Below, one piece after another: positions 1-64,000 of a stretch of 64,000 bases of DNA. A model generated the notes under the pieces. It was given only the letters and a program-made list of their open reading frames with translations, made no database searches and was not told the DNA's origin. Source of the DNA: Brevibacterium paucivorans (GTDB lineage Bacteria; Actinomycetota; Actinomycetes; Actinomycetales; Brevibacteriaceae); assembly GCF_016907735.1 (NCBI RefSeq), contig NZ_JAFBCP010000001.1, positions 496,001 through 560,000 on the forward strand, read 5' to 3'. Made by a program: the position numbers and the translations under genes. Numbering within the stretch: the stretch's first letter is position 1; every line of letters begins with the position of its first letter.

Positions 1-62
1 TTTGCTCCCACCTCTTTGAGAAAATGGGCGCGAGCGCACTCACGCACACGATCGACAACTAG
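1..62 (+). CDS. C-terminal end of an upstream gene (partial, unidentified)
   Basis: An open frame enters from the window edge and ends at TAG 60-62, only six bases before the next start codon. The visible residues end in ALTHTIDN. The tight spacing suggests it is the first visible gene of the same transcription unit as the CofE-like gene. About twenty residues are too few to name a family, and the frame could be non-coding. Confidence 0.35.
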   Translation, partial: CSHLFEKMGASALTHTIDN

Positions 63-68
63 GTACGC

Positions 69-1109
69 ATGAACTCACTTCTCACCGCCCTGTCCTTGAA
101 CCCTGGAACCATTACACAGGGGGCAGACTTAGCGCGCATTTTGATCACCACGATCGACAATGCGCGGGTGAGCATTAAAGACGGCGACGTGATTGCTATC
201 GACCACAAGCTGGTCGCGATTGCACTCCACGGCACCACTTCGGGCGCGGGGGCGGAAGAATTCGCGCAAGCTATTCGCGACCACTCGCGCGAAACGATCG
301 CAGCCCGAACGTATGGCTATCCCCCGTCTACCATGCGACTGGTGCGCACACCGCACAACACTGTCGAACTCAACGCCGGAATTAGTGTCACCAACGGCAC
401 TCTCATCCTTCCCCTCGACGACCCACAGGCCTCGGCCGAAAAGCTTCACGACACCTTCCGTCGGGAATACGGCGTGCGTATGGGACTCGTTCTCACCACT
501 TCCCTCCCCCATCCTTTCCGCCACGGGCAACGCCCAGCCGCTCTCGCCTCGGTCGGAATTGAGAGCCAGCGCGTAGCCGATGAAATTGCCAGCGCGGCCT
601 CACTCACCGACATCAGCATGGGCCTGGCTGTCATTCGTGGAACCGACGCTGGCATGACCAATGAAGCGATCGATCACGACACCCTGGGCCCGTTTGCCGA
701 CTGGTTCGCCCACGGCTCCGCCGAATCCGTGTACCTAGCCATGGGGATCGACCCCCAAAAAACTCCAGCGCTGTCTGGCGACGACACCGACGACATTCTC
801 ACCAAGGTCACGCGCGCCATCTCCGCGGTCCGCTTGGGGACCCCGCGTACACCTGGTGAAAATGCGTGGCGGATCCGGCCGGCAGGGTCGGGCTCGCGTA
901 TCGAAATCGACCCGGCGAACATCGAACTGACCTCCCACGCCGGCGGCCACCCCATGATGGAGGCAACCGTTGGGCTGGGAGCACTCATCGACCGCCTCAC
1001 AACCGCGCTGGCCATCGAAAACCTCGACGTCAGCGTCGATTACGTGTGGGGCGAACGCGGAACCACGGAAGGCGCCCACGTCGACGTCAGCTTCCGAGGC
1101 GCGTCATGA
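69..1109 (+). CDS. CofE-like protein (divergent coenzyme F420-0:L-glutamate ligase family)
   Basis: A 346-residue protein whose first ~190 residues follow the CofE/FbiB N-terminal fold: GDVIAIDHK at 39-47, NAG at 102-104, LPLDDPQASA at 114-123, ADEIASAA at 170-177 and VIRG at 188-191. In the family this domain adds glutamate to F420-0. The usual DTFGRPWR metal/substrate motif is replaced by TTSLPHPFRHG (143-153), and the stretch that normally follows appears shortened, so the classic activity is doubtful. The C-terminal ~130 residues do not look like the nitroreductase domain of FbiB. The stop TGA overlaps the ATG of the next gene (ATGA), indicating translational coupling. An AGG just upstream is the only ribosome-site hint. 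Family assignment is moderate; function is inferred. Confidence 0.6.
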   Translation: MNSLLTALSLNPGTITQGADLARILITTIDNARVSIKDGDVIAIDHKLVAIALHGTTSGAGAEEFAQAIRDHSRETIAARTYGYPPSTMRLVRTPHNTVELNAGISVTNGTLILPLDDPQASAEKLHDTFRREYGVRMGLVLTTSLPHPFRHGQRPAALASVGIESQRVADEIASAASLTDISMGLAVIRGTDAGMTNEAIDHDTLGPFADWFAHGSAESVYLAMGIDPQKTPALSGDDTDDILTKVTRAISAVRLGTPRTPGENAWRIRPAGSGSRIEIDPANIELTSHAGGHPMMEATVGLGALIDRLTTALAIENLDVSVDYVWGERGTTEGAHVDVSFRGAS

Positions 1110-1705
1110 TCGCGCGCAACGTTGAAGCGATCGCTCGTCGACCCGACCCGGTTATCGAGTGGATTGACGAATACGGACGCTTAGAGCTCACGGGGCGCGT
1201 GTTCGCTAACTGGGTGTACAAGTCTGCCGGGCTTCTTCGCGACACGTTCCCGGATGCGCTTGTGCTCAACCCGGATGGCCCTCTCCACTGGCGTGAGCTC
1301 GCGTGCATTTTTGCTGCATGTGGCAGTGATGTGCCCGTCATGGTGGGCGCCGAGGTGACACCCCCTTCCGCTGATTCGTGGGTGGGTATGGTTGCTGTTG
1401 GGAGCGACCTTTCACCGTTTGAAGACGCGGAAGAGTTGTGGGTTTTCGACCCCGCCCCGCTAGCGCTGTCCACTGAAGTGGAATCCGGCGACACCGACTA
1501 CATTTCAGCTGTGCGCTCATATCCCGATGTGGCACAGCTTCTTGATGGTCCACTTGAGTACTCTCGCTTTGGCACTGCAGTTCGGGCGCACTCAGTAGAC
1601 GGACCCACGCGGCTGGCGACGACCTCGGTCCCGGAAACCGACCAGCAGTTATCCGAACTTTGCCACGCACTCACATACGGACAACTCACCGTCGATCTGT
1701 CTTAG
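1106..1705 (+). CDS. TIGR03089 family protein
   Basis: A 199-residue protein that begins MIARNVEAIARRPDPVIEW and contains LELTGRVFANWVYKSAGLL, characteristic of the actinobacterial TIGR03089 family, which looks like a shortened relative of adenylate-forming enzymes and has no established function. An open frame extends further upstream, but the ATG at 1106 overlapping the previous stop is the natural start and gives the expected family length. It is cotranscribed with the CofE-like gene. No catalytic motif is obvious. Confidence 0.75.
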   Translation: MIARNVEAIARRPDPVIEWIDEYGRLELTGRVFANWVYKSAGLLRDTFPDALVLNPDGPLHWRELACIFAACGSDVPVMVGAEVTPPSADSWVGMVAVGSDLSPFEDAEELWVFDPAPLALSTEVESGDTDYISAVRSYPDVAQLLDGPLEYSRFGTAVRAHSVDGPTRLATTSVPETDQQLSELCHALTYGQLTVDLS

Positions 1706-1743
1706 CTATGTGATCTGCGTCGCATGTGTGGCAGAATGCAGAC

Positions 1744-2514
1744 ATGGACAAAGTAGTTTCGTCAGCAGCAGAGGCCGTTGCCGACATTTTTGATGGTGCT
1801 CGCATTGCAGCCGGCGGGTTCGGAGTTTGTGGAATCCCTTCCGTCCTCATCGATGCCCTGAAAGAACAGGGCGCAAAGAACCTGACCGCCGTTTCTAACA
1901 ACTGTGGGGTCGATGGGCAGGGCTTGGGTGTTTTGCTCGAGTCGAAGCAGATCGACACCGTGATCGCGTCGTACGTAGGAGAGAACAAGGAGTTCGCACG
2001 CCAGTACTTGTCTGGTGAGTTGCGCGTTATTCTCACTCCCCAAGGAACGCTCGCAGAAAAGTTGCGGGCAGCCGGGGCCGGGATCCCTGCGTTCTACACC
2101 GTTACTGGAGTGGGAACTCAGGTTGCCGATGGTGGCATGCCCCTCAAATACGACTCGGACGGCAATGTGATCGAAGAGTCCAAGCCCAAGGTCACTCGCG
2201 AACTCGACACATTCGGTGAAACCGAAACATATGTGCTGGAGGAATCGTTGCCGTGTGACTTTGCGCTGGTGCGCGCCGCAAAGGCCGACCGCCACGGCAA
2301 CCTGGTGTTCCACGCGTCAGCACGCAACTTCAATCCGCCTGCCGCGCAGGCTGGCCGCATCACGATTGTGGAAGCAGAAGAACTAGTCGAACCGGGCCAG
2401 CTCGACCCCAACGAGATACATCTGCCAGGTGTTTACGTCCACCGAATTGTGGAGCTGACGCCCGAACAAGCTAAAGACAAGTCGATCGAGAAGCGGACGG
2501 TGAGGAACTCATGA
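1744..2514 (+). CDS. scoA: 3-oxoacid CoA-transferase subunit A
   Basis: Alpha subunit (256 aa) of a heterodimeric 3-oxoacid CoA-transferase (EC 2.8.3.5 type), which moves CoA between succinyl-CoA and a 3-oxoacid such as acetoacetate. The glycine-rich CoA-binding segment GGFGVCGIP lies at residues 24-32, and [17 protein letters not shown] and HGNLVF are typical of the subunit. I chose ATG 1744 over GTG 1726 because family members begin close to MDKV. No Shine-Dalgarno is seen, but CAGAAT at 1732-1737 sits six bases before the ATG, as in other apparently leaderless genes here. The stop overlaps the scoB start (ATGA). Neighbouring acyl-CoA genes fit ketone-body or branched-chain catabolism. Confidence 0.93.
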
Positions 2515-3176
2515 GCCTTACACGCAACCAGATGGCCGCCCGTGTTGCCCAAGAACTTGAAGACGGTAGCTATGTGAACTTGGGAATTGGCCTGCCCACC
2601 CTGGTACCCAACTACGTACCCCAAGATGTTCACGTTGTTCTGCAAAGTGAAAATGGACTTCTAGGTGTGGGTCCGTACCCCACAGAGGACCAGGTGGACC
2701 CTGACCTCATCAACGCGGGTAAAGAAACCGTCACCATGCTTCCCGGGGCGTCGTACTTCGACTCGGCGACCAGCTTTGGAATGATTCGTGGCAAGAAGGT
2801 GGACTTCGCAGTTTTGGGTGCTATGCAGGTGGCCCGAAACGGTGACATCGCCAACTGGATGATCCCAGGCAAAATGGTCAAAGGTATGGGCGGGGCCATG
2901 GACTTGGTGCACGGCGCTCGCACCATCCTGGTAGTCATGGAACACGTTGCAAAAGACGACTCACCTAAGCTTCTAGACGCTTGTTCCCTTCCGCTCACCG
3001 GTAAGGGTGTGGTCCAGCGAATCGTGACCGACCTGGCAGTTATCGACGTGCGCAACGGCGAATTTGTTCTCGTTGAACGCGCCCCTGGCGTCGACGTCGA
3101 CACGATTGTCGAAAAGACTGGGAGTCCACTTAAGGTTGAGGGCGATATTCCAGAGATCCAAGTGCCGCAGGTCTAA
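2511..3176 (+). CDS. scoB: 3-oxoacid CoA-transferase subunit B
   Basis: Beta subunit (221 aa) of the CoA-transferase. SENGLLG at residues 46-52 carries the catalytic glutamate (Glu47) that forms the enzyme-CoA thioester. The start codon overlaps the scoA stop, so the two subunits are made together. A hairpin directly after the gene (3189-3218) probably ends the transcript. The length and motifs are normal for the family. Confidence 0.94.
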
Positions 3177-3188
3177 GGCACTTCATCC

Positions 3189-3218
3189 GTGTAGGCGTCA
3201 CTGATGTGGCGCCTACAC
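3189..3218. terminator. Intrinsic terminator-like hairpin between scoB and manA
   Basis: A 13-bp stem (3189-3201 with 3206-3218, one mismatch) closes a TGAT loop. It sits between the convergent ends of scoB (+) and manA (-) and could serve both. There is no strong T-tract on either side. Confidence 0.6.
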
Positions 3219-3235
3219 GTGTATGTAGGGCATTC

Positions 3236-4405
3236 CTACACCGAGGCGATGAACAGCTTCCCGTCTCCACGCACGGTGAGGTTTCCGTCCGTGGCGGGGA
3301 TGAAAACGGATTCCCCAGTGTTGACGGTTGCGCTGTCCTGGGTTTCCGTGGTCAGGGCGTAGGTGCCTTCAACGCACAGCGCGATTGCCGGCCCGTCCAG
3401 TTCAACGGTGGTGTCGGCACTCGTCAATGGCATGAGTTTGAAGTCGTCGGTCGCCCCTTTGAACCACTGACCTACGTCAGCGTTCACACGGTCGGGTGCA
3501 GTGGGCTCGTAGGTGACGACTGCTTTGAGTTCATCGATGTCAATGTGCTTGGACGTGAGTCCGCCACGTAGGACGTTGTCAGAACTGGCCATGATTTCAA
3601 TTCCCAGGCCGCCCAAATATGCGTGCAAAATACCTGCGTTTAACGCAATTGCTTCACCGGGGTTGAGCGTGAGCATGTTGAGCATGAGGGCAACGAGGGC
3701 TCCCGGGTCTGTGGGGAAGTCGGTGTTCACTCGCTTGAGCGTGGTGACCGGGTCCTGCGCCGATCCTTCCAACGACGGGTGATGTGCGTCCACAGGCTCG
3801 TAGGTCAGCTCTGCCAGTTGGTCGGCCAGCTCTCCATACCCGGGTTCCGTCAAGATTGTCGAAAGTGTCGTTTGGAGTGGGTCGGGCCCGTCCAGGGTCT
3901 CAATCGCGCGGGTGAGAAGGGGGCTTCCCGAGGCGGTGTCCAGGCGTTCTAAAGTGGCCTTGATTGCGCGGGGTGAGCGGAACCCGCATAGCGCGTCAAA
4001 CGGTGTGAGCGCGTACATCATTTCGGGCTTGTGCCACGCGTCCTTGTAATTGCGGTGAGGCGCGTTCACGCTGATACCTTCTGCATTCTCGCGTTCATAT
4101 CCCGCTCGCGCTTGGTCGAGAGTGGGGTGGGCCTGGATGGATAGGGCGGTACGAGCTGAAAGGATTTTCAGAAGAAAAGGGAGACGGTCACCATATGTGT
4201 GGCGTGCTTCTTCGCCGAGGTGTTCAGGGTGTGCGGACACGTGTTCGAGAAGTGTGGAATCAGCAGTGGGAGAAGGAGCTTTAGGGTGAGCACCTAGCCA
4301 ATACTCGGCCGCTGGCGTTCCATCCACTGGGATTCCCACGATCTGTTGGATCCCTTGCGTGTTGCCCCACGCATAGTCTTGTACTGTTCCGCGAATTTCG
4401 AACAT
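3236..4405 (-). CDS. manA: Mannose-6-phosphate isomerase, class I
   Basis: Cytoplasmic zinc enzyme (389 aa) that interconverts fructose-6-phosphate and mannose-6-phosphate, feeding GDP-mannose synthesis. Zinc-ligand motifs are visible: Gln91 and His93 in IQAHP, Glu128 in HKPE, and His261 in GILHAYLGG; NVLRGGLTSKHID follows with the conserved Arg. An open frame continues 28 codons upstream, but ATG 4405 (MFEIRGTVQDYAWG) is preceded by the strong site AAGGAGG and matches the family start. It stands alone between terminators. Confidence 0.95.
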   Translation of the reverse strand: MFEIRGTVQDYAWGNTQGIQQIVGIPVDGTPAAEYWLGAHPKAPSPTADSTLLEHVSAHPEHLGEEARHTYGDRLPFLLKILSARTALSIQAHPTLDQARAGYERENAEGISVNAPHRNYKDAWHKPEMMYALTPFDALCGFRSPRAIKATLERLDTASGSPLLTRAIETLDGPDPLQTTLSTILTEPGYGELADQLAELTYEPVDAHHPSLEGSAQDPVTTLKRVNTDFPTDPGALVALMLNMLTLNPGEAIALNAGILHAYLGGLGIEIMASSDNVLRGGLTSKHIDIDELKAVVTYEPTAPDRVNADVGQWFKGATDDFKLMPLTSADTTVELDGPAIALCVEGTYALTTETQDSATVNTGESVFIPATDGNLTVRGDGKLFIASV

Positions 4406-4455
4406 TGTCCTCCTTGCATCCACGCCTAGCCTAGGCAGATACGGGCAAAAAACCA

Positions 4456-4491
4456 ACGTGGGCGCTAGAGTTCGCACTCTAGCGCCCACGT
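4456..4491 (-). terminator. Strong intrinsic terminator of the secreted amidase gene
   Basis: A perfect 16-bp stem (4456-4471 with 4476-4491) with loop TCGC is followed on the minus strand by TTGGTTTTTT. It lies 17 bases after the stop of the gene at 4509 and before manA, separating the two transcripts. Confidence 0.9.
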
Positions 4492-4508
4492 GGCATTCAC
4501 CTGAACTG

Positions 4509-6989
4509 TTAGTCGTCCAAGTAACGGACGAATTTCGCTCCGCGCCTCTTCATCCAGTCGTAGCTACGTTCGGACGTGTTCGTCCTCCGCGAACCAGCGT
4601 CCAGCATCTTGCCCTTCTTGTCGGAGACGATCCCCACGTGACCTGGCGCCCAGATAATGTCGCCTGGCTTTGCTTCCTTCTCTGAAACAATACGGCCAGC
4701 GCGCATCTGTGCACTTGAGTGACGTGGAATCTTGATGCCGATCTTGTTGTACACGTAGCGGGTGTAGCCGGAGCAGTCCCATCCGTTCGGAGTGTTTCCG
4801 CCCCACACGTACGGAGTACCTAGGCCCTTTCTAGCCTCCTTGATCATCTCGCGACGAATGTCGTCAGTCGATTTCTTTTTTGGCTTTTCCTTGGGCTTGT
4901 CTTTCGGCTTGTCCTCAGCCTTGTCCTTGGACTTTTCTTCAGCCTTTTCATCCGGCTTGTTGTCCTGCTGAGGTGCCTCCGAACGCTCCGGTTCAGGTTG
5001 CGGATTCTGGTCGTTGGCCCCTCCGCGCACCGCTGGGCCGGGTGCGTATTCCACCGTCCCAAACCCATCGGTGTGCTGTACGCGAGCACCTTCGAAGCGC
5101 TGTTCCAGCTGCCCATCGGACTTCGTCACGTCAGACGTAGGGAAGCCCATGTGGCCACGCTCGAAGCCCTTGTCCTTCCAGTACTTCCAGATGACGCCCC
5201 ACGTAGCGTGCGCTCCGTTGTTAGGCGACCAGTGGACAGCGCCACGCTGGAAAGACTGGTAAGAACCGTGCTGAAGTGGCTTTTCGTTCTGGGTAGGCAA
5301 GCCAATGTCGTCACGGTTGCGCCACCAGGCATGCGCCATGCCGTCGCGTAGAATCACCGCACCGGTTTGTTGAGTCCAGGTGATGAAACCACGGTCGTAG
5401 TTCTGAACGTAGCCGTCGCCCCATTTGTGTTCGTTACCTCGTGGCTGTCCAAGGGCCGTTTCATTGCCTTTGTATGCCTTTTGAATGGGGGTCAAGTTTT
5501 CTTGCTGAGGTTCGTTCTTTTCAGGGGTTTGAACGTTCTGACCATTCTGCAGTTTGGAAACTGCGCTACGGATTTCTCCCATCCGAGCGTAGAAAGCGTC
5601 ACCGGGGCAGTCTGTGTCTCCCACATCGCGGTGTGCGGAGATCGCACGGATTGAACGACCGTTGACATTTGCTCGTCCGTTCGCGTCGACTCCGTTAAGC
5701 TTCCACGCGATAGCATGTTCAACTGCGTTCAGAGCTTCGGCGCTAGGTGCTTGCTTGTCGTAGTCACCCATGACCGAAATACCAAATGTTCCGGAGTTAA
5801 ACCCCTGTGCGTGCGCACCAACGACAGGACGGTTGATGTCACCGGCACGTCCCTGCCACATGCGACCGTACTTGTCGACGAGCACGTTGTAACCCACATC
5901 GGCCCAGCCACGTCCCTTGGTGTGGAACGTGTAGATACCGCGAATGATTCCAGGAACATCGCCTGCAGAGTAGTTGTTGGATCCGGCGGTGTGGTGAACC
6001 ACTGCCGCTTTGACCTTAGGGGCATAGTCAGGGTTGCCCTTGCGCAGGCTCTCGTTGGCTCCCCAGTCCTTACGGCTTGCAATCGGTGGTTTGTCGACTT
6101 TTCCAACCGACACGTTGGATGCTGCGAATGCGACGTTCGTCGCGTTTTCAACGCCTTCGCAACCGTTGTCGTCGCATGTCACGTTCGAGTTGGTGCCTGC
6201 GGCTGCTTCCCCGGCAGTCGCAGGAACGGGAGAGTTGCCAGCGACGGCTGCTGCGTCACCAGAAGTTTTCTTTGGGTCAACCAGGACGAGCTTTGCATCG
6301 GATGCGGCCGTATCCCCAAGGACACGCATCTGGATGTTTGAAGCTCCAGCAACCACGTATGGTTCGGTTCCCGGGCGACCTTCACCCGTGTTCTCTTGGT
6401 CGATTTCTTTCCAAGCACCCCATGATCCACCGGTCTTGGTGCGTACCTCGAAGGTCACCTTGGCGTGGCCCGTGTAGGAAACACCCACAACCGAGGGGTT
6501 GCCACCAGGAACGTTAACAACCTTGGAAATCGAAGCGATGTTGACACCGTCTTCGGTTTTGTCCTTCGCTGATCCGCTCATCGCAGGCTCGGTGGTTTCA
6601 GGGGCCTGAGTAGGAGACGGCTTCTGAGAAGGGCTTGGCGTTTGAGCCGGCGTTGGTTTTTGTGAAGGTGTCGTTGAATCGCTCTTTGAGCCGCCTAGAC
6701 CCGGCTTTTCCTTGGGTTGTGAAGTTCCGCCGGAGTTTGCGCCGAGCCCCATGCTCTGCGCCATGAAGACGCCGGGCAGGTTGCGTGTACTACGATTCTG
6801 CGCGTTCGCGGTTGTGTTCGAAGAATCGCGCGCACCAGGTTCGTCGATGCCTTTTTCATCAACACTTGTAAGTGGCATTTCGTCCACGCTTGGACGCGCT
6901 GTTGAAGCCTGTGCGTTCTGCGGCGCACCAAGTGTACTGACCGCTACGGATGCGACGGCTAGCGCCGCTAAGGGCGTTCTTATTCTCAT
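4509..6989 (-). CDS. Secreted two-headed cell-wall hydrolase: PGRP-type amidase + LGFP repeats + NlpC/P60
   Basis: An 826-residue exported protein. Residues 1-28 form a signal peptide (AlaGlnAlaSer near the cleavage site); ~90-135 is a Pro/Ser/Thr/Lys-rich linker. Residues ~300-480 are a PGRP-type N-acetylmuramoyl-L-alanine amidase domain with zinc ligands His332 (VVHHT), His453 (SAHRD) and Cys461. Residues ~510-650 hold LGFP-type wall-binding repeats; 660-708 is a Lys/Glu-rich linker; and 711-826 is an NlpC/P60 peptidase with Cys739 (DCSG) and His784 (GHVGI). It should cut both the glycan-peptide and the stem-peptide bonds. The ATG at 6989 has only a weak AAAGG site upstream. The neighbouring LCP gene fits wall assembly and turnover. 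The terminator is at 4456-4491. Confidence 0.92.
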   Translation of the reverse strand: MRIRTPLAALAVASVAVSTLGAPQNAQASTARPSVDEMPLTSVDEKGIDEPGARDSSNTTANAQNRSTRNLPGVFMAQSMGLGANSGGTSQPKEKPGLGGSKSDSTTPSQKPTPAQTPSPSQKPSPTQAPETTEPAMSGSAKDKTEDGVNIASISKVVNVPGGNPSVVGVSYTGHAKVTFEVRTKTGGSWGAWKEIDQENTGEGRPGTEPYVVAGASNIQMRVLGDTAASDAKLVLVDPKKTSGDAAAVAGNSPVPATAGEAAAGTNSNVTCDDNGCEGVENATNVAFAASNVSVGKVDKPPIASRKDWGANESLRKGNPDYAPKVKAAVVHHTAGSNNYSAGDVPGIIRGIYTFHTKGRGWADVGYNVLVDKYGRMWQGRAGDINRPVVGAHAQGFNSGTFGISVMGDYDKQAPSAEALNAVEHAIAWKLNGVDANGRANVNGRSIRAISAHRDVGDTDCPGDAFYARMGEIRSAVSKLQNGQNVQTPEKNEPQQENLTPIQKAYKGNETALGQPRGNEHKWGDGYVQNYDRGFITWTQQTGAVILRDGMAHAWWRNRDDIGLPTQNEKPLQHGSYQSFQRGAVHWSPNNGAHATWGVIWKYWKDKGFERGHMGFPTSDVTKSDGQLEQRFEGARVQHTDGFGTVEYAPGPAVRGGANDQNPQPEPERSEAPQQDNKPDEKAEEKSKDKAEDKPKDKPKEKPKKKSTDDIRREMIKEARKGLGTPYVWGGNTPNGWDCSGYTRYVYNKIGIKIPRHSSAQMRAGRIVSEKEAKPGDIIWAPGHVGIVSDKKGKMLDAGSRRTNTSERSYDWMKRRGAKFVRYLDD

Positions 6990-7134
6990 TGTTCAAGCCT
7001 TTTCGAGGAAGTCGGGAAGTGAGGCTAATGCGGAGACTGTCGCTGGCAACGACGCTCCAACATTTCAAAATTGTTACATATATTTTCGGCGTGTCGAATT
7101 GAGAATAAGAAAATGAGTAAATTACAAGGATGTC

Positions 7135-7165
7135 GTTCCGCGTGTTGACGCGCAACACGCGGAAC
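7135..7165 (-). terminator. Hairpin after the LCP gene
   Basis: A perfect 13-bp stem (7135-7147 with 7153-7165) with loop ACGCG lies 10 bases beyond the LCP stop codon. The T-tract is weak (GACATCCTTG follows on the minus strand), so termination efficiency is uncertain. Confidence 0.6.
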
Positions 7166-7175
7166 AGAAAAATTG

Positions 7176-8654
7176 TTACTTTACTTCGCAGATCTCTTTG
7201 TCTTTTGCATCATCGTCGTTACTTTCGGGCGCTGCGAGCGTATCTGCTCCCATCGCGTAGTACGACACATCTGCGGGGGCACCGAGTCCCTGCTTGTCTT
7301 TTTGAGCGTTTTCTTCGCTCTTCTTAATCGCCTCCTGCACGAGGCTGTGTGCTTTGTCGAAGTCGGGGTGCGACGGTTTCACGCGAGGTGGGCTCAAGTT
7401 CAGTTTGCCCAACTTGTGGTCACGGGTTTTTTGCGCGAGGTCAACGAAGTAGTCGAGCTGACTCCGTGGCACGTCTGTCGACACCACGTTGGGCGCAGCG
7501 CCCGCAATTTTTTGGAATCGAGAAAGCACAGTGGCCGGATCCAGCTGTGTCAGCATTGCCTCTTGTACGCACCGCTGGCGCGTCATGCGTTCGTAGTCAG
7601 ATGCGAATTCACGGGATCGCGCATACCACAGGGCGTGGTAACCATCGAGGTGAATGTTCTCTCCAGGCTCGATCCACCCTTTAGGTGGCCCGTGTTTCCC
7701 TGTCCGTTTGTTGGTTTTGGAAGAGATAGGCACGCGCACATGGCTGGTGAGCTTGATACCGCCCATCGCATCGATGAGCTGTTCGAAACCCTTGAGGTCG
7801 ATCATGGCGTAGTACTGAATTTTCAGGCCGGTCACACCTTCCATGGCCTGTTTGGTCGCCTGAACTCCCGCAGGTGGTCCGTCGTCAGGGAACAGCGACG
7901 CGTTGTCCTCGCCAAGTTGGTAGACGGCGTTGAGAAGGCAGTCGTCCCCACAGTTGTAACCGTTGGGGTACTCCTTCGCCAACGGACTTCCCTTGGGGAA
8001 AGGAACGTTCTGCATGTTGCGAGGCAAACCGATCGATACTGCAGCCCCAGTTTTTGCATCAATAGAAACAACAGACAGAGAGTCTGGACGGACACCGGTT
8101 CGCCCTTTACCTGCGTCTGATCCCAATAGAGCAATGTTGTATCGACCGTCGACGGCCTTTTCGACTTTGCGCGAATTGAAAATGTTATTCAGAAGCTGAC
8201 GACCGGAGTTCAGCGTGGTAACACCGTAGGTGAAAGCGCCTCCCACAACAAGCACACTGACCAAGGCAGCTGACAGAAAAACCGGACGCGTTCGTTTACC
8301 CAGAGACGCCACACGTATTAGCCGAACGGTATCCAGCAGACACAGGACCCACACAACACCCAAAAGCACCGCAAATGCCATGAGCGGTATCAACACGAAA
8401 CTGCTGGTAGCCAAAGAGATGAGCCACTGCTTGCGGACAATCGCAAGAACAAGAACGACGAACAGGAGTGCCCACGTAACGAGGGTCACGCGGAGCGCAA
8501 AGCGCCCCATTTTCCGGTTGCCCAGCATGGTCTGGACTGAGCCCGGAATAAGAGCGCTTGTGAGCAACAGCACCCAACCACGCCGATTGCGAACTTCTTC
8601 AGAAGCGAAGCGCGGATTTCGCAGAGGGTCGACGTACTTGAGCTGTCTGCTCAC
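7176..8654 (-). CDS. LCP (LytR-CpsA-Psr) family cell-wall glycopolymer ligase
   Basis: A 492-residue membrane protein. About four hydrophobic segments (roughly 27-45, 55-73, 80-112, 125-147) precede an extracellular LCP domain that starts near residue 171. LCP enzymes attach lipid-linked glycopolymers (teichoic acids, arabinogalactan-like chains) to peptidoglycan. Visible family motifs are GSDAGKGRTGVRPDS (178-192), IGLPRNM (208-214), the segment GLKIQYYAMIDLKGFEQLID, and WYARSRE...RMTRQRCV with the arginines that hold the pyrophosphate. The GTG start at 8654 has a good site (AAAGGA, five bases away). The four N-terminal segments are more than the single anchor of classical LCP proteins. Confidence 0.92.
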   Translation of the reverse strand: MSRQLKYVDPLRNPRFASEEVRNRRGWVLLLTSALIPGSVQTMLGNRKMGRFALRVTLVTWALLFVVLVLAIVRKQWLISLATSSFVLIPLMAFAVLLGVVWVLCLLDTVRLIRVASLGKRTRPVFLSAALVSVLVVGGAFTYGVTTLNSGRQLLNNIFNSRKVEKAVDGRYNIALLGSDAGKGRTGVRPDSLSVVSIDAKTGAAVSIGLPRNMQNVPFPKGSPLAKEYPNGYNCGDDCLLNAVYQLGEDNASLFPDDGPPAGVQATKQAMEGVTGLKIQYYAMIDLKGFEQLIDAMGGIKLTSHVRVPISSKTNKRTGKHGPPKGWIEPGENIHLDGYHALWYARSREFASDYERMTRQRCVQEAMLTQLDPATVLSRFQKIAGAAPNVVSTDVPRSQLDYFVDLAQKTRDHKLGKLNLSPPRVKPSHPDFDKAHSLVQEAIKKSEENAQKDKQGLGAPADVSYYAMGADTLAAPESNDDDAKDKEICEVK

Positions 8655-8684
8655 AAGCGTCCTTTCTTCCCAGTTAAGGCTTGA

Positions 8685-9830
8685 TTAGCCCAGCAGTTTG
8701 CGGCCCATCACCAAGCGCTGAACCTGGTTGGTGCCTTCGTAGATCTGGGTGATCTTAGCGTCACGCATCATGCGCTCAACTGGGTGGTCAACCACGTACC
8801 CGGCACCACCCAAAAGCTGAACGGCATCCGTGGTGATTTCCATAGCGATGTCGGAAGCGTACGCCTTTGCGGCAGCGCCGAAGAAGCTCAGGTCGTCATC
8901 GTTTCGTTCAGACTTTGCTGCCGCGGCGTAGGTGAGCTGGCGTGCCGCTTCGAGCTTGGTTGCCATATCGGCGACCATGAACTGGATCGCTTGGAAATCA
9001 GCAATGCGCTTACCGAACTGCTTGCGTTCCTTGACATAGTCGATTGCGTAGTCGAGCGCACCCTGTGCAACTCCCACAGCCTGTGCGGCGATGGTCACGC
9101 GCGTGTGGTCCAAAGTCTTCAGCGCAATCTTCAGACCCTGTCCTTCTTCGCCAACCCGGCGGCTATCCGGGATCCAGCAGTCTTCGAAGAACAGTTCACG
9201 CGTAGGCGAACCTTTGATGCCCAGCTTGCGTTCCTTCTCGCCAAAGCTGAAGCCTTCGTCGCCTTTTTCCAGCACGAATGCCGTGATGTTGTTTCCGCGC
9301 TTGCCTTCAGGGTCAGTCACGGCCATGACCGTGTAAAACTCGCTGACACCTGCGTTGGTGATCCACGTTTTTACACCGTTTAGCACCCAACCGTCACCGT
9401 CGCGCACTGCGCGCGTCTTCATTCCAGCGGTGTCGGATCCAGCTTCACGTTCAGACAGGCCGTAGCTAAAGCCTTCGCCGCGTGCCAAACGCGGAAGGTA
9501 TGCCTGCTTGACTTCTTCGCCACCGCCAATGATGACCGGCATTGAACCCAGCTTGTTCACCGCCGGGATGAGCGAGGACGACATACAACCGCGGGCGACT
9601 TCTTCGATCACAATCGCGGTGGCCAGTGCGTCTGCTCCCACACCTCCGTATTCTTCGCCCACGTGTGGAGCGTAGAAATCGGTTGCGACCAACGCATCGT
9701 GAGCTTCTTGTGGGTAGCGTGAGTCGGCGTCAACTTCGGCTGCAAATGGCGCGATCTTGTTTTCGACAACATCGCGTACTGCTGCACGAATCTCTTCGTG
9801 TTCTTCGCTGAGCTTGTACAGATCAAACAT
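8685..9830 (-). CDS. Acyl-CoA dehydrogenase
   Basis: FAD-dependent acyl-CoA dehydrogenase (381 aa) catalysing alpha,beta-dehydrogenation of an acyl-CoA. The substrate/FAD segment [19 protein letters not shown] and the C-terminal [14 protein letters not shown], whose Glu is the catalytic base in short- and branched-chain members, are present. I chose ATG 9830 (MFDLYKL), preceded by AAGGAG, although the frame continues far upstream. It overlaps the 3' end of purE by eight bases, making it the last gene of purK-purE-acd. Substrate chain length cannot be set from sequence alone. Confidence 0.93.
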
Positions 9831-10347
9831 GAGGCTCCTTCTGTGTACCTTCAAGCTTCTCAGTGAGCGCCCGCCCTTTGTCGCGCGCCTGGGTGTACAG
9901 ATCTTCACGATATGTGTCGAGACGAGCGCGCAGTGCGTTCGCTTCGTCATCTGCACCTGAGGCAAGAATACGGGCAGCGAGCAACCCGGCGTTCTTCGCT
10001 CCACCAATCGACACAGTTGCCACGGGCACTCCCCCTGGCATTTGCACGATCGATAGAAGCGAATCCATACCGTCGAGGTATTTCAGCGGGACTGGAACAC
10101 CAATAACGGGCAGGCTTGTCACGGACGCAATCATTCCCGGCAGGTGAGCAGCTCCTCCGGCGCCGGCAATGATGACCCGGAGTCCACGTTCAGCCGCGCT
10201 ACTCCCCCACTCGATCATGTCGTGGGGCATACGGTGAGCTGACACGACCTCGGCGGTGAAATCGATTCCCAACTCACTGAGCACATCAGCGGCAGCCGAC
10301 ATGACGGGCCAGTCCGAATCGGACCCCATCACGATTCCTACAGTCAT
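9823..10347 (-). CDS. purE: N5-carboxyaminoimidazole ribonucleotide mutase
   Basis: Class I PurE (174 aa), which converts N5-CAIR to CAIR in purine synthesis. [34 protein letters not shown] and the [28 protein letters not shown] region are canonical. I chose ATG 10347 over an in-frame upstream codon because it overlaps the purK stop (ATGA) and has GGAG five bases before it. It acts directly after PurK. Confidence 0.95.
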
Positions 10348-11507
10348 GCTTTCTCCGTTCGATTGGGCCAAGGGTTGTCGTCGACCCCGGCAATGAATTC
10401 GGCGGCGTGGAGAGCGCGACGGGCAACGTCCTCGGGGTCCTCCCCTGTCACATTCACGTGCCCCAGCTTGCGCCCTGGGCGCACCGACTTACCGTACATG
10501 TGGACTTTTGCGCGCGGATCGTGGGCAAGCACGTGAAGGTACGCGCGGTACAGGTCGTCGCGGTCAGCACCCAGAACATTTCCCATAGCGGTGTACGGCG
10601 CTAGCGGGGCAGGGTCCCCGAGTGGCAAATCCAAGACTGCGCGCAGATGCTGTTCAAACTGGCTGGTCACCGAACCGTCTTGTGTCCAGTGCCCGGTGTT
10701 GTGCGGGCGCATGGCCAGCTCGTTGACCAGGTAACCGTCTGCGGTCTGGAACATTTCGAGGGCCATGACACCGGTGACGTCGAGCGCGTGCGCCAGCGTC
10801 AAAACATCCTGCGTGATGGTTCGGGATAGTTCTGCGTCCAGGCCAGGTGCCGGCGCGACCGCCTCGTAACAAATCCCGTCCTTTTGCCGGGTTGCGACAA
10901 CCGGCCACACGGCGGTCTGCCCGGAAGGCGAGCGCCCCACCATCACTGCCAGTTCACGCGTGAAGTCGATCAGTTGTTCCGCTAACAGGGGCCCTGAGCC
11001 AAACCAGTCGGAAACGGTATCGAGATCTGCTTCAGAGCGGATAAATGCCACGCCGTGCCCGTCGTACCCACCTGTGGGGGTTTTCAGAACCGCTTCCCCG
11101 TGCTCCCGCACAAACACGCCGAGGTCGTCCACAGTTTCGATCTGCGCCCAGCGCGGGTTCGGGAGCCCCAGCTCGTCGATTTTGGCCCGCATTTTCAGCT
11201 TGTTCTGCGCGTACTGCAGGGCGTGCGGGCCGGGGTGAACGTTGATTCCTTCGTCAATGAGACGTACCAAGTGCTCATTGGGAACGTGTTCGTGGTCAAA
11301 CGTGATGACATCCACCGTGCTGGCGAACTGTTTGAGTGTCGCGTAGTCCGTGTAGTCGCCCACTGTGACGTGTGAGGACACGTGGGTCGCCGGACCGTCA
11401 GCGGATTCGGCTAGAACGTGAAAATGAACACCAAGAGCTTCGGCTGCCGGCGCCATCATGCGCGCAAGCTGTCCAGCTCCAATTACACCTACTCGTGGAA
11501 AAGTCAC
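10344..11507 (-). CDS. purK: N5-carboxyaminoimidazole ribonucleotide synthase
   Basis: ATP-grasp enzyme (387 aa) that carboxylates AIR to N5-[17 protein letters not shown] opens the protein; [21 protein letters not shown] and [14 protein letters not shown] are family signatures. The GTG start at 11507 has no Shine-Dalgarno, but TAGAGT lies exactly six bases upstream, suggesting a leaderless transcript. It is first gene of purK-purE-acd and diverges from gtrA. Confidence 0.95.
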
Positions 11508-11513
11508 GTTCTC

Positions 11514-11519
11514 ACTCTA
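11514..11519 (-). promoter_or_regulatory. -10 box of purK (leaderless start)
   Basis: TAGAGT on the minus strand, six bases before the purK GTG. With initiation about seven bases after a -10 hexamer, the transcript would begin at the start codon. No -35 is convincing. Confidence 0.5.
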
Positions 11520-11647
11520 GCTATCGCGTGCCATGATCTCGCGGTGGCCCGCCGGTCTACTCACGTATCTTGTGTGAAATTGTCAGAGCTTTCCACATGT
11601 ACGCACTAGAATCAGCGTGGACGTTTTTCCAGTTGCAAGGGATGTAC

Positions 11648-12085
11648 ATGAAGTTTCGCCGTGAAACGTTGCGGGTCGCCAAGTTTTCGGCAGTGGGCAC
11701 CGTTGCGTTCATCGTGGACTTCTTAGTGTTCAATCTTTTGCGTTTGGAGGTCTTTCACTTGGGCCCGGTGTGGGCCAAGATCATTTCCGTGATCATGGCG
11801 ACGACGGTGTCGTGGCTGGGTTCAAGGTACTGGACGTTCACGGATGGCCGGAATAAGTCCAAGACTAAAGAGGCCGTCTATTTCTTTTCCGTGAACGGGG
11901 CTGGCCTGCTGATTGCTTTGGCGTGCTTGTGGGTGTCGCACTATCTGCTGGGGTTCCGTTCAGCGCTGGCTGACAACATTTCCGGCAACGTGGTGGGCGT
12001 GTTGCTGGGGAATGTGTTCCGCTACTTTATGTACCGCTTCTTCGTATTCAAACCCGCACCTAAGCGACAACGCCTGGACGTCTAG
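11648..12085 (+). CDS. GtrA family membrane protein
   Basis: A 145-residue integral membrane protein with four hydrophobic segments and the GtrA hallmarks VGTVAFIVDFLVFNLL and STRYWTF-like SRYWTF. Family members are thought to help move polyprenyl-linked sugars across the membrane or partner with glycosyltransferases. An open frame begins at 11570, but ATG 11648 has AAGGG six bases upstream and gives the standard length. It diverges from purK. Confidence 0.85.
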   Translation: MKFRRETLRVAKFSAVGTVAFIVDFLVFNLLRLEVFHLGPVWAKIISVIMATTVSWLGSRYWTFTDGRNKSKTKEAVYFFSVNGAGLLIALACLWVSHYLLGFRSALADNISGNVVGVLLGNVFRYFMYRFFVFKPAPKRQRLDV

Positions 12086-12104
12086 TTACTGGCCAAGGGC
12101 GGTA

Positions 12105-13244
12105 TTACCGGCGAAGCACGATGAGTGGGATCGCCAGTTCTTCGGCCGTGATGCCACCGTGGTGTCCCCTCAGCCTCAATGCTGACGGGCTGTCGTTGCG
12201 CGAGTCCACGATCGCCGTTCCGGCTTCGCTAATGGCCACGACGTCACCAATCCGGCCAAGGTTTTGAGTGCGTACCGGCCCGAACCACCCGTCTGCCACC
12301 GCCTGCTTGCGGACCATCGCATGGACGCGTCCGGCCCCAATTTCGTTGATCGCCGAGGCGGTCTCCTGTGGGTGCGGGGTGTACAGGTGGGTTGCGCGCG
12401 GCTCCCCGCCCACTGCACTGACCAGTTCACACACGTCAGGGTGGTCAGCCAGGTCAATCCGAGCGTCATAGTCGACATTGACCATGCCGTGATCGGCGGT
12501 AATGAGCAGTTGAGCGTCGCCGGGAAGGTTATTGGCCAAGCGGGCTAATCCTGCGTCGACTGCTTCAAGTTCATCTGTCCACGCATGGGAATCTGTGCCT
12601 TTTCCGTGCCCGGTTTTGTCGAGCGCTCCCCAGTAGAAGTAGATGAGTCGACGGCCCGGCTTTTTCGCTTCTTCCACCGCGTGTTTGACGCGTTGCTCAA
12701 ACTGGTGCGAACCACGGAAGGTGCCACCTCGCAGGGAAGCCGCGTTGAGACCTCGGCCTACAAATTTAGGTTCACCCAGGCTGACCACGTCTACCCCGCT
12801 GGCATGCAGACGTTCAAACAGCGTGGTGTCCGGGACCCACGTGTGCGGGTCGCGGGTGGTGTTCCACGAAAGTTGGTTGAACACGTCGCCGGTGTCCGGG
12901 TCTTTCAGTTTGTATCCCATGACCCCGTGCGCTCCCGGCAACAACCCGGTGCCCAATGACGACAAGGAGTTGGCTGTTGTGGACGGGAAGCCGGCGGAAA
13001 ATTCGCTGACGGAATCTCGCACTGACCGCAAGAACGGTGCATATGCCCACGAGGCTTTGAGGAGTTCGAGCCCCATCCCGTCGATGAGGGCCACAACAAC
13101 GACCCGGGCTTCGAGGTCCAGGCCCACTTTCTGGGCACGCTCGCGCTGGCGGTCTTCCAGGATCTGGCCAGCGCCCAAAGTGACAGCGGCCGCGGGCACA
13201 ATATCGGACAGCAGTCCCGCGTCCGCATAGTCCGGTGGATGCAT
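12105..13244 (-). CDS. Alkaline-phosphatase-superfamily nucleotide pyrophosphatase/phosphodiesterase
   Basis: A 379-residue cytoplasmic-looking protein of the type I phosphodiesterase/nucleotide pyrophosphatase family. Metal site Asp55 lies in ALIDGMG; the nucleophilic threonine is in FPSTTANSLSSLGTG (87-100); FYWGALDKTGHGKGTDSHAW and TADHGM supply further metal ligands. The physiological substrate is unknown. Its ATG directly follows the TAA of the DUF5998 gene with no gap, so the two are cotranscribed. Confidence 0.88.
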   Translation of the reverse strand: MHPPDYADAGLLSDIVPAAAVTLGAGQILEDRQRERAQKVGLDLEARVVVVALIDGMGLELLKASWAYAPFLRSVRDSVSEFSAGFPSTTANSLSSLGTGLLPGAHGVMGYKLKDPDTGDVFNQLSWNTTRDPHTWVPDTTLFERLHASGVDVVSLGEPKFVGRGLNAASLRGGTFRGSHQFEQRVKHAVEEAKKPGRRLIYFYWGALDKTGHGKGTDSHAWTDELEAVDAGLARLANNLPGDAQLLITADHGMVNVDYDARIDLADHPDVCELVSAVGGEPRATHLYTPHPQETASAINEIGAGRVHAMVRKQAVADGWFGPVRTQNLGRIGDVVAISEAGTAIVDSRNDSPSALRLRGHHGGITAEELAIPLIVLRR

Positions 13245-13826
13245 TTATGAGGCGTCCCGTCGAGCACGGTAGACGAGTTTCTTCAAAGTCAACGCAAAAC
13301 GTTCTGCCTGGTCGACAGCGGCTTGGCCTTCGGCTTGCGCGGAAACCCGCAGGTTCACGTCTTCTGGAACCGAAGTGCCTCCGTAGCCGTGGTCGGCATC
13401 GCACTGAGGGTCGGCGCACGACTCGGGGAACACCTCGAGCCTGCGCACCGATTCCCACCCTAGGCTGACGCCCACTTCCACGGGTTTGTCACCTGGTTTG
13501 AAGTGGGCGGGGTTCTCATAGATCCGGCTGAGAATCACTGTGCGGATCCTGTCGAACGGAATGTCTTCGACACTCGCCACACCCCGCATGGACTGGGACG
13601 AACCAGCGGGTTCGTCATCGACATGAACCAGGATCAGCCGGGTTTCCGTGAGCACGAACGCGGTCACGTGCCGGTGGATCGACTCGAAGTCCATGTGCGT
13701 TTCCATGTGTACGCAGTGTTCCACTACGGGTTCGTCAAAAAGAACATCGCCAATGATGTTCGCTGCGAGGTGTGGGTAGTACCCCGCGTCTTGCAAGTCA
13801 CGAAGAAGCGCGCCGGAAACAGACAT
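13245..13826 (-). CDS. DUF5998 family protein
   Basis: A 193-residue actinobacterial protein recognised by LRDLQDAGYYPHLAANII, HVTAFVLTETRLILVHVDDE and the acidic, cysteine-containing ADPQCDADHGYGGT. No function is established. I prefer ATG 13826 to one 24 bases upstream because it fits the family start and is preceded at six bases by CACAAT (13833-13838), the same spacing as other leaderless genes here. It diverges from the GNAT-synthetase gene with 52 bases between start codons. Confidence 0.8.
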   Translation of the reverse strand: MSVSGALLRDLQDAGYYPHLAANIIGDVLFDEPVVEHCVHMETHMDFESIHRHVTAFVLTETRLILVHVDDEPAGSSQSMRGVASVEDIPFDRIRTVILSRIYENPAHFKPGDKPVEVGVSLGWESVRRLEVFPESCADPQCDADHGYGGTSVPEDVNLRVSAQAEGQAAVDQAERFALTLKKLVYRARRDAS

Positions 13827-13832
13827 GCAACC

Positions 13833-13872
13833 ATTGTGCCAGTCACCCATCGTTTGTGGAAAAGACTATGCT
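13833..13872. promoter_or_regulatory. Back-to-back -10 boxes of the DUF5998 / GNAT-synthetase pair
   Basis: CACAAT on the minus strand (13833-13838) and TATGCT on the plus strand (13867-13872) each lie six bases from their start codon, within a 52-base intergenic gap. The -35 regions must overlap. Neither gene has a Shine-Dalgarno. Confidence 0.45.
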
Positions 13873-13878
13873 TGAGAC

Positions 13879-16584
13879 ATGGTTACCTACCCGAAGAACT
13901 GGGAAGCCGATGTTGTCTTGCGTGACGGTGCGACGGCGCACGTCCGCCCGATTGTTCCTAGCGACGCCGACGGCATTCAACTCATGCACTCCAAGCAGTC
14001 GCCGGAGTCGATCTACCTGCGTTTCTTTGCGCCCATGCCCACGATTCCCCAGCGGGACCTGGAGCGGTTCGTCAATGTGGACTATAACGACCGCGTAGCG
14101 CTGGTGATGATCGCGGGTGAAGAGATCATTGGGGTTGGCCGGTACGACCGTTTAGATGAGACGTCTGCCGAGGTGGCGTTCAACATTTCTGACGCCCACC
14201 ACGGTCGGGGTATCGGGTCGATTCTTCTTGAACACCTCACTGCCGTGGCCCGGGAGCGTGGTTTGAGTGTGTTTACCGCCGAGGTGCTCCCCCAGAACCG
14301 CTCCATGTTGCAGGTTTTCGCGGCCGCCGGCTACGAGGTCTCGCGCGAATTTGACGACGGAGTCGTTGCAGTGCGTTTCGAGATCGACCCCACGGAACGT
14401 TCAAAGCAGGTACTCGAAGCTCGTGAACACCGCGCGGAGGCCCTGTCGGTCCGTGCTGTCCTCAACCCCGCCTCGGTTGCCGTCATTGGAGCGTCACGCA
14501 AGCGCACCTCGGCCGGTAACCTCCTTTTGCGCAACCTGGCCTCAGCCGGGTTCAAAGGGGCGTTGCACATTGTCCACCCGCACGCCCCTGTGGTCGCCGG
14601 AATGCCCACGGTGAAGTCGCTCGATGAGATCGAAGGTTCGATCGACTTGGCGATTATCGCCGTCCCCGCGCCGGCGGTCATTGACGTGGTGAGGGACGCA
14701 GCTACCCGAGGTGTCCGCGCGGTTGTCGTGGTGTCCTCGGGATTCGCGGAAACCGGGCCGGAAGGCCAAGAGCTACAGCGCGAGGTCGTTGCGACTGCGC
14801 GTTCACACGGAATGCGCGTGGTGGGGCCCAACTCGTTTGGAATCGCAAACACCAGCGCCGATGTCGCTCTCAACGCCTCTTTGTCACCGTTCTTTCCTGA
14901 GCCTGGACCTCTGGGACTTTTCAGCCAGTCAGGAGCGCTGGGCACGGGACTTCTCGCGGCGGCGAAGAGTCGCGGTTTGGGAATCTCCACGTTCGTTTCT
15001 GCTGGTAACCGCGCCGACTTGTCCGGTAATGACCTACTGCAGTTTTGGGAAGAAGACGAAGCCACTCAGATTGTTGGACTGTACCTGGAGTCGATCGGTA
15101 ACCCACGGAAGTTCGCGCGTATTGCGCGTCGCGTCGCCCGGCAAAAACCCGTCATCGTCATCAAGAGCGACCTCACGGGACGTGAACTGCCCCCTGGCCA
15201 CCAAGTGCGCGTGTCCAGCTTGTCAGGTTCTGCGCTTGATCAAGTGCTCACGCAGGCCGGTGTAATCCGTGCTGATTCGATCCACCAGATGTTTGACGTC
15301 GCGCAGGTTTTTGCAACCCAGCCGTTGCCCAACGGCGCTCGTGTGGGCGTGATTGGTAACTCGGCAGCACTTTCCACGCTGATTGTGCAGCGAGCTCGCG
15401 CGGAAGGCCTGCGCATCGACACTCCCCCGGTTTCGTTGCACCCAGAAGTGACCACGGACGAGTTTGAAGAGCACTTGGCCAAGATGTACCAAAATCCGGC
15501 CGTGCAATCGGTGATCGTGACCTTTGCCCCGTCGGCGCGCGGTCACGAACGCGAAATCACCCAGATCCTGGCAGAACGGGCCGCGGTTTCGGGTAAAACC
15601 ACGGTGGCCTGCTTCCTTGGTCTCACAGGTGCGCAAGAAGAACTCACCGCGTACACGCGTAGCGCTGAAGGCACACGAGAAATTCACACCGTACCCAGTT
15701 ACATGGGTCCCGAAGATGCCGTATGGGCGTTGGCCCGCGTCACCGAATACGCCCAGTGGAAACGTTCCGACCACGGGAACTACCCCGAACTCGAAGGCTT
15801 CGACAAACGCGCCGTGCGCACCCTCATCGAAAAGGTCCTCCAGCGCGACTCTGAGCACGACGCAGACGACAGCACCACCTCGGCGACGGTACGCCTATCA
15901 CGCGACGAAACCCAGGAACTCCTCCAAGCGTGCAGCATTCAGGTGCTCCCCTACCACCCGTCTTCCACGGTTGAGCAAGCCAAGGACATTGCACGCGAAA
16001 TCGGCTACCCGGTAGCGCTCAAGGCCGTGGACTCGCGCTTGCGTCACCGCTTGGACCTGGGCGGGGTACGACTGGACATTTCCAACGACGAAGAAATGGA
16101 TGTCTACTGGAACTCGGTGCGCGAGGTCATTGCTGCCCGGCTGGACGATGACGCAGACACTCGTATCGACGTCCAGACCATGGCAGCCCCCGGGGTGGCC
16201 TGCGTAGTCCGAGGTGGTGAAGACCCGCTTCTGGGACCCATGGTGTCGTTCGGGTTGGCGGGCGATTCCTCTGAACTGCTCGACGACGTGCAACACCGTG
16301 TGGCCCCACTCACCGACGTGGACGCTAAGTCGATGGTGCGTTCACTGGGCTCCTCGCCGCGCCTGTTTGGCTACCGGGGTGGGCCAGTCATGAACGTGGC
16401 GCCGCTTGAAGAGACTATCCTGCGAGTGGCAGCGCTAATCGACGAGTTCCCTACGATTCGTATTGTGGAGTTTAGGCCCATTTCGGTCACGGAAGGTGAA
16501 CAGGACATTTTGTCGGTCCGCATCGAACTCACTCGTGAATCCGACCGGATCGATTCCCCACGACGACGCATGAGTGCCCACTAA
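13879..16584 (+). CDS. GNAT acetyltransferase fused to ADP-forming acyl-CoA synthetase-like domains (Pat-type)
   Basis: A 901-residue fusion. Residues 1-170 are a GNAT acetyltransferase (acetyl-CoA loop HGRGIGSILLEHL, then LPQNRSMLQVFAAAGYEV). Residues ~185-320 are a CoA-binding Rossmann domain (SVAVIGASRKRTSAGNLLLRN), ~320-620 a flavodoxin/succinyl-CoA-ligase-like region (FSQSGALGTGLL, SAGNRADLSGNDLLQFW), and ~660-890 an ATP-grasp region (GYPVALKAVD...RLRHRLDLGGVRL). Relatives are protein lysine acetyltransferases that regulate acetyl-CoA synthetase, or ADP-forming acetate-CoA ligases. In this order (GNAT first) a protein acetylase or acylase role is likely. TATGCT lies six bases before the ATG, so the start may be leaderless. 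Confidence 0.9.
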   Translation: MVTYPKNWEADVVLRDGATAHVRPIVPSDADGIQLMHSKQSPESIYLRFFAPMPTIPQRDLERFVNVDYNDRVALVMIAGEEIIGVGRYDRLDETSAEVAFNISDAHHGRGIGSILLEHLTAVARERGLSVFTAEVLPQNRSMLQVFAAAGYEVSREFDDGVVAVRFEIDPTERSKQVLEAREHRAEALSVRAVLNPASVAVIGASRKRTSAGNLLLRNLASAGFKGALHIVHPHAPVVAGMPTVKSLDEIEGSIDLAIIAVPAPAVIDVVRDAATRGVRAVVVVSSGFAETGPEGQELQREVVATARSHGMRVVGPNSFGIANTSADVALNASLSPFFPEPGPLGLFSQSGALGTGLLAAAKSRGLGISTFVSAGNRADLSGNDLLQFWEEDEATQIVGLYLESIGNPRKFARIARRVARQKPVIVIKSDLTGRELPPGHQVRVSSLSGSALDQVLTQAGVIRADSIHQMFDVAQVFATQPLPNGARVGVIGNSAALSTLIVQRARAEGLRIDTPPVSLHPEVTTDEFEEHLAKMYQNPAVQSVIVTFAPSARGHEREITQILAERAAVSGKTTVACFLGLTGAQEELTAYTRSAEGTREIHTVPSYMGPEDAVWALARVTEYAQWKRSDHGNYPELEGFDKRAVRTLIEKVLQRDSEHDADDSTTSATVRLSRDETQELLQACSIQVLPYHPSSTVEQAKDIAREIGYPVALKAVDSRLRHRLDLGGVRLDISNDEEMDVYWNSVREVIAARLDDDADTRIDVQTMAAPGVACVVRGGEDPLLGPMVSFGLAGDSSELLDDVQHRVAPLTDVDAKSMVRSLGSSPRLFGYRGGPVMNVAPLEETILRVAALIDEFPTIRIVEFRPISVTEGEQDILSVRIELTRESDRIDSPRRRMSAH

Positions 16585-16643
16585 ATCCACGGTTTTTGGG
16601 CTCCTGGCCTATACCATGAGGGGAGTCTAATAAAGGAGCACGT

Positions 16644-19208
16644 GTGGCTGATCACATCGTAGATGTCGATGTTTCGCTGGAAATGGAATCTTCGTTCCTC
16701 GAATACGCGTACTCAGTGATCTACTCACGGGCTCTCCCCGATGCTCGCGACGGACTTAAGCCCGTTCAGCGACGCATCATCTACCAAATGGGTGATATGG
16801 GCTTGCGCCCCGACCGCCCACACGTGAAGTCATCCCGCATCGTGGGTGACGTGATGGGTAAGCTCCACCCCCACTCCGATGTGGCCATTTACGATGCGCT
16901 GGTTCGACTGAGTCAAGACTTCGTGATGCGCGTCCCGCTCGTTGACGGGCACGGTAACTTTGGAACCTTGGACGACGGGCCGGCAGCCCCCAGGTACACG
17001 GAAGCGCGCCTCGACGACGCAGCGCTCACCATGATCGCCGGACTGGATGAAGACGTCGTCGACTTTGTCCCCAACTACGACAACTCGCTGACGCAACCGG
17101 AAGTTCTTCCCAGTGCTTTCCCTAACCTTTTGGTCAACGGGGCCAGCGGAATCGCGGTGGGAATGGCCACGAACATGGCCCCGCACAATCCGGGCGAAGT
17201 CATTGCGGCTGCCCGCCACCTCATCGAGAACCCGCAGGCCACGGTGAGTGAACTCATGCGGTACGTGCCGGGCCCCGACCTGCCCACAGGTGGTCGCATT
17301 ATTGGTCTCGATTCGATCCGTGAAGCATATGAAACCGGGCGTGGGACCTTCCGGACCCGCGCCACGGTGAAGTTCGAAAACATTTCAGCCAGACGCAAAG
17401 GCATCGTGGTCACGGAGCTTCCGTACCTGGTGGGCCCGGAAAAGGTCATTGAGAAGGTCAAGGACCAAGTTCAGGCCAAACGTCTGACCGGAATCGCGTC
17501 GATCGATGACTACTCCGATCGCAAGCACGGTCTGCGACTAGTTATTGGGATTAAGAATGGGTTCAATCCTGAAGCCGTTCTGGAAGAACTGTACCGGCTC
17601 ACACCTATGGAAGATTCCTTTGGAATCAACAACGTGTGTCTGGTAGAAGGACAACCGCGCACGCTGGGTCTCAAGCCTCTTCTCGAGGTGTTTGTGGACC
17701 ACCGCCTGTCTGTCACCCGGCGACGCACTGCCTTCCAACTGGGGAAGGCGAAAGACCGCTTGCACTTGGTCGAAGGTCTTCTGATTGCAATCCTCGATAT
17801 TGACGAGGTTGTTCAACTCATTCGTTCCTCAGATGACGCTACTCAAGCACGTACGCGCTTGATGGACGTTTTCGACTTAAGTGAAATCCAGGCCACGTAC
17901 ATTCTGGACCTCCAGTTGCGTCGACTCACCAAGTTCTCGCGCATCGAACTCGAGGCTGAACGCGATGAGCTCAAGTCCCGCATCGAATACCTGCAGGACA
18001 TCCTCGACCACGACGACAAGCTCCGCGCCCTGGTATCTGACGAACTCCAAGAGACCAGCGACCGGATTGACTCTCCGCGTCGCACAATCTTGGTCGAAGG
18101 AAATCTCAAGGAGCTTCGTGCAGCCAAGAAGGGTACCAAGCTCACTGTTGCCGACGAACCGTGCTGGGTTTTGTTCTCGACCTCGCAGCGGTTAGCTCGC
18201 ACCACTGGTCAGGATCCCTTGTCTGCTCAGGGTCGGCGCGCATCGCACGATGCTCTGGTGAGCCAAATAGCCACCACCTCGCGGTCGACGATCGCTGCCG
18301 TGACCAACACGGGGCGCGTGGTGGGTGTCGACGTTGTTTCACTCCCCCAGCTTCCCCCGCAAGCTGCCCGTCCCACCGTTGCCGGTGGTGTTCGGGTGAG
18401 CGAGTATTTCACTCTTGAAAAGGGTGAAAAGATTATGGGGCTCATTGACCCTGAACGGGAATGCGTTGTGGGAACCAAACAGGGTGTCATCAAACGCGTC
18501 AATGGCAACGATCAGTTCAAGGACGGGGCCACTCTCATCAATCTCAAGCCCAAAGATGAAATCGTGGGACTTGCCCAACCTGCAGATCTCGACACGCACT
18601 CCGCAGTGTTCATCACGTCGAACGCACAGCTCCTCACGTTCGATCTCGCAGGCGTACGCGCTCAAGGCTACGCCGCGTCCGGGGTTGCTGGTATCAGGGT
18701 TGCGAGTGACGCACACGTGATCGGGTTCTACGCAGTCGACTCACACCAGCCCAACCAGGTCGTCACTATTGCTACAGGCGTGAACTTCGACGGCAAACCC
18801 ACACAGTCCATCAAAGTTTCTGACTTCAACGAATTCCCCCACAAGGGCCGTGGAACCGGCGGTGTGCGCGCACACCGGTTCCTCAAAGACGAAACAGAAT
18901 TGGTTCTGGGGTTCGCTGGCCCGTCGCCACAGGCTTCCGCCGCAACGGGTGGAGCGCGACAGTTGCCAGCTGAACTGTCCAAGCGCGACGCATCGGGACA
19001 GCCACTTGACTCCAAGATCGACGCTGTTGGAACCGTTCCCGTGGCCACCTCATCGCAGGAAACCACAGAGCCACCAGACCGCAGTCAGGAGGCTGCTGCG
19101 ACCTCGGCGACCAACACCGGCATGGCAACCGGCGGACCAAACTTAGGGGATGACCCCACTGCCCACATTGGGCGCGAACGCGAAGACGACGACGGGTCGC
19201 TGTTCTAA
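16644..19208 (+). CDS. parC: DNA topoisomerase IV subunit A
   Basis: An 854-residue type II topoisomerase A subunit that cuts and rejoins DNA with ParE during decatenation. SSFLEYAYSVIYSRALPDARDGLKPVQRRIIYQM opens the winged-helix region, and the catalytic tyrosine is Tyr118 (AAPRYTEARL). It matches the actinobacterial ParC/second GyrA-type pattern rather than GyrA (SYIDYAMSVI). The quinolone-pocket segment reads HPHSDVAIYD (75-84) instead of HPHGDxAIYD. The C-terminal ~60 residues are an acidic, low-complexity tail. The GTG start at 16644 has AAAGGAG upstream. parE is not in the window. Confidence 0.93.
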   Translation: MADHIVDVDVSLEMESSFLEYAYSVIYSRALPDARDGLKPVQRRIIYQMGDMGLRPDRPHVKSSRIVGDVMGKLHPHSDVAIYDALVRLSQDFVMRVPLVDGHGNFGTLDDGPAAPRYTEARLDDAALTMIAGLDEDVVDFVPNYDNSLTQPEVLPSAFPNLLVNGASGIAVGMATNMAPHNPGEVIAAARHLIENPQATVSELMRYVPGPDLPTGGRIIGLDSIREAYETGRGTFRTRATVKFENISARRKGIVVTELPYLVGPEKVIEKVKDQVQAKRLTGIASIDDYSDRKHGLRLVIGIKNGFNPEAVLEELYRLTPMEDSFGINNVCLVEGQPRTLGLKPLLEVFVDHRLSVTRRRTAFQLGKAKDRLHLVEGLLIAILDIDEVVQLIRSSDDATQARTRLMDVFDLSEIQATYILDLQLRRLTKFSRIELEAERDELKSRIEYLQDILDHDDKLRALVSDELQETSDRIDSPRRTILVEGNLKELRAAKKGTKLTVADEPCWVLFSTSQRLARTTGQDPLSAQGRRASHDALVSQIATTSRSTIAAVTNTGRVVGVDVVSLPQLPPQAARPTVAGGVRVSEYFTLEKGEKIMGLIDPERECVVGTKQGVIKRVNGNDQFKDGATLINLKPKDEIVGLAQPADLDTHSAVFITSNAQLLTFDLAGVRAQGYAASGVAGIRVASDAHVIGFYAVDSHQPNQVVTIATGVNFDGKPTQSIKVSDFNEFPHKGRGTGGVRAHRFLKDETELVLGFAGPSPQASAATGGARQLPAELSKRDASGQPLDSKIDAVGTVPVATSSQETTEPPDRSQEAAATSATNTGMATGGPNLGDDPTAHIGREREDDDGSLF

Positions 19209-19221
19209 AGCGCCTGCTGGG

Positions 19222-20154
19222 TCAGTTCATTCGCCCTTCGGCCCCCGAGTAGACCTCACTGGCTTCGCACCAGCCCCACTTGAGCGTGCGTGCAGTGACC
19301 ACCGACTCGACCATCTTCGTCAGCTCTTTTCGCGCATACTCTTCGTCACCACGCAGCTGCTCCGCGAAAACGCGAACGTTGTCGTCGGTGACTTCTTGGG
19401 GTAGCTGGTCCAAATTCTTGGGTCCCACGGTCATTCCCACGCAATAGTTTTCGGGGGCACATGTCTCGGCTTGGACAGAGAGCCCGGGCAAACGCGATTC
19501 AAGCTTGGCCGCCAGCGGAAACCGGTCGCCGCCCCACCAGCTAATCGAAGCGATCGTGTTTCCGCGCGACATCCAGCCGGGACTGTGTGAGACCACATTC
19601 ACGGTGAAGTTGAAACAGGCCCGTTCGAGAAGTTCGGTGTTCGACTGGTCACCAGCGGAATCGGGGGCGGGGTCGCTACCTCGGCCAGACTCATAAGCCT
19701 TCACAGCACTACGGAGCCTGTCCAGCTGTCCGCAAACTTCATAACGTAGGTCGTCTGGTGTCAGACGCAACCAGTCATCACCGGGGTCGGACTGTGCAAT
19801 GAGCGCGTCGACGTTGGGCTGGTCGTGCCAGATAGCCCGCAGGTTTTCGCGAGCCAGATCGTCGACGTTCGCAGGGCTGGAACCGAGCCACTGCTGCACG
19901 CGCGCGGCCACTTCATCTGCAGTCTCGCCTGCGGTCAGGAATGGTCGTCCCCAGACGTGAACGGTAGAGTCCAGTGCCCCTTGCCGGGGCGCTTTGAGTG
20001 CCCAAGCCTTGGCGCGGTGGCGGATGACACGCATCATCATGGCGTATTCGGCCCATGGTCGTAGGTCAATTTCTGACGCATCGCCTAGCACATAGGCTGA
20101 ACAGACTTCGACTGCACGAGGATCCAGGATCAGGAAGTTGGTGTCGTATCCCAT
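19222..20154 (-). CDS. Hypothetical protein (310 aa), unrecognised family
   Basis: Begins MGYDTNFLILDPRAVEVC and is rich in Asp, Glu and Trp, with no signal peptide or membrane segment. I do not recognise a domain. The open frame runs 300 bases further upstream but there it overlaps the cyclase gene, so ATG 20154 is preferred. No Shine-Dalgarno is present; CAGAAT (20162-20167) lies seven bases before the ATG. It ends 14 bases after the convergent parC. Consistent codon use and clean placement support a real gene. Confidence 0.65.
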   Translation of the reverse strand: MGYDTNFLILDPRAVEVCSAYVLGDASEIDLRPWAEYAMMMRVIRHRAKAWALKAPRQGALDSTVHVWGRPFLTAGETADEVAARVQQWLGSSPANVDDLARENLRAIWHDQPNVDALIAQSDPGDDWLRLTPDDLRYEVCGQLDRLRSAVKAYESGRGSDPAPDSAGDQSNTELLERACFNFTVNVVSHSPGWMSRGNTIASISWWGGDRFPLAAKLESRLPGLSVQAETCAPENYCVGMTVGPKNLDQLPQEVTDDNVRVFAEQLRGDEEYARKELTKMVESVVTARTLKWGWCEASEVYSGAEGRMN

Positions 20155-20204
20155 ATGTACGATTCTGGCACAATCGGGAGTGGTCTGGAGTACGTCGAAA
20201 CGCT

Positions 20205-21323
20205 TTACTGAGTCAAGTCCAGATCGAGCGCACGCGCTGTTCCGCGGGTCATTTCGGCAACTGCGACCGTGCCCAGACCCTGCAGGGTGACGTTGCGACG
20301 GTTCGCAAAAAGGTAGTCGTCGCTGCGCTGAATGATCGAGGCGGTATCCAAGTCGGTCATGACCGTTCCCGGTTCTGTCATCGCGGTCAACCGTGATGCC
20401 AGATTGACGGTGGAGCCAAAGATGTCGCCCATGCGCGACAACACTTTGCCCCACGAAAAGCCCACGCGGGCATCGGGAAGTTCGGGGTCTGCGCTGATCT
20501 GTTCTTGCAGGGACATCGAGATTTCGGCACCTGCGTGAGGAGTTTCGGCCGCGTAGTAGACCTCATCACCCACGGTCTTAATGATGCGGCCACCACCCGT
20601 TGCCACGATTGCGTAGGCCAAGTCCTGGAACTTCTTCACCAGTTTGGCGAGCTGTTTGGGCTCCATCTGTTGTGACAAACGGGTGTAGGACACTAAGTCG
20701 ACAAATCCCACCGCGCGAGCCAGTGGCATAGAGGAGTCGAACCAGCCTTCACGATTTTCCATGGCCAAGCCGTTGCCCACATTGACATTCAGCCGGCTAA
20801 GCACGTTGGACATGTTGTGTTTCCACGAATACACCAACAGGTTTTCCAGCGGCTCGAGCAGTTTTTCAAGAAGCGGCATGACCACCGAACGGGCTTCTAG
20901 GTCAGAGTAGCCCCTGGTGTCGGTGAGAAACTCCACCAAGGATTCCATCTGCCACACCACTAAGCGGTCGGTAGTGTGCCCCACGGCACGGACGAGGGCC
21001 ATTGCGGTGTCTTCGTCGAGAATTTCCTCGTCAACCAAGCTGGCGACAGCAGAGATCGCGCCCACGTCGTGCATTGTGTAGGCAACTTTCCCAGCAGGAA
21101 TTTGTGGCAGACCGAGCGCGCGCCAAAACTTGCGCGCAGAAAACGTGGATACACCTGCCAGCTGAGCGACTTCCTTGCGAGTGAGAACGCGCTTACCACC
21201 AATCAGCGCTTCTTCGAGGTTCAGAGCGTTGGCGCGCAACTGAGCTTCGGGCTCAAGGTCTTCGTGACGTGGTTCTTCTGTTCCCAGATCCGGTTTTGCC
21301 AAACGGCCCGAAAAGTCAGTCAT
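20205..21323 (-). CDS. Class III adenylate cyclase with N-terminal helix-turn-helix-like region
   Basis: A 372-residue soluble cyclase making cAMP. Residues ~45-95 (LTRKEVAQLAGVSTFSARKFWRALGLPQ) resemble a MerR-like helix-turn-helix; ~195-365 is the class III catalytic domain with metal aspartates Asp209 (GFVDLVSYT) and Asp253 (TVGDEVYYA), adenine-selecting Lys249 and Asp300, and transition-state residues Asn307 and Arg311 (STVNLASR). The key catalytic residues all appear present, so it should be active as a homodimer. Its ATG overlaps the birA stop (ATGA). This resembles the pH-sensing mycobacterial type Rv2212, but the regulatory signal here is unknown. Confidence 0.9.
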   Translation of the reverse strand: MTDFSGRLAKPDLGTEEPRHEDLEPEAQLRANALNLEEALIGGKRVLTRKEVAQLAGVSTFSARKFWRALGLPQIPAGKVAYTMHDVGAISAVASLVDEEILDEDTAMALVRAVGHTTDRLVVWQMESLVEFLTDTRGYSDLEARSVVMPLLEKLLEPLENLLVYSWKHNMSNVLSRLNVNVGNGLAMENREGWFDSSMPLARAVGFVDLVSYTRLSQQMEPKQLAKLVKKFQDLAYAIVATGGGRIIKTVGDEVYYAAETPHAGAEISMSLQEQISADPELPDARVGFSWGKVLSRMGDIFGSTVNLASRLTAMTEPGTVMTDLDTASIIQRSDDYLFANRRNVTLQGLGTVAVAEMTRGTARALDLDLTQ

Positions 21324-22105
21324 GCAGGCCTCACATGGATCACGTCCCCAGCACTGACGTCTACCGCACCGGTGTCGGTGCGAACACGTAAGTCAGCCGA
21401 CGGGGAAATCCCAACTGCGTGGCCTTCTAAGGTTGTGTCACCTGGCAAAGTCACGCGCACGTGCTGCCCGACGGTCGAAATCAGCGAACAGGCTTGGGCC
21501 ACCGCTTGCGTATGTGCCGGCTGGTCACCTGCGAACGCCTGCGTCAGGGCGCCCTGCAGATGCACCATGATCCGGGCCAAGAGTTCAGCACGATCAACGT
21601 CGTTGTAATGATGAATCGAGGTCGCGGTGTCTACGGGCACGTCACTCATGTGAACATTGATCCCGGTTCCAATCACCACTGCACCGACTTCGCCCACGTA
21701 CCGGCACAAGACGCCACACACTTTCTTGCCCTCGATCAAAACGTCATTGGGCCACTTGACGGTAGCGTTCACGCCCAAATCGCGAATGGCTTGTGCTACA
21801 GACCATCCGGTGAGAAGCGGAACCCACCCCAAATTGTCGGACGGTTCGACTCTATACACCGTCGAAAAAGTGAGTGCCTCGCCTGGTTGCACGGTCCACT
21901 GGCGATCCATGCGTCCTTTACCCGCACTCTGGAATTCGGTGCCGTAGATGGAGAAATCTGGCCATGCGTGGGGGTCGCGCATGAGTTCGGACACGAGCTC
22001 ATCATTCGTCGAACCTACGGATTCGGGCCACACCACGTGCGCAGGCTCGAAGCCAGACGCGTGCGCTGCACGCTCGAATGCAAGAGAAAAATGATGCGAA
22101 GACAC
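21320..22105 (-). CDS. birA: Biotin--[acetyl-CoA-carboxylase] ligase
   Basis: A 261-residue biotin protein ligase that activates biotin to biotinyl-AMP and loads it on acyl-CoA carboxylase. SAGKGRMDRQW corresponds to the biotinyl-AMP loop GRGRxGRxW, and NDVLIEGKKVCGVLC follows. There is no N-terminal DNA-binding domain, so it is monofunctional. Two GTG codons are available (22108 and 22105); the second lies six bases from TACAGT (22112-22117), matching the leaderless spacing. It diverges from accD, its likely client pathway. Confidence 0.93.
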   Translation of the reverse strand: MSSHHFSLAFERAAHASGFEPAHVVWPESVGSTNDELVSELMRDPHAWPDFSIYGTEFQSAGKGRMDRQWTVQPGEALTFSTVYRVEPSDNLGWVPLLTGWSVAQAIRDLGVNATVKWPNDVLIEGKKVCGVLCRYVGEVGAVVIGTGINVHMSDVPVDTATSIHHYNDVDRAELLARIMVHLQGALTQAFAGDQPAHTQAVAQACSLISTVGQHVRVTLPGDTTLEGHAVGISPSADLRVRTDTGAVDVSAGDVIHVRPA

Positions 22106-22111
22106 CACTCA

Positions 22112-22165
22112 ACTGTATTTTGTTTTGGTGCCCATACACAATGGCCGGTCACCTGCAGATAGTCT
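22112..22165. promoter_or_regulatory. Back-to-back -10 boxes of the birA / accD pair
   Basis: TACAGT on the minus strand (22112-22117) and TAGTCT on the plus strand (22160-22165) sit six bases from the birA GTG (22105) and the accD ATG (22172). Neither gene has a Shine-Dalgarno, suggesting two leaderless transcripts from one short spacer. Confidence 0.5.
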
Positions 22166-22171
22166 GGGAAT

Positions 22172-23749
22172 ATGAGTTCAGCAAAAACCACTGCGGCGAA
22201 ATTGGCCGAATTTATCGAACGGCGGCGTGTAGCTCACGCCGGTAACGAACGGTCGGTCGCCAACCAACACAAGCGAGGGAAGCAAACCGCCCGCGAACGT
22301 ATCGACGCTCTTCTTGACGAAGGCACGTTCCAAGAAATCGACGAATTCGTCAGGCACGACTCCACCGCGTTTGGAATGGAAAAGAACCGTCCCGACGGCG
22401 ACGGAGTGGTATGTGGTTTAGGAACAATCGCTGGTCGCACAGTTGCGGTCTTCGCCCACGACTTCACTGTTCTGGGTGGGTCTCTAGCTGAAGCCAACGG
22501 TAAAAAGATCGTTAAAACACAGAAACTCGCACTCAAACTCGGGTGCCCCATCATTGGCATTAACGACTCAGGTGGAGCTCGCATTCAAGAAGGCGTGGCC
22601 TCGATTGCGCTGTTCGCCGAAATCTTCCACTGGAACGTGCAGTCCTCCGGTGTCATCCCTCAGATCAGCCTGATCATGGGGCCCTCGGCGGGAGGTGCCG
22701 TGTACTCACCGGCCCTCACCGACTTCACGATCATGGTCGACGGCACCAGCCACATGTACATCACCGGCCCGGACGTCATTAAGACAGTCACAGGTGAAGA
22801 AGTCGGGCACGAAGAACTGGGCGGTGGACGCACACACAACACCACCTCGGGCAATGCCCACTACTTGGCACAGGACGAAGCCGACGCGTTGGACTACGTG
22901 CGCGACCTCCTGTCGTTCCTCCCACAGAACAACATGGACCCGGCCCCGCACTACCCGCAACCAGCCCATCTGGAGCTCACAGAAGACGACTACGCGCTCG
23001 ACTCGATCATGCCGGACTCGCCGTCGACCCCGTATGACATCCTCGACGTGGTGCGCGCCGTGGTCGACGATGAAGACGTTCTCGAAGTTTCAGAACTCTT
23101 CGCACCCAACGTGGTGACGGCTTTTGCCCGCGTCGAAGGGCACTCGGTGGGCATCATTGCCAACCAGCCCATGCAGTTAGCGGGAACCCTCGACATCGAT
23201 GCATCTGAAAAAGCCGCACGGTTCGTCCGCTTGTGCGATGCGTTCAACCTGCCGATCCTCACGTTCGTCGACGTCCCCGGTTTCCTCCCGGGAACCGACC
23301 AAGAACTGGGCGGCATTATTCGACGTGGTGCCAAGCTCATCTACGCCTACGGCGAAGCAACCGTTCCGCTCATCACGCTCATCACCCGCAAGGCGTACGG
23401 AGGTGCGTATTGCGTGATGGGCTCCAAGCAGTTGGGCGCTGACATCAACCTTGCGTGGCCATCAGGTCAGATCGCGGTCATGGGAGCCCAGGGTGCCGCC
23501 AACATTGTGTACCGTCGCAAGCTCAAAGCAGCGGGCGAAGAAGGTCAAGACGTCGAAGCCCTGCGCGCTGAGCTCATCGAGGACTATGAGAATGAGCTTC
23601 TCAACCCTTACAAGGCCGCCGAGGCGGGGTTCATTGACGCTGTCATCGCACCTCGGGAGACCCGCGAGCGGATCGTCAGGAGTCTGCGAGCCCTGCGAAA
23701 CAAGCACGTCCGTGGCCCCGAACGCAAACACGGAAACATTCCGCTATGA
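22172..23749 (+). CDS. accD: Acyl-CoA carboxylase carboxyltransferase (beta) subunit
   Basis: A 525-residue carboxyltransferase of the propionyl/acetyl-CoA carboxylase type, which transfers CO2 from carboxybiotin to acyl-CoA to make malonyl- or methylmalonyl-CoA. [29 protein letters not shown] and [23 protein letters not shown], the oxyanion and CoA pockets, are present. The epsilon-subunit gene overlaps its stop codon, as in accD5-accE pairs of other actinobacteria, where a biotin-carboxylating alpha chain is supplied from elsewhere. Substrate preference cannot be fixed here. Confidence 0.95.
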
Positions 23750-23937
23750 CCAACTACCCCACGCGACCACCACTTACGGCTGCCGAAGAACTGGCGCTGG
23801 CAAAAGAAGCGGCGCTGGCTGCTCTGGTGGCTTTGCAGCCCAGCGACAACGACACCCACGAAGAACCACGCCGGTGGGCCGACCCTCGCCGTCGAGTTCG
23901 TCACTCGCCACGTGGGTCGTGGGCGAACCGCGCATAA
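23746..23937 (+). CDS. accE: Acyl-CoA carboxylase epsilon subunit
   Basis: A 63-residue protein with the diagnostic epsilon ending [12 protein letters not shown] and an alanine-rich helix ([17 protein letters not shown]). In actinobacteria this small chain stimulates the AccA-AccD complex. Its ATG overlaps the accD TGA. The TAA abuts the stop codon of the convergent MFS gene with no spacer. Confidence 0.9.
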
Positions 23938-25104
23938 CTATCGTTGTGTGCGTCGCCGCGTGGTCATGACATAGACAACGGCGGCGCACGCCACCAGTAC
24001 GACAGCGGCCCAGTACATTGAACGGGGACCCCACATGTTCGCCAGACCGCCGATGAGAACTGGTCCCAGTCCTGTTCCGGTGTCAAGGAAGATAAAGAAC
24101 GTCGCTACCGCGATCCCGTAACGTGCCGCCGGCGACTGGTTCACCACGATCGCTTGTGCGCACGGCATGAGGGAACCAAAGCCAAAGCCCAGAGGCACCG
24201 CCGCTGCGATGACCATTCCCGAGCCTTGGGCGGTCGCCAGGAGAATGTACGCGATCGCCATGCACACGAAGATCGGGTAGATCACCACGTCGTCGCCAAA
24301 GCGGTCTTGGATCCTCCCTACAAACATGCGTGAAGTGAACGTACACGCCGCCATCACGACGAAGAACCAGCTAGCTCCAGCCGACGCACCGATCGTGTGG
24401 GAATAGCTTTCTAGAAACGACAGCACCAGCGATATTGCGACCCCGCACAGTGCCATCATGCTGGCAATCGGAATTGAGCGCTGATCGATGAATGACGTGA
24501 CGTGGAAATCCCATTTGAGTCGTTGTTCTTCTGGTGTGGGAATGCGCTCGTCCATTTGTACGAACAAAGTAAGTATCGTACCCAAGCTCGACAGAACAAC
24601 ACAGACAACGAAAACCCAGAACATCCCGTATTTCTGGGACATGAGAACAGAAACAAAAGGCCCCAGCGCCATCGCCAGGGACACAGTCATACCAAAGTAC
24701 CCGGTGCCTTCGGCCCTGCGTTCTGCTGGAATCATGGTCTGTACCGCGGCCGACACGACTGTGTTGTTGAGCCCAAACGTGGCTCCATGGAGCAGACGAA
24801 TGACGATGAGCACCACGATGTTGTCGACGGGAATGTACGCTGCACCCAGCGCCACGAATGCGATCATGGACGCTAGCGCAAGACGTTTTCGTCCCACAAA
24901 ATCCATGTACTTTCCGGCGAGCATACGTGCAAAAACCGCACCCAGGATGAAAGAGCTACTCGCAAAACCGGCAACCGCTTGACCTGCCCCAAACTCACGG
25001 ATTGCGTATGAAGCCATCGACGTCATGAGCAGGTAGAACATCATGGCCGCGATGAAGTTCACGCAGCTCGCAAGAATGAAGTTACCCGTCCACAAACGGT
25101 TCAT
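23938..25104 (-). CDS. MFS transporter
   Basis: A 388-residue integral membrane protein with about twelve hydrophobic segments and the MFS loop DFVGRKRLALAS between segments 2 and 3. The pattern resembles drug/metabolite efflux permeases; substrate unknown. I chose ATG 25104 (MNRLWTGNF), with GGAAG four bases upstream, over GTG 25122. It diverges from the DUF885 gene. Confidence 0.88.
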   Translation of the reverse strand: MNRLWTGNFILASCVNFIAAMMFYLLMTSMASYAIREFGAGQAVAGFASSSFILGAVFARMLAGKYMDFVGRKRLALASMIAFVALGAAYIPVDNIVVLIVIRLLHGATFGLNNTVVSAAVQTMIPAERRAEGTGYFGMTVSLAMALGPFVSVLMSQKYGMFWVFVVCVVLSSLGTILTLFVQMDERIPTPEEQRLKWDFHVTSFIDQRSIPIASMMALCGVAISLVLSFLESYSHTIGASAGASWFFVVMAACTFTSRMFVGRIQDRFGDDVVIYPIFVCMAIAYILLATAQGSGMVIAAAVPLGFGFGSLMPCAQAIVVNQSPAARYGIAVATFFIFLDTGTGLGPVLIGGLANMWGPRSMYWAAVVLVACAAVVYVMTTRRRTQR

Positions 25105-25169
25105 ATGGCTTCCGCTCCTCACAATCTTTAGTTATCAACGCGTCCACGCTAAAGGGCGGACCGGCTTGC

Positions 25170-25175
25170 TAGCAT
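25170..25175 (+). promoter_or_regulatory. -10 box of the DUF885 gene (leaderless start)
   Basis: TAGCAT lies exactly six bases before ATG 25182. No Shine-Dalgarno is present in the short spacer ACACCC. Confidence 0.5.
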
Positions 25176-25181
25176 ACACCC

Positions 25182-26843
25182 ATGACAATACACACACCTC
25201 GCACCCCGTCTGCAGTCGACAACGTTGCCGAAGAATACGCACGACAGGTGTACAAGAACTCCCCGTCCATGCGGATCATGTCTGGCGTCGACGGAGACCC
25301 ATACGAACTAGACGACTACTCCCCCGCAGCAGCTGCGCGCCACGACGAGCTCAACGCCCGCACACTGGCCGAACTCGACAAAGCTGAAGCCACCTCGGCC
25401 AACCTTGACAGCGTTGACGCGGTCACACTTGATGCCATGCGTGAACGATTGGGGCTCGAACGCGAGCTTCACGAACGCGGACTTGACTCCGGAGACCTCA
25501 ACGTCATCGCCTCCCCCATTCAAGACCTCCGCGACCTCTTCGACCTGGTGCCCACTCAGACGGCAGAAGACTGGGACCACAACGCTGGCAAACTCGCCAA
25601 CGTCCCAACCGCACTGGCCGGATACCGCGACGCCCTACAGGCTCGGGTCGCTTCCGGGAAGGCGCCTGCGATCCGCCAGGTTAAACGCGTGATCGAACAG
25701 GCCCAGGAGCTCGCTCAGAGCGATGGACACTACAGCAAGTTCATCGACAAGGCACGCGGAACCGTCGACGACGCTCTACACACGCGACTCACGGAGGCTG
25801 CAGCGGCCGCGCAGGACGCGATGTCACAGATCGCGCAGTTCCTCAAGCTCGAAATCGCGCCACTTGCGGTTCAGAACGACGCGTGCGGACGCGAGGACTA
25901 TGAACTGTTCTCCCGTCAGTTTTTGGGCGCCCAGGTGGACCTCGACGAAACCTACGAGTGGGGCTTGGACCAGTTGGCGCACATAGACGCTGAGCAGAAG
26001 AAGGTCATCGAGAAACTGTACCCAGGGGCCACGCTTGCCCAAGCGTTCGAAGCGCTGAACAACGACCCCAAGTACACCATCCATGGACTCGACGCACTCA
26101 AAGCCTGGATGCAAGAAAAAGCCGATAACGCCATCACCATGCTGGCGGGTACGCACTTTGATATTGCAGAGCCACTCAAGACCATCGAGTGCATGGTGCT
26201 CGAAGACGGAACCGGTGGCATCTACTACACGGGACCAACCGATGACTTCTCCCGCCCCGGCCGTATGTGGTGGTCCGTCCCCCGAGGTGTCGAAACGTTC
26301 GCGGCGTGGCAAGAGCTGACAACGGTCTACCACGAAGGTGTCCCCGGCCACCACTTGCAGGTAGCCCAGGCAACCTACTTGCGAGACACACTCAACACGT
26401 GGCGCCGCAACCTCTGTTGGGTTTCCGGTCACGGAGAAGGTTGGGCGCTCTACGCCGAACGGTTCATGTACGAACAGGGCTTCTTGGAAGAACCTGCGTA
26501 CTACTTTGGGATGTTGGACTCGCAGCGTTTGCGAGCAGCGCGCGTGTGCTTGGACATCGGTGTGCACCTGGGCAAGGAAGCGCCTGAGTCGATTGGCGGT
26601 GGCACGTGGGACGCTGAAAAGGCGTGGACGTTCCTCACCGACAACGCCGCCATGGATCGTAACTTCTTAGCGTTTGAGTTGGACCGTTATCTGGGCTGGC
26701 CGGGACAGGCACCGTCGTACAAGGTGGGTCAGCGACTGTGGGAGCAGGCGCGTGATGCGGCAGGTGGTTCACTCAAGGACTTCCACACGCGTGCTCTCAA
26801 CCTTGGATCGGTTGGTCTAGACACCCTGATGCGCGCCCTGTGA
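25182..26843 (+). CDS. DUF885 family metallopeptidase-like protein
   Basis: A 553-residue soluble protein with the DUF885 zinc motif HEGVPGHH at residues 384-391 followed by LQVAQATYLRD and WVSGHGEGWALYAER. Members are predicted carboxypeptidase-like zinc peptidases; the substrate is unproven. There is no signal peptide, so it probably acts in the cytoplasm. It is monocistronic between divergent MFS and convergent small genes. Confidence 0.9.
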   Translation: MTIHTPRTPSAVDNVAEEYARQVYKNSPSMRIMSGVDGDPYELDDYSPAAAARHDELNARTLAELDKAEATSANLDSVDAVTLDAMRERLGLERELHERGLDSGDLNVIASPIQDLRDLFDLVPTQTAEDWDHNAGKLANVPTALAGYRDALQARVASGKAPAIRQVKRVIEQAQELAQSDGHYSKFIDKARGTVDDALHTRLTEAAAAAQDAMSQIAQFLKLEIAPLAVQNDACGREDYELFSRQFLGAQVDLDETYEWGLDQLAHIDAEQKKVIEKLYPGATLAQAFEALNNDPKYTIHGLDALKAWMQEKADNAITMLAGTHFDIAEPLKTIECMVLEDGTGGIYYTGPTDDFSRPGRMWWSVPRGVETFAAWQELTTVYHEGVPGHHLQVAQATYLRDTLNTWRRNLCWVSGHGEGWALYAERFMYEQGFLEEPAYYFGMLDSQRLRAARVCLDIGVHLGKEAPESIGGGTWDAEKAWTFLTDNAAMDRNFLAFELDRYLGWPGQAPSYKVGQRLWEQARDAAGGSLKDFHTRALNLGSVGLDTLMRAL

Positions 26844-26856
26844 CGTAGCGCGGGCA

Positions 26857-27162
26857 TCACAGCTGTCTGCGTAAGTCCTGAGCTAGGCGGAGCGCTTGGC
26901 GCGTCTGATCATCTGAAGCCCCGTATTCGGGCTGGCAGTCCGTTAAGAGGACAACCATTTGGTCGGCGAGCACTCGGTCACTCAGGCGCGGAACGGTTCC
27001 AGTAGAACGCACATCGGCCAAGTCCTGCAGGCACATACGAATACGCTCCCGGCGCGAAACATTGTTCGCGTCGGGAGCGTTTAACTGTGCAGTTGTGAAA
27101 CTGGAAATTCGGATTCGCAGACGGCGGATCTCTTCGTGAAGATCTTCCGCGTGCGTATTCAT
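26857..27162 (-). CDS. Hypothetical small protein (101 aa)
   Basis: Unrecognised. It is rich in Arg and Leu, probably largely helical (HEEIRRLRIRISSF, RQALRLAQDLRRQL), with two cysteines and no membrane segment. Its ATG is one base from the stop of the YccA-type gene upstream on the same strand, indicating an operon. It could be a regulator or partner of that membrane protein, but nothing shows this. Confidence 0.65.
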   Translation of the reverse strand: MNTHAEDLHEEIRRLRIRISSFTTAQLNAPDANNVSRRERIRMCLQDLADVRSTGTVPRLSDRVLADQMVVLLTDCQPEYGASDDQTRQALRLAQDLRRQL

Positions 27163-27163
27163 G

Positions 27164-27955
27164 TCAGTCTCGGAAGTACGAAAGAATACGCAAAATTTCG
27201 ATGTACAGCCACACGAGCGAGGTCATGAGGCTGAACGCGCACATCCACGAGTACTTCTCGGGGATACGGCCAACGCTCTTTTCGATCATGTCGAAGTCGC
27301 TCACCAAGGTGAGCGCCGCAAGAATGATCGCAACTCCGGAGATCAGAACACCCAGCGGCATGTTGATACCCGCGATGTTGATCTCGATTGCGCGAGCGTT
27401 CATGCTCCCACCGGAGAACATTGCGAAGGCAAAGTTAATGAGTGCGAAGATCGCGTAGCCACCCACGGCCAGCATGAGGAACTTGGTGAACTTGGGTGAC
27501 ATGCGAATGACGCGGAACTTAAACAGCACGAACATCAGTCCGAACACGGCCAGTGTACCCAGAACGGCCTGCATGACGATGCCTGCATACTGCGAGTTGA
27601 AAATCTGGGAGATCCCGCCCACGAACACACCTTCGAACACGGCGAAGGTGAGGATCAGGACGGGTGAAGGTTCGCGCTTAAATCCGTTTACCAGACCTAA
27701 GACAAGCGCAATGAGGGAAGCGGGAAGCGCGAGCATTGGGACGAACCAGCCAACGGCTGCACCTGCAAGCAGAACTCCGAATGACAGTAGCGACTTCATG
27801 TACACGTCGTCGTACGTCATCATGCGGTCTTGCTGAACACGGTGTTCCGTGGTCGCCGAAGGTGCCATGTACATCGAGTTCAGTTCATCTGCCGAAGGAG
27901 TCTGAACGGAGTTCATCCCCTGGCGAACTGAGCGGCCCATGAGAGGGTTACTCAT
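27164..27955 (-). CDS. Bax inhibitor-1/YccA family membrane protein
   Basis: A 263-residue protein with about 45 soluble N-terminal residues and seven hydrophobic segments, typical of actinobacterial YccA-like proteins (SLLSFGVLLAGAAVGW, FEGVFVGGISQIFN, GRIPEKYSWMCAFSLMTSLVWLYIEILRIL). The function in bacteria is unclear; members are linked to ion leak and protease control. AGGAGG precedes ATG 27955. The downstream 101-residue gene is in the same unit. Confidence 0.9.
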   Translation of the reverse strand: MSNPLMGRSVRQGMNSVQTPSADELNSMYMAPSATTEHRVQQDRMMTYDDVYMKSLLSFGVLLAGAAVGWFVPMLALPASLIALVLGLVNGFKREPSPVLILTFAVFEGVFVGGISQIFNSQYAGIVMQAVLGTLAVFGLMFVLFKFRVIRMSPKFTKFLMLAVGGYAIFALINFAFAMFSGGSMNARAIEINIAGINMPLGVLISGVAIILAALTLVSDFDMIEKSVGRIPEKYSWMCAFSLMTSLVWLYIEILRILSYFRD

Positions 27956-28010
27956 AAAAATCCTCCTGTAATTGATATAACCAAGCCTAGCTGAACGATC
28001 TATCTGTATG

Positions 28011-28054
28011 AAAAAACCACAGGGCGGGTGTTTTTGTTCCGCCCGGTGGTTTTT
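28011..28054. terminator. Intrinsic terminator of the AbgT transporter gene
   Basis: A stem of AAAAACCAC with GTGGTTTTT, one A-G mismatch, then GGGCGG with CCGCCC. On the minus strand it ends in a run of six T. It lies 21 bases after the transporter stop and could also work in the other direction. Confidence 0.85.
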
Positions 28055-28074
28055 CTCAGCGTAAAGTCAGCGTG

Positions 28075-29649
28075 CTAGGGAAGCTCGTAGGTGGTCTGAG
28101 CGCCGGGACCCATGGGAATACCTGTTGCCCACCATCCGAAGAACAGAAGCCCCCATGCAACGAACATCGCGAACGCGAGCGGGATGGTCAACGACAGAAG
28201 CGTTCCGATTCCCGCGTCCTTCTTGTACCTCTGCACGAAGCCCAGAATCATGACGAAGTACGGGCTCATCGGGGACACGATGTTCGTGGTTGAGTCACCA
28301 ATGCGGTATGCCGCCTGGGTCACCTCGGGAGCAATTCCCAAGAGCATCAGCATAGGAACGAGTACGGGGGCCATCAACGTCCACAGACCGGATCCCGAGG
28401 TGATGAACAGCGCCCCGATGGCGGTCAGGATGTACGCCCCGAGGAGAATCACAATGGCTGGGGTGTTGGCGCTCTGGAAAAACTCAGCACCCTTGATAGC
28501 CAGAATCTCGCCCAACTTACTCATTTTGAAAAGCGCCAAGAACTGTGACGCGGCAAAGAACAGCAAAAGCACGGGAACCATAGGCGTGAGTCCCTGGACG
28601 ATCATCTCAGGCACGTCGGCGGGTCGTTTGATGGACTTGGTGACGATTCCGTACACAATACCCACGACAAAGAACCCGAACCCGATGATTGCGGCGATGC
28701 CGGCCATGAGTGGCGACTTGGGACCAAATGCTCCTTCCTCGTCACGCAGAAACGAGCCCTGAGGCAGGGCGAGCACGAACAGCAGCACGCCACACAGAAT
28801 GGTTGTGATGACGGCAATCCAGATGCCGCGCTTTTCCAGTGACGTGAGCTTCTTCGTGAGGTCGGCGTCTGTGGACGTGTCGCTGGTTTCGTTCTCTACC
28901 TCATCGGGTTTCAGTTCCTCACCACGCTTGTTCAGCAGGGTTTCGGTGACCAGAACAATAGCCCCAGCAACCACGAACATCGACACGAAGTTGAAGTAGA
29001 AGTTGTCGACAGGCGTAACCACGTATTCGGGGTCGATAATCGCTGCCGCACTGGTAGAGAGACCACCCAAGATTGCGTCGAGGCTGTTGACCATGGGGGC
29101 TGCCGAGTATCCACCAGAGGTCGCCGCATAGGCCACCGCACACCCAATGATGGGGTTACGTCCAACGGCTTTGAACGCGATACCACCCAGTGGGATCACG
29201 ATCATGTACGCGGCGTCTGAAGCAATCGAGGATGCCGTTCCCACCAGCGCGACGATTGCGGTCACCCATTTTGGTGAGGCGTTCATCAAGGCCGCACGCA
29301 TGATCGCTGGGATCAGGCCCGAGCGTTCCGCAACTGCCACACCAAAAAGAACAACCAGAACAAGCCCCAAGGCTGGGAAGGTGACGTAGTTTTCGACGAC
29401 ACCCGAGACGATGGCGCCCAAGGACTCCGCCGACGTCAAGTTAACCGCGTTGACGGTCTCACCTTTTGCGGGGTTGACTGCAGACAGACCTGCTGCTGAT
29501 GCCACCCATGAAATGAGCATGACGATGACGGCCAGGGACAAGAACAACCAAAACGGGTGTGGCAGTTTGTTGCCGGCTTTTTCGATGACGATGAGCAGGC
29601 GCATGAGCCAGTTCAAGTCATCCTTGGATTGTGTGGCAGGGGCTGACAC
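28075..29649 (-). CDS. AbgT family transporter
   Basis: A 524-residue membrane protein with about twelve hydrophobic segments. Family signatures include GSGLWTLMAPVLVPMLMLLGIAPE, TNIVSPMSPYFVMILGF and the N-terminal IEKAGNKLPHPFWLF. AbgT proteins take up p-aminobenzoyl-glutamate or, in Gram-positives, export sulphonamides and antimetabolites; which applies here is unknown. I chose GTG 29649 because AAGGAGG lies six bases before it; the frame runs 30 codons further upstream. Confidence 0.9.
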   Translation of the reverse strand: MSAPATQSKDDLNWLMRLLIVIEKAGNKLPHPFWLFLSLAVIVMLISWVASAAGLSAVNPAKGETVNAVNLTSAESLGAIVSGVVENYVTFPALGLVLVVLFGVAVAERSGLIPAIMRAALMNASPKWVTAIVALVGTASSIASDAAYMIVIPLGGIAFKAVGRNPIIGCAVAYAATSGGYSAAPMVNSLDAILGGLSTSAAAIIDPEYVVTPVDNFYFNFVSMFVVAGAIVLVTETLLNKRGEELKPDEVENETSDTSTDADLTKKLTSLEKRGIWIAVITTILCGVLLFVLALPQGSFLRDEEGAFGPKSPLMAGIAAIIGFGFFVVGIVYGIVTKSIKRPADVPEMIVQGLTPMVPVLLLFFAASQFLALFKMSKLGEILAIKGAEFFQSANTPAIVILLGAYILTAIGALFITSGSGLWTLMAPVLVPMLMLLGIAPEVTQAAYRIGDSTTNIVSPMSPYFVMILGFVQRYKKDAGIGTLLSLTIPLAFAMFVAWGLLFFGWWATGIPMGPGAQTTYELP

Positions 29650-29726
29650 GCAGAACCTCCTTAAGCGTTTTCGCAGAGCAAACCAGAACTTTACAGGAAA
29701 ATCTAAGACTGTGTGCACGCAAACAA

Positions 29727-29759
29727 AAACTCGGAACACCAGTGCGATGTTCCGAGTTT
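29727..29759 (-). terminator. Intrinsic terminator of ino1
   Basis: A perfect 12-bp stem (29727-29738 with 29748-29759), a 9-base loop, and TTTTTGTTT on the minus strand. It begins 15 bases after the ino1 stop. Confidence 0.9.
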
Positions 29760-29774
29760 CTGCAGGTGGTAGGC

Positions 29775-30857
29775 CTAGTGGGAAGCTTTACCAGCGATAA
29801 AGTCTTCGACGGCTTGACGTGCAAGGTCGTCGCTCTGTTGTTCAGGTGGCGACTTCATAAAGTACGAGCTGGCAGACAGCAAAGCCCCGCCGACACCTCG
29901 GTCTAAACCAATCTTTGCCGCCCGAACCGCGTCAATGATAACTCCCGCAGAGTTTGGCGAGTCCCACACTTCGAGTTTGTATTCCAGCGAAACCGGAGCG
30001 TCGCCAAAGTTCCGGCCTTCGAGGCGAACGAACGCCCACTTGCGGTCATCCAACCACTGAACGTAGTCGCTGGGGCCAATGTGTACATCGCGACTTTCTA
30101 ATTTCGCCGAGGTGTTAGAGGTGACCGCCTGCGTCTTGGAGATCTTCTTTGACTCCAGGCGTTCACGTTCGAGCATGTTCTTAAAGTCCATGTTTCCGCC
30201 CACGTTGAGCTGATACGTACGGTCAAGGATGACTCCACGGTCTTCGAACAGTTTGGCCATGACACGGTGAGTAATGGTGGCACCAATTTGGCTCTTGATG
30301 TCGTCACCAACGATGGGAACGCCAGCTTCTTTGAACTTGTCGTCCCATTCCTTAGTTCCCGCGATGAACACCGGAAGGGCGTTGACAAAGGCGACCTTGG
30401 CGTCGATGCAGGCTTGTGCGTAGTACTCAGTCGCTTTTTGGGAACCGACAGGGAGGTAGCACACCAGTACGTCGACCTTTTCGTCACGCAAGACTTGTGC
30501 GACGTCGACCGGCTCTTCTTGAGACTCTTCGATCGTTTCGAGGTAGTACTTGCCCAGACCGTCCAGGGTGGGCCCACGCTTCACAGTCACACCGGTGGAT
30601 GGTACGTCTGCGATCTTGATGGTGTTGTTTTCGCTGGCCAGGATCGCGTCAGCGATGTCGAGGCCAACCTTCTTCGCGTCAACATCAAAGGCGGCGACGA
30701 ATTCGAGGTCGCTGACGTGGTAGTCACCGAACTGAACATGCATGAGCCCTGGAATCTGTTCGTCCGCTTGAGCGTCCCGGTAGTATTCGACTCCCTGAAT
30801 GAGGGAGGTTGCGCAGTTTCCGAGCCCTGCGATGGCTACGCGAATTGGGTTTCCCAC
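29775..30857 (-). CDS. ino1: Inositol-3-phosphate synthase
   Basis: NAD-dependent enzyme (360 aa) that turns glucose-6-phosphate into inositol phosphate, the entry to phosphatidylinositol and mycothiol in actinobacteria. The Rossmann loop [14 protein letters not shown] (9-22), [19 protein letters not shown] and [12 protein letters not shown] are canonical for the short actinobacterial type. GTG 30857 has AAAGGAG rather far upstream (about 12 bases). The gene is monocistronic with its own terminator. Confidence 0.95.
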
Positions 30858-30975
30858 TGTGCTCTTACTCTCCTTTAAACAACCGCGTCAAGCACCGTAA
30901 AAGGCACCGGACACTCTATCTTAACGTTCAATGTGTGGCGGGTATTCCTGTTCCCGCACTTCAGCCGTGCGTGCG

Positions 30976-32568
30976 TTATGTCACAACCAGCGGTTCAAGT
31001 GTCAGGTTGGGGTGCTCACGCTCAACTCCTTGGAGCCTCCACCTGTCAGAAAACAGAGCCAACAGAGTTCCGTCTGAACGTTCCAAGACTTCGACACTGC
31101 GTTCGCGTGCGAGCGTGGGGATGTCCTCTTTTACCGTCTGTCGCGCAATTGTGTAGGCCAGACGTTCAAGCGTGCACGGGGCGTTGAATTCGTTCTGCAT
31201 GCGATCTTCTGCAACTTCGAACTGCATGGGCCCCACAGCCCCCAGAACAGGTGCTTGGTCACCACGCAGATCTGAACGTAGAACCTGGATCACGCCTTCG
31301 TGGTCCAGCTGTTCAATTCCGCGGCGGAACTGCTTGTACTTGGACGAGTCCTTTGCGCGAATCACCATGAAGTGTTCAGGCGAGAACGACGGGATGGGTG
31401 GGAACGTCACGGGTTCGTCGAGGTACAGCGAATCCCCCACTCGCAAGGCTGAGGCGTTGACCAGACCAACGACGTCTCCAGGGAACGCTGTGTCAATGAC
31501 TTCGCGGTCACGTCCAAAAACCTGTTGAGCATACTTGGTGGCAAAGGGCTTGCCTGTGGCTGCGTGCGTGACCACCATGCCACGCTCAAATACTCCCGAA
31601 CACACGCGCACGTATGCCAAACGGTCGCGGTGGTTGGTGTCCATCCCTGCCTGCACTTTGAACACGAAACCGGAAAATGGCGCGTCCACTTCACGCGGGT
31701 TCCCGTCCACATCAATCCGGGCATGTGCCGGTGGCGCAATATCGACCAGGGTGTCCAGAATCTTGTGTACCCCAAAGTTCAGAACGGCAGAAGCGAACAT
31801 GACAGGTGTGGTGCGTCCGGCCAGGAAGGACTCCTGATCGTAGTTTTGGTCTTCGAGTTCAAGCAGGTCCGATTCGTCTACCGCATTTGTCCACGCTTCC
31901 CCTTCGAGGGTTTCAGCGGCTTCTGCGTCCATGGATTCCTCACCGGCGATGGTAGCTCCACCGTCCGTGCGCGTGAACTTGGTGTACGTTCCATCCTCAC
32001 GGTTGAGAACACCTCGGAAATCACCGGACTGACCCACCGGCCACGTCAGTGGCGTGGGCACCATTCCGGTGCGTTGCACAATTTCATCCATGAGTTCGAG
32101 CGCGTCAATACCGGGGCGGTCCCACTTGTTGATCACGGTGATGATGGGAATCTCGCGGTGTTTACACACGTCGAACAGTTTCATGGTCTGGGTTTCAAGA
32201 CCTTTAGCGGCATCGACAAGCATGATGGTGAGGTCGACCGAAGACAGCACCCGGTAGGTGTCTTCCGAAAAGTCCGCGTGACCGGGGGTGTCAATGAGGT
32301 TGATGACGGTGTCGCGGTACTCAAACTGGAGCGCGGCTGACGAAATTGAAATTCCGCGGTCCTGTTCCATCTTCATCCAGTCCGACACGGTCGAACGTCG
32401 CCCGGCCTTGCCGTGCGTTGCACCCGCCTGCCCAATCACGCGAGCGTGTAGGGCCAGCGCCTCGGTGAGGGTCGACTTACCGGCGTCCGGGTGCGAAATC
32501 ACCGCAAAAGTACGACGTCGCTGAGCCTGCGTGCGAATTTCTTTGGAGCTGAAGTCTGATGGAGTCAC
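30976..32568 (-). CDS. prfC: Peptide chain release factor 3
   Basis: A 530-residue translational GTPase that releases RF1/RF2 from the ribosome after termination. G-motifs are SHPDAGKST (25-33), DTPGH (93-97) and NKWD (147-150); the C-terminal part contains DRMQNEFNAPC. The P-loop has Ser where many factors have Thr. GTG 32568 has no Shine-Dalgarno; TAGAAT lies six bases upstream (32575-32580), suggesting a leaderless message. It diverges from a small membrane-protein gene. Confidence 0.95.
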   Translation of the reverse strand: MTPSDFSSKEIRTQAQRRRTFAVISHPDAGKSTLTEALALHARVIGQAGATHGKAGRRSTVSDWMKMEQDRGISISSAALQFEYRDTVINLIDTPGHADFSEDTYRVLSSVDLTIMLVDAAKGLETQTMKLFDVCKHREIPIITVINKWDRPGIDALELMDEIVQRTGMVPTPLTWPVGQSGDFRGVLNREDGTYTKFTRTDGGATIAGEESMDAEAAETLEGEAWTNAVDESDLLELEDQNYDQESFLAGRTTPVMFASAVLNFGVHKILDTLVDIAPPAHARIDVDGNPREVDAPFSGFVFKVQAGMDTNHRDRLAYVRVCSGVFERGMVVTHAATGKPFATKYAQQVFGRDREVIDTAFPGDVVGLVNASALRVGDSLYLDEPVTFPPIPSFSPEHFMVIRAKDSSKYKQFRRGIEQLDHEGVIQVLRSDLRGDQAPVLGAVGPMQFEVAEDRMQNEFNAPCTLERLAYTIARQTVKEDIPTLARERSVEVLERSDGTLLALFSDRWRLQGVEREHPNLTLEPLVVT

Positions 32569-32574
32569 CGCACC

Positions 32575-32607
32575 ATTCTATGTGTGCCCGGGTGTCTCCC
32601 GTACAGT
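32575..32607. promoter_or_regulatory. Back-to-back -10 boxes of the prfC / membrane-protein pair
   Basis: TAGAAT on the minus strand (32575-32580) and TACAGT on the plus strand (32602-32607) lie six and seven bases from GTG 32568 and GTG 32615. Only 46 bases separate the starts, so each promoter's -35 region overlaps the other's -10 box. Confidence 0.5.
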
Positions 32608-32614
32608 GGAGGGC

Positions 32615-32962
32615 GTGGAAGAGTTCTCCAAGGTTCGAGTCGACCCTCACCGCAACCGCTTATGGCCCGTTGTGGTCGCAGCGCTGGCCAGCATTCCCCT
32701 CTTGGTCGTGTCTGTGCGCTTTTCGCTTCTAGCAGCCGACTACATGAAGCCCATGGTGGAACTGGGCGTTGACTTCCCCGTGCTGGCGTTCATGTTTTTC
32801 TTGTCCTCTGCCGCGTGGCTGGCGATCGGCGCTGTCCTCATTGCCTTGTGGGTTGCTATTGCCCGCAAAACCTTCAAATGGCGCTTAGTGTGGAGCGGAA
32901 TTGCGCTGGTGGCAGCCGGACTTTTGCCTTTAAGCTGGGTGTTCTCGGGCGCACTGTTTTAG
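32615..32962 (+). CDS. Small membrane protein (hypothetical, 115 aa)
   Basis: Begins (V)EEFSKVRVDPHRNRLW and has three hydrophobic segments: PVVVAALASIPLLVVSV, FPVLAFMFFLSSAAWLAIGAVLI and WSGIALVAAGLLPLSWVF. No family recognised. I chose GTG 32615 because TACAGT is seven bases upstream and it avoids the divergent prfC; GGAGG at 32608-32612 is too close to act as a normal ribosome site. Its 3' end overlaps the convergent hrpA by 33 bases. Confidence 0.6.
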   Translation: MEEFSKVRVDPHRNRLWPVVVAALASIPLLVVSVRFSLLAADYMKPMVELGVDFPVLAFMFFLSSAAWLAIGAVLIALWVAIARKTFKWRLVWSGIALVAAGLLPLSWVFSGALF

Positions 32963-35900
32963 TGCTTTGAGGATCCGCTGTTCGGAAACTGGATGTGCCG
33001 CCTGAACCTGCGGTGCCCACAGTGAGATCCGCAGTTCCTCCACATCGAACACAAGGTCTTGCCACACCAGTGGCAACAACCCCACAGTTTCGCGCGTGTA
33101 CGCCGGGGCCCGTTGAGTAATCGCGCCCTGCACCGTGTGAACGCGGTCCATGAACTGCCGGTCGCGGGCCGGTTGTTGCCCCATTTTCTCCGTGCGAATC
33201 CGCGCGGCTTCCATGTACGCGGGGTAACGGTGCACAAACTTGGGGTGGACATGAGCGACCCATCCGGGGTGAATGAGCGATTCCACGTGTTCTTTCACAT
33301 CGGTAAGTCCGGTCAGAATCTCCAGTGACGACGATGCGCTGATGAGCTTCGTCACCGCCTGCGCCACTGTGAGTGTCTTAACGGCGTGCGCCAACGTTCG
33401 TTCCAACGCCGTGAGAATGTGGTCGTTGACCGCGCGCTCGCACGCTGAGTACGCATCGCGGTCCCGCACAGGTTCACGTTCAGCGACGATTCCCAACACG
33501 GCACTAAAGACGCAGTCGCTCACAATGTCGTTCGGTTGAGCTGCTAGTACTAGTTTGTCGCTCTGCTTCAGCCCGCCCACTACATAGGCGCGCGCTTCGG
33601 AACAGTTGTGCGCGATCAGCCGGGCAACACCTCGGTCATGGAGGAGCCGGGCGCGGCCAGCATCTCCTACTTCCTCTAGGTCCACGTGCGTTCCCCGGTC
33701 TATCAGGGCGCCCTTGGCAGGCAGGCCGTCCCAGCGCCACTTCGTCACGCCTGTTACGGGGGTAAACGCCGAGGTCGTCCCCGCTCCCCGTTGTTTCTCG
33801 CCTGCCCGAGTTGCGGGTGCGACCTGTGGGGTTGGGGTCGGGCTCTTCGATTCGGCTCGGGCCTTGAGGAATTCCGCTAGTTGGCTTGGTTTCTTGCGAG
33901 ATTGGTGGACGATGATGCGCATCCGCAAGTGTGGTGGGATACGTTCGGTGTCGAAGTCGTGAGCGTGGACGTCGATGGGCATGAGGTCGGTGAGTTCTCC
34001 TCCGCCAGCGCGTGCGGTGAGCGCTTGCGCTACCGCGTCTTCGAGCGTGCCTTCATAGGGTTCGAGCTGTTGGTTGAGTTCACGCGCCACATTGGGGGCA
34101 GGCACAAAGTATTTGCGCTTTGCTTTTGGGAGCGCGCGAATGAGCGCGGTGATGAGTTCTAGCCGAAGCCCCGGCACTTGCCACGTGAACTGTGCGGGGT
34201 CGGCGTGGGTGGCCTGCTGTTCGTTGAGGTGGATCGTGACGCCGTCACTGTCGGCGCCTGGATCATACGTGTAGCGCAACTTGGCATTGGGTTTCACGTT
34301 TTGGGGCAACCCGCGCAGTTTCCATTCGAGCGGGAACGCGGCAGCGGCAGTTTCTCGCGCTTCGAGCGTGTTCCCGGCCACCAAAGCATCCGGGTCGATG
34401 TTGAGCGCGACGGGGTTGGCTTGGCGGGCCTTTTTCCACCACGAATTAAATGACGGCGCGGACGTCACTTGAGCTGGAAGAGCCTGGTCATAGAACTCAA
34501 AGAGAAGTTCGTCGTCGGCGCGCAACCGGTTGTCGCGCATGCGGTCGGCCAGTTGATGCGCCGTTCGGAGCGCTTTTTCGTTGTGGCGCACAAACGCGTG
34601 GTCTTCGTTCCATTCGCCGTCAATGAGGGCGTGGCGAATAAACATGTCACGGGCTTCAGCCGGGTTGATGCGCGCGTACCCCACCCGGGTGTCCGAGGTC
34701 AGCGCGACCCCGTACAGGCTCGTGTGGTCATACACGAACGCTTGACCCTTCTTGGTTGACCAGTGCGGTTCGGAATACTGGTGGCGGATGAGCGGACCGG
34801 CAGCTTTGATCACCCAGTCGGGGTCAATCTTCGCCACGGTGCGCGCCCACAAACGTGAGGTCTCAACGAGTTCCGCAGCAACCACCAGATCCGGTTTGGT
34901 CTTAAACAGTCCAGAACCGGGGAAGATCCTAAACCGAGTTCCACGTGCGCCCAAGTAGTCGGGCGAGTTATGGGTCTTGGCCCCGATCGAGGACAGCAGC
35001 CCGGTCAACAACGCCGTGTGAATCGCAGGGTCTTGATCACCTGCGCCCAATCCCCCACCGGGCTTCTCAATGGGGTGACCAGCGGTCTTGAGCATGGTAC
35101 ACAGCTGGGTGACCAGGTCCATCCATTCGCGCACTCGCACGAAGTTAATGAATTCGTCCTTGCACAGCTTGCGCAGTTTGGAGGTGGAAAGTTTCTGGGA
35201 CTGTTCGTGTACGTAGTTCCACAGCGCGATGTAACTCATGAAGTCGGATGCGGGCCGGGCAAACCGGGAGTGTTTTTCATCCGCTTGCGCTCGCATCTCG
35301 GTGGGGCGTTCGCGCGGGTCTTGCAGGGACAACGCCGCCACGATGACAACGACCTCGGCGGCAACCCCGTATTCCACGCCGGCCATCACGATGCGCGCCA
35401 TACGCGGGTCAATGGGGAGGGCACCCAGGGCGCGTCCCAGTTTGGTCAGGCGCAACCGCCCGTTGTCTTTGCGAATCGCGCCCAGTTCGGACAGGAGCGC
35501 GGCACCGGAACGCACGGCGGCGGAGTCCGGTGGAGTGAGGAATGGGAAGGACAGGATGTCGTTTTCGCTCTGCACCAGCCCCAGCGTGAGCATTTGGAGG
35601 ACAACGCTGGCCAGGTGGGTGCGCAGGATTTCGGGGTCGGTGTACTCCGGGCGGGTGTTGAAATCTTCTTCGCTGTAGAGGCGAATGCAGATTCCCGGGC
35701 TGGTACGTCCGGCACGTCCGGCGCGCTGGCGGGCCGAGGCTTGTGAGATGCGTTCGATGGGGAGGCGCTGGACTTTAGTGCGGTTCGAGTACCGCGAGAT
35801 GCGTGCAGTTCCCGCGTCGATGACGTATTTGATGCCGGGCACCGTGAGCGAGGTTTCGGCCACATTGGTGGCAAGGACCACGCGAGTGGAGTTGTGGGGA

Positions 35901-36871
35901 GCGAACACGCGCTGTTGCTCAGCGGCTGACAGCCGGCCAAACAGCGGCACGATCTCCCACTGGCTGTACCGCGCGCCCTTTGTGCGCAGGTGGCCGTTGA
36001 GTGCGTCGGCGGTGTCGCGGATTTCGCGTTCGCCGGACAGGAACACCAGGATGTCGCCGGGTTCTTCGCGGGACAGTTCGTCGACGGCTTCGAGGATCCC
36101 GTCGGTCTGGTTGGCCGTTCCGGTGTCGTACGTGCCGTCGGAACCGGGGCCGTCGGTGTCGTCGTCACTTCCGGTGCCGTCAAGTGGCCGGTACCGCATT
36201 TCGACCGGGTAGGTGCGTCCGGACACGCTCACGATGGGGGCATCTTTGAAGTGTTGGGAGAAGGATTCGGGGTCAATCGTGGCCGAGGTGATAATCACCT
36301 TGAGATCGGGGCGTTTGGGTAACAGCCGGGCTAGGAACCCTAAAAGGAAGTCGATGTTGAGGCTACGTTCGTGGGCTTCGTCGATGATGATGACGTCATA
36401 GGCGCGCAGATACTTGTCGTGCTGGAGTTCCGCGAGCAGGATCCCGTCGGTCATGACTTTCACCCGGGTGGAGTCATCCGTATGGGCGGTAAAGCGCACT
36501 TGGTATCCCACACCTTCACCCAGTTCGATCCCGGTTTCTTCCGCGATCCTGGTGGCGACAGACCGGGCGGCGATTCGGCGTGGCTGCGTGTGGCCAATCA
36601 TCCCGTTGATCCCGTACCCCAGTTCCATGCACAGTTTGGGCAACTGGGTGGTCTTTCCGGAGCCAGTTTCCCCGGCAACCACAATCACTTGGTGACCTTT
36701 GAGCGCTTGGGCGATTTCACCTCGGGCGGCACTGACCGGCAGTTCTTCTGGGTAGCGAAATACAGGGTCGACGGCTTTGCGCGCTTCAATTCGTTTCTGT
36801 ACCAGAGCGTGGTTGTTTTGCGCGTGTGCTTTGCCTCGTCGCCTACCGCGACGCTTCCCAGGTGTGTTCAT
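32930..36871 (-). CDS. hrpA: ATP-dependent RNA helicase HrpA
   Basis: A 1313-residue DEAH-box helicase. Motif I GETGSGKT (67-74), DEAH (164-167), SATIDPESF, TNVAETSLTVPGIKYVIDAGTARISRY and QRAGRAGR are all present; the long C-terminal half matches DUF3418 of HrpA. In E. coli the enzyme unwinds RNA and helps resolve stalled ribosomes. It is monocistronic; the 3' end overlaps the small membrane gene on the opposite strand. Confidence 0.95.
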   Translation of the reverse strand: MNTPGKRRGRRRGKAHAQNNHALVQKRIEARKAVDPVFRYPEELPVSAARGEIAQALKGHQVIVVAGETGSGKTTQLPKLCMELGYGINGMIGHTQPRRIAARSVATRIAEETGIELGEGVGYQVRFTAHTDDSTRVKVMTDGILLAELQHDKYLRAYDVIIIDEAHERSLNIDFLLGFLARLLPKRPDLKVIITSATIDPESFSQHFKDAPIVSVSGRTYPVEMRYRPLDGTGSDDDTDGPGSDGTYDTGTANQTDGILEAVDELSREEPGDILVFLSGEREIRDTADALNGHLRTKGARYSQWEIVPLFGRLSAAEQQRVFAPHNSTRVVLATNVAETSLTVPGIKYVIDAGTARISRYSNRTKVQRLPIERISQASARQRAGRAGRTSPGICIRLYSEEDFNTRPEYTDPEILRTHLASVVLQMLTLGLVQSENDILSFPFLTPPDSAAVRSGAALLSELGAIRKDNGRLRLTKLGRALGALPIDPRMARIVMAGVEYGVAAEVVVIVAALSLQDPRERPTEMRAQADEKHSRFARPASDFMSYIALWNYVHEQSQKLSTSKLRKLCKDEFINFVRVREWMDLVTQLCTMLKTAGHPIEKPGGGLGAGDQDPAIHTALLTGLLSSIGAKTHNSPDYLGARGTRFRIFPGSGLFKTKPDLVVAAELVETSRLWARTVAKIDPDWVIKAAGPLIRHQYSEPHWSTKKGQAFVYDHTSLYGVALTSDTRVGYARINPAEARDMFIRHALIDGEWNEDHAFVRHNEKALRTAHQLADRMRDNRLRADDELLFEFYDQALPAQVTSAPSFNSWWKKARQANPVALNIDPDALVAGNTLEARETAAAAFPLEWKLRGLPQNVKPNAKLRYTYDPGADSDGVTIHLNEQQATHADPAQFTWQVPGLRLELITALIRALPKAKRKYFVPAPNVARELNQQLEPYEGTLEDAVAQALTARAGGGELTDLMPIDVHAHDFDTERIPPHLRMRIIVHQSRKKPSQLAEFLKARAESKSPTPTPQVAPATRAGEKQRGAGTTSAFTPVTGVTKWRWDGLPAKGALIDRGTHVDLEEVGDAGRARLLHDRGVARLIAHNCSEARAYVVGGLKQSDKLVLAAQPNDIVSDCVFSAVLGIVAEREPVRDRDAYSACERAVNDHILTALERTLAHAVKTLTVAQAVTKLISASSSLEILTGLTDVKEHVESLIHPGWVAHVHPKFVHRYPAYMEAARIRTEKMGQQPARDRQFMDRVHTVQGAITQRAPAYTRETVGLLPLVWQDLVFDVEELRISLWAPQVQAAHPVSEQRILKALKQCAREHPA

Positions 36872-36952
36872 TGCGTCTCTAGGCTACCGTGTGGACATTC
36901 GAAGCATGAGATGTGGATGACCCCGTAACCTAGGTGGGCAGGAAGGAGAACG

Positions 36953-37870
36953 ATGCTGGGAGCGCTCGAAGGATTCGGGGTCATCGGTTGTATTATTTTG
37001 GCCGGTTTCCTTTTGGGGCGTTCAGGTGTCCTGGGTTCGCACGGGCAGCAAGTGCTGGCGAACACCGTATTTTTTGTGGGAACTCCGGCTCTGATGTTCA
37101 CCACGATTGCCTCCACCCCGGTGTCGCAGGTGTTCACTCCCGCGTTGTTTGCCACGGCCGGGTCCGCCCTGCTCATGGCGGTGGTGATGTTCGTGTTTAC
37201 CCGCGCCCGAGGTCGTTCATTAGGAGAGGCGACCGTGGCTGGTTGGTCGGTGTCGTACGTCAATATTGGCAACTTGGGAATCCCCATTGCCACGTACGTG
37301 CTGGGCAGTTTAAATGCGATCCCGCCAGTCTTGTTGTTCCAAATCATTGTGTTGGCCCCTATTGGTTTTGCGATTCTGGATGCGACTCGAACCGTGGGAG
37401 CCGAGTGGTGGCGACCGGTCATTCGTGTGTTCACGAACCCAATTCTTATTGGGTCCGTTGCCGGGTTGCTCGCGTCTATCACTGGGTTTGAACTGCCTAA
37501 TGTTGTAGCCGACCCGATTGCGATGCTGGGTGCGACCTCAGTTCCGCTGACCCTCATGGCGTTTGGGATTTCGCTCAAGGATGGGTGGGCGTTGCCTCAG
37601 CCGGGTACTCGCACGCAGCTGACCGTCATGACGGTGCTCAAACTTGTCGTTCATCCGTTCGTGGCGTGGCTGATCGGTGGACCGCTTTTGGGTTACTCGG
37701 GCCATGAGCTCTTAGCGATCGTGGTGACGTCCACGCTTCCTACCGCGCAAAACGTGTACATCAACGCGCTTAAATACCGCCAGTCCGAGGTGGTGACCCG
37801 TGACGTCGTTTTCATCACCACGTTGCTGTCGATCCCTGCCGTTGTCATTGTGACCGGGCTGTTGTCATAA
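36953..37870 (+). CDS. AEC family (auxin efflux carrier-type) transporter
   Basis: A 305-residue membrane protein with about ten hydrophobic segments in two halves. VNIGNLGIPIATYVLG and the late STLPTAQNVYINALKY are typical of the AEC family, which exports or takes up organic and dicarboxylic acids. ATG 36953 has AAGGAG four bases upstream. Substrate unknown. It diverges from hrpA. Confidence 0.9.
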   Translation: MLGALEGFGVIGCIILAGFLLGRSGVLGSHGQQVLANTVFFVGTPALMFTTIASTPVSQVFTPALFATAGSALLMAVVMFVFTRARGRSLGEATVAGWSVSYVNIGNLGIPIATYVLGSLNAIPPVLLFQIIVLAPIGFAILDATRTVGAEWWRPVIRVFTNPILIGSVAGLLASITGFELPNVVADPIAMLGATSVPLTLMAFGISLKDGWALPQPGTRTQLTVMTVLKLVVHPFVAWLIGGPLLGYSGHELLAIVVTSTLPTAQNVYINALKYRQSEVVTRDVVFITTLLSIPAVVIVTGLLS

Positions 37871-37950
37871 GCGTGTGACCCTGCTCGCCACAGGCTCTAA
37901 AAGGTGTGTCGATCCCCCACCGCCTGGCAAAAACCACGAACAATAGGTGT

Positions 37951-39090
37951 GTGGCTACTGACAAGAACTCTGACGACCTCGTGTCGCGACGCATGAACGC
38001 AACGGACGACGACCCCGAAGCGACCGCGCAGTTCGACGCGTTCCCACGCGAGAGCACACCCGAAAAACCCAGCATGCTCAGCGACGAAGAGTGGGCTCTT
38101 CTCTCCGACGGACCCGGCAAGAAGTCCCCGGAAACCCCAGACACCTCGGAGGTTGACTCAAAGGACACCGCCGAGGCCACTAAGGATTCCACCGACACTC
38201 AGAAACTCGCTAAAACCCGGGAAACGTCGGTCAAACGCCAACACTCGTCGGCACGACCAGTCGACCGCGAGGAACCCACCCGCGTCATGCCCACAGCAGT
38301 ACCCGCCGGCAGCTCCTCTGCAGCGACGGCCACCTCGGCGCCTTCCACGGCGGCTGCAACCACCTCGGCACCTCAACCTGGTTTCTATCACCGCTTTGGA
38401 TTCCTCGACTTCATCGCAACGGCGATCATTGTTGTGTCAATGCCGTTCATGCTTGTGGCGCTTGCCATCAAGATCGCGTCAAGCGGTATGTTCTTGCGGT
38501 TCGAATACTTCATCAACCCGTGGTTCCCGAACGATAAGTACGGCTTCCACTCAGAAGACCGCCTTCACTACGCGTCCTACGTGGCGAACTACCTGTTCAA
38601 CGGAGACTCGTCGCGCTACCTGGCCGATGTGGTGTTCCCCGACGGAAAACCTGTCTTTACCGACGGCGAGATCGCCCACATGTCCGATGTGAAGGGCCTG
38701 GTCACGCTCTTGTTCTTCATCGCGATCGTGGGCATGATCCTGTCGCTGATTTCAGCGGTGTACCTGGGACGCAAGTACGGCCCTGGCCTCCACCACGCGA
38801 TGCGCTGGTCCGGAATTGTCACCCTGACGTTCTTCGCGATTCTCACGGTCGTGGCGCTCCTGGGTTGGGAGCAGTTCTTCACCGGATTCCACGACATGTT
38901 CTTCGCTTCCGGCACCTGGCAGTTCTACCTAGACGACTCGCTCATTCGCCTGTTCCCACCTCAGTTCTGGATTGACGCGGGAGTCTTTGTCGCTGCCTTC
39001 GTGGTGCTGATTTCGATCCTGCTGATCGCGATCAGTCGCATTGGGCACAAGAAGCGCAAGCTGGCACGCGAGGCCGCGAAACAGGCATGA
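37951..39090 (+). CDS. TIGR01906 family membrane protein
   Basis: About 379 residues. The first ~145 are hydrophilic and low-complexity (Ser, Ala, Thr, Asp); then four or five hydrophobic segments. The segment RLHYASYVANYLFNGD and EIAHMSDVKGLVTLLFF match the TIGR01906 integral membrane family, of unknown function. The frame is open to GTG 37906; GTG 37951 is my preferred start, but neither has a good ribosome site. The octamer CCGAGGTG (as CACCTCGG) occurs three times in the low-complexity region. Confidence 0.75.
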   Translation: MATDKNSDDLVSRRMNATDDDPEATAQFDAFPRESTPEKPSMLSDEEWALLSDGPGKKSPETPDTSEVDSKDTAEATKDSTDTQKLAKTRETSVKRQHSSARPVDREEPTRVMPTAVPAGSSSAATATSAPSTAAATTSAPQPGFYHRFGFLDFIATAIIVVSMPFMLVALAIKIASSGMFLRFEYFINPWFPNDKYGFHSEDRLHYASYVANYLFNGDSSRYLADVVFPDGKPVFTDGEIAHMSDVKGLVTLLFFIAIVGMILSLISAVYLGRKYGPGLHHAMRWSGIVTLTFFAILTVVALLGWEQFFTGFHDMFFASGTWQFYLDDSLIRLFPPQFWIDAGVFVAAFVVLISILLIAISRIGHKKRKLAREAAKQA

Positions 39091-39149
39091 GTGCTTAGAG
39101 TCTCGCGCCCTTAAGGCCCTACGTCTTTAGAGGTAGCCACCGAATGTTG

Positions 39150-39182
39150 AAGGCCCTCAGAGCATTAAGCTCTGAGGGCCTT
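39150..39182. terminator. Terminator between convergent TIGR01906 gene and ppk2
   Basis: A perfect 14-bp stem (39150-39163 with 39169-39182) with loop ATTAA. It can be used from both directions; T-tracts are short. Confidence 0.75.
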
Positions 39183-39194
39183 ACACGTAACTCC

Positions 39195-40097
39195 TTAGTC
39201 GCCTACTGCGTCGCGACCACGGATGACGATCTTGGGGTCGGGCGGGTACACCACTGAGGTGTCTTTACCTTCGTATTCCACCGAGTTGAGGAAGTAGCGC
39301 ATGGCGTTGAGGCGAGCGCGTTTCTTGTCGTTGGACTTCACCGTGATCCACGGGGCGTGGTCGGTGTCGGTGCGCAAGAAGGTCTGCTCTTTGGCTTCCG
39401 TGTAGTCGTCCCAGCGACCCAAGGACTCCAGGTCCATGGGTGACAGCTTCCACTGGCGAACAGGGTCGATCTGGCGGATTGCAAAACGTGTGCGCTGTTC
39501 GTGTTCGGTCACCGAGAACCAGAATTTGGTGAGGTGGATCCCGGACTCCACGAGCATCTTTTCAAACAGTGGCGCCTGCACCATGAACTCTTCGTACTGG
39601 CTGTCGGTGCAGAAGCCCATGACGCGTTCAACGTTGGCGCGGTTGTACCACGAACGGTCGAACATCACGATTTCACCGCGTGTGGGCAGGTGCTTGACGT
39701 AGCGCTGGAAGTACCACTGGCCCATCTCTTGTTCGGTGGGTTTGTTCAGTGCAACCACGCGAGCTGCACGTGGGTTGAGGTGTTCTGTGAACCGTTTGAT
39801 GGTTCCACCCTTACCTGCTGCGTCACGGCCTTCAAACACCAGGACGTGTCGCAGGCCGTTGTCCTGCCCGTAGTACTGGAATTTCAAGAGTTCGATCTGG
39901 AGTTTGTACTTCTCCTGTTCGTACTCGGAACGGGTCATCAACGTGTCGTATGGGTAGCCTTCGCGCCACGTTTCAACGGCGCGTCCGCCCGGGTCGATGA
40001 GGTCAGGGTCGGGGGTGTGCCCGTTGACCACTGTGTAGCCTTCGGTACGGAGTTTGTCGATGTATTCGCGCAGATTTTCTTTCTGATGTGGGTGCAT
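39195..40097 (-). CDS. ppk2: Polyphosphate kinase 2
   Basis: A 300-residue PPK2 enzyme that transfers phosphate between polyphosphate and nucleotides. Walker A-like GRDAAGKGG (90-98), Walker B-like DRSWYNR (147-153), and the lid RQIDPVRQWKLSPMDLESLGRWDDYTEAK are present. The single-domain, ~300-residue form is the GDP/ADP-phosphorylating class I type. With ppx elsewhere in the window it indicates active polyphosphate metabolism. Confidence 0.94.
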   Translation of the reverse strand: MHPHQKENLREYIDKLRTEGYTVVNGHTPDPDLIDPGGRAVETWREGYPYDTLMTRSEYEQEKYKLQIELLKFQYYGQDNGLRHVLVFEGRDAAGKGGTIKRFTEHLNPRAARVVALNKPTEQEMGQWYFQRYVKHLPTRGEIVMFDRSWYNRANVERVMGFCTDSQYEEFMVQAPLFEKMLVESGIHLTKFWFSVTEHEQRTRFAIRQIDPVRQWKLSPMDLESLGRWDDYTEAKEQTFLRTDTDHAPWITVKSNDKKRARLNAMRYFLNSVEYEGKDTSVVYPPDPKIVIRGRDAVGD

Positions 40098-40150
40098 GAC
40101 TCTCCTTTGCCCTATAGCTTCAGCCTAATCGATGCGGAACTTCTGCGATG

Positions 40151-40720
40151 TCAGTGAAGGTCGGCTTTCTTGGGGGTGACGGTGAACCCGTTGTCCTTGT
40201 GGGTACACGACACTCCCCCGTCGTCCGTGACAGTACACGTGGTGTCGTGGGCGGTGAGTTTCACACCGGCTGGCAGTTCCTGGCCACCTTCGGGTGCCTC
40301 TTCGGTGGCCATGTAGGTGTACGTGGGATTGGTTGCGGCAATGAACTTCGCGGGCTTTCCATAATCAAACCCAACAGCGTTAGCCTTCTCTTTCTGCCCG
40401 TATGCATTCTTGAGTTCAGGCGCGTCGTCGGGGAGGTTCTTTGAGTTGCACCCCACGAATGTGTCCGCGATTGTGCACGAGTACGAACGGTCCGCGTTGC
40501 TGAAGTAGTAGTTGTCCTCGGTACCTTTGACAATTCCGCGATAGGCGTCCGCGTCTGCCTCCTCACCCTTGGGTTCAGGTGCAGGGGGCGCCGAGGTGGC
40601 AAGCGGTTTCTTTGCAGGGTTGGGGTTCGAGGGTTGCTCGTTGTCGCTTCCGCACCCTGCGAGCGCGAGGGTCAGGCAGGCGGTGGTGGCGAGTAGAGCA
40701 CGGTGAGGTGAGAGGTTCAT
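40151..40720 (-). CDS. Secreted lipoprotein, hypothetical
   Basis: A 189-residue protein with a lipoprotein signal peptide ending LAGC (Cys23), a Pro/Ala/Lys-rich spacer to about residue 55, and a C-terminal globular part with four cysteines that could form disulphides (SYSCTIADTFVGC and TTCTVTDDGGVSC). No family recognised. Anchored outside the membrane. Confidence 0.8.
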   Translation of the reverse strand: MNLSPHRALLATTACLTLALAGCGSDNEQPSNPNPAKKPLATSAPPAPEPKGEEADADAYRGIVKGTEDNYYFSNADRSYSCTIADTFVGCNSKNLPDDAPELKNAYGQKEKANAVGFDYGKPAKFIAATNPTYTYMATEEAPEGGQELPAGVKLTAHDTTCTVTDDGGVSCTHKDNGFTVTPKKADLH

Positions 40721-40744
40721 ATTCCTATTTCTATGGCATGTTTC

Positions 40745-42805
40745 TTATGGGGATGACAAAACGATGACGGACTGTGCGGGGGCCACGTAGTGATCCGTGA
40801 AGTCCCCGTGCGCGTCCTCATTTGTTGAGTCTAGTTCGAGGTGCCAGGAAGTCTGCGTAGGCAGGGCCACCTCCGTTTCGTCTCCCACGTTGAGGATGAG
40901 AAAAACGCAACCCGTCAGCTCTTCGCCAGAGCGGTAGCCTGCAACACCTCGGATCTCGACACCCAGTGCCGTGAGTTCCGGGTCATGCCAGTCGTCGTCG
41001 GTGGGTGTCTGTCCATCTGCCTTGAACCATTGGATATCAATGTGGCCGTCTTCGCGCGTACCACCGTGGAGGAAGTTCCTCTGTCTCAGAAGTGGCAGAC
41101 GAGCCCGCATCGCGGTCAGTCGTGAAATGAACTCAACCTGGGAGCGTTCTGTCCAGTCAATCCAACCGATTTCGTTGTCTTGTGCGTACGCGTTGTTGTT
41201 TCCGCCTTGCGAGTTGCGCAGTTCATCACCTGCTAACAGCATGGGGACGCCCTGGGATACGAACAGGGTTGTGAGCATTCCTCGGATTCGACGCTCACGG
41301 GCCTCGTTGATGGCCGGGTCGTCGGTGAGGCCTTCTGCTCCCATGTTGTCGGAGACGTTTTCGTTGTGCCCGTCGCGGTTGTCTTCACCGTTAGCTTCGT
41401 TGTGTTTGTCGTTATAGGACACCACGTCGTTGAGGGTGAAGCCGTCGTGGGCGGTCAGTAAGTTGATCGAGGAACTCGCGCTACGTCCCGAGTGGTCAAA
41501 CAGGTTTGCCGAGCCGGTCAGGCACGAACCCATGTCGGCGGTTCCTAAGCTTTCACCGCGCCATGCGCGCCGGACTTTGTCGCGGTAGCTGTCGTTCCAT
41601 TCCTTCCACGGGTACGGGTAGTGGCCCAACTGGTAGCCGTCAATTCCCAGGTCCCACGGTTCAGCGATGAGTTTCACTCCCGCTAGCAGAGGGTCTTGTC
41701 GCACGGTGTAGAAGAACGGCGAGTTGGGCGTGAAGTGGTCTTCCGTGCGACCCAAAGTGCTGGCGAGGTCAAACCGGAAACCGTCGATTCCGTATCGAGT
41801 TACCCAGTGGCGCATGCTGTCCAAGACCAGCCGGATCACCATGTCAGAATCGGGGTTGAGCGAATTGCCGGTACCTGTGACGTCCACATAGTGCCGTCCG
41901 CCGTCCGTGAGCTGGTAGTACCCCGTGTTGTTGAGCCCGCGGTAGCTCAAGGTGGGGCCCATTTCGCTTCCCTCACCGGTGTGGTTAAAAACGATGTCCA
42001 AGATGACTTCGATTCCAGCTTCGTGAAGCGTGTGAACCGCATGCCGAATTTCAGCATCCGCGTCGCGGTGTGCGTATCGAGTCTCAGGGGCCTGCCACGC
42101 TACGGGCTGGTAGCCCCAGTAGTTGCGCTTGTCTTGACGCACCAAGAACTCGTCGTCAATGAACGTTTGAATGGGCAGAAGCTCCAGAGCCGTGACGCCC
42201 AGTTTCTTCAAGTGTTCCACAATGACCGGGTGCGCCAGGGCGGCATACGTCCCCCGAATGTCTTCGGGAATATCCGGGTGTAGCTGCGTCAAGCCCTTCA
42301 CGTGCGCTTCGTAGATGACCGTGTCGCTCCACGGGTGAATGGGCCGGTTCGTCTGAGGGTCGGGACCTTCCGCCGGCCCCTGAACGATCGCTTTGGGTAT
42401 CACTGGGGCCGAGTCACGGTCGTCTTGCACCATGTCGTCTCCCGGGCCCACCGCATATGCGTTCATGAGGCCGTCCCACGACACAGGCCCGGTCAACGCT
42501 TTTGCATACGGGTCGATCAGCAACTTGGCCGGGTTGAAGCGCAGCCCGTTTTCAGGTTGGTGCGGTCCGGTCGCGCGCAATCCGTAGCGCGTGCCTTGAG
42601 TGATTCCTTCGACGTGGGCGTACCACACACCGCCGTCACGGTATGGGACGGCAATTCGCTGTTCGTCTTCTGCGTCAGTGAACACGCACAGTTCGATCAA
42701 GGTGGCATCCGGGGCCCACACTGCGACGTTTGCACCAGTTTCAGTGAGAGTTACCCCCAGTGGCCATGACCGGCCCACACTGACTCGGGAATTTTGTTCA
42801 GTCAC
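40745..42805 (-). CDS. glgX: Glycogen debranching enzyme GlgX
   Basis: A 686-residue GH13 isoamylase-type enzyme cleaving alpha-1,6 branches of trimmed glycogen. A CBM48 domain (WPLGVTLTETGANVAVWAPDA) is followed by catalytic motifs DIVFNHTGEGSEMGP, GFRFDLAS (nucleophile Asp), KLIAEPWD (acid/base Glu) and NLLTAHDGFTLNDVVSYNDKHNEANGEDNRDG. The GTG start overlaps the glgA stop (GTGA). It is the last gene of the glycogen cluster. Confidence 0.95.
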   Translation of the reverse strand: MTEQNSRVSVGRSWPLGVTLTETGANVAVWAPDATLIELCVFTDAEDEQRIAVPYRDGGVWYAHVEGITQGTRYGLRATGPHQPENGLRFNPAKLLIDPYAKALTGPVSWDGLMNAYAVGPGDDMVQDDRDSAPVIPKAIVQGPAEGPDPQTNRPIHPWSDTVIYEAHVKGLTQLHPDIPEDIRGTYAALAHPVIVEHLKKLGVTALELLPIQTFIDDEFLVRQDKRNYWGYQPVAWQAPETRYAHRDADAEIRHAVHTLHEAGIEVILDIVFNHTGEGSEMGPTLSYRGLNNTGYYQLTDGGRHYVDVTGTGNSLNPDSDMVIRLVLDSMRHWVTRYGIDGFRFDLASTLGRTEDHFTPNSPFFYTVRQDPLLAGVKLIAEPWDLGIDGYQLGHYPYPWKEWNDSYRDKVRRAWRGESLGTADMGSCLTGSANLFDHSGRSASSSINLLTAHDGFTLNDVVSYNDKHNEANGEDNRDGHNENVSDNMGAEGLTDDPAINEARERRIRGMLTTLFVSQGVPMLLAGDELRNSQGGNNNAYAQDNEIGWIDWTERSQVEFISRLTAMRARLPLLRQRNFLHGGTREDGHIDIQWFKADGQTPTDDDWHDPELTALGVEIRGVAGYRSGEELTGCVFLILNVGDETEVALPTQTSWHLELDSTNEDAHGDFTDHYVAPAQSVIVLSSP

Positions 42806-44244
42806 GCGGTAAGCCTTTCAAACAGCTCTGCGTACACGCACGCAGAGGACTCCCAGCCCACCGGCGTGCGCATTCCTCTGCGCAGAATCGACCGCCAGAC
42901 TTTCTTCTGGGCAAATAGTTCCGTTGAGTATGCGAGCGCTTCGGAAAGCCCCTGAGTGCTGATATCGGAGAAGGTGATTCCGGTGGCGGTTTTGGCCTCA
43001 ATGTTTTCCGCCGAGGCGTGGGTCACCGAATCTTTGAGACCTCCGGTTGCCGCCACAATAGGGACGGCTCCGTACCTGAGCCCATACATTTGTGTGAGCC
43101 CACACGGTTCGAACCGGGACGGCACCAAAACGGAATCGCCACCGGCGTACATGCGGTGGCTCAACGGTTCGTCATACCCAATTCGTACACCCACAGAACC
43201 AGGGAACCTGCGGGCCAAGTCGTGGAGCGCACTTTCATACCCGGGATCTCCCGATCCCAGAACAGCTAGGGAACCACCTCGGGCAACATATTCAGGAACC
43301 GCGTCAATCAACATGTCGATTCCCTTTTGGTGCGCCAACCTGGTGACCACCACGGACAGCGGCCCTTGTGGTTTAGCCAGGCCGAACTCAGCGATCAGCG
43401 CTTTGCGGTTTTTCTTCTTGCCTTCTTGGCCAGACGCCGAATACGGCACCACGTGAGGGTCGTTTTCTGGGTCCCACACACGTAGGTCAATTCCGTTGAG
43501 AATCCCGAACATTTCACCGCGTTCCGCGCGCATTCGGATGACACCGTCTAGACCAAAACCCCACTCTGGCGACTCGATCTGGCGAGCATACGACGGGCTC
43601 ACCGTGTTCACCGCAGACGCATGCACCATGCCAGCTTTGAGCGCGCTGACAGTGCCGTGGTATTCCAGAGCATCCGGGTGGAAGTCCCATGTAGGCAGGT
43701 TCACGCGGTCCAACTGGTCGGGGCCAAAAATTCCTTGGAACGCGATGTTGTGCAAGGTCATCACGCTTGGTACCGGGGTTCCAGCGTATTTCAGGTAAGA
43801 CGGCACCAAGCCGGCTTGCCAATCGTGGGCGTGGACGACCTCGGGCACCCACCCATCCTTGGTACCTTCCACGGCCAGCCGGGAACCTACCCACGACAGG
43901 GCTGCGAACCGCACGTGGTTGTCCGGATAGTCGTGACCGTCGACGTTGTAAGGGCCGCCTTCGCGATCAAAAAAGTGCGGGGCGTCCAACAACAGGTACT
44001 CAACGTCGTTGAACGTGCCCAACAGGACGCGGGCGGGACCGCCGAACAGGTCATCGGTTTCCCACTGAACACTGGTGCTGTCCGCCCGGTCAGCTAAGCC
44101 CGGGTACGCCGGCATCAGGACGCGACTCTCCCACCCCAGTGGGAGAAGAGCGGAAGGGAGAGCACCAACCACATCGGCCAAACCGCCCGTTTTGACAAGT
44201 GGCGCCGACTCACTTGCCACGGACAGAACGCGACGCGCCATCAC
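42802..44244 (-). CDS. glgA: Glycogen synthase (GT5, E. coli type)
   Basis: A 480-residue ADP-glucose-dependent glycogen synthase. [13 protein letters not shown] (18-30) binds ADP-glucose; [40 protein letters not shown] are GT5 signatures. This is the proteobacterial/plant GT5 enzyme, not the GT4 GlgA/GlgM-type of mycobacteria and corynebacteria. GTG 44244 overlaps the glgC stop; ATG 44241 is an equally possible start. Confidence 0.93.
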
Positions 44245-45539
44245 AACCCCAGTTCAGCAGCTCGCCGGTCCAGCATGGGCTGAGTGACGAGAACGACGCC
44301 GCTGTCCGTGCGCCTAAACCAGCGAGCGTCTTCCTCGGGGTCCTGCCCCACAACTAGGCCTTCGGGAATGACCACGCGGGAGTCCAGGACGCAGTCGGTC
44401 AGTTGTGCCGACCGGTGGATCTGGACACGGGGCAAGGCCACGACTCGTTCGAGTGACGAGTATGAGTGGACGCGCGACCCTGTGAAAAGCAGGGAGTGGC
44501 GCACGTCTGAACCGGAAATAATACAGTCGCCGGAGATGAGGGATTGGATCGCCTGACCGCGCCTACCTTCGTCGTCGTGGATGAACTTGGCCGGTGGGGT
44601 CAGTTCCGAGTACGTCCAAATGGGCCAGGAGTTGTCGTACATGTCCAGGGCCGGGATGAAATCCGTGAGGTCGATGTTCGTCTGCCAGAACGAGTCGATG
44701 GTTCCCACATCGCGCCAGTACGGTTCGGTTTCCAGGCCACCCATCACGCAGGAGTCACTGAACTTGTGAGCGTGTGCGTACCCGTTTTGCACGATGTGCG
44801 GGATCAGGTCGTGGCCAAAGTCGTGGCTGGAGTCCACGTTTTCTGCATCTTCCTGGAGGAGCTCACGCAGGAACGACCACTTGAAGACGTAGATCCCCAT
44901 GCTGGCTAGCGCCAGTTCAGGGTTGTCTGGCATTCCGGGTGGATCCGCCGGCTTTTCCAGGAAGTCGATGATACGCCCGGTTTCGTCGGTGTGCATGACG
45001 CCAAACGCGCTAGCTTCTTCACGTGGCACAGTCAAGCACCCAACCGTGACATCAGCGTCGGTTTCAACGTGCTGGCGCAGCATGATTTCGTAGTCCATCT
45101 TGTACACGTGGTCACCGGCGAGCACGATGATGTACTCGACGTTGTAGTCGTCCACGATGTCGATGTTTTGGGTCACCGCGTCCGCGGTTCCCAAGTACCA
45201 CTTGGTTTCGGCAACGCGCTGGCTGGCAGGCAGGATGTCGAGGTATTCGTTGCGTTCGGCGCGGAAGAAACCCCACCCGCGCTGCAGGTGCCGGATCAGC
45301 GAGTGTGCCTTGTACTGAGTGGCCACTGCGATCTTTCGGATTCCCGAGTTCACCGCGTTGGACAGCGGGAAGTCAATAATGCGTGACTTACCCCCAAAGT
45401 GTACGGCTGGTTTGGCACGCCGGTCGGTGAGTTCCTGCAGGCGTGATCCACGGCCTCCGGCCAAAACAAAGGCCATTGCCTGGCTGGTCAAACGGGGGGC
45501 TGCCCCACTCGAGTTTCCGATGACACTGGTTGGACTCAT
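44241..45539 (-). CDS. glgC: Glucose-1-phosphate adenylyltransferase (proteobacterial type)
   Basis: A 432-residue ADP-glucose pyrophosphorylase, the first committed step of glycogen synthesis. [34 protein letters not shown] and [20 protein letters not shown] match alpha-proteobacterial GlgC closely by eye, whereas mycobacterial GlgC reads GGEGKRLYPLTADRAKPAV. The ATG overlaps the glgB stop (ATGA), giving translational coupling. Confidence 0.94.
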
Positions 45540-47749
45540 GATTGATCCTCAACAAAGTAGATCGCGGACAGTGGGGGCAGGGTGAGTAGGGCGGATTGGG
45601 CTTCTGTTCCACACGGCACGGGCTCGGTGTCAATTGCTCCGCAGTTGCCACGGTTGGCCCCGCCGTAGTGGGAAGAGTCGGTATTGAGCGCTTCGTGCCA
45701 GCGACCAGGCACGGGGAACGCGATCCGGTAGTTGGTGCGTTCAACAGGGGTGCAGTTGAGAACCACAACGACGTGAGGGTCTCCGGGATTACCGCGACGC
45801 ATCCACGCGATGACCTGGTCATCTACCGCTTCAAGCAGGAGCCACTGGAAGCCTCGCGGGTCCGTGTCCAGGGCGTGCATCGCAGGCTGGTCGCGGTAAA
45901 ACAGGTTCAGGTCACGGACCACGTTCTGAACGCCCACATGGCCGGGGTCGTTCAAGGTGTTCCAGTCCAAGCTGGCTGAGTGGTTCCATTCGTGGTGCTG
46001 CCCAAACTCTTGTCCCATGAACAAGAGTTTTTTGCCCGGAAACGCCCACATGTACGCGTAAAACAACTTCAGGTTGCCCAACTTGTCCTCATGTGACCCA
46101 GGCATGCGCTGGTACATGGACCCTTTTCCGTGAACCACTTCGTCATGGCTGATGGGCAACACGTAATTTTCCGAATACGCATACGTCATACCGAACGTGA
46201 GCTGATTCTGGTGGTACTTGCGATATACGGGGTCCTTTGCGAAGTACTCCAAGGAGTCATTCATCCAGCCCAGGTTCCACTTGTAACCGAATCCCAGGCC
46301 ACCAGCGTGGACCGGCTTCGTCACACCGGGGAACGCAGTGGATTCCTCGGCTACGATCGCAACTGATTCGTCAGCACCGTAGGCGGCGGTGTTGGTCCGC
46401 TGAAGGAAATTGATGGCTTCGTAATTTTCGCGTCCGCCGTCGCGGTTAGGCACCCACTCGTTATCCTTGCGCGAATAGTCCAGGTAGATCATCGACGCGA
46501 CGGCATCGACGCGTAAACCGTCCAAGTGGTACTCGCTGAGCCAATACAAGGCATTGGACACCAGATAACTCAACACTTCTGGACGGCCATAGTTGAAGAT
46601 AAGTGTGTTCCAGTCAGGGTGAAAGCCCTGACGTGGATCAGCGTGCTCATACAAGGCCGTGCCGTCGAAGTTGCCCAGGCCGTGCGAATCGGTGGGGAAA
46701 TGCCCCGGCACCCAGTCGGCGATCACGCCCAGGCCGCGCGCGTGTGCCGCATCAACAAACGCTTGAAACTCCTCCGGGGTGCCGTAGCGGATGGTTGGCG
46801 CATACAGACCAATTGGCTGATACCCCCACGAACCGTCGAACGGATGCTCACTCACCGGCATGATCTCGATGTGGGTGAATCCCATGTGGTGGGCGTAATC
46901 GACCAGTTCGTCCGCAAGTTCACGGTAGGACATGAAACGTTCACCGTGCTGGTCACGTACACGCTTCCACGAGCCTAAGTGGACTTCGTAAATGCTCACC
47001 GGCGCCGAGGTGGCAAAGGCTTCTCCGCGGACCTCCAGCCAGTCGCTGTCCGTCCAGGTGTGGGCGTCGATGTCGCGCACCACCGAGGCGGTGTGTGGCG
47101 CATGTTCGCTACCGAATCCAACAGGGTCGGCCTTCAGGGGAAGTTGCCCGTTTTCCCCAAGAATGGAGTACTTGTACGTCTCCCCCGCCCCCAGACCAGG
47201 GATGAAAAGCTCCCATACCCCGGTAGCACCTCGGGAGCGCATGGGGTGGGCCGTGTGGTCCCAGCTGTTGAAGTTACCAACGACCGAAACGCGCTTGGCG
47301 TTTGGCGCCCACACAGCGAAATGGACGCCGGGGACTTCTTCGTGGGTGATGAGGTGAGCTCCCAAGGCGCGCCACAACTGGTGGTGGGTACCTTCGCTCA
47401 AGAGGTATTCGTCGATTTCACCCAAAACTGGGCTGAAACGGTACGGGTCGTGACGTTCCTCTACATGACCGCCGGGCCACTGGATGCGCAAGCGGTAGTA
47501 GGGCACATATGGCCCGTGGAAAACCGTTGGTGCGGACGCGTACGGTTTGAGTTCGTGGGACTCGGAGTCATTGACTGCCCACACACGTTCCGCGCCGGGG
47601 ATGTGGGCCACGACCTCGGCCTGGTCTGCGCTGGGCCCCAGAACCGAAAACGGGTCCCAATGCCTGCCTTCAACGACAGCCTGGATTTCAGCGGGCGCCG
47701 GACCGACCTCGGTCACACCGTCCGAATCTGAGGTGATATCCCTGGCCAC
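45536..47749 (-). CDS. glgB: 1,4-alpha-glucan branching enzyme
   Basis: A 737-residue GH13 branching enzyme with the two N-terminal beta-sandwich/CBM48 modules of the long form ([12 protein letters not shown], then [25 protein letters not shown]), and catalytic motifs [17 protein letters not shown] (nucleophile), [12 protein letters not shown] (acid/base) and [16 protein letters not shown] chose GTG 47749, preceded by GAGGAG at five bases, over the GTG 57 bases upstream. glgC overlaps its end. About 100 bases separate it from glgP. Confidence 0.95.
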
Positions 47750-47853
47750 GTTCTCTCCTCGTCGCTCGCCCCTACTGTCATTCAACCACAGCAGGTGACG
47801 GGGCACACGAAAAGTTCGACGAGTTCAGGCAAAGTTCACTCGTGCTTACAGCG

Positions 47854-50292
47854 TTACAGCGCTGAATCAACGTTCCAAATATTGGCCATGTATTCGCGTA
47901 CCGAACGGTCCGAACTGAAGTACCCCATGTTCGCGATGTTGAGCACGCTGGCTTTCTGCCAGGCCCGGGTGTCCTGGTACGCTTCGTCGACTCGGGTTTG
48001 GGCCTGATCGTAGGAGTCGAAGTCGCTAGCGACCAGGAACCAGTCGGAGTTCCACATGTTGTCGACCAGGTCGCCGTAACGGTGTGGTTCGTCCGGGCTG
48101 AACGTGCCTTCTGCAACGGCTTGGAGAATGTCGCGCATAGGCTGGCTTGCCTCGATGGCCTTTCGGCTGTGATCCGGTTGTTCCCTGCGTTGGGCCACTT
48201 CTTCAGTGGTCATGCCAAAGAGGAAGAAGTTGTCAGCGCCCACCTTTTCGCGGATTTCGACATTGGCGCCGTCCAGCGTTCCGATTGTCAGCGCTCCGTT
48301 GAGTGCGAACTTCATGTTTCCGGTTCCGGAGGCCTCCATGCCGGCAGTCGAGATCTGTTCGGACAGGTCGGCGGCTGGGATGAGTTTTTCGGCCATGGAC
48401 ACGTTGTAGTTCGGTGGGAACACCACTTGGAGGAGGTCCTTGGTGTCTGGGTCGTTGTTGACCACTGCTGCGACGTCGTTGATCAGGCGGATGATGTCCT
48501 TTGCCATGACATAGCTCTGTGCAGCTTTCCCACCGAACAGTTTGACGCGTGGCACCCAGCCGGCGGACGGGTCGCGCTTGATGCGTTGCCAGCGGGCAAT
48601 AGTCCAGAAGATGTTGAGCAGCTGGCGCTTGTATTCGTGGATACGTTTGACCTGTACGTCAAAGAGCCCGGTGACGGGGATGTCGATGTCGTGGTGGTGG
48701 TTGAGCCAGTCTGCGAGCCGGTTTTTTGCCGCGTGTTTGGTTTCGCCAAATGCGGTGAGGAAGTCGTCGTTGTCCGCGTACTCAGCGAGCTGAGTGAGCC
48801 GGTCAAGGTCGGTTTCCCAGCCTGTGCCAATGGCTTCCGTAATAAGTGCGGAAAGGTCCGGGTTGGCAAGTTTGAGCCACCGCCGAGGTGTCACCCCGTT
48901 GGTGACGTTGATGATCCTTTCGGGGTGGCGGCTGTTGAAGTCGGGGAAGAGGTCACTGCGAATGAGGTCAGTGTGAAGGGCTGACACACCGTTGACGCGG
49001 TGGCTGGTGAGGAACGCCAGGCTACCCATGTTCACGTGACCGTCGTCGAGGATGGAACTTGGCGGTTCGAGTGGACCGTGTAGCTCGATTTCGCGGTGCT
49101 CGATCTTTTCGATGAGGTCCATGTGGCGTGGGAGGACGTGGCGCATAAGGTCAACCGACCAGCGCTCAAGTGCTTCTGGGAGGAGTGTGTGGTTGGTGTA
49201 GCCCAGCACTTGTGTTGCGATGTCAGCGGCGGTTTCGAATTCGAACCCGTGATCGTCGATGAGCAGGCGGATGAGTTCCGGGCCTGCGATCGCCGGGTGT
49301 GTGTCGTTCATTTGAATCGCTGCGAAGTCTGGGAGCTGACGCAGGTCGTCGTGGGTGGAGAGGAAGCGACGCAGAATGTCCTGCACCGAGGCCGAGGTGA
49401 GGAAGTACTCCTGGCGCAGGCGGAGTTCTTTTCCGGTGTCGGTGGTGTCGTTGGGGTAGAGAACTCGGGACAGGCTGCGTGCGAGTGCTTCGGCGAATGA
49501 TGCACGGGCCAGGTGTCCGGCGTTGAACTGGTTGAGGTCGAAGTACTTAGCGCTGGGCTTGGCCGCCCATAGGCGTAGGGTGTTGGCCCAGTTGCCGCCG
49601 TAGCCCACGATTGGGGTGTCGTGGGATTCTGCGACGACGTGCTGTTCGGGCACCCAGATTGTTGCGCCGTTGTCGTCTTGGAGGTGGCCGCCAAAGAGCA
49701 CGCGGTAGGCCGCTTCGGGGCGGGTGAAGTTCCAGGGGCTGTCGTTGGCCTGCCAGTCTTCTGGTGTTTCGATTTGGACACCGTGGTCAAAGCCTTGTTT
49801 GAACAGGCCGTGTTCGTAGCGGATGCCGTATCCGTACGCGGGGCATGCCAGGGTGGCGGTGGATTCGAGGTAGCAGGCGGCCAGGCGGCCCAGTCCCCCG
49901 TTACCCAGGGCGGGATCGGGTTCGTCTTCTGCGATGTCATGGAAGTCGAGACCCAGGCTTGTCAGTGCTTCGTTGACGATGCTGAAAATGCCCAGGTTGA
50001 TGGCGGTGTCTTCCAGGAGGCGTCCGGTGAGGAACTCCATGGACAGGTAGTACACGCGTTTGTGGTCGGTGTCCCATGTGGTGCGGGTTGCGCGGAACCA
50101 CGGGCTGATTGCGCGGTCGCGCACTGCGTAGGACAGGGCGATTCGCCAGTCGAATTTTGAGGCGTGGGCTGGGTCTGAACCTACTGAGTACTGAAGGTGG
50201 TGAAGCAATGAGGAGCGGAAACCTTCAGCGGTGATTTCTGGAAGCTCCAGAGCATCGGTGTCGACGTTGTGAACTTTGAGCCGTTCAGACAT
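47854..50292 (-). CDS. glgP: Glycogen/starch/alpha-glucan phosphorylase
   Basis: An 812-residue GT35 phosphorylase releasing glucose-1-phosphate. NGGLGRLAACYLES, GYGIRYEHGLFKQ, MNDTHPAIAGPELIRLL and the PLP-lysine motif SGTGNMKFALNGALTIGTLDGANVEI (split here by reading: GTGNMKF then LNGALTIGT) identify it. ATG 50292 (MSERLKVHN) has AGGGGA upstream and is preferred to an in-frame codon 48 bases earlier. It is the first gene of glgPBCAX. Confidence 0.95.
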   Translation of the reverse strand: MSERLKVHNVDTDALELPEITAEGFRSSLLHHLQYSVGSDPAHASKFDWRIALSYAVRDRAISPWFRATRTTWDTDHKRVYYLSMEFLTGRLLEDTAINLGIFSIVNEALTSLGLDFHDIAEDEPDPALGNGGLGRLAACYLESTATLACPAYGYGIRYEHGLFKQGFDHGVQIETPEDWQANDSPWNFTRPEAAYRVLFGGHLQDDNGATIWVPEQHVVAESHDTPIVGYGGNWANTLRLWAAKPSAKYFDLNQFNAGHLARASFAEALARSLSRVLYPNDTTDTGKELRLRQEYFLTSASVQDILRRFLSTHDDLRQLPDFAAIQMNDTHPAIAGPELIRLLIDDHGFEFETAADIATQVLGYTNHTLLPEALERWSVDLMRHVLPRHMDLIEKIEHREIELHGPLEPPSSILDDGHVNMGSLAFLTSHRVNGVSALHTDLIRSDLFPDFNSRHPERIINVTNGVTPRRWLKLANPDLSALITEAIGTGWETDLDRLTQLAEYADNDDFLTAFGETKHAAKNRLADWLNHHHDIDIPVTGLFDVQVKRIHEYKRQLLNIFWTIARWQRIKRDPSAGWVPRVKLFGGKAAQSYVMAKDIIRLINDVAAVVNNDPDTKDLLQVVFPPNYNVSMAEKLIPAADLSEQISTAGMEASGTGNMKFALNGALTIGTLDGANVEIREKVGADNFFLFGMTTEEVAQRREQPDHSRKAIEASQPMRDILQAVAEGTFSPDEPHRYGDLVDNMWNSDWFLVASDFDSYDQAQTRVDEAYQDTRAWQKASVLNIANMGYFSSDRSVREYMANIWNVDSAL

Positions 50293-50454
50293 GGGTCCCC
50301 TGACAGTTAAACCACGGTTGTTGGCGCGCGTTTTGCGCACGCGTTCTTATCGTAAATGACGTGGTGAGTGAAAAGCGCGTTAGCCACCGACCGTTCACAC
50401 GGGGTTCACCCGAAGTGATTGGGGGCATCCGACGCGGGACAATACGGCGTAAAG

Positions 50455-50492
50455 CGAGCGAAACTACGCATTATGTTGCGTAGTTTCGCTCG
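50455..50492. repeat. Palindrome A
   Basis: A perfect 16-bp inverted repeat, CGAGCGAAACTACGCA and its complement, with loop TTATGT. Weak outer pairing (AATACG with CGTATT) extends it. No T-tract follows on either strand. It is the least similar of the five related palindromes. Confidence 0.8.
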
Positions 50493-50602
50493 TATTGCGC
50501 CGTCTGGGCTTGGCTTAATGCTTCGGAACGCTTCACTTGGTCTGCCTTCTCACGAAGATGAGACACACCCAGAACCTGTGAGGTCATCGTGCGCACGAAA
50601 GC

Positions 50603-50643
50603 CGTTTACTCTACAACCTTCGCGGAGGGTTGTAGAGTAAACG
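50603..50643. repeat. Palindrome B
   Basis: A perfect 16-bp inverted repeat, CGTTTACTCTACAACC and its complement, with a 9-base loop. CCCTTTTGTTCGTTTTG follows on the plus strand, so a terminator role is possible but the T-tract is interrupted. Confidence 0.8.
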
Positions 50644-50687
50644 TCCCTTTTGTTCGTTTTGTTCACGTTTTCTGACCAAAATCGGCA

Positions 50688-50738
50688 CGTTACTCTACAC
50701 ACCTAGTCCAACGCAGCGCAGAGCTGTAGAGAAAACCG
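50688..50738. repeat. Palindrome E (degenerate copy of B)
   Basis: Half-sites CGTTACTCTACA (50688-50699) and TGTAGAGAAAACCG (50725-50738) pair over CTCTACA plus the GTT/AAC ends, with a 25-base interior. The core ACTCTACA is identical to that of palindrome B 85 bases upstream. Confidence 0.55.
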
Positions 50739-50846
50739 CCAGACGTGTTTGCCATACACCTGGCACACCCGCCTCATAACCCCCTGGCGGTAAAAAAGGG
50801 GAAAACACTGTGTTCAATGCTGATGTACCGAATCTCAACAGGTTGG

Positions 50847-50852
50847 TAAGAT
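50847..50852 (+). promoter_or_regulatory. Candidate -10 box for the structured RNA
   Basis: TAAGAT ends about seven bases before the AGGAGTGGGG that opens the predicted RNA fold. No good -35 element is visible. Confidence 0.35.
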
Positions 50853-50853
50853 T

Positions 50854-50931
50854 GAAGTAGGAGTGGGGATACCCCCGCGCAAGCCTTGTAATAACAGGCC
50901 ACCTGAAAGCGCGGGCAATGTGCCCCACTTC
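50854..50931 (+). ncRNA. Structured small RNA candidate (abiF-RNA-like fold)
   Basis: Nested stems: AGTGGGG (50862-50868) with CCCCACT (50923-50929); CCCGCGC (50874-50880) with GCGCGGG (50909-50915); and GCCT/GT (50883-50889) with AC/AGGC (50894-50899) closing an AATA loop. CCTG (50902-50905) can also pair with CAGG (50895-50898), an alternative or pseudoknot contact. The fold resembles my memory of the abiF RNA class found beside AbiF-type phage-abortive genes, but no such gene is near, and I cannot verify the match. The strand is inferred from the -10 box; the complementary strand folds similarly. Confidence 0.5.
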
Positions 50932-50986
50932 GTTCATTCCAACAAACGTATTTCTACCAGCACGCGCCCATCACTGCTCATAACGC

Positions 50987-51292
50987 TTAAGTGTCAGGCT
51001 GTACTGCTGAAGCCTTCGCTCGGATTTCGTCCTGCCACTCCATGAACTCTTCAAACTCCTGTTCAAGATCAAACCGTTCAGGAAGATCACGGAACTGCTC
51101 AACCAAATGATCCGGCCAGAGAAGACCCTCACCACAAGCCTGCGCGTACAGTCCCATCAGCGCCGCATGCGTCTCGTTATGCTCAATCAGCGAATCAATA
51201 TCTGACAGGTCTTCATCCGTGAGACTGAGTTTCTCGACAAGGAAAGCTCTAGCGTCGTCAGTGAGCTTGTCTAATTCATCTGGCCTGCGCAT
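50987..51292 (-). CDS. Small acidic protein (hypothetical, 101 aa)
   Basis: A strongly acidic, helical protein (DELDKLTDDARAFLVEKL; DLEQEFEEFMEWQDEI) with one cysteine and no membrane segment. Not recognised. ATG 51292 has AAAGGAG with an 8-base spacer. It converges on the structured RNA and lies 424 bases downstream of the tRNA gene. Its acidity recalls phage DNA mimics or antitoxins, but this is only a resemblance. Confidence 0.65.
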   Translation of the reverse strand: MRRPDELDKLTDDARAFLVEKLSLTDEDLSDIDSLIEHNETHAALMGLYAQACGEGLLWPDHLVEQFRDLPERFDLEQEFEEFMEWQDEIRAKASAVQPDT

Positions 51293-51508
51293 CGGCTATC
51301 TCCTTTCCTCATCGACACAGAGCAAATTTACTATACGAGCTTTGCCCTTTGCGTTTGAAGCTACAGCAACACGAACGCAACGCCTGTTTACAAAACTCAA
51401 CACACGAAACGCGCTTAGGTTCCCGGCAATCTATCCGCGATGGCAACCGAAGAACAGACTCTGCCACTTCACCGATGCCGTGTTGCGGCCACCTCGGGCA
51501 TCGAGGCG

Positions 51509-51547
51509 CGTTTGGCTACAGTCGAATCTGCCGAGTGTAGCCAAACG
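51509..51547. repeat. Palindrome C
   Basis: A perfect 12-bp inverted repeat CGTTTGGCTACA / TGTAGCCAAACG around a 15-base interior. Outer CGTTT and inner TACA are shared with palindromes B and D. Confidence 0.75.
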
Positions 51548-51595
51548 ACCACCAAATACCCCCATTTAGTGACCCGCATCACTCTTGCGGGAACT

Positions 51596-51640
51596 TTTCG
51601 ATACACTCGAGCCCCAAAACCGAACTCGAGTGTATCGAAA
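51596..51640. repeat. Palindrome D
   Basis: A perfect 16-bp inverted repeat TTTCGATACACTCGAG / CTCGAGTGTATCGAAA around 13 bases. The right arm continues to CGAAACG, so the half-site again reads CGTTTCGATACA. Confidence 0.8.
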
Positions 51641-51670
51641 CGACGCAACACATCAACGCCCCAGTACACA

Positions 51671-51706
51671 AAAATCTCGGGGCATCGAGTGAACGACGTC
51701 CCGAGA
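51671..51706 (-). terminator. Intrinsic terminator of the tRNA gene
   Basis: TCTCGGG / CCCGAGA stem with an 18-base loop, followed on the minus strand by ATTTTTG. It begins ten bases after the tRNA discriminator base. Confidence 0.75.
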
Positions 51707-51715
51707 CTTCGCGTG

Positions 51716-51789
51716 TCCCCCCAGTGGGACTCGAACCCACACTGGATCGATTTTAAGTCGACTGTCTCTGCCGATTGGACTATGGGGGG
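51716..51789 (-). tRNA. tRNA with UAA anticodon, short variable loop (Leu-like)
   Basis: A 74-nt cloverleaf: acceptor CCCCCCA/TGGGGGG, discriminator A73, D-arm with 3-bp stem GTC/GAC and loop CAATCGGCAGA, anticodon stem GTCGA/TCGAT with loop CTTAAAA (anticodon UAA, reads UUA), variable loop CCAGT, T-arm GTGGG/CCCAC with loop TTCGAGT. CCA is not encoded. The D-arm and anticodon loop are leucine-like, but the 5-nt variable loop makes it class I, whereas bacterial tRNA-Leu is class II. It is transcribed in the same direction as ndh and followed by its own terminator. Assignment as tRNA is firm; amino-acid identity is not. Confidence 0.85.
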
Positions 51790-51812
51790 CAGGGTTTTAC
51801 CCTACAACAGTT

Positions 51813-51844
51813 TGAGAGGCGACCACACACGTGGTCGCCTCTCA
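51813..51844 (-). terminator. Hairpin after ndh
   Basis: A perfect 14-bp stem (51813-51826 with 51831-51844), loop ACAC, 12 bases after the ndh stop. It also separates ndh from the tRNA. The T-tract is weak. Confidence 0.7.
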
Positions 51845-51856
51845 CACGTCTAACGC

Positions 51857-53230
51857 TTACTTGTTAGCTGGCTCCTTGCGAGGAGCTGGCTTAGAGTGAG
51901 CAGCTTCTACGAAGCTCTTGCGTGGCACGTCCAGGTCCTTCAACGCGGTGAGGTCGCGACCAGCAACGAAGTTGAGGAACCAGTTGGTGAACACGCGGAG
52001 CTTGCGGTCCACGGTAGGAATCGCGTAGCCGTGGTAACCACGGTGCATGAGCCATGCGAGGAAGCCACGGGTTTCGAAGTCACCCATCTGTGCGACACCC
52101 TTGTACAGACCCATACCGGCAACCGCACCCAGTGACTTGTGGAAGTACTGGCGGAATTCGGTTTCGCCACGCAGAGCAGCCAAGATGTTAGCGGCCAGAA
52201 CAGGAGCCTGGCGCACAGCGTGCTGAGCATTTGGCACGCAGTACCCACCTCCACCGCCACCGGAGAGGTCTGGAACAGCAGCGTTGTCACCAGCACCCCA
52301 TGCGCCTTCAACAACACCGTTTTCGTCTTCAACACGCAGGTCAGCGCGAACCGTGAGGCGACCGCGGTCGTCCAGCGGAAGGTCCGAGTCAACCAGCAGT
52401 GGGTTAGCCTTCACACCGGCGTTCCACACGATGGTGTCAGCGTCGAACTCTTCACCGTTCGACAGCTTGCAACGCTTGTTGGTGCAGTCCTGCAGGAAGG
52501 TTTCCAGGTATACGTCAACGCCACGTTCACGCAGGTGGTCAACAACCCAGCGTGCCTGCGCTTCGCCAACTTCTGGCATCACGCGAGGTGCCGCTTCAAC
52601 CAGAACGAAGCGAACGTCGGCTTCGGTGAGGGTTTCGTGCTGGGCAACAGCCGAACGCACCATGTCTTCAATTTCAGCGAGCGCTTCGATTCCAGCGAAT
52701 CCACCACCGACGAAAGCAAACGTCAGAGCCTTGCGACGTTCTTCGTCGTTCTCCATGAGAGCTGCGAGGTCGAGCTGGTTGAGGATGTGGTCGCGCAGAG
52801 CAACAGCTTCTTCAATGCGCTTAACACCAATAGCTTCTTCGTCCAGACCTGGGATCGGCAGTGCGCGTGCAACCGAACCGGCGGCCAGCACAATGTGGTC
52901 GTAGTCCAGTTCGAATGCTTCGTCACCTTCAGGCTCGACAACCGCGTACTTCTTTGCGTGGTTGATGGAGCGAACGTAACCGGTGACAACTTCTGCACCC
53001 TTGAGGTTGCGGCGCAGTGGAACCACAGCGTGGCGTGGTTCGATCGAACCGGCAGCAACTTCTGGAAGGAACGGCTGGTAAGTCATGTATGGGTTGGGGT
53101 CAACAACGGTGACCGTTGCTTCACCTCGACCCAGGTTCTTCAACAGGTTCTGGGCGGTGACCAGTCCGAGGTAACCGCCACCTACTACGAGGACACGTGG
53201 ACGCAATTTGCTATTACGAATCAAAGCCAT
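51857..53230 (-). CDS. ndh: Type II NADH dehydrogenase-like NAD(P)/FAD oxidoreductase
   Basis: A 457-residue peripheral membrane flavoprotein. The FAD loop VVGGGYLG (15-22), a second nucleotide loop FVGGGFAGIE, and GAWGAGDNAAVPD identify NDH-2, which passes electrons from NADH to quinone without pumping protons. The C-terminal LRVFTNWFLNFVAGRD is amphipathic and likely membrane-binding. It lies 55 bases downstream of the severed 3' end of the subtilase gene, so before the IS arrived it may have been in that operon. Confidence 0.92.
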   Translation of the reverse strand: MALIRNSKLRPRVLVVGGGYLGLVTAQNLLKNLGRGEATVTVVDPNPYMTYQPFLPEVAAGSIEPRHAVVPLRRNLKGAEVVTGYVRSINHAKKYAVVEPEGDEAFELDYDHIVLAAGSVARALPIPGLDEEAIGVKRIEEAVALRDHILNQLDLAALMENDEERRKALTFAFVGGGFAGIEALAEIEDMVRSAVAQHETLTEADVRFVLVEAAPRVMPEVGEAQARWVVDHLRERGVDVYLETFLQDCTNKRCKLSNGEEFDADTIVWNAGVKANPLLVDSDLPLDDRGRLTVRADLRVEDENGVVEGAWGAGDNAAVPDLSGGGGGGYCVPNAQHAVRQAPVLAANILAALRGETEFRQYFHKSLGAVAGMGLYKGVAQMGDFETRGFLAWLMHRGYHGYAIPTVDRKLRVFTNWFLNFVAGRDLTALKDLDVPRKSFVEAAHSKPAPRKEPANK

Positions 53231-53285
53231 GGTCTCATGCTATCGCTTGATGCGATCTTTCACGAACGCGCACCCAAAATGTTCA

Positions 53286-53391
53286 TCACGTCTTTTCCGA
53301 GGCGTTTTTTCGTCGCCGGTTTTGCGACTGCCACGCGATCGCCCCAACCACAATCAGCGTGGCTCCTACGCCCATGAGTGGCACGTAGAAC
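53286..53391 (-). pseudogene. Severed 3' end of the subtilase gene (membrane anchor)
   Basis: After the IS, the frame continues FYVPLMGVGATLIVVGAIAW, then a basic QNRRRK tail and a TGA stop at 53286. One copy of the target duplication (53389-53391, GTT on this strand) joins exactly to the protease frame at ...LPW: TG + G, then TTC TAC GTG. The result is a typical membrane anchor with positive cytoplasmic tail. It now has no start codon or ribosome site of its own. Confidence 0.9.
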
Positions 53392-53455
53392 GGGCCCGGC
53401 CCCCGGAAAGTAGACACCGTGGGGGTGAAATTATTGGCTTTACTCTAGCGCATTG

Positions 53456-54340
53456 TTAGGAAGCGTGAGTTTCGTACTCAATGGGTGTGAGGTACTTGCA
53501 CCAGGAATGCCTTCGGGTGGTGTTGTAGCGCGCACACCATGCGAAGACGTCGCGCCGGCAGACTAGCTGATTGGAAAAGACTTTCTGGTCTTTGAGCACT
53601 TCTCGTTTCAACGCCGCGTTAAACGACTCCGCGAGTGAATTATCAGCGCTGCTGCCAACTGCTCCCATCGACTGGGTGACGTTGAGTCTTCGGCAGACAG
53701 CCTGAAACTGCGATGAGGTATACACGCTGCCATGATCTGAGTGGAAGATCGCCCCGGAGAGACTGCCACGGGTACGGCGAGCATGCTCGAGCGCTTCTTC
53801 GACGAGGTCGGTGCGCATGTGGTCTGCGATCGCGAAGCCGACGAGCATCCGCGAGTAGCAGTCAATCACAGAAGCCAGATACATATTCGACCCGTCTGCG
53901 ATCGGCAGATAGGTAATATCGCCGACGAGGATCCTATTGGCAGCTGGCGCAGTGAAGTTACGCTTGACCAGGTCAGCGAATATAAAGCGATGACGCTCAC
54001 GCTGCGTTGTCGTGACCTTACGTTTTTTCGTGTAGCCGCGCAGCTGAAGCTTCCTCATAATCCGGGCGATGCGCTTATGGTTGACCGGTCCGGTGCTACT
54101 GTACGCATCGTTGAAAGTCAGCTCGGCGGCAATGCGTTTTGCGCCGTAGAGCTGCCTCTTGTCGTCGAAGATGGCCTGGACCTTGGCTCCGAGTATGGCA
54201 TCATCAACCAGTCTGCGGTGCCGCTGGGCGCTGCTAGCTTTCCATTTGTAGTAGGAGCTGCGGTTTAACCCGAGTACGGTGCACATCCGCTTGACCGAGT
54301 AATCGGTGCGGTGGTCATCAACGAACCGGAAGCGGATCAC
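53456..54340 (-). CDS. IS3-family transposase OrfB (DDE integrase domain)
   Basis: A 294-residue integrase-like transposase with an HTH_21-type N-terminus (YSVKRMCTVLGLNRSSYYKW) and catalytic triad Asp141 (VGDITY), Asp202 (HSDHGS) and Glu238 (SLAESFNAALK), DD35E spacing. The GTG start overlaps the orfA stop (GTGA). In IS3 elements an OrfAB fusion is made by -1 frameshift; I see no clear A6G slippery site, so coupling by re-initiation is also possible. Confidence 0.94.
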   Translation of the reverse strand: MIRFRFVDDHRTDYSVKRMCTVLGLNRSSYYKWKASSAQRHRRLVDDAILGAKVQAIFDDKRQLYGAKRIAAELTFNDAYSSTGPVNHKRIARIMRKLQLRGYTKKRKVTTTQRERHRFIFADLVKRNFTAPAANRILVGDITYLPIADGSNMYLASVIDCYSRMLVGFAIADHMRTDLVEEALEHARRTRGSLSGAIFHSDHGSVYTSSQFQAVCRRLNVTQSMGAVGSSADNSLAESFNAALKREVLKDQKVFSNQLVCRRDVFAWCARYNTTRRHSWCKYLTPIEYETHAS

Positions 54341-54648
54341 CAGTTCGTCTCTTCCATGAAATATTTGGCTGCCTTACACAAAATATCGCGTTCTTCTTTC
54401 AGGCGGGCGTTTTCCTGTTGCAGCTGACGTAGCTTCTCAGCATCGGTCAGTTGCCTCGCACGATCAGCACGTAAGCCCGCTGAAAGCTGGGGTTTCGTGC
54501 CAGTTCCGTACTTATCAACCCATACGCGAAGCGTGGAGCGGTTGATCCCTAAATCAGCGGCCGCAGCGTTCAACGACACCTGTGGATCGTTCTCGTACAT
54601 CGCGACCGCGTCGAGCTTGAACTGATCCGAATAAACCTTCCTAGGCAT
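54337..54648 (-). CDS. IS3-family transposase OrfA (helix-turn-helix)
   Basis: A 103-residue protein: HTH (SLNAAAADLGINRSTLRVWVDKYG) and a leucine-zipper-like end (LRQLQQENARLKEERDIL) for dimerisation. It binds the element ends and is the first part of the OrfAB transposase. Confidence 0.93.
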   Translation of the reverse strand: MPRKVYSDQFKLDAVAMYENDPQVSLNAAAADLGINRSTLRVWVDKYGTGTKPQLSAGLRADRARQLTDAEKLRQLQQENARLKEERDILCKAAKYFMEETNW

Positions 54649-54697
54649 GGAGGTAGATTACCTTTCCCCGACTCAACACAGCCGGAATCAGAGGTGT

Positions 54698-55879
54698 CTA
54701 CCAAACAGGGGTCAGGTCCAACCATGGGAGTTCGTTTCGGTCGTGTGGGGTGGGTTGATGGGCCGAGGTGGTTCCCGGTTTGTCTGCTGAGTCGACGATG
54801 GCGTCTTGGCCGGGTTTGGGCGACTGCTGGGCGCGACGGTGCATGCGTACCCATTCTGCGAGCTCGTCTTTTGCCGACGCCACTTTCTTGCCAGGCCGAG
54901 CCTCAAGGGCAGCCACGGGGTCGATACGCCCGTACCCAACGATCGGATCGACGGGTTTCTTCTGGTCGTGGTCCTTGACAGGTTTCGCAGTAGACGTCAT
55001 GACTTCCACCACCTGATCGGCCGAATAGTCGGGATGTTTGGAACGAATGAGAGCAGCCACACCGGACACAAAGGGGGCAGCGAACGAACAACCTTCCGCC
55101 TCGGCGTACCCACCCTCATAGTACGGAACCGGAATTTTCTGGGCCGGCCCCATGAGATCCACGGCAATACCTGGAGCGGTTGATTCCGAATCAAGCGAGC
55201 CGTCTTTTTTCAGGCCCCCAACACCTACAACTCCGGGAACCGTGGCCGGCGACCATGCACGGGTCGCACCCTGGGAGGCGTTACCCACGCACGCAATGAT
55301 CACGGCGTCCTTCTTGTATGCGTAAGCGAACGCTTCATCCCACTGTTCTGGCCACGCGGGATCTGCCCACCCTAAGGACATGTTGATGACTTTGGCACCG
55401 TTGTCCACCGACCATTTGATCGCGTCAGCCGCCTGCTCGCGCGAAGAAGGCGCATCCGACGGCCCGCCTGAACCCAGCCACATGGATGCCGACAGAAGTT
55501 CAGCGTCTGGTGCTACACCTCGCGGCCCCAGATTGGAACCGTTACCTGCGATCACACCCGCAACGGCGGTACCGTGACGCACGGTGTCTTTGGGCCCCAC
55601 GGGCGTTTGACCGTCGGTATTTGACCCGGAGAAGTCTTTTGCGCCCACAACTTTGCCCGTGAGGTTTTCGTGATCGCCTTTCACCCCGGAGTCAATGATG
55701 GAGACTTTGACGCCTTTCCCAGTGGTACTTTCCCAGGCTTTGTCGATTCCGTACGACTCAATGAACCACTGACCTGGCGACGCCTTCGGGGCAGCCTGTG
55801 CCGGCGCACCGGGGCTCAACAGCGAACCACCCAGGGCCAGAATTGCGACAGAACACAGGATCTGGCGGAGTTTAGGCAC
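54698..55879 (-). CDS. Secreted subtilisin-like (S8) serine protease, C-terminus replaced by IS
   Basis: A 393-residue protease with a signal peptide (cut near AQA, residue 29) and an intact triad: Asp63 (IIDSG), His102 (RHGTAVAG), Ser265 (GCSFAAP), oxyanion Asn200. It resembles mycosins, but no type VII secretion genes are nearby. The last seven codons (LDLTPVW) and stop lie in the IS; the original continued into the anchor at 53286-53391, giving 420 residues. GTG 55879 has GAGG at four bases and overlaps the ppx stop by eight bases. It should now be released rather than membrane-held. Confidence 0.9.
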   Translation of the reverse strand: MPKLRQILCSVAILALGGSLLSPGAPAQAAPKASPGQWFIESYGIDKAWESTTGKGVKVSIIDSGVKGDHENLTGKVVGAKDFSGSNTDGQTPVGPKDTVRHGTAVAGVIAGNGSNLGPRGVAPDAELLSASMWLGSGGPSDAPSSREQAADAIKWSVDNGAKVINMSLGWADPAWPEQWDEAFAYAYKKDAVIIACVGNASQGATRAWSPATVPGVVGVGGLKKDGSLDSESTAPGIAVDLMGPAQKIPVPYYEGGYAEAEGCSFAAPFVSGVAALIRSKHPDYSADQVVEVMTSTAKPVKDHDQKKPVDPIVGYGRIDPVAALEARPGKKVASAKDELAEWVRMHRRAQQSPKPGQDAIVDSADKPGTTSAHQPTPHDRNELPWLDLTPVW

Positions 55880-56807
55880 GTGACCTCGCCACGCCGAGCG
55901 CAATTCCGTCCAAAATGTCGGTTTCACTGGTGCGAATCGTGAGTCCCGGCGCATCGGCGACAATGCGCGTAATGAGGCGAGAGAACACGGTCGCGCCGGC
56001 ACCAATGACATCAACGCGCCCGGGATGCATGTACGGTAGCGCAGCCCGTTCCTCACGTGTCATGGTGGCGAGCTTCTGACAGGTACCCAGGGCACGGTCC
56101 ACCTCAAGTTGCGCGCCGTGAATGGCGTGCGGGTCATACGCTGGCAGATCCAAATATGCCGCCGTGACCGTGGTGATAGTCCCGGCTACTCCCACCAGAG
56201 TGCGTGCCTGCGAGGTCTCGACTGTTTGGCGTGCGCGGTCATACCACTCGTCAATGTCGGCCACCGCCGCCGCGATTTCCTGCTCGGTAGGCGGGTTTGA
56301 GTGCATGTGGCGTTCCGTCATGCGCACGCACCCGATGTCCATCGAAAACGCACTGTCAACGACGTCCGTGCCCAGCACTAACTCGGTTGAGCCGCCACCC
56401 AGGTCCATGACGAGTGCCGGGTAGTCCACGCTGGCACCCAGCCCGGCGGTTGCTCCGATGAAAGACAGTTCGGCTTCTTCTTCACCAGTGATGACTTCCG
56501 CGTCGATGCTCAAGCGTTCGCGTACGCCGGCAAAGAACGTTTCGCGGTTGGCGGCATCGCGGGTGGCCGAGGTGGCAACGAAGCGGACGTGTTCCGCACC
56601 GTGGCCTGTGATGAGTTCAGCGTATTCGTCGATTGCTGCGAAGGTTCGTTCGAGTGCCTCTGGGGCAAAAGCGCCCGTTGCGTCGACGCCTTGCCCTAGT
56701 CGCACAACGCGCATTTCGCGCACCACATCGGTTAGCGCGGTGCCATCTGTGTCGGCGATGAGGAGGCGGATTGAGTTGGTTCCGCAGTCGATCGCAGCAA
56801 CTCGCAT
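55872..56807 (-). CDS. ppx: Exopolyphosphatase / GppA-family phosphatase
   Basis: A 311-residue Ppx/GppA protein of the sugar-kinase/actin fold. AAIDCGTNSIRLL (4-16), TSATRDAANRETFF, ITGEEEAELSF and VMDLGGGSTELVLG are canonical. It hydrolyses polyphosphate or pppGpp; the short actinobacterial form without the HD domain is seen. Its ATG overlaps the DUF501 stop (TAATG). Confidence 0.94.
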   Translation of the reverse strand: MRVAAIDCGTNSIRLLIADTDGTALTDVVREMRVVRLGQGVDATGAFAPEALERTFAAIDEYAELITGHGAEHVRFVATSATRDAANRETFFAGVRERLSIDAEVITGEEEAELSFIGATAGLGASVDYPALVMDLGGGSTELVLGTDVVDSAFSMDIGCVRMTERHMHSNPPTEQEIAAAVADIDEWYDRARQTVETSQARTLVGVAGTITTVTAAYLDLPAYDPHAIHGAQLEVDRALGTCQKLATMTREERAALPYMHPGRVDVIGAGATVFSRLITRIVADAPGLTIRTSETDILDGIALGVARSRA

Positions 56808-57307
56808 TATTTTTGCACCCCCGGAACGTTGTTCATTCGTTCAATTGCACGGTCACCAATAGGGTTGACACCCGGCCCGGCAGCGAGCGCGTGACCAACT
56901 AGAGCGTGCAGACATTTCACCCGGTTGGGCATCCCGCCGGCGGAAAAGTCGGCGATTTCTTCGACGAACTCGATACCGGCTTCGTCTCCCAGTGTTTTGC
57001 GGTCGCTCAAGTACGCGCGGTGAGCCTCCACGTACTGGGCAGCCAGCTCCTCGTCCTCTGCAAGCTCTTGAGTCCACTCCGACATGATCCCGGAGGCCTC
57101 GAGGCGTGAACATTCCGCAACATAAGCGGGGTGGGTCAAATAGTAGGTTGTGGGGAACGGCGAGCCGTCTTCAAGACGAGGTGCTGTTGCAATAACGAGT
57201 GGTTCCCCGGTGACTGATCGAGCAGCGATACCAAGTACTCCCCTGGGGATACGGCCCAACTGTTGGCGCACAATTTCTAAATCTGCCTTACTGGCCAGGC
57301 CAACCAT
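56807..57307 (-). CDS. DUF501 domain protein
   Basis: A 166-residue protein with QLGRIPRGVLGIAARSVTGEP, TTYYLTHP and GGMPNRVKCLHALVGHALAAGPGVNPIGD, diagnostic of DUF501, an actinobacterial family always near eno, ftsB and ppx. Function unknown. The start is two bases after the ftsB-like stop. Confidence 0.9.
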   Translation of the reverse strand: MVGLASKADLEIVRQQLGRIPRGVLGIAARSVTGEPLVIATAPRLEDGSPFPTTYYLTHPAYVAECSRLEASGIMSEWTQELAEDEELAAQYVEAHRAYLSDRKTLGDEAGIEFVEEIADFSAGGMPNRVKCLHALVGHALAAGPGVNPIGDRAIERMNNVPGVQK

Positions 57308-57309
57308 TG

Positions 57310-57774
57310 TTATTCCTCCGTTGCTAGCCCCACGGTCTTGAGAGAGTCCGAAAGTTCAACATACCAGGGACGTTGCCGTTCACCTTTATTTGCCTGGTTC
57401 GTTGAAGCGTGCTCATTCTTGTCAGATTCTACGATAAAGATCTTTTCGCCCGGTTTGGCGTAATGGTATTCGTCCCGCGCACGCCGTTCCATGTACTTGG
57501 GGTCTTTAAGATCCCGTTGTTTCTTCTCAAGGTCTTTGATCTCTTGTTCGGTCGCTTCGTTATCGCGTTCCAAAGCACTGATCTGTTGTGCTTGCCGGAT
57601 ACCTGTGCTCACAGTGGGCACGAACATGAGCCCGACCAGAAGAAAAACTGCCACGAGGGTCGCTTTGCGCCCAAAGCTCAAACGCTTGCGACGCGTTGGG
57701 CGACCAGAGGTTGATGTGCGACCGGAAGTTTCTGAGGACGAGGTCGCACGGCGACTCTGCGGTTTCTTGCTCAT
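57310..57774 (-). CDS. Septum formation initiator family protein (FtsB/DivIC-like)
   Basis: A 154-residue bitopic membrane protein: basic Ser/Arg-rich cytoplasmic tail (1-37), one membrane segment (~38-57), and an outer coiled coil (ISALERDNEATEQEIKDLEKKQRDL) followed by PKYMERRARDEYHYAKPGEKIF. This is the FtsB/DivIC pattern of divisome assembly. It is first of the ftsB-DUF501-ppx-protease unit. Confidence 0.92.
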   Translation of the reverse strand: MSKKPQSRRATSSSETSGRTSTSGRPTRRKRLSFGRKATLVAVFLLVGLMFVPTVSTGIRQAQQISALERDNEATEQEIKDLEKKQRDLKDPKYMERRARDEYHYAKPGEKIFIVESDKNEHASTNQANKGERQRPWYVELSDSLKTVGLATEE

Positions 57775-57803
57775 GGGACCTCGTCATTCGCGCGTAGGGG
57801 AAG

Positions 57804-57840
57804 GGAAAAGCACGACACTTGTAGTGTGCCGTGCTTTTCC
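57804..57840. terminator. Terminator after eno
   Basis: GGAAAAGCACG / CGTGCTTTTCC stem (57804-57814 with 57830-57840) with a smaller inner CAC/GTG pair. It is 48 bases after the eno stop and A/T-rich at both sides. Confidence 0.8.
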
Positions 57841-57888
57841 TCAAACGCGAAGGCTATTCGCGGGTGTGTTGATTATCCGCGGAGCTGT

Positions 57889-59199
<1,311 letters not shown>

Positions 59200-59211
59200 T
59201 CAGTCGTAACT

Positions 59212-59961
59212 CTAATCTACAAGCAGTTTCTGGCGGAGCAGATCCGGCGTTTTTGTGTTCATTCCACCCGATAAAAGGAACTGCTCCACTCCCCCGAATT
59301 CGTCGTCTACTCGCCGCAGCATGTTGTCCATGTAGACGCGTGGAGCTTGGGTTGCGGTCTCTGACAGGTTGGCCACAATGCCCGCGTTTGCGAAGTTTGC
59401 ACTGATGGCAGCCAAAAATTCTTCGCCCAAGAATTGCTCTGTGGCGTTGTAGTCGGTCACCACATCGTCGCGCGCGACCCCTACGAGTTCGTGGATGAAC
59501 GCCGTGACCACCCCGGTGCGGTCTTTTCCAGCCGAACAGTGGTACACCAATGGCCCTTGGGCATTGGCAACCAGGTCAATCACGTGCGCGACGTTGAGGG
59601 CAAAATGATCGAGCAGAACACCGTACAAGGTCTCCAAGTCACGCTTCTCAAGCACAATCCGGTCTGGTCGTTCACGGTCAGCGGGGTAGAGCCGGTTGCC
59701 AAACAGTGGCGCGTGAACGTGGTTGACCTGCAAATCTCCCAGCGCATTGGGCGCGTTAGTGCGTTCCCGCTCTTCACGCAGGTCGATCACCGTGACAATC
59801 CCCATCTCCTGCAGACGTGCCCGCGCGTCGTCAGTCAAAGAAGACAGCCCGTCTGAGCGAAACACCTTGCCCTGCGCCACGCGACCAGCGGGCGTGTCCC
59901 AGCCCCCAATGTCGCGGAAGTTAAATGTCCCGCCGATCTCAATGCGTGTCGGTTGATGCAC
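59212..59961 (-). CDS. Tyrosine-protein phosphatase (PtpB/Y_phosphatase3 type)
   Basis: A 249-residue phosphatase with the P-loop HCSAGKDRTG and FNFRDIGGW near the start, as in mycobacterial PtpB-like triple-specificity phosphatases. I chose GTG 59961, which has GAGG five bases upstream and gives the standard beginning, rather than the codon at 60048. It overlaps the end of mazG by 23 bases, indicating an mfd-mazG-ptp operon. No signal peptide. Confidence 0.88.
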   Translation of the reverse strand: MHQPTRIEIGGTFNFRDIGGWDTPAGRVAQGKVFRSDGLSSLTDDARARLQEMGIVTVIDLREERERTNAPNALGDLQVNHVHAPLFGNRLYPADRERPDRIVLEKRDLETLYGVLLDHFALNVAHVIDLVANAQGPLVYHCSAGKDRTGVVTAFIHELVGVARDDVVTDYNATEQFLGEEFLAAISANFANAGIVANLSETATQAPRVYMDNMLRRVDDEFGGVEQFLLSGGMNTKTPDLLRQKLLVD

Positions 59962-60742
59962 GACTACCTCTTTCGTCGATAAGTGCGTCGGTGGCGCGAC
60001 GCAAAGCTCCTTCGGCGTCAATCCCGTGCGCGTGCGCTTTCTGGACAACTGCTAACAGTTCCTGGCCTATGGCGGTTTCTGTGACATCTTCGTCCGCAGG
60101 CTCCGGTGTACCGGGAACGTCCTCGCTACGCCCTGCGCTCAGGTCCACCCGGTCTAAGCGGCCCAGTACCGCTTGCGTCCGGGCGAGCGCCGGCATGCTG
60201 GCTGGGATCGACGCGCATGCGTCACGGGCCAAGTTATCACCCTCGTGCGCATCTTCAGTGACATCGTCTTCAGTGGCGTCGTTGCGGGCGTCCCGTTTTT
60301 CGTCTGCTTTGATGCGTTCATAGGCCCGTTCGACATCCTCGATGCTGGTAGGGCCGGTGGTCTCAAAAACGTGCGGGTGACGCCGGACCACTTTCGCGCG
60401 CAACCTGTCCCCCACCTCGGTGATGGCGCGGGGGCTCACGTAGTTTCCGGTGGGTGGGCACGCCGAGGTGGGTGTCGCGTTGGGCTGGTCGAGCAGTGCC
60501 GCGTGGAAAAGGACCTGATATGCCACATCGCCCAGTTCCCCGACTAGTTCCGAGCGGGTCGCGGAGCCGGGGTTTGTGGTGTACTCCTCGATCGCGTCGA
60601 GCAGTTCGTACGTCTCTTCTAACAGGTACGGGGCCAGGCTGGCATGCGTGTGCGCGGCCGCCCAGGGGCAGCGAGCACGCAAGTAGGCAACGACCTCGGC
60701 CGTTGACAGGGTTTCAGGGTCGACCGGCTCCCACTGCGTCAC
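59939..60742 (-). CDS. mazG: Nucleoside triphosphate pyrophosphohydrolase MazG
   Basis: A 267-residue house-cleaning pyrophosphatase. CPWAAAHTHASLAPYLLEETYELLDAIE and ELVGELGDVAYQVLFHA are the MazG metal-binding helices. Typical members have CPWDxxQTH; here CPWAAAHTH replaces the Asp and Gln. The C-terminal part is divergent and acidic. The GTG start overlaps the mfd stop (GTGA). Confidence 0.9.
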   Translation of the reverse strand: MTQWEPVDPETLSTAEVVAYLRARCPWAAAHTHASLAPYLLEETYELLDAIEEYTTNPGSATRSELVGELGDVAYQVLFHAALLDQPNATPTSACPPTGNYVSPRAITEVGDRLRAKVVRRHPHVFETTGPTSIEDVERAYERIKADEKRDARNDATEDDVTEDAHEGDNLARDACASIPASMPALARTQAVLGRLDRVDLSAGRSEDVPGTPEPADEDVTETAIGQELLAVVQKAHAHGIDAEGALRRATDALIDERGSRASTDTH

Positions 60743-63700
60743 GACTCCCCCTTTTCGCCGCCGCCACTGTCTGGCTTATCGTCGCCTGCCGTTTCACTGT
60801 CCGCCTTTTCGACCGGCAGGATCGCGTTGAGGAACTTCATGCACCACTCCAGCAGGGCCACGTCCGTGACGTCGCTGGCGGCGAATCCCTGTCCCGAGGT
60901 GGGTTTGGGTACCAGCACGGAACGCACCGCGGGTTTGATGAGGGACCGCGGGTAGAGGCGTTTGAGTCGTACGACTTGCGAATCGGCGAGTTCCACGGGT
61001 CCGAATCGGATGTTGTTTCCTTGCGCAACGATGTCGCTGATTCCGGAGGCGCGTGCGCGGATACGCAGGCGGGCGACATCGGCCAGCACCGCGACTTCTG
61101 GCGGGTACGGCCCGTAGCGGTCGGTGAGTTCGGCGAGGACTTCTTGCACAGCAGTCTCATCGGTTGCCGTTGCCAGTTTGCGGTACGCCTCCAAGCGCAA
61201 CCGTTCCTGCTCGACGTAAGTGGTTGGCAGGTGCGCGTCGATGGGGAGCTCGATCCGCATTTCCGGGAGCTCTTCTTCTGCTTCACCCTTAAAGTTAGCG
61301 ACCGCTTCACCCACCATGCGCACATACAGGTCGAAGCCCACGCCTTCGACGTGCCCGGACTGTTGGCCGCCCAGCAGGTTCCCGGCACCTCGGATTTCGA
61401 GGTCTTTCATCGCCACCTGCATACCCGCGCCCAGTTCGGTGTGGGCGGCAACGGTTTCGAGGCGGTCGTGAGCGGTTTCGGTCAGTTCGATGTCGGACGG
61501 GTAGAGGAAGTACGCATATGCGCGCTCCCGGCCACGGCCCACGCGGCCCCTGAGCTGGTGGAGTTGGGACAAGCCCATGCGGTCGGCCCGGTCCACGATC
61601 AGCGTGTTGGCGTTCGCAATGTCGATTCCGGTCTCCACGATCGTGGTGCAGACCAACACGTCGTACTGCTTTTCCCAGAAGTCGACAATCACTTTTTCCA
61701 ACTGCTGTTCGCCCATTTTTCCGTGCGCAACAGCGATGCGAGCTTCCGGAACAAGTTCGGCTATCCGGGTGGCTACCGCATCAATATCTTGGACACGGTT
61801 GTGGATGAAGAACACTTGACCTTCGCGCAAAAGTTCACGGCGAATCGCTGCAGTGACCTGCTTTTCCTCATATTTGCCCACGTAGGTGAGCACGGGGTGG
61901 CGCTCCTCCGGCGGAGTGGCCAGTGTAGACATTTCACGGATTCCCGTCACAGCCATTTCCAGCGTGCGTGGAATCGGAGTCGCACTCATCGCAAGCACGT
62001 CCACATTTGTGCGCATCGCTTTGAGTGTCTCTTTGTGCTCCACCCCAAAGCGCTGCTCTTCGTCAATGATGACAAGGCCCAGGTTTTTAAAACGCACTTC
62101 ACCGGACAGCAGACGGTGAGTTCCGATCACCACATCGAGCTTGCCGGAATGAATGTCGTCCTTGGTCTGCTGTGACTCCTTTGGAGTCTGGAAACGTGAA
62201 AGCTTACCCACTGTGACGGGGAATCCCGCGTACCGTTCCCTAAACGTCTCAAAGTGCTGTTGAACCAACAAAGTGGTGGGAACCAGCACCGCCACCTGCT
62301 TGCCGTCCTGAACTGCCTTGAAAGCGGCCCGGACTGCCACCTCGGTCTTTCCATAACCCACATCACCGCAGATCAGACGGTCCATGGGGAGAGGCTTCTC
62401 CATGTCCTCTTTCACCTCGTCGATCGTTGTGAGCTGGTCAGTGGTTTCGACGTACCGGAACGCGTCCTCCAGCTCCCGCTGCCACGGCGTATCCGGTGAG
62501 AACTGGAAGCCTTGCGAAGCCATGCGCGCCGAGTACAGTCGCACCAGCTCGCCCGCGATCTCCTTGACCGCTTTGCGAGCGCGCTGTTTGGTCTTCGCCC
62601 AGTCGGCCCCGCCCATCTTGTTGACGGATGGGCTCTCGCCACCCACATAGCGGGTGACCTGATCGAGCGAGTCGGACGGCACAAACAAACGGTCGCCCGG
62701 GTGGCCACGTTTGGACGGCGCGTATTCGATCACTAAGTATTCGCGGGTCAGCGAGTCCTTACCCTTGCGTGTGGTGCGCTGAACCAGCTCCACGAAGCGC
62801 CCCACTCCGTGCTGTTCGTGAACCACATAGTCGCCTGGCTTCAGGTCAAGCGGGTCCACCTGCCCACGGCGACGCCTGCGCGGAAGGGACTTACGCCCTT
62901 GGCGACTGTTCTGCACGGAACGGCCCAACACCTCGGACTCGGTGAGAACGGCAAGTTTCGCGGTCTCACTCACGAATCCCGCGTACGTGGCGGCCGTGGT
63001 CACGGTGACGGTGGCCGCCGGCGCGGGAGCCTCGATCACCGGTTCAAAGTGCGCTGGGATGTCCGCACTCGAGAACACCTCGACAAGCCGTTCGCCCGAG
63101 CCTTTACCTTCCGTGAGTACGTACACGTTCCACTCGTGCGAAACGTGGTCACGCACGTCGGTGAGCACCGCTTCAACGTCGCCTGCGTAACCGCGCGGTT
63201 CGCGGGCGTCGATCGTGACGTGGTTGTCCGTGACCTCCACCAGCTCTTCATCGCGGGCGAACCCGCCCACTTCCCACCATGGAAGGCTGAGTTGGTCTGC
63301 GGCCGTGCGGGTCTCCTCCAAAGTGCGGAAGCTCGCCGGGGACAGGTCAATGGGGGCCTTTCCTCCCGAGGTGGCAGAGGTCCACGCGGCCGCCAAGAAC
63401 TCGTCTGTTGTCGCCACGAGGTCCGCTGCCCGTGTTTCGACCCTTTCGGGGGAAAGCACCACAATGCGGGTGGTGCTGGGAAGGCGGGCGAGCAGTGGTT
63501 CCATGCCGTCGGCCAGCACGGGGGCCAGCGACTCCATCCCGTCCACGGCAACACCGTCAGCGATTTTGGTGAGCATGTCGGCCGCGGCAGGGATCTGCTC
63601 AACCAGGGCCGCGGCCCGTTCGCGCACCTTCGATGACAAGAGAACCTCGCGGCACGGAGGCGCCCACACGTGGGGCACCTCGGCACCTTCTTCAGCCTCG

Positions 63701-64000
63701 ATCGAACGCTGATCGGCAACCGAGAACCGCCGGATCTCTTCTACCTCATCGCCGAAGAACTCGACGCGCAGTGCCGAATCTTCGGTGGGCGGAAAGATGT
63801 CGATAATGCCGCCTCGGACGGCGAACTCTCCCCTTCGCGACACCATGTCGACGCGCGAATACGCCAAATGTGACAAGCGTTCAGCGAGTTCTGTCAGATC
63901 GTGTTCGTCACCCACTTTGATGGTGACGGGTTCCAGGTCACCCAGCCCTTTCACGATCGGCTGTAAGAGCGCGCGAACCGTGGTGACGACGACGGACAGT
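60739..64000 (-). CDS. mfd: Transcription-repair coupling factor Mfd (5' end outside window)
   Basis: About 1087 residues of the helicase that removes stalled RNA polymerase and recruits UvrA. The frame is open to the window edge ([19 protein letters not shown]). Motifs: [81 protein letters not shown]; the RNA-polymerase-binding domain ([16 protein letters not shown]) precedes them. Roughly the first 120-150 residues are missing. mazG follows with overlapping codons. Confidence 0.95.

Follow-up and report, generated by a model that had tools for sequence, protein, structure and literature searches.

The only UAA tRNA gene of a Brevibacterium paucivorans genome encodes a class I tRNA-Leu with a short variable loop, the usual form in many actinomycete families

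A leucine tRNA gene downstream of ndh

The window analysed here is a stretch of 64,000 nucleotides from the Brevibacterium paucivorans contig NZ_JAFBCP010000001.1 (positions 496,001 to 560,000), and all coordinates below are positions within it. A tRNA gene lies on the minus strand downstream of an ndh-like gene, with the following features.

51857–53230, minus strand: ndh-like NAD(P)H dehydrogenase gene, 457 aa, the upstream neighbour of the tRNA in a conserved context; named from its sequence
51814–51843, no strand assigned: perfect hairpin GAGAGGCGACCAC/GTGGTCGCCTCTC between ndh and the tRNA, in a stretch that folds at -36 kcal/mol; putatively functional
51799–51804, minus strand: weak candidate -10 element (TAGGGT) for a separate tRNA promoter, found by eye
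51716–51789, minus strand: tRNA-Leu(UAA), class I, 74 nt to A73; sole UUA-reading tRNA gene of the genome
51753–51755, minus strand: anticodon TAA (ARAGORN and sequence) in the loop CTTAAAA, a loop partly fixed by the search pattern described below and found in 106 of 113 distinct class I sequences
51741–51745, minus strand: variable loop CCAGT, 5 nt, whose last base, U48 (112 of 113), pairs with A15
51716, minus strand: discriminator A73 (113 of 113), the main leucine identity element (PMC9976931)
51670–51706, minus strand: strong terminator-like hairpin (51675–51706) followed by T5, downstream of the tRNA

ARAGORN calls a tRNA-Leu(taa) on the minus strand at 51715–51789. The Rfam tRNA model (RF00005) matches 51716–51789 over its full length, positions 1–71 of 71, with 57.7 bits (E 7.8e-10) against a gathering score of 29, which places the sequence in the tRNA family. 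An earlier sequence-only reading had described a complete 74-nt cloverleaf with a UAA anticodon, A73 and the variable loop CCAGT, and had asked for a covariance-model check; both programs agree with its description. Read 5′ to 3′ on the minus strand, the acceptor stem is CCCCCCA/TGGGGGG with seven pairs, the D-stem GTC/GAC encloses a D-loop with A14 A15, G18 G19 and A20a, the anticodon arm is GTCGA-CTTAAAA-TCGAT and the T-arm is GTGGG-TTCGAGT-CCCAC. All helices are paired except at 13-22, where a C-A combination is found, unlike in most class I tRNAs; class II tRNA-Leu is also mismatched at this position. The CCA end is not encoded, as is the case for many other tRNA genes of the genome. A class II tRNA has a variable arm of at least 10 nt and this one has 5 nt; the gene at 51716–51789 is a leucine tRNA, yet not class II. 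Its first pair is C1-G72, as in most of the genus, whereas most relatives have G1-C72 or G1-U72; elsewhere in this genome C1-G72 occurs only in tRNA-Pro.

Sequences of the form TANNNT, comparable to TAGGGT, are present just upstream of the tRNA in most members of the genus, and a sigma-70 promoter scan at the tRNA locus found nothing. The sequence-only reading had also given the tRNA its own terminator. A strong hairpin followed by T5 is indeed present, but a simple terminator scan did not call it, and it is missing from the closest relative (L047), whose ndh is 99% identical; an own terminator is plausible. Further downstream, at 51511–51640, we noted by eye REP-like palindromes such as TTCGATACACTCGAG...CTCGAGTGTATCGAA and TTTGGCTACA...TGTAGCCAAA. 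Beside ndh, at 53456–54648, lies an insertion sequence with two transposase-like reading frames and the look of the IS3 type.

At about 21 named loci among the matches listed, the tRNA has an ndh homologue nearby, in most cases immediately upstream and in the same orientation; part of the genus shows this neighbourhood too. The suggestion that the gene might be conserved beside ndh was thus correct, and the conservation is deep. Class II tRNA-Leu(UAA) genes occupy the same place in two other genomes (G037 and G240), where they follow ndh directly and in the same orientation; in two genomes taken to be Streptomyces (G060 and G143) they lie some 6 kb downstream of it. The occurrence of both classes in the ndh slot indicates either that the slot predates the switch of class or that one class replaced the other in place.

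tRNA genes and LeuRS of the genome

The complete, single-contig genome of 2.41 Mb gave 43 tRNA matches, all of which were analysed with ARAGORN. Five are tRNA-Leu genes: those with anticodons CAA, UAG, CAG and GAG are 82–88 nt long and class II, and the fifth is the class I UAA gene, the only UAA gene among the 43. A direct search of the same genome for a class II tRNA-Leu(UAA), as had been proposed, returned one sequence only, which was not tRNA-like, leaving the class I gene as the sole UAA gene. The genome encodes a single complete bacterial LeuRS (TIGR00396, 882 bits over two pieces).

Leucylation in E. coli requires A73, the A15-U48 pair, G18G19 and A20a, and the long arm and the anticodon are both dispensable; human mitochondrial tRNA-Leu(UUR) is likewise charged without a long arm (review PMC9976931). 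A73, A15-U48, G18G19 and A20a are all present in the tRNA at 51716–51789, judged by the rules for E. coli LeuRS, which may differ for the actinomycete enzyme. Each of the genome's five tRNA-Leu combines A14-A15, U48 and A73, as do only two of its other tRNAs, Ala-UGC and Lys-CUU.

The gene might also derive from a class I tRNA for another amino acid whose anticodon has mutated. In plain sequence identity the closest full-length tRNAs of the genome are Asn-GUU at 77% and several others at about 75%, with no clear donor among them, and we rejected this origin. A wrong isotype is further countered by the leucine-type D-loop and by the retention of the same gene throughout the genus.

UUA codons and leucine

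UUA makes up 50 of the 1729 leucine codons in crudely called genes of the window. It is found in ordinary genes, including the housekeeping-type genes for topoisomerase A, Mfd and PurK. The topoisomerase-A-subunit gene (16644–19208) was aligned with 29 homologues, nearly all from other families. At its two well-covered UUA sites leucine was found in 28 of 29 and 23 of 28 homologues, usually encoded by CTG or CTC. Over all three UUA sites 52 of 61 residues were leucine (85%) and 98% were L, I, V or M; leucine made up 4% of the non-leucine columns. The test is strong for this one gene, at its two well-covered sites. In alignments with PDB homologues, inspected by eye, leucine agrees at UUA of Mfd-407 and ManA-180/283, and several UUA sites of GlgX, PccB and PurK are hydrophobic or mixed. 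These comparisons point to UUA being read as leucine by this tRNA.

Conservation of class I tRNA-Leu(UAA) and its D-arm signature

The pattern used to collect 113 distinct class I tRNA-Leu(UAA) sequences prescribes parts of the anticodon loop and T-arm, so that conservation in those parts is not evidence; positions outside them were free to vary. A73 is present in 113 of 113, U48 and G18G19 each in 112, and A14A15 in 110. The pairs of the stems are nearly always formed, and most positions show three to six different standard pairs. Covariation together with conserved identity bases is what selection on a functional tRNA leaves behind.

The two classes differ in the D-arm. Class I sequences have A9 (97/113), C12-G23 (109/113) and C13 (110/113), whereas the class II sequences (n = 22) have G9 and G12-C23 without exception and G13 in 18. 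Bases 9, 12-23 and 13-22 and the variable loop stack together in the core of class I tRNAs, and a coupled change is therefore what would be expected if the core had been repacked.

Distribution

Of the 25 genomes of the genus, 23 carry a single match each, all class I and all with an identical 30-nt spacing; the two genomes with no match are among the less complete ones. A reversed control pattern gave no match in the 25 genomes. Matches with a fixed spacing, and none for the reversed control, are not due to chance.

In a sample of the phylum, many families of the class Actinomycetes had class I; class II was seen in a genus presumed to be Streptomyces and in many of the other classes. Among the matches listed, holders of class I include Mycobacterium, Nocardia, Rhodococcus, Gordonia, Dietzia, Tsukamurella and Corynebacterium, together with Microbacterium, Arthrobacter and relatives, Nocardioides, Pseudonocardia, Streptosporangium and Actinomadura. 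The pattern with TTAAAA missed C38 tRNAs, those of Streptomyces included, and a version widened to TTAAM took in tRNA-Asn; the resulting counts are no measure of the frequency of class I. Outside the phylum class I tRNA-Leu(UAA) is sporadic, and several such genomes also carry a class II UAA tRNA. Class I was present in most of the actinomycetes sampled and is the usual form of tRNA-Leu(UAA) in many of their families, a group-wide variant and not the peculiarity of one genome that the sequence-only reading implied.

Two observations concern Streptomyces olivoverticillatus. A bldA-type class II tRNA-Leu(UAA) (L314:1476-1560) has C33 (loop CCTAAAC) in place of the near-universal U33, which may be a sequencing error. 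A second tRNA-Leu(UAA), of class I (L101:1708-1784), lies near a phage-type DNA methyltransferase-like open reading frame.

Relatives in phages and tRNA arrays

BLAST found relatives of the tRNA in 66 phage records, with hosts including Lactobacillus, Pseudomonas, Rhodococcus, Prochlorococcus, Synechococcus, Vibrio and Myxococcus. The five phage tRNAs that were checked, four tRNA-Leu(UAA) and one tRNA-Leu(UAG), all lack the long arm. Identity reaches 85–88% in phages of Lactobacillus and cyanobacteria. Class I tRNA-Leu genes with the anticodons UAA, CAA, CAG, GAG, UAG and AAG also occur in dense tRNA arrays of Nostocales, Planctomycetota, an Actinomycetes MAG and Saccharofermentans (L166, L163, L146 and L143 respectively).

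A FastTree phylogeny of 147 tRNA-Leu sequences was built from 68 columns after removal of those of the variable arm. It set 114 of the 123 class I sequences, phage sequences included, apart from all 24 class II sequences with a support of 0.99, a split that cannot by itself tell common origin from convergence. Nine class I sequences fell outside the main class I group, which suggests that some short-armed tRNA-Leu probably arose separately.

From the split in the tree, the 85–88% identity with phage tRNAs and the presence of both classes in the ndh slot, one might tentatively suppose that class I is a separate tRNA-Leu lineage, shared by phages, arrays and actinomycetes, which either displaced class II in the ndh slot or moved from actinomycetes to phages; we regard this as a possible history but not the probable one. 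A very similar pattern would result from convergence, brought about by the structural coupling between D-arm and variable loop.

Discussion

It is very probable that the gene at 51716–51789 encodes a functional elongator tRNA-Leu(UAA) of class I, charged with leucine by the ordinary LeuRS and inserting leucine at UUA. The single bacterial LeuRS would accept the short form because A73, A15-U48, G18G19 and A20a have all been kept, leucine identity residing in A73 and the D-loop/T-loop corner formed by the other elements, and not in the long arm. The charged tRNA would then insert leucine at UUA, for which the genome holds no other tRNA with a U34 anticodon; its CAA tRNA-Leu would decode UUG only. 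We infer that the tRNA is transcribed, charged and used in decoding, and the gene probably has an ordinary, essential function. Loss of the long arm would have been accompanied by the changes G9 to A, G12-C23 to C-G and G13 to C, as the core was repacked from class II to class I geometry.

Of the explanations put forward earlier, a shortened tRNA-Leu is the one that the evidence favours. A tRNA charged with another amino acid, with UUA recoded in this lineage, might be suspected from a class I shape that is atypical for bacterial tRNA-Leu and from A35 A36 and A73, which are shared with tRNA-Phe. The D-loop, however, is fully that of a leucine tRNA, with A15-U48, the anticodon UAA differs from the GAA of tRNA-Phe, and the tRNA groups with phage and actinomycete tRNAs called Leu. 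Leucine in the UUA columns of homologues from other families, together with the complete set of leucine identity elements, contradicts such a charging. Recoding of UUA is, to our knowledge, unreported in well-studied genera with the same tRNA, which also counts against it, and we consider it exceedingly unlikely. That the gene is decaying or silent after losing its variable arm seems next to impossible: the short variable loop and the missing CCA could be taken as signs of decay, but an encoded CCA is also missing from many other tRNA genes here and all stems are intact. Decay is contradicted by compensatory changes and conservation over many genera, and by the position of the gene as the sole UAA tRNA in a genome that uses UUA.

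The anticodon is that of Streptomyces bldA, and the UAA gene of the presumed Streptomyces genomes follows an ndh homologue at a distance of about 6 kb. These likenesses raise the question of a similar switch, in which UUA would be rare and confined to regulated genes and the tRNA would regulate translation. UUA in housekeeping-type genes (topoisomerase A, Mfd and purK) shows that it is not so confined, and the developmental significance of bldA may stop at the Streptomycineae (review PMC4255298). A switch of this kind is very unlikely here, and we found no evidence for the regulatory tRNA-like RNA that the sequence-only reading had considered.

The rule that bacterial tRNA-Leu is class II serves annotation, models of tRNA identity and the reading of tRNA-directed toxins and defences. 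The only tRNA that can decode UUA in this genome breaks that rule, in a form common to a large bacterial group, Mycobacterium and Corynebacterium among them. Such a tRNA provides a natural test of the requirements of bacterial LeuRS and of how the D-arm and the variable loop are coupled. Genes of this kind are simply labelled tRNA-Leu by annotation programs. In the open literature, to which our search was confined, we found no description of the class I tRNA-Leu(UAA) of actinomycetes; it is an unusual class that is apparently undescribed, though it may already be known.

Several known tRNAs resemble it in part. One is a tRNA-Leu(UAG) from a mycobacterial tRNA array, described in main-text passages of PMC6582537 as having a short variable loop. 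It too is an actinobacterial tRNA-Leu, but it belongs to an array and a normal class II UAG copy makes it redundant; those passages make no mention of the UAA tRNA. Mitochondrial tRNA-Leu(UUR) also lacks the long arm and is charged by LeuRS through A73 and A14 (PMC9976931), but it is organellar, structurally weaker and presumed to be of separate origin. The class II tRNA-Leu(UAA) of the Streptomyces bldA type (L296 and L297) shares the UAA anticodon, A73, A14 A15-U48, A20a, the three-pair D-stem and the mismatched 13-22, and is near ndh in some species. It differs in having a variable arm of 14–17 nt, G9, G12-C23 and usually G13, in place of 5 nt, A9, C12-G23 and C13. The tRNAs of Prochlorococcus phage P-SSM7, Rhodococcus phage Trina and Myxococcus phage Mx1, and those of the arrays L146, L163 and L166, have the same short loop and D-arm. 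Many of these phage and array tRNAs have the same anticodon, with about 80–88% identity over the aligned part in several phages; they often stand beside class I tRNA-Leu genes of other anticodons, whereas in B. paucivorans there is a single chromosomal gene beside ndh.
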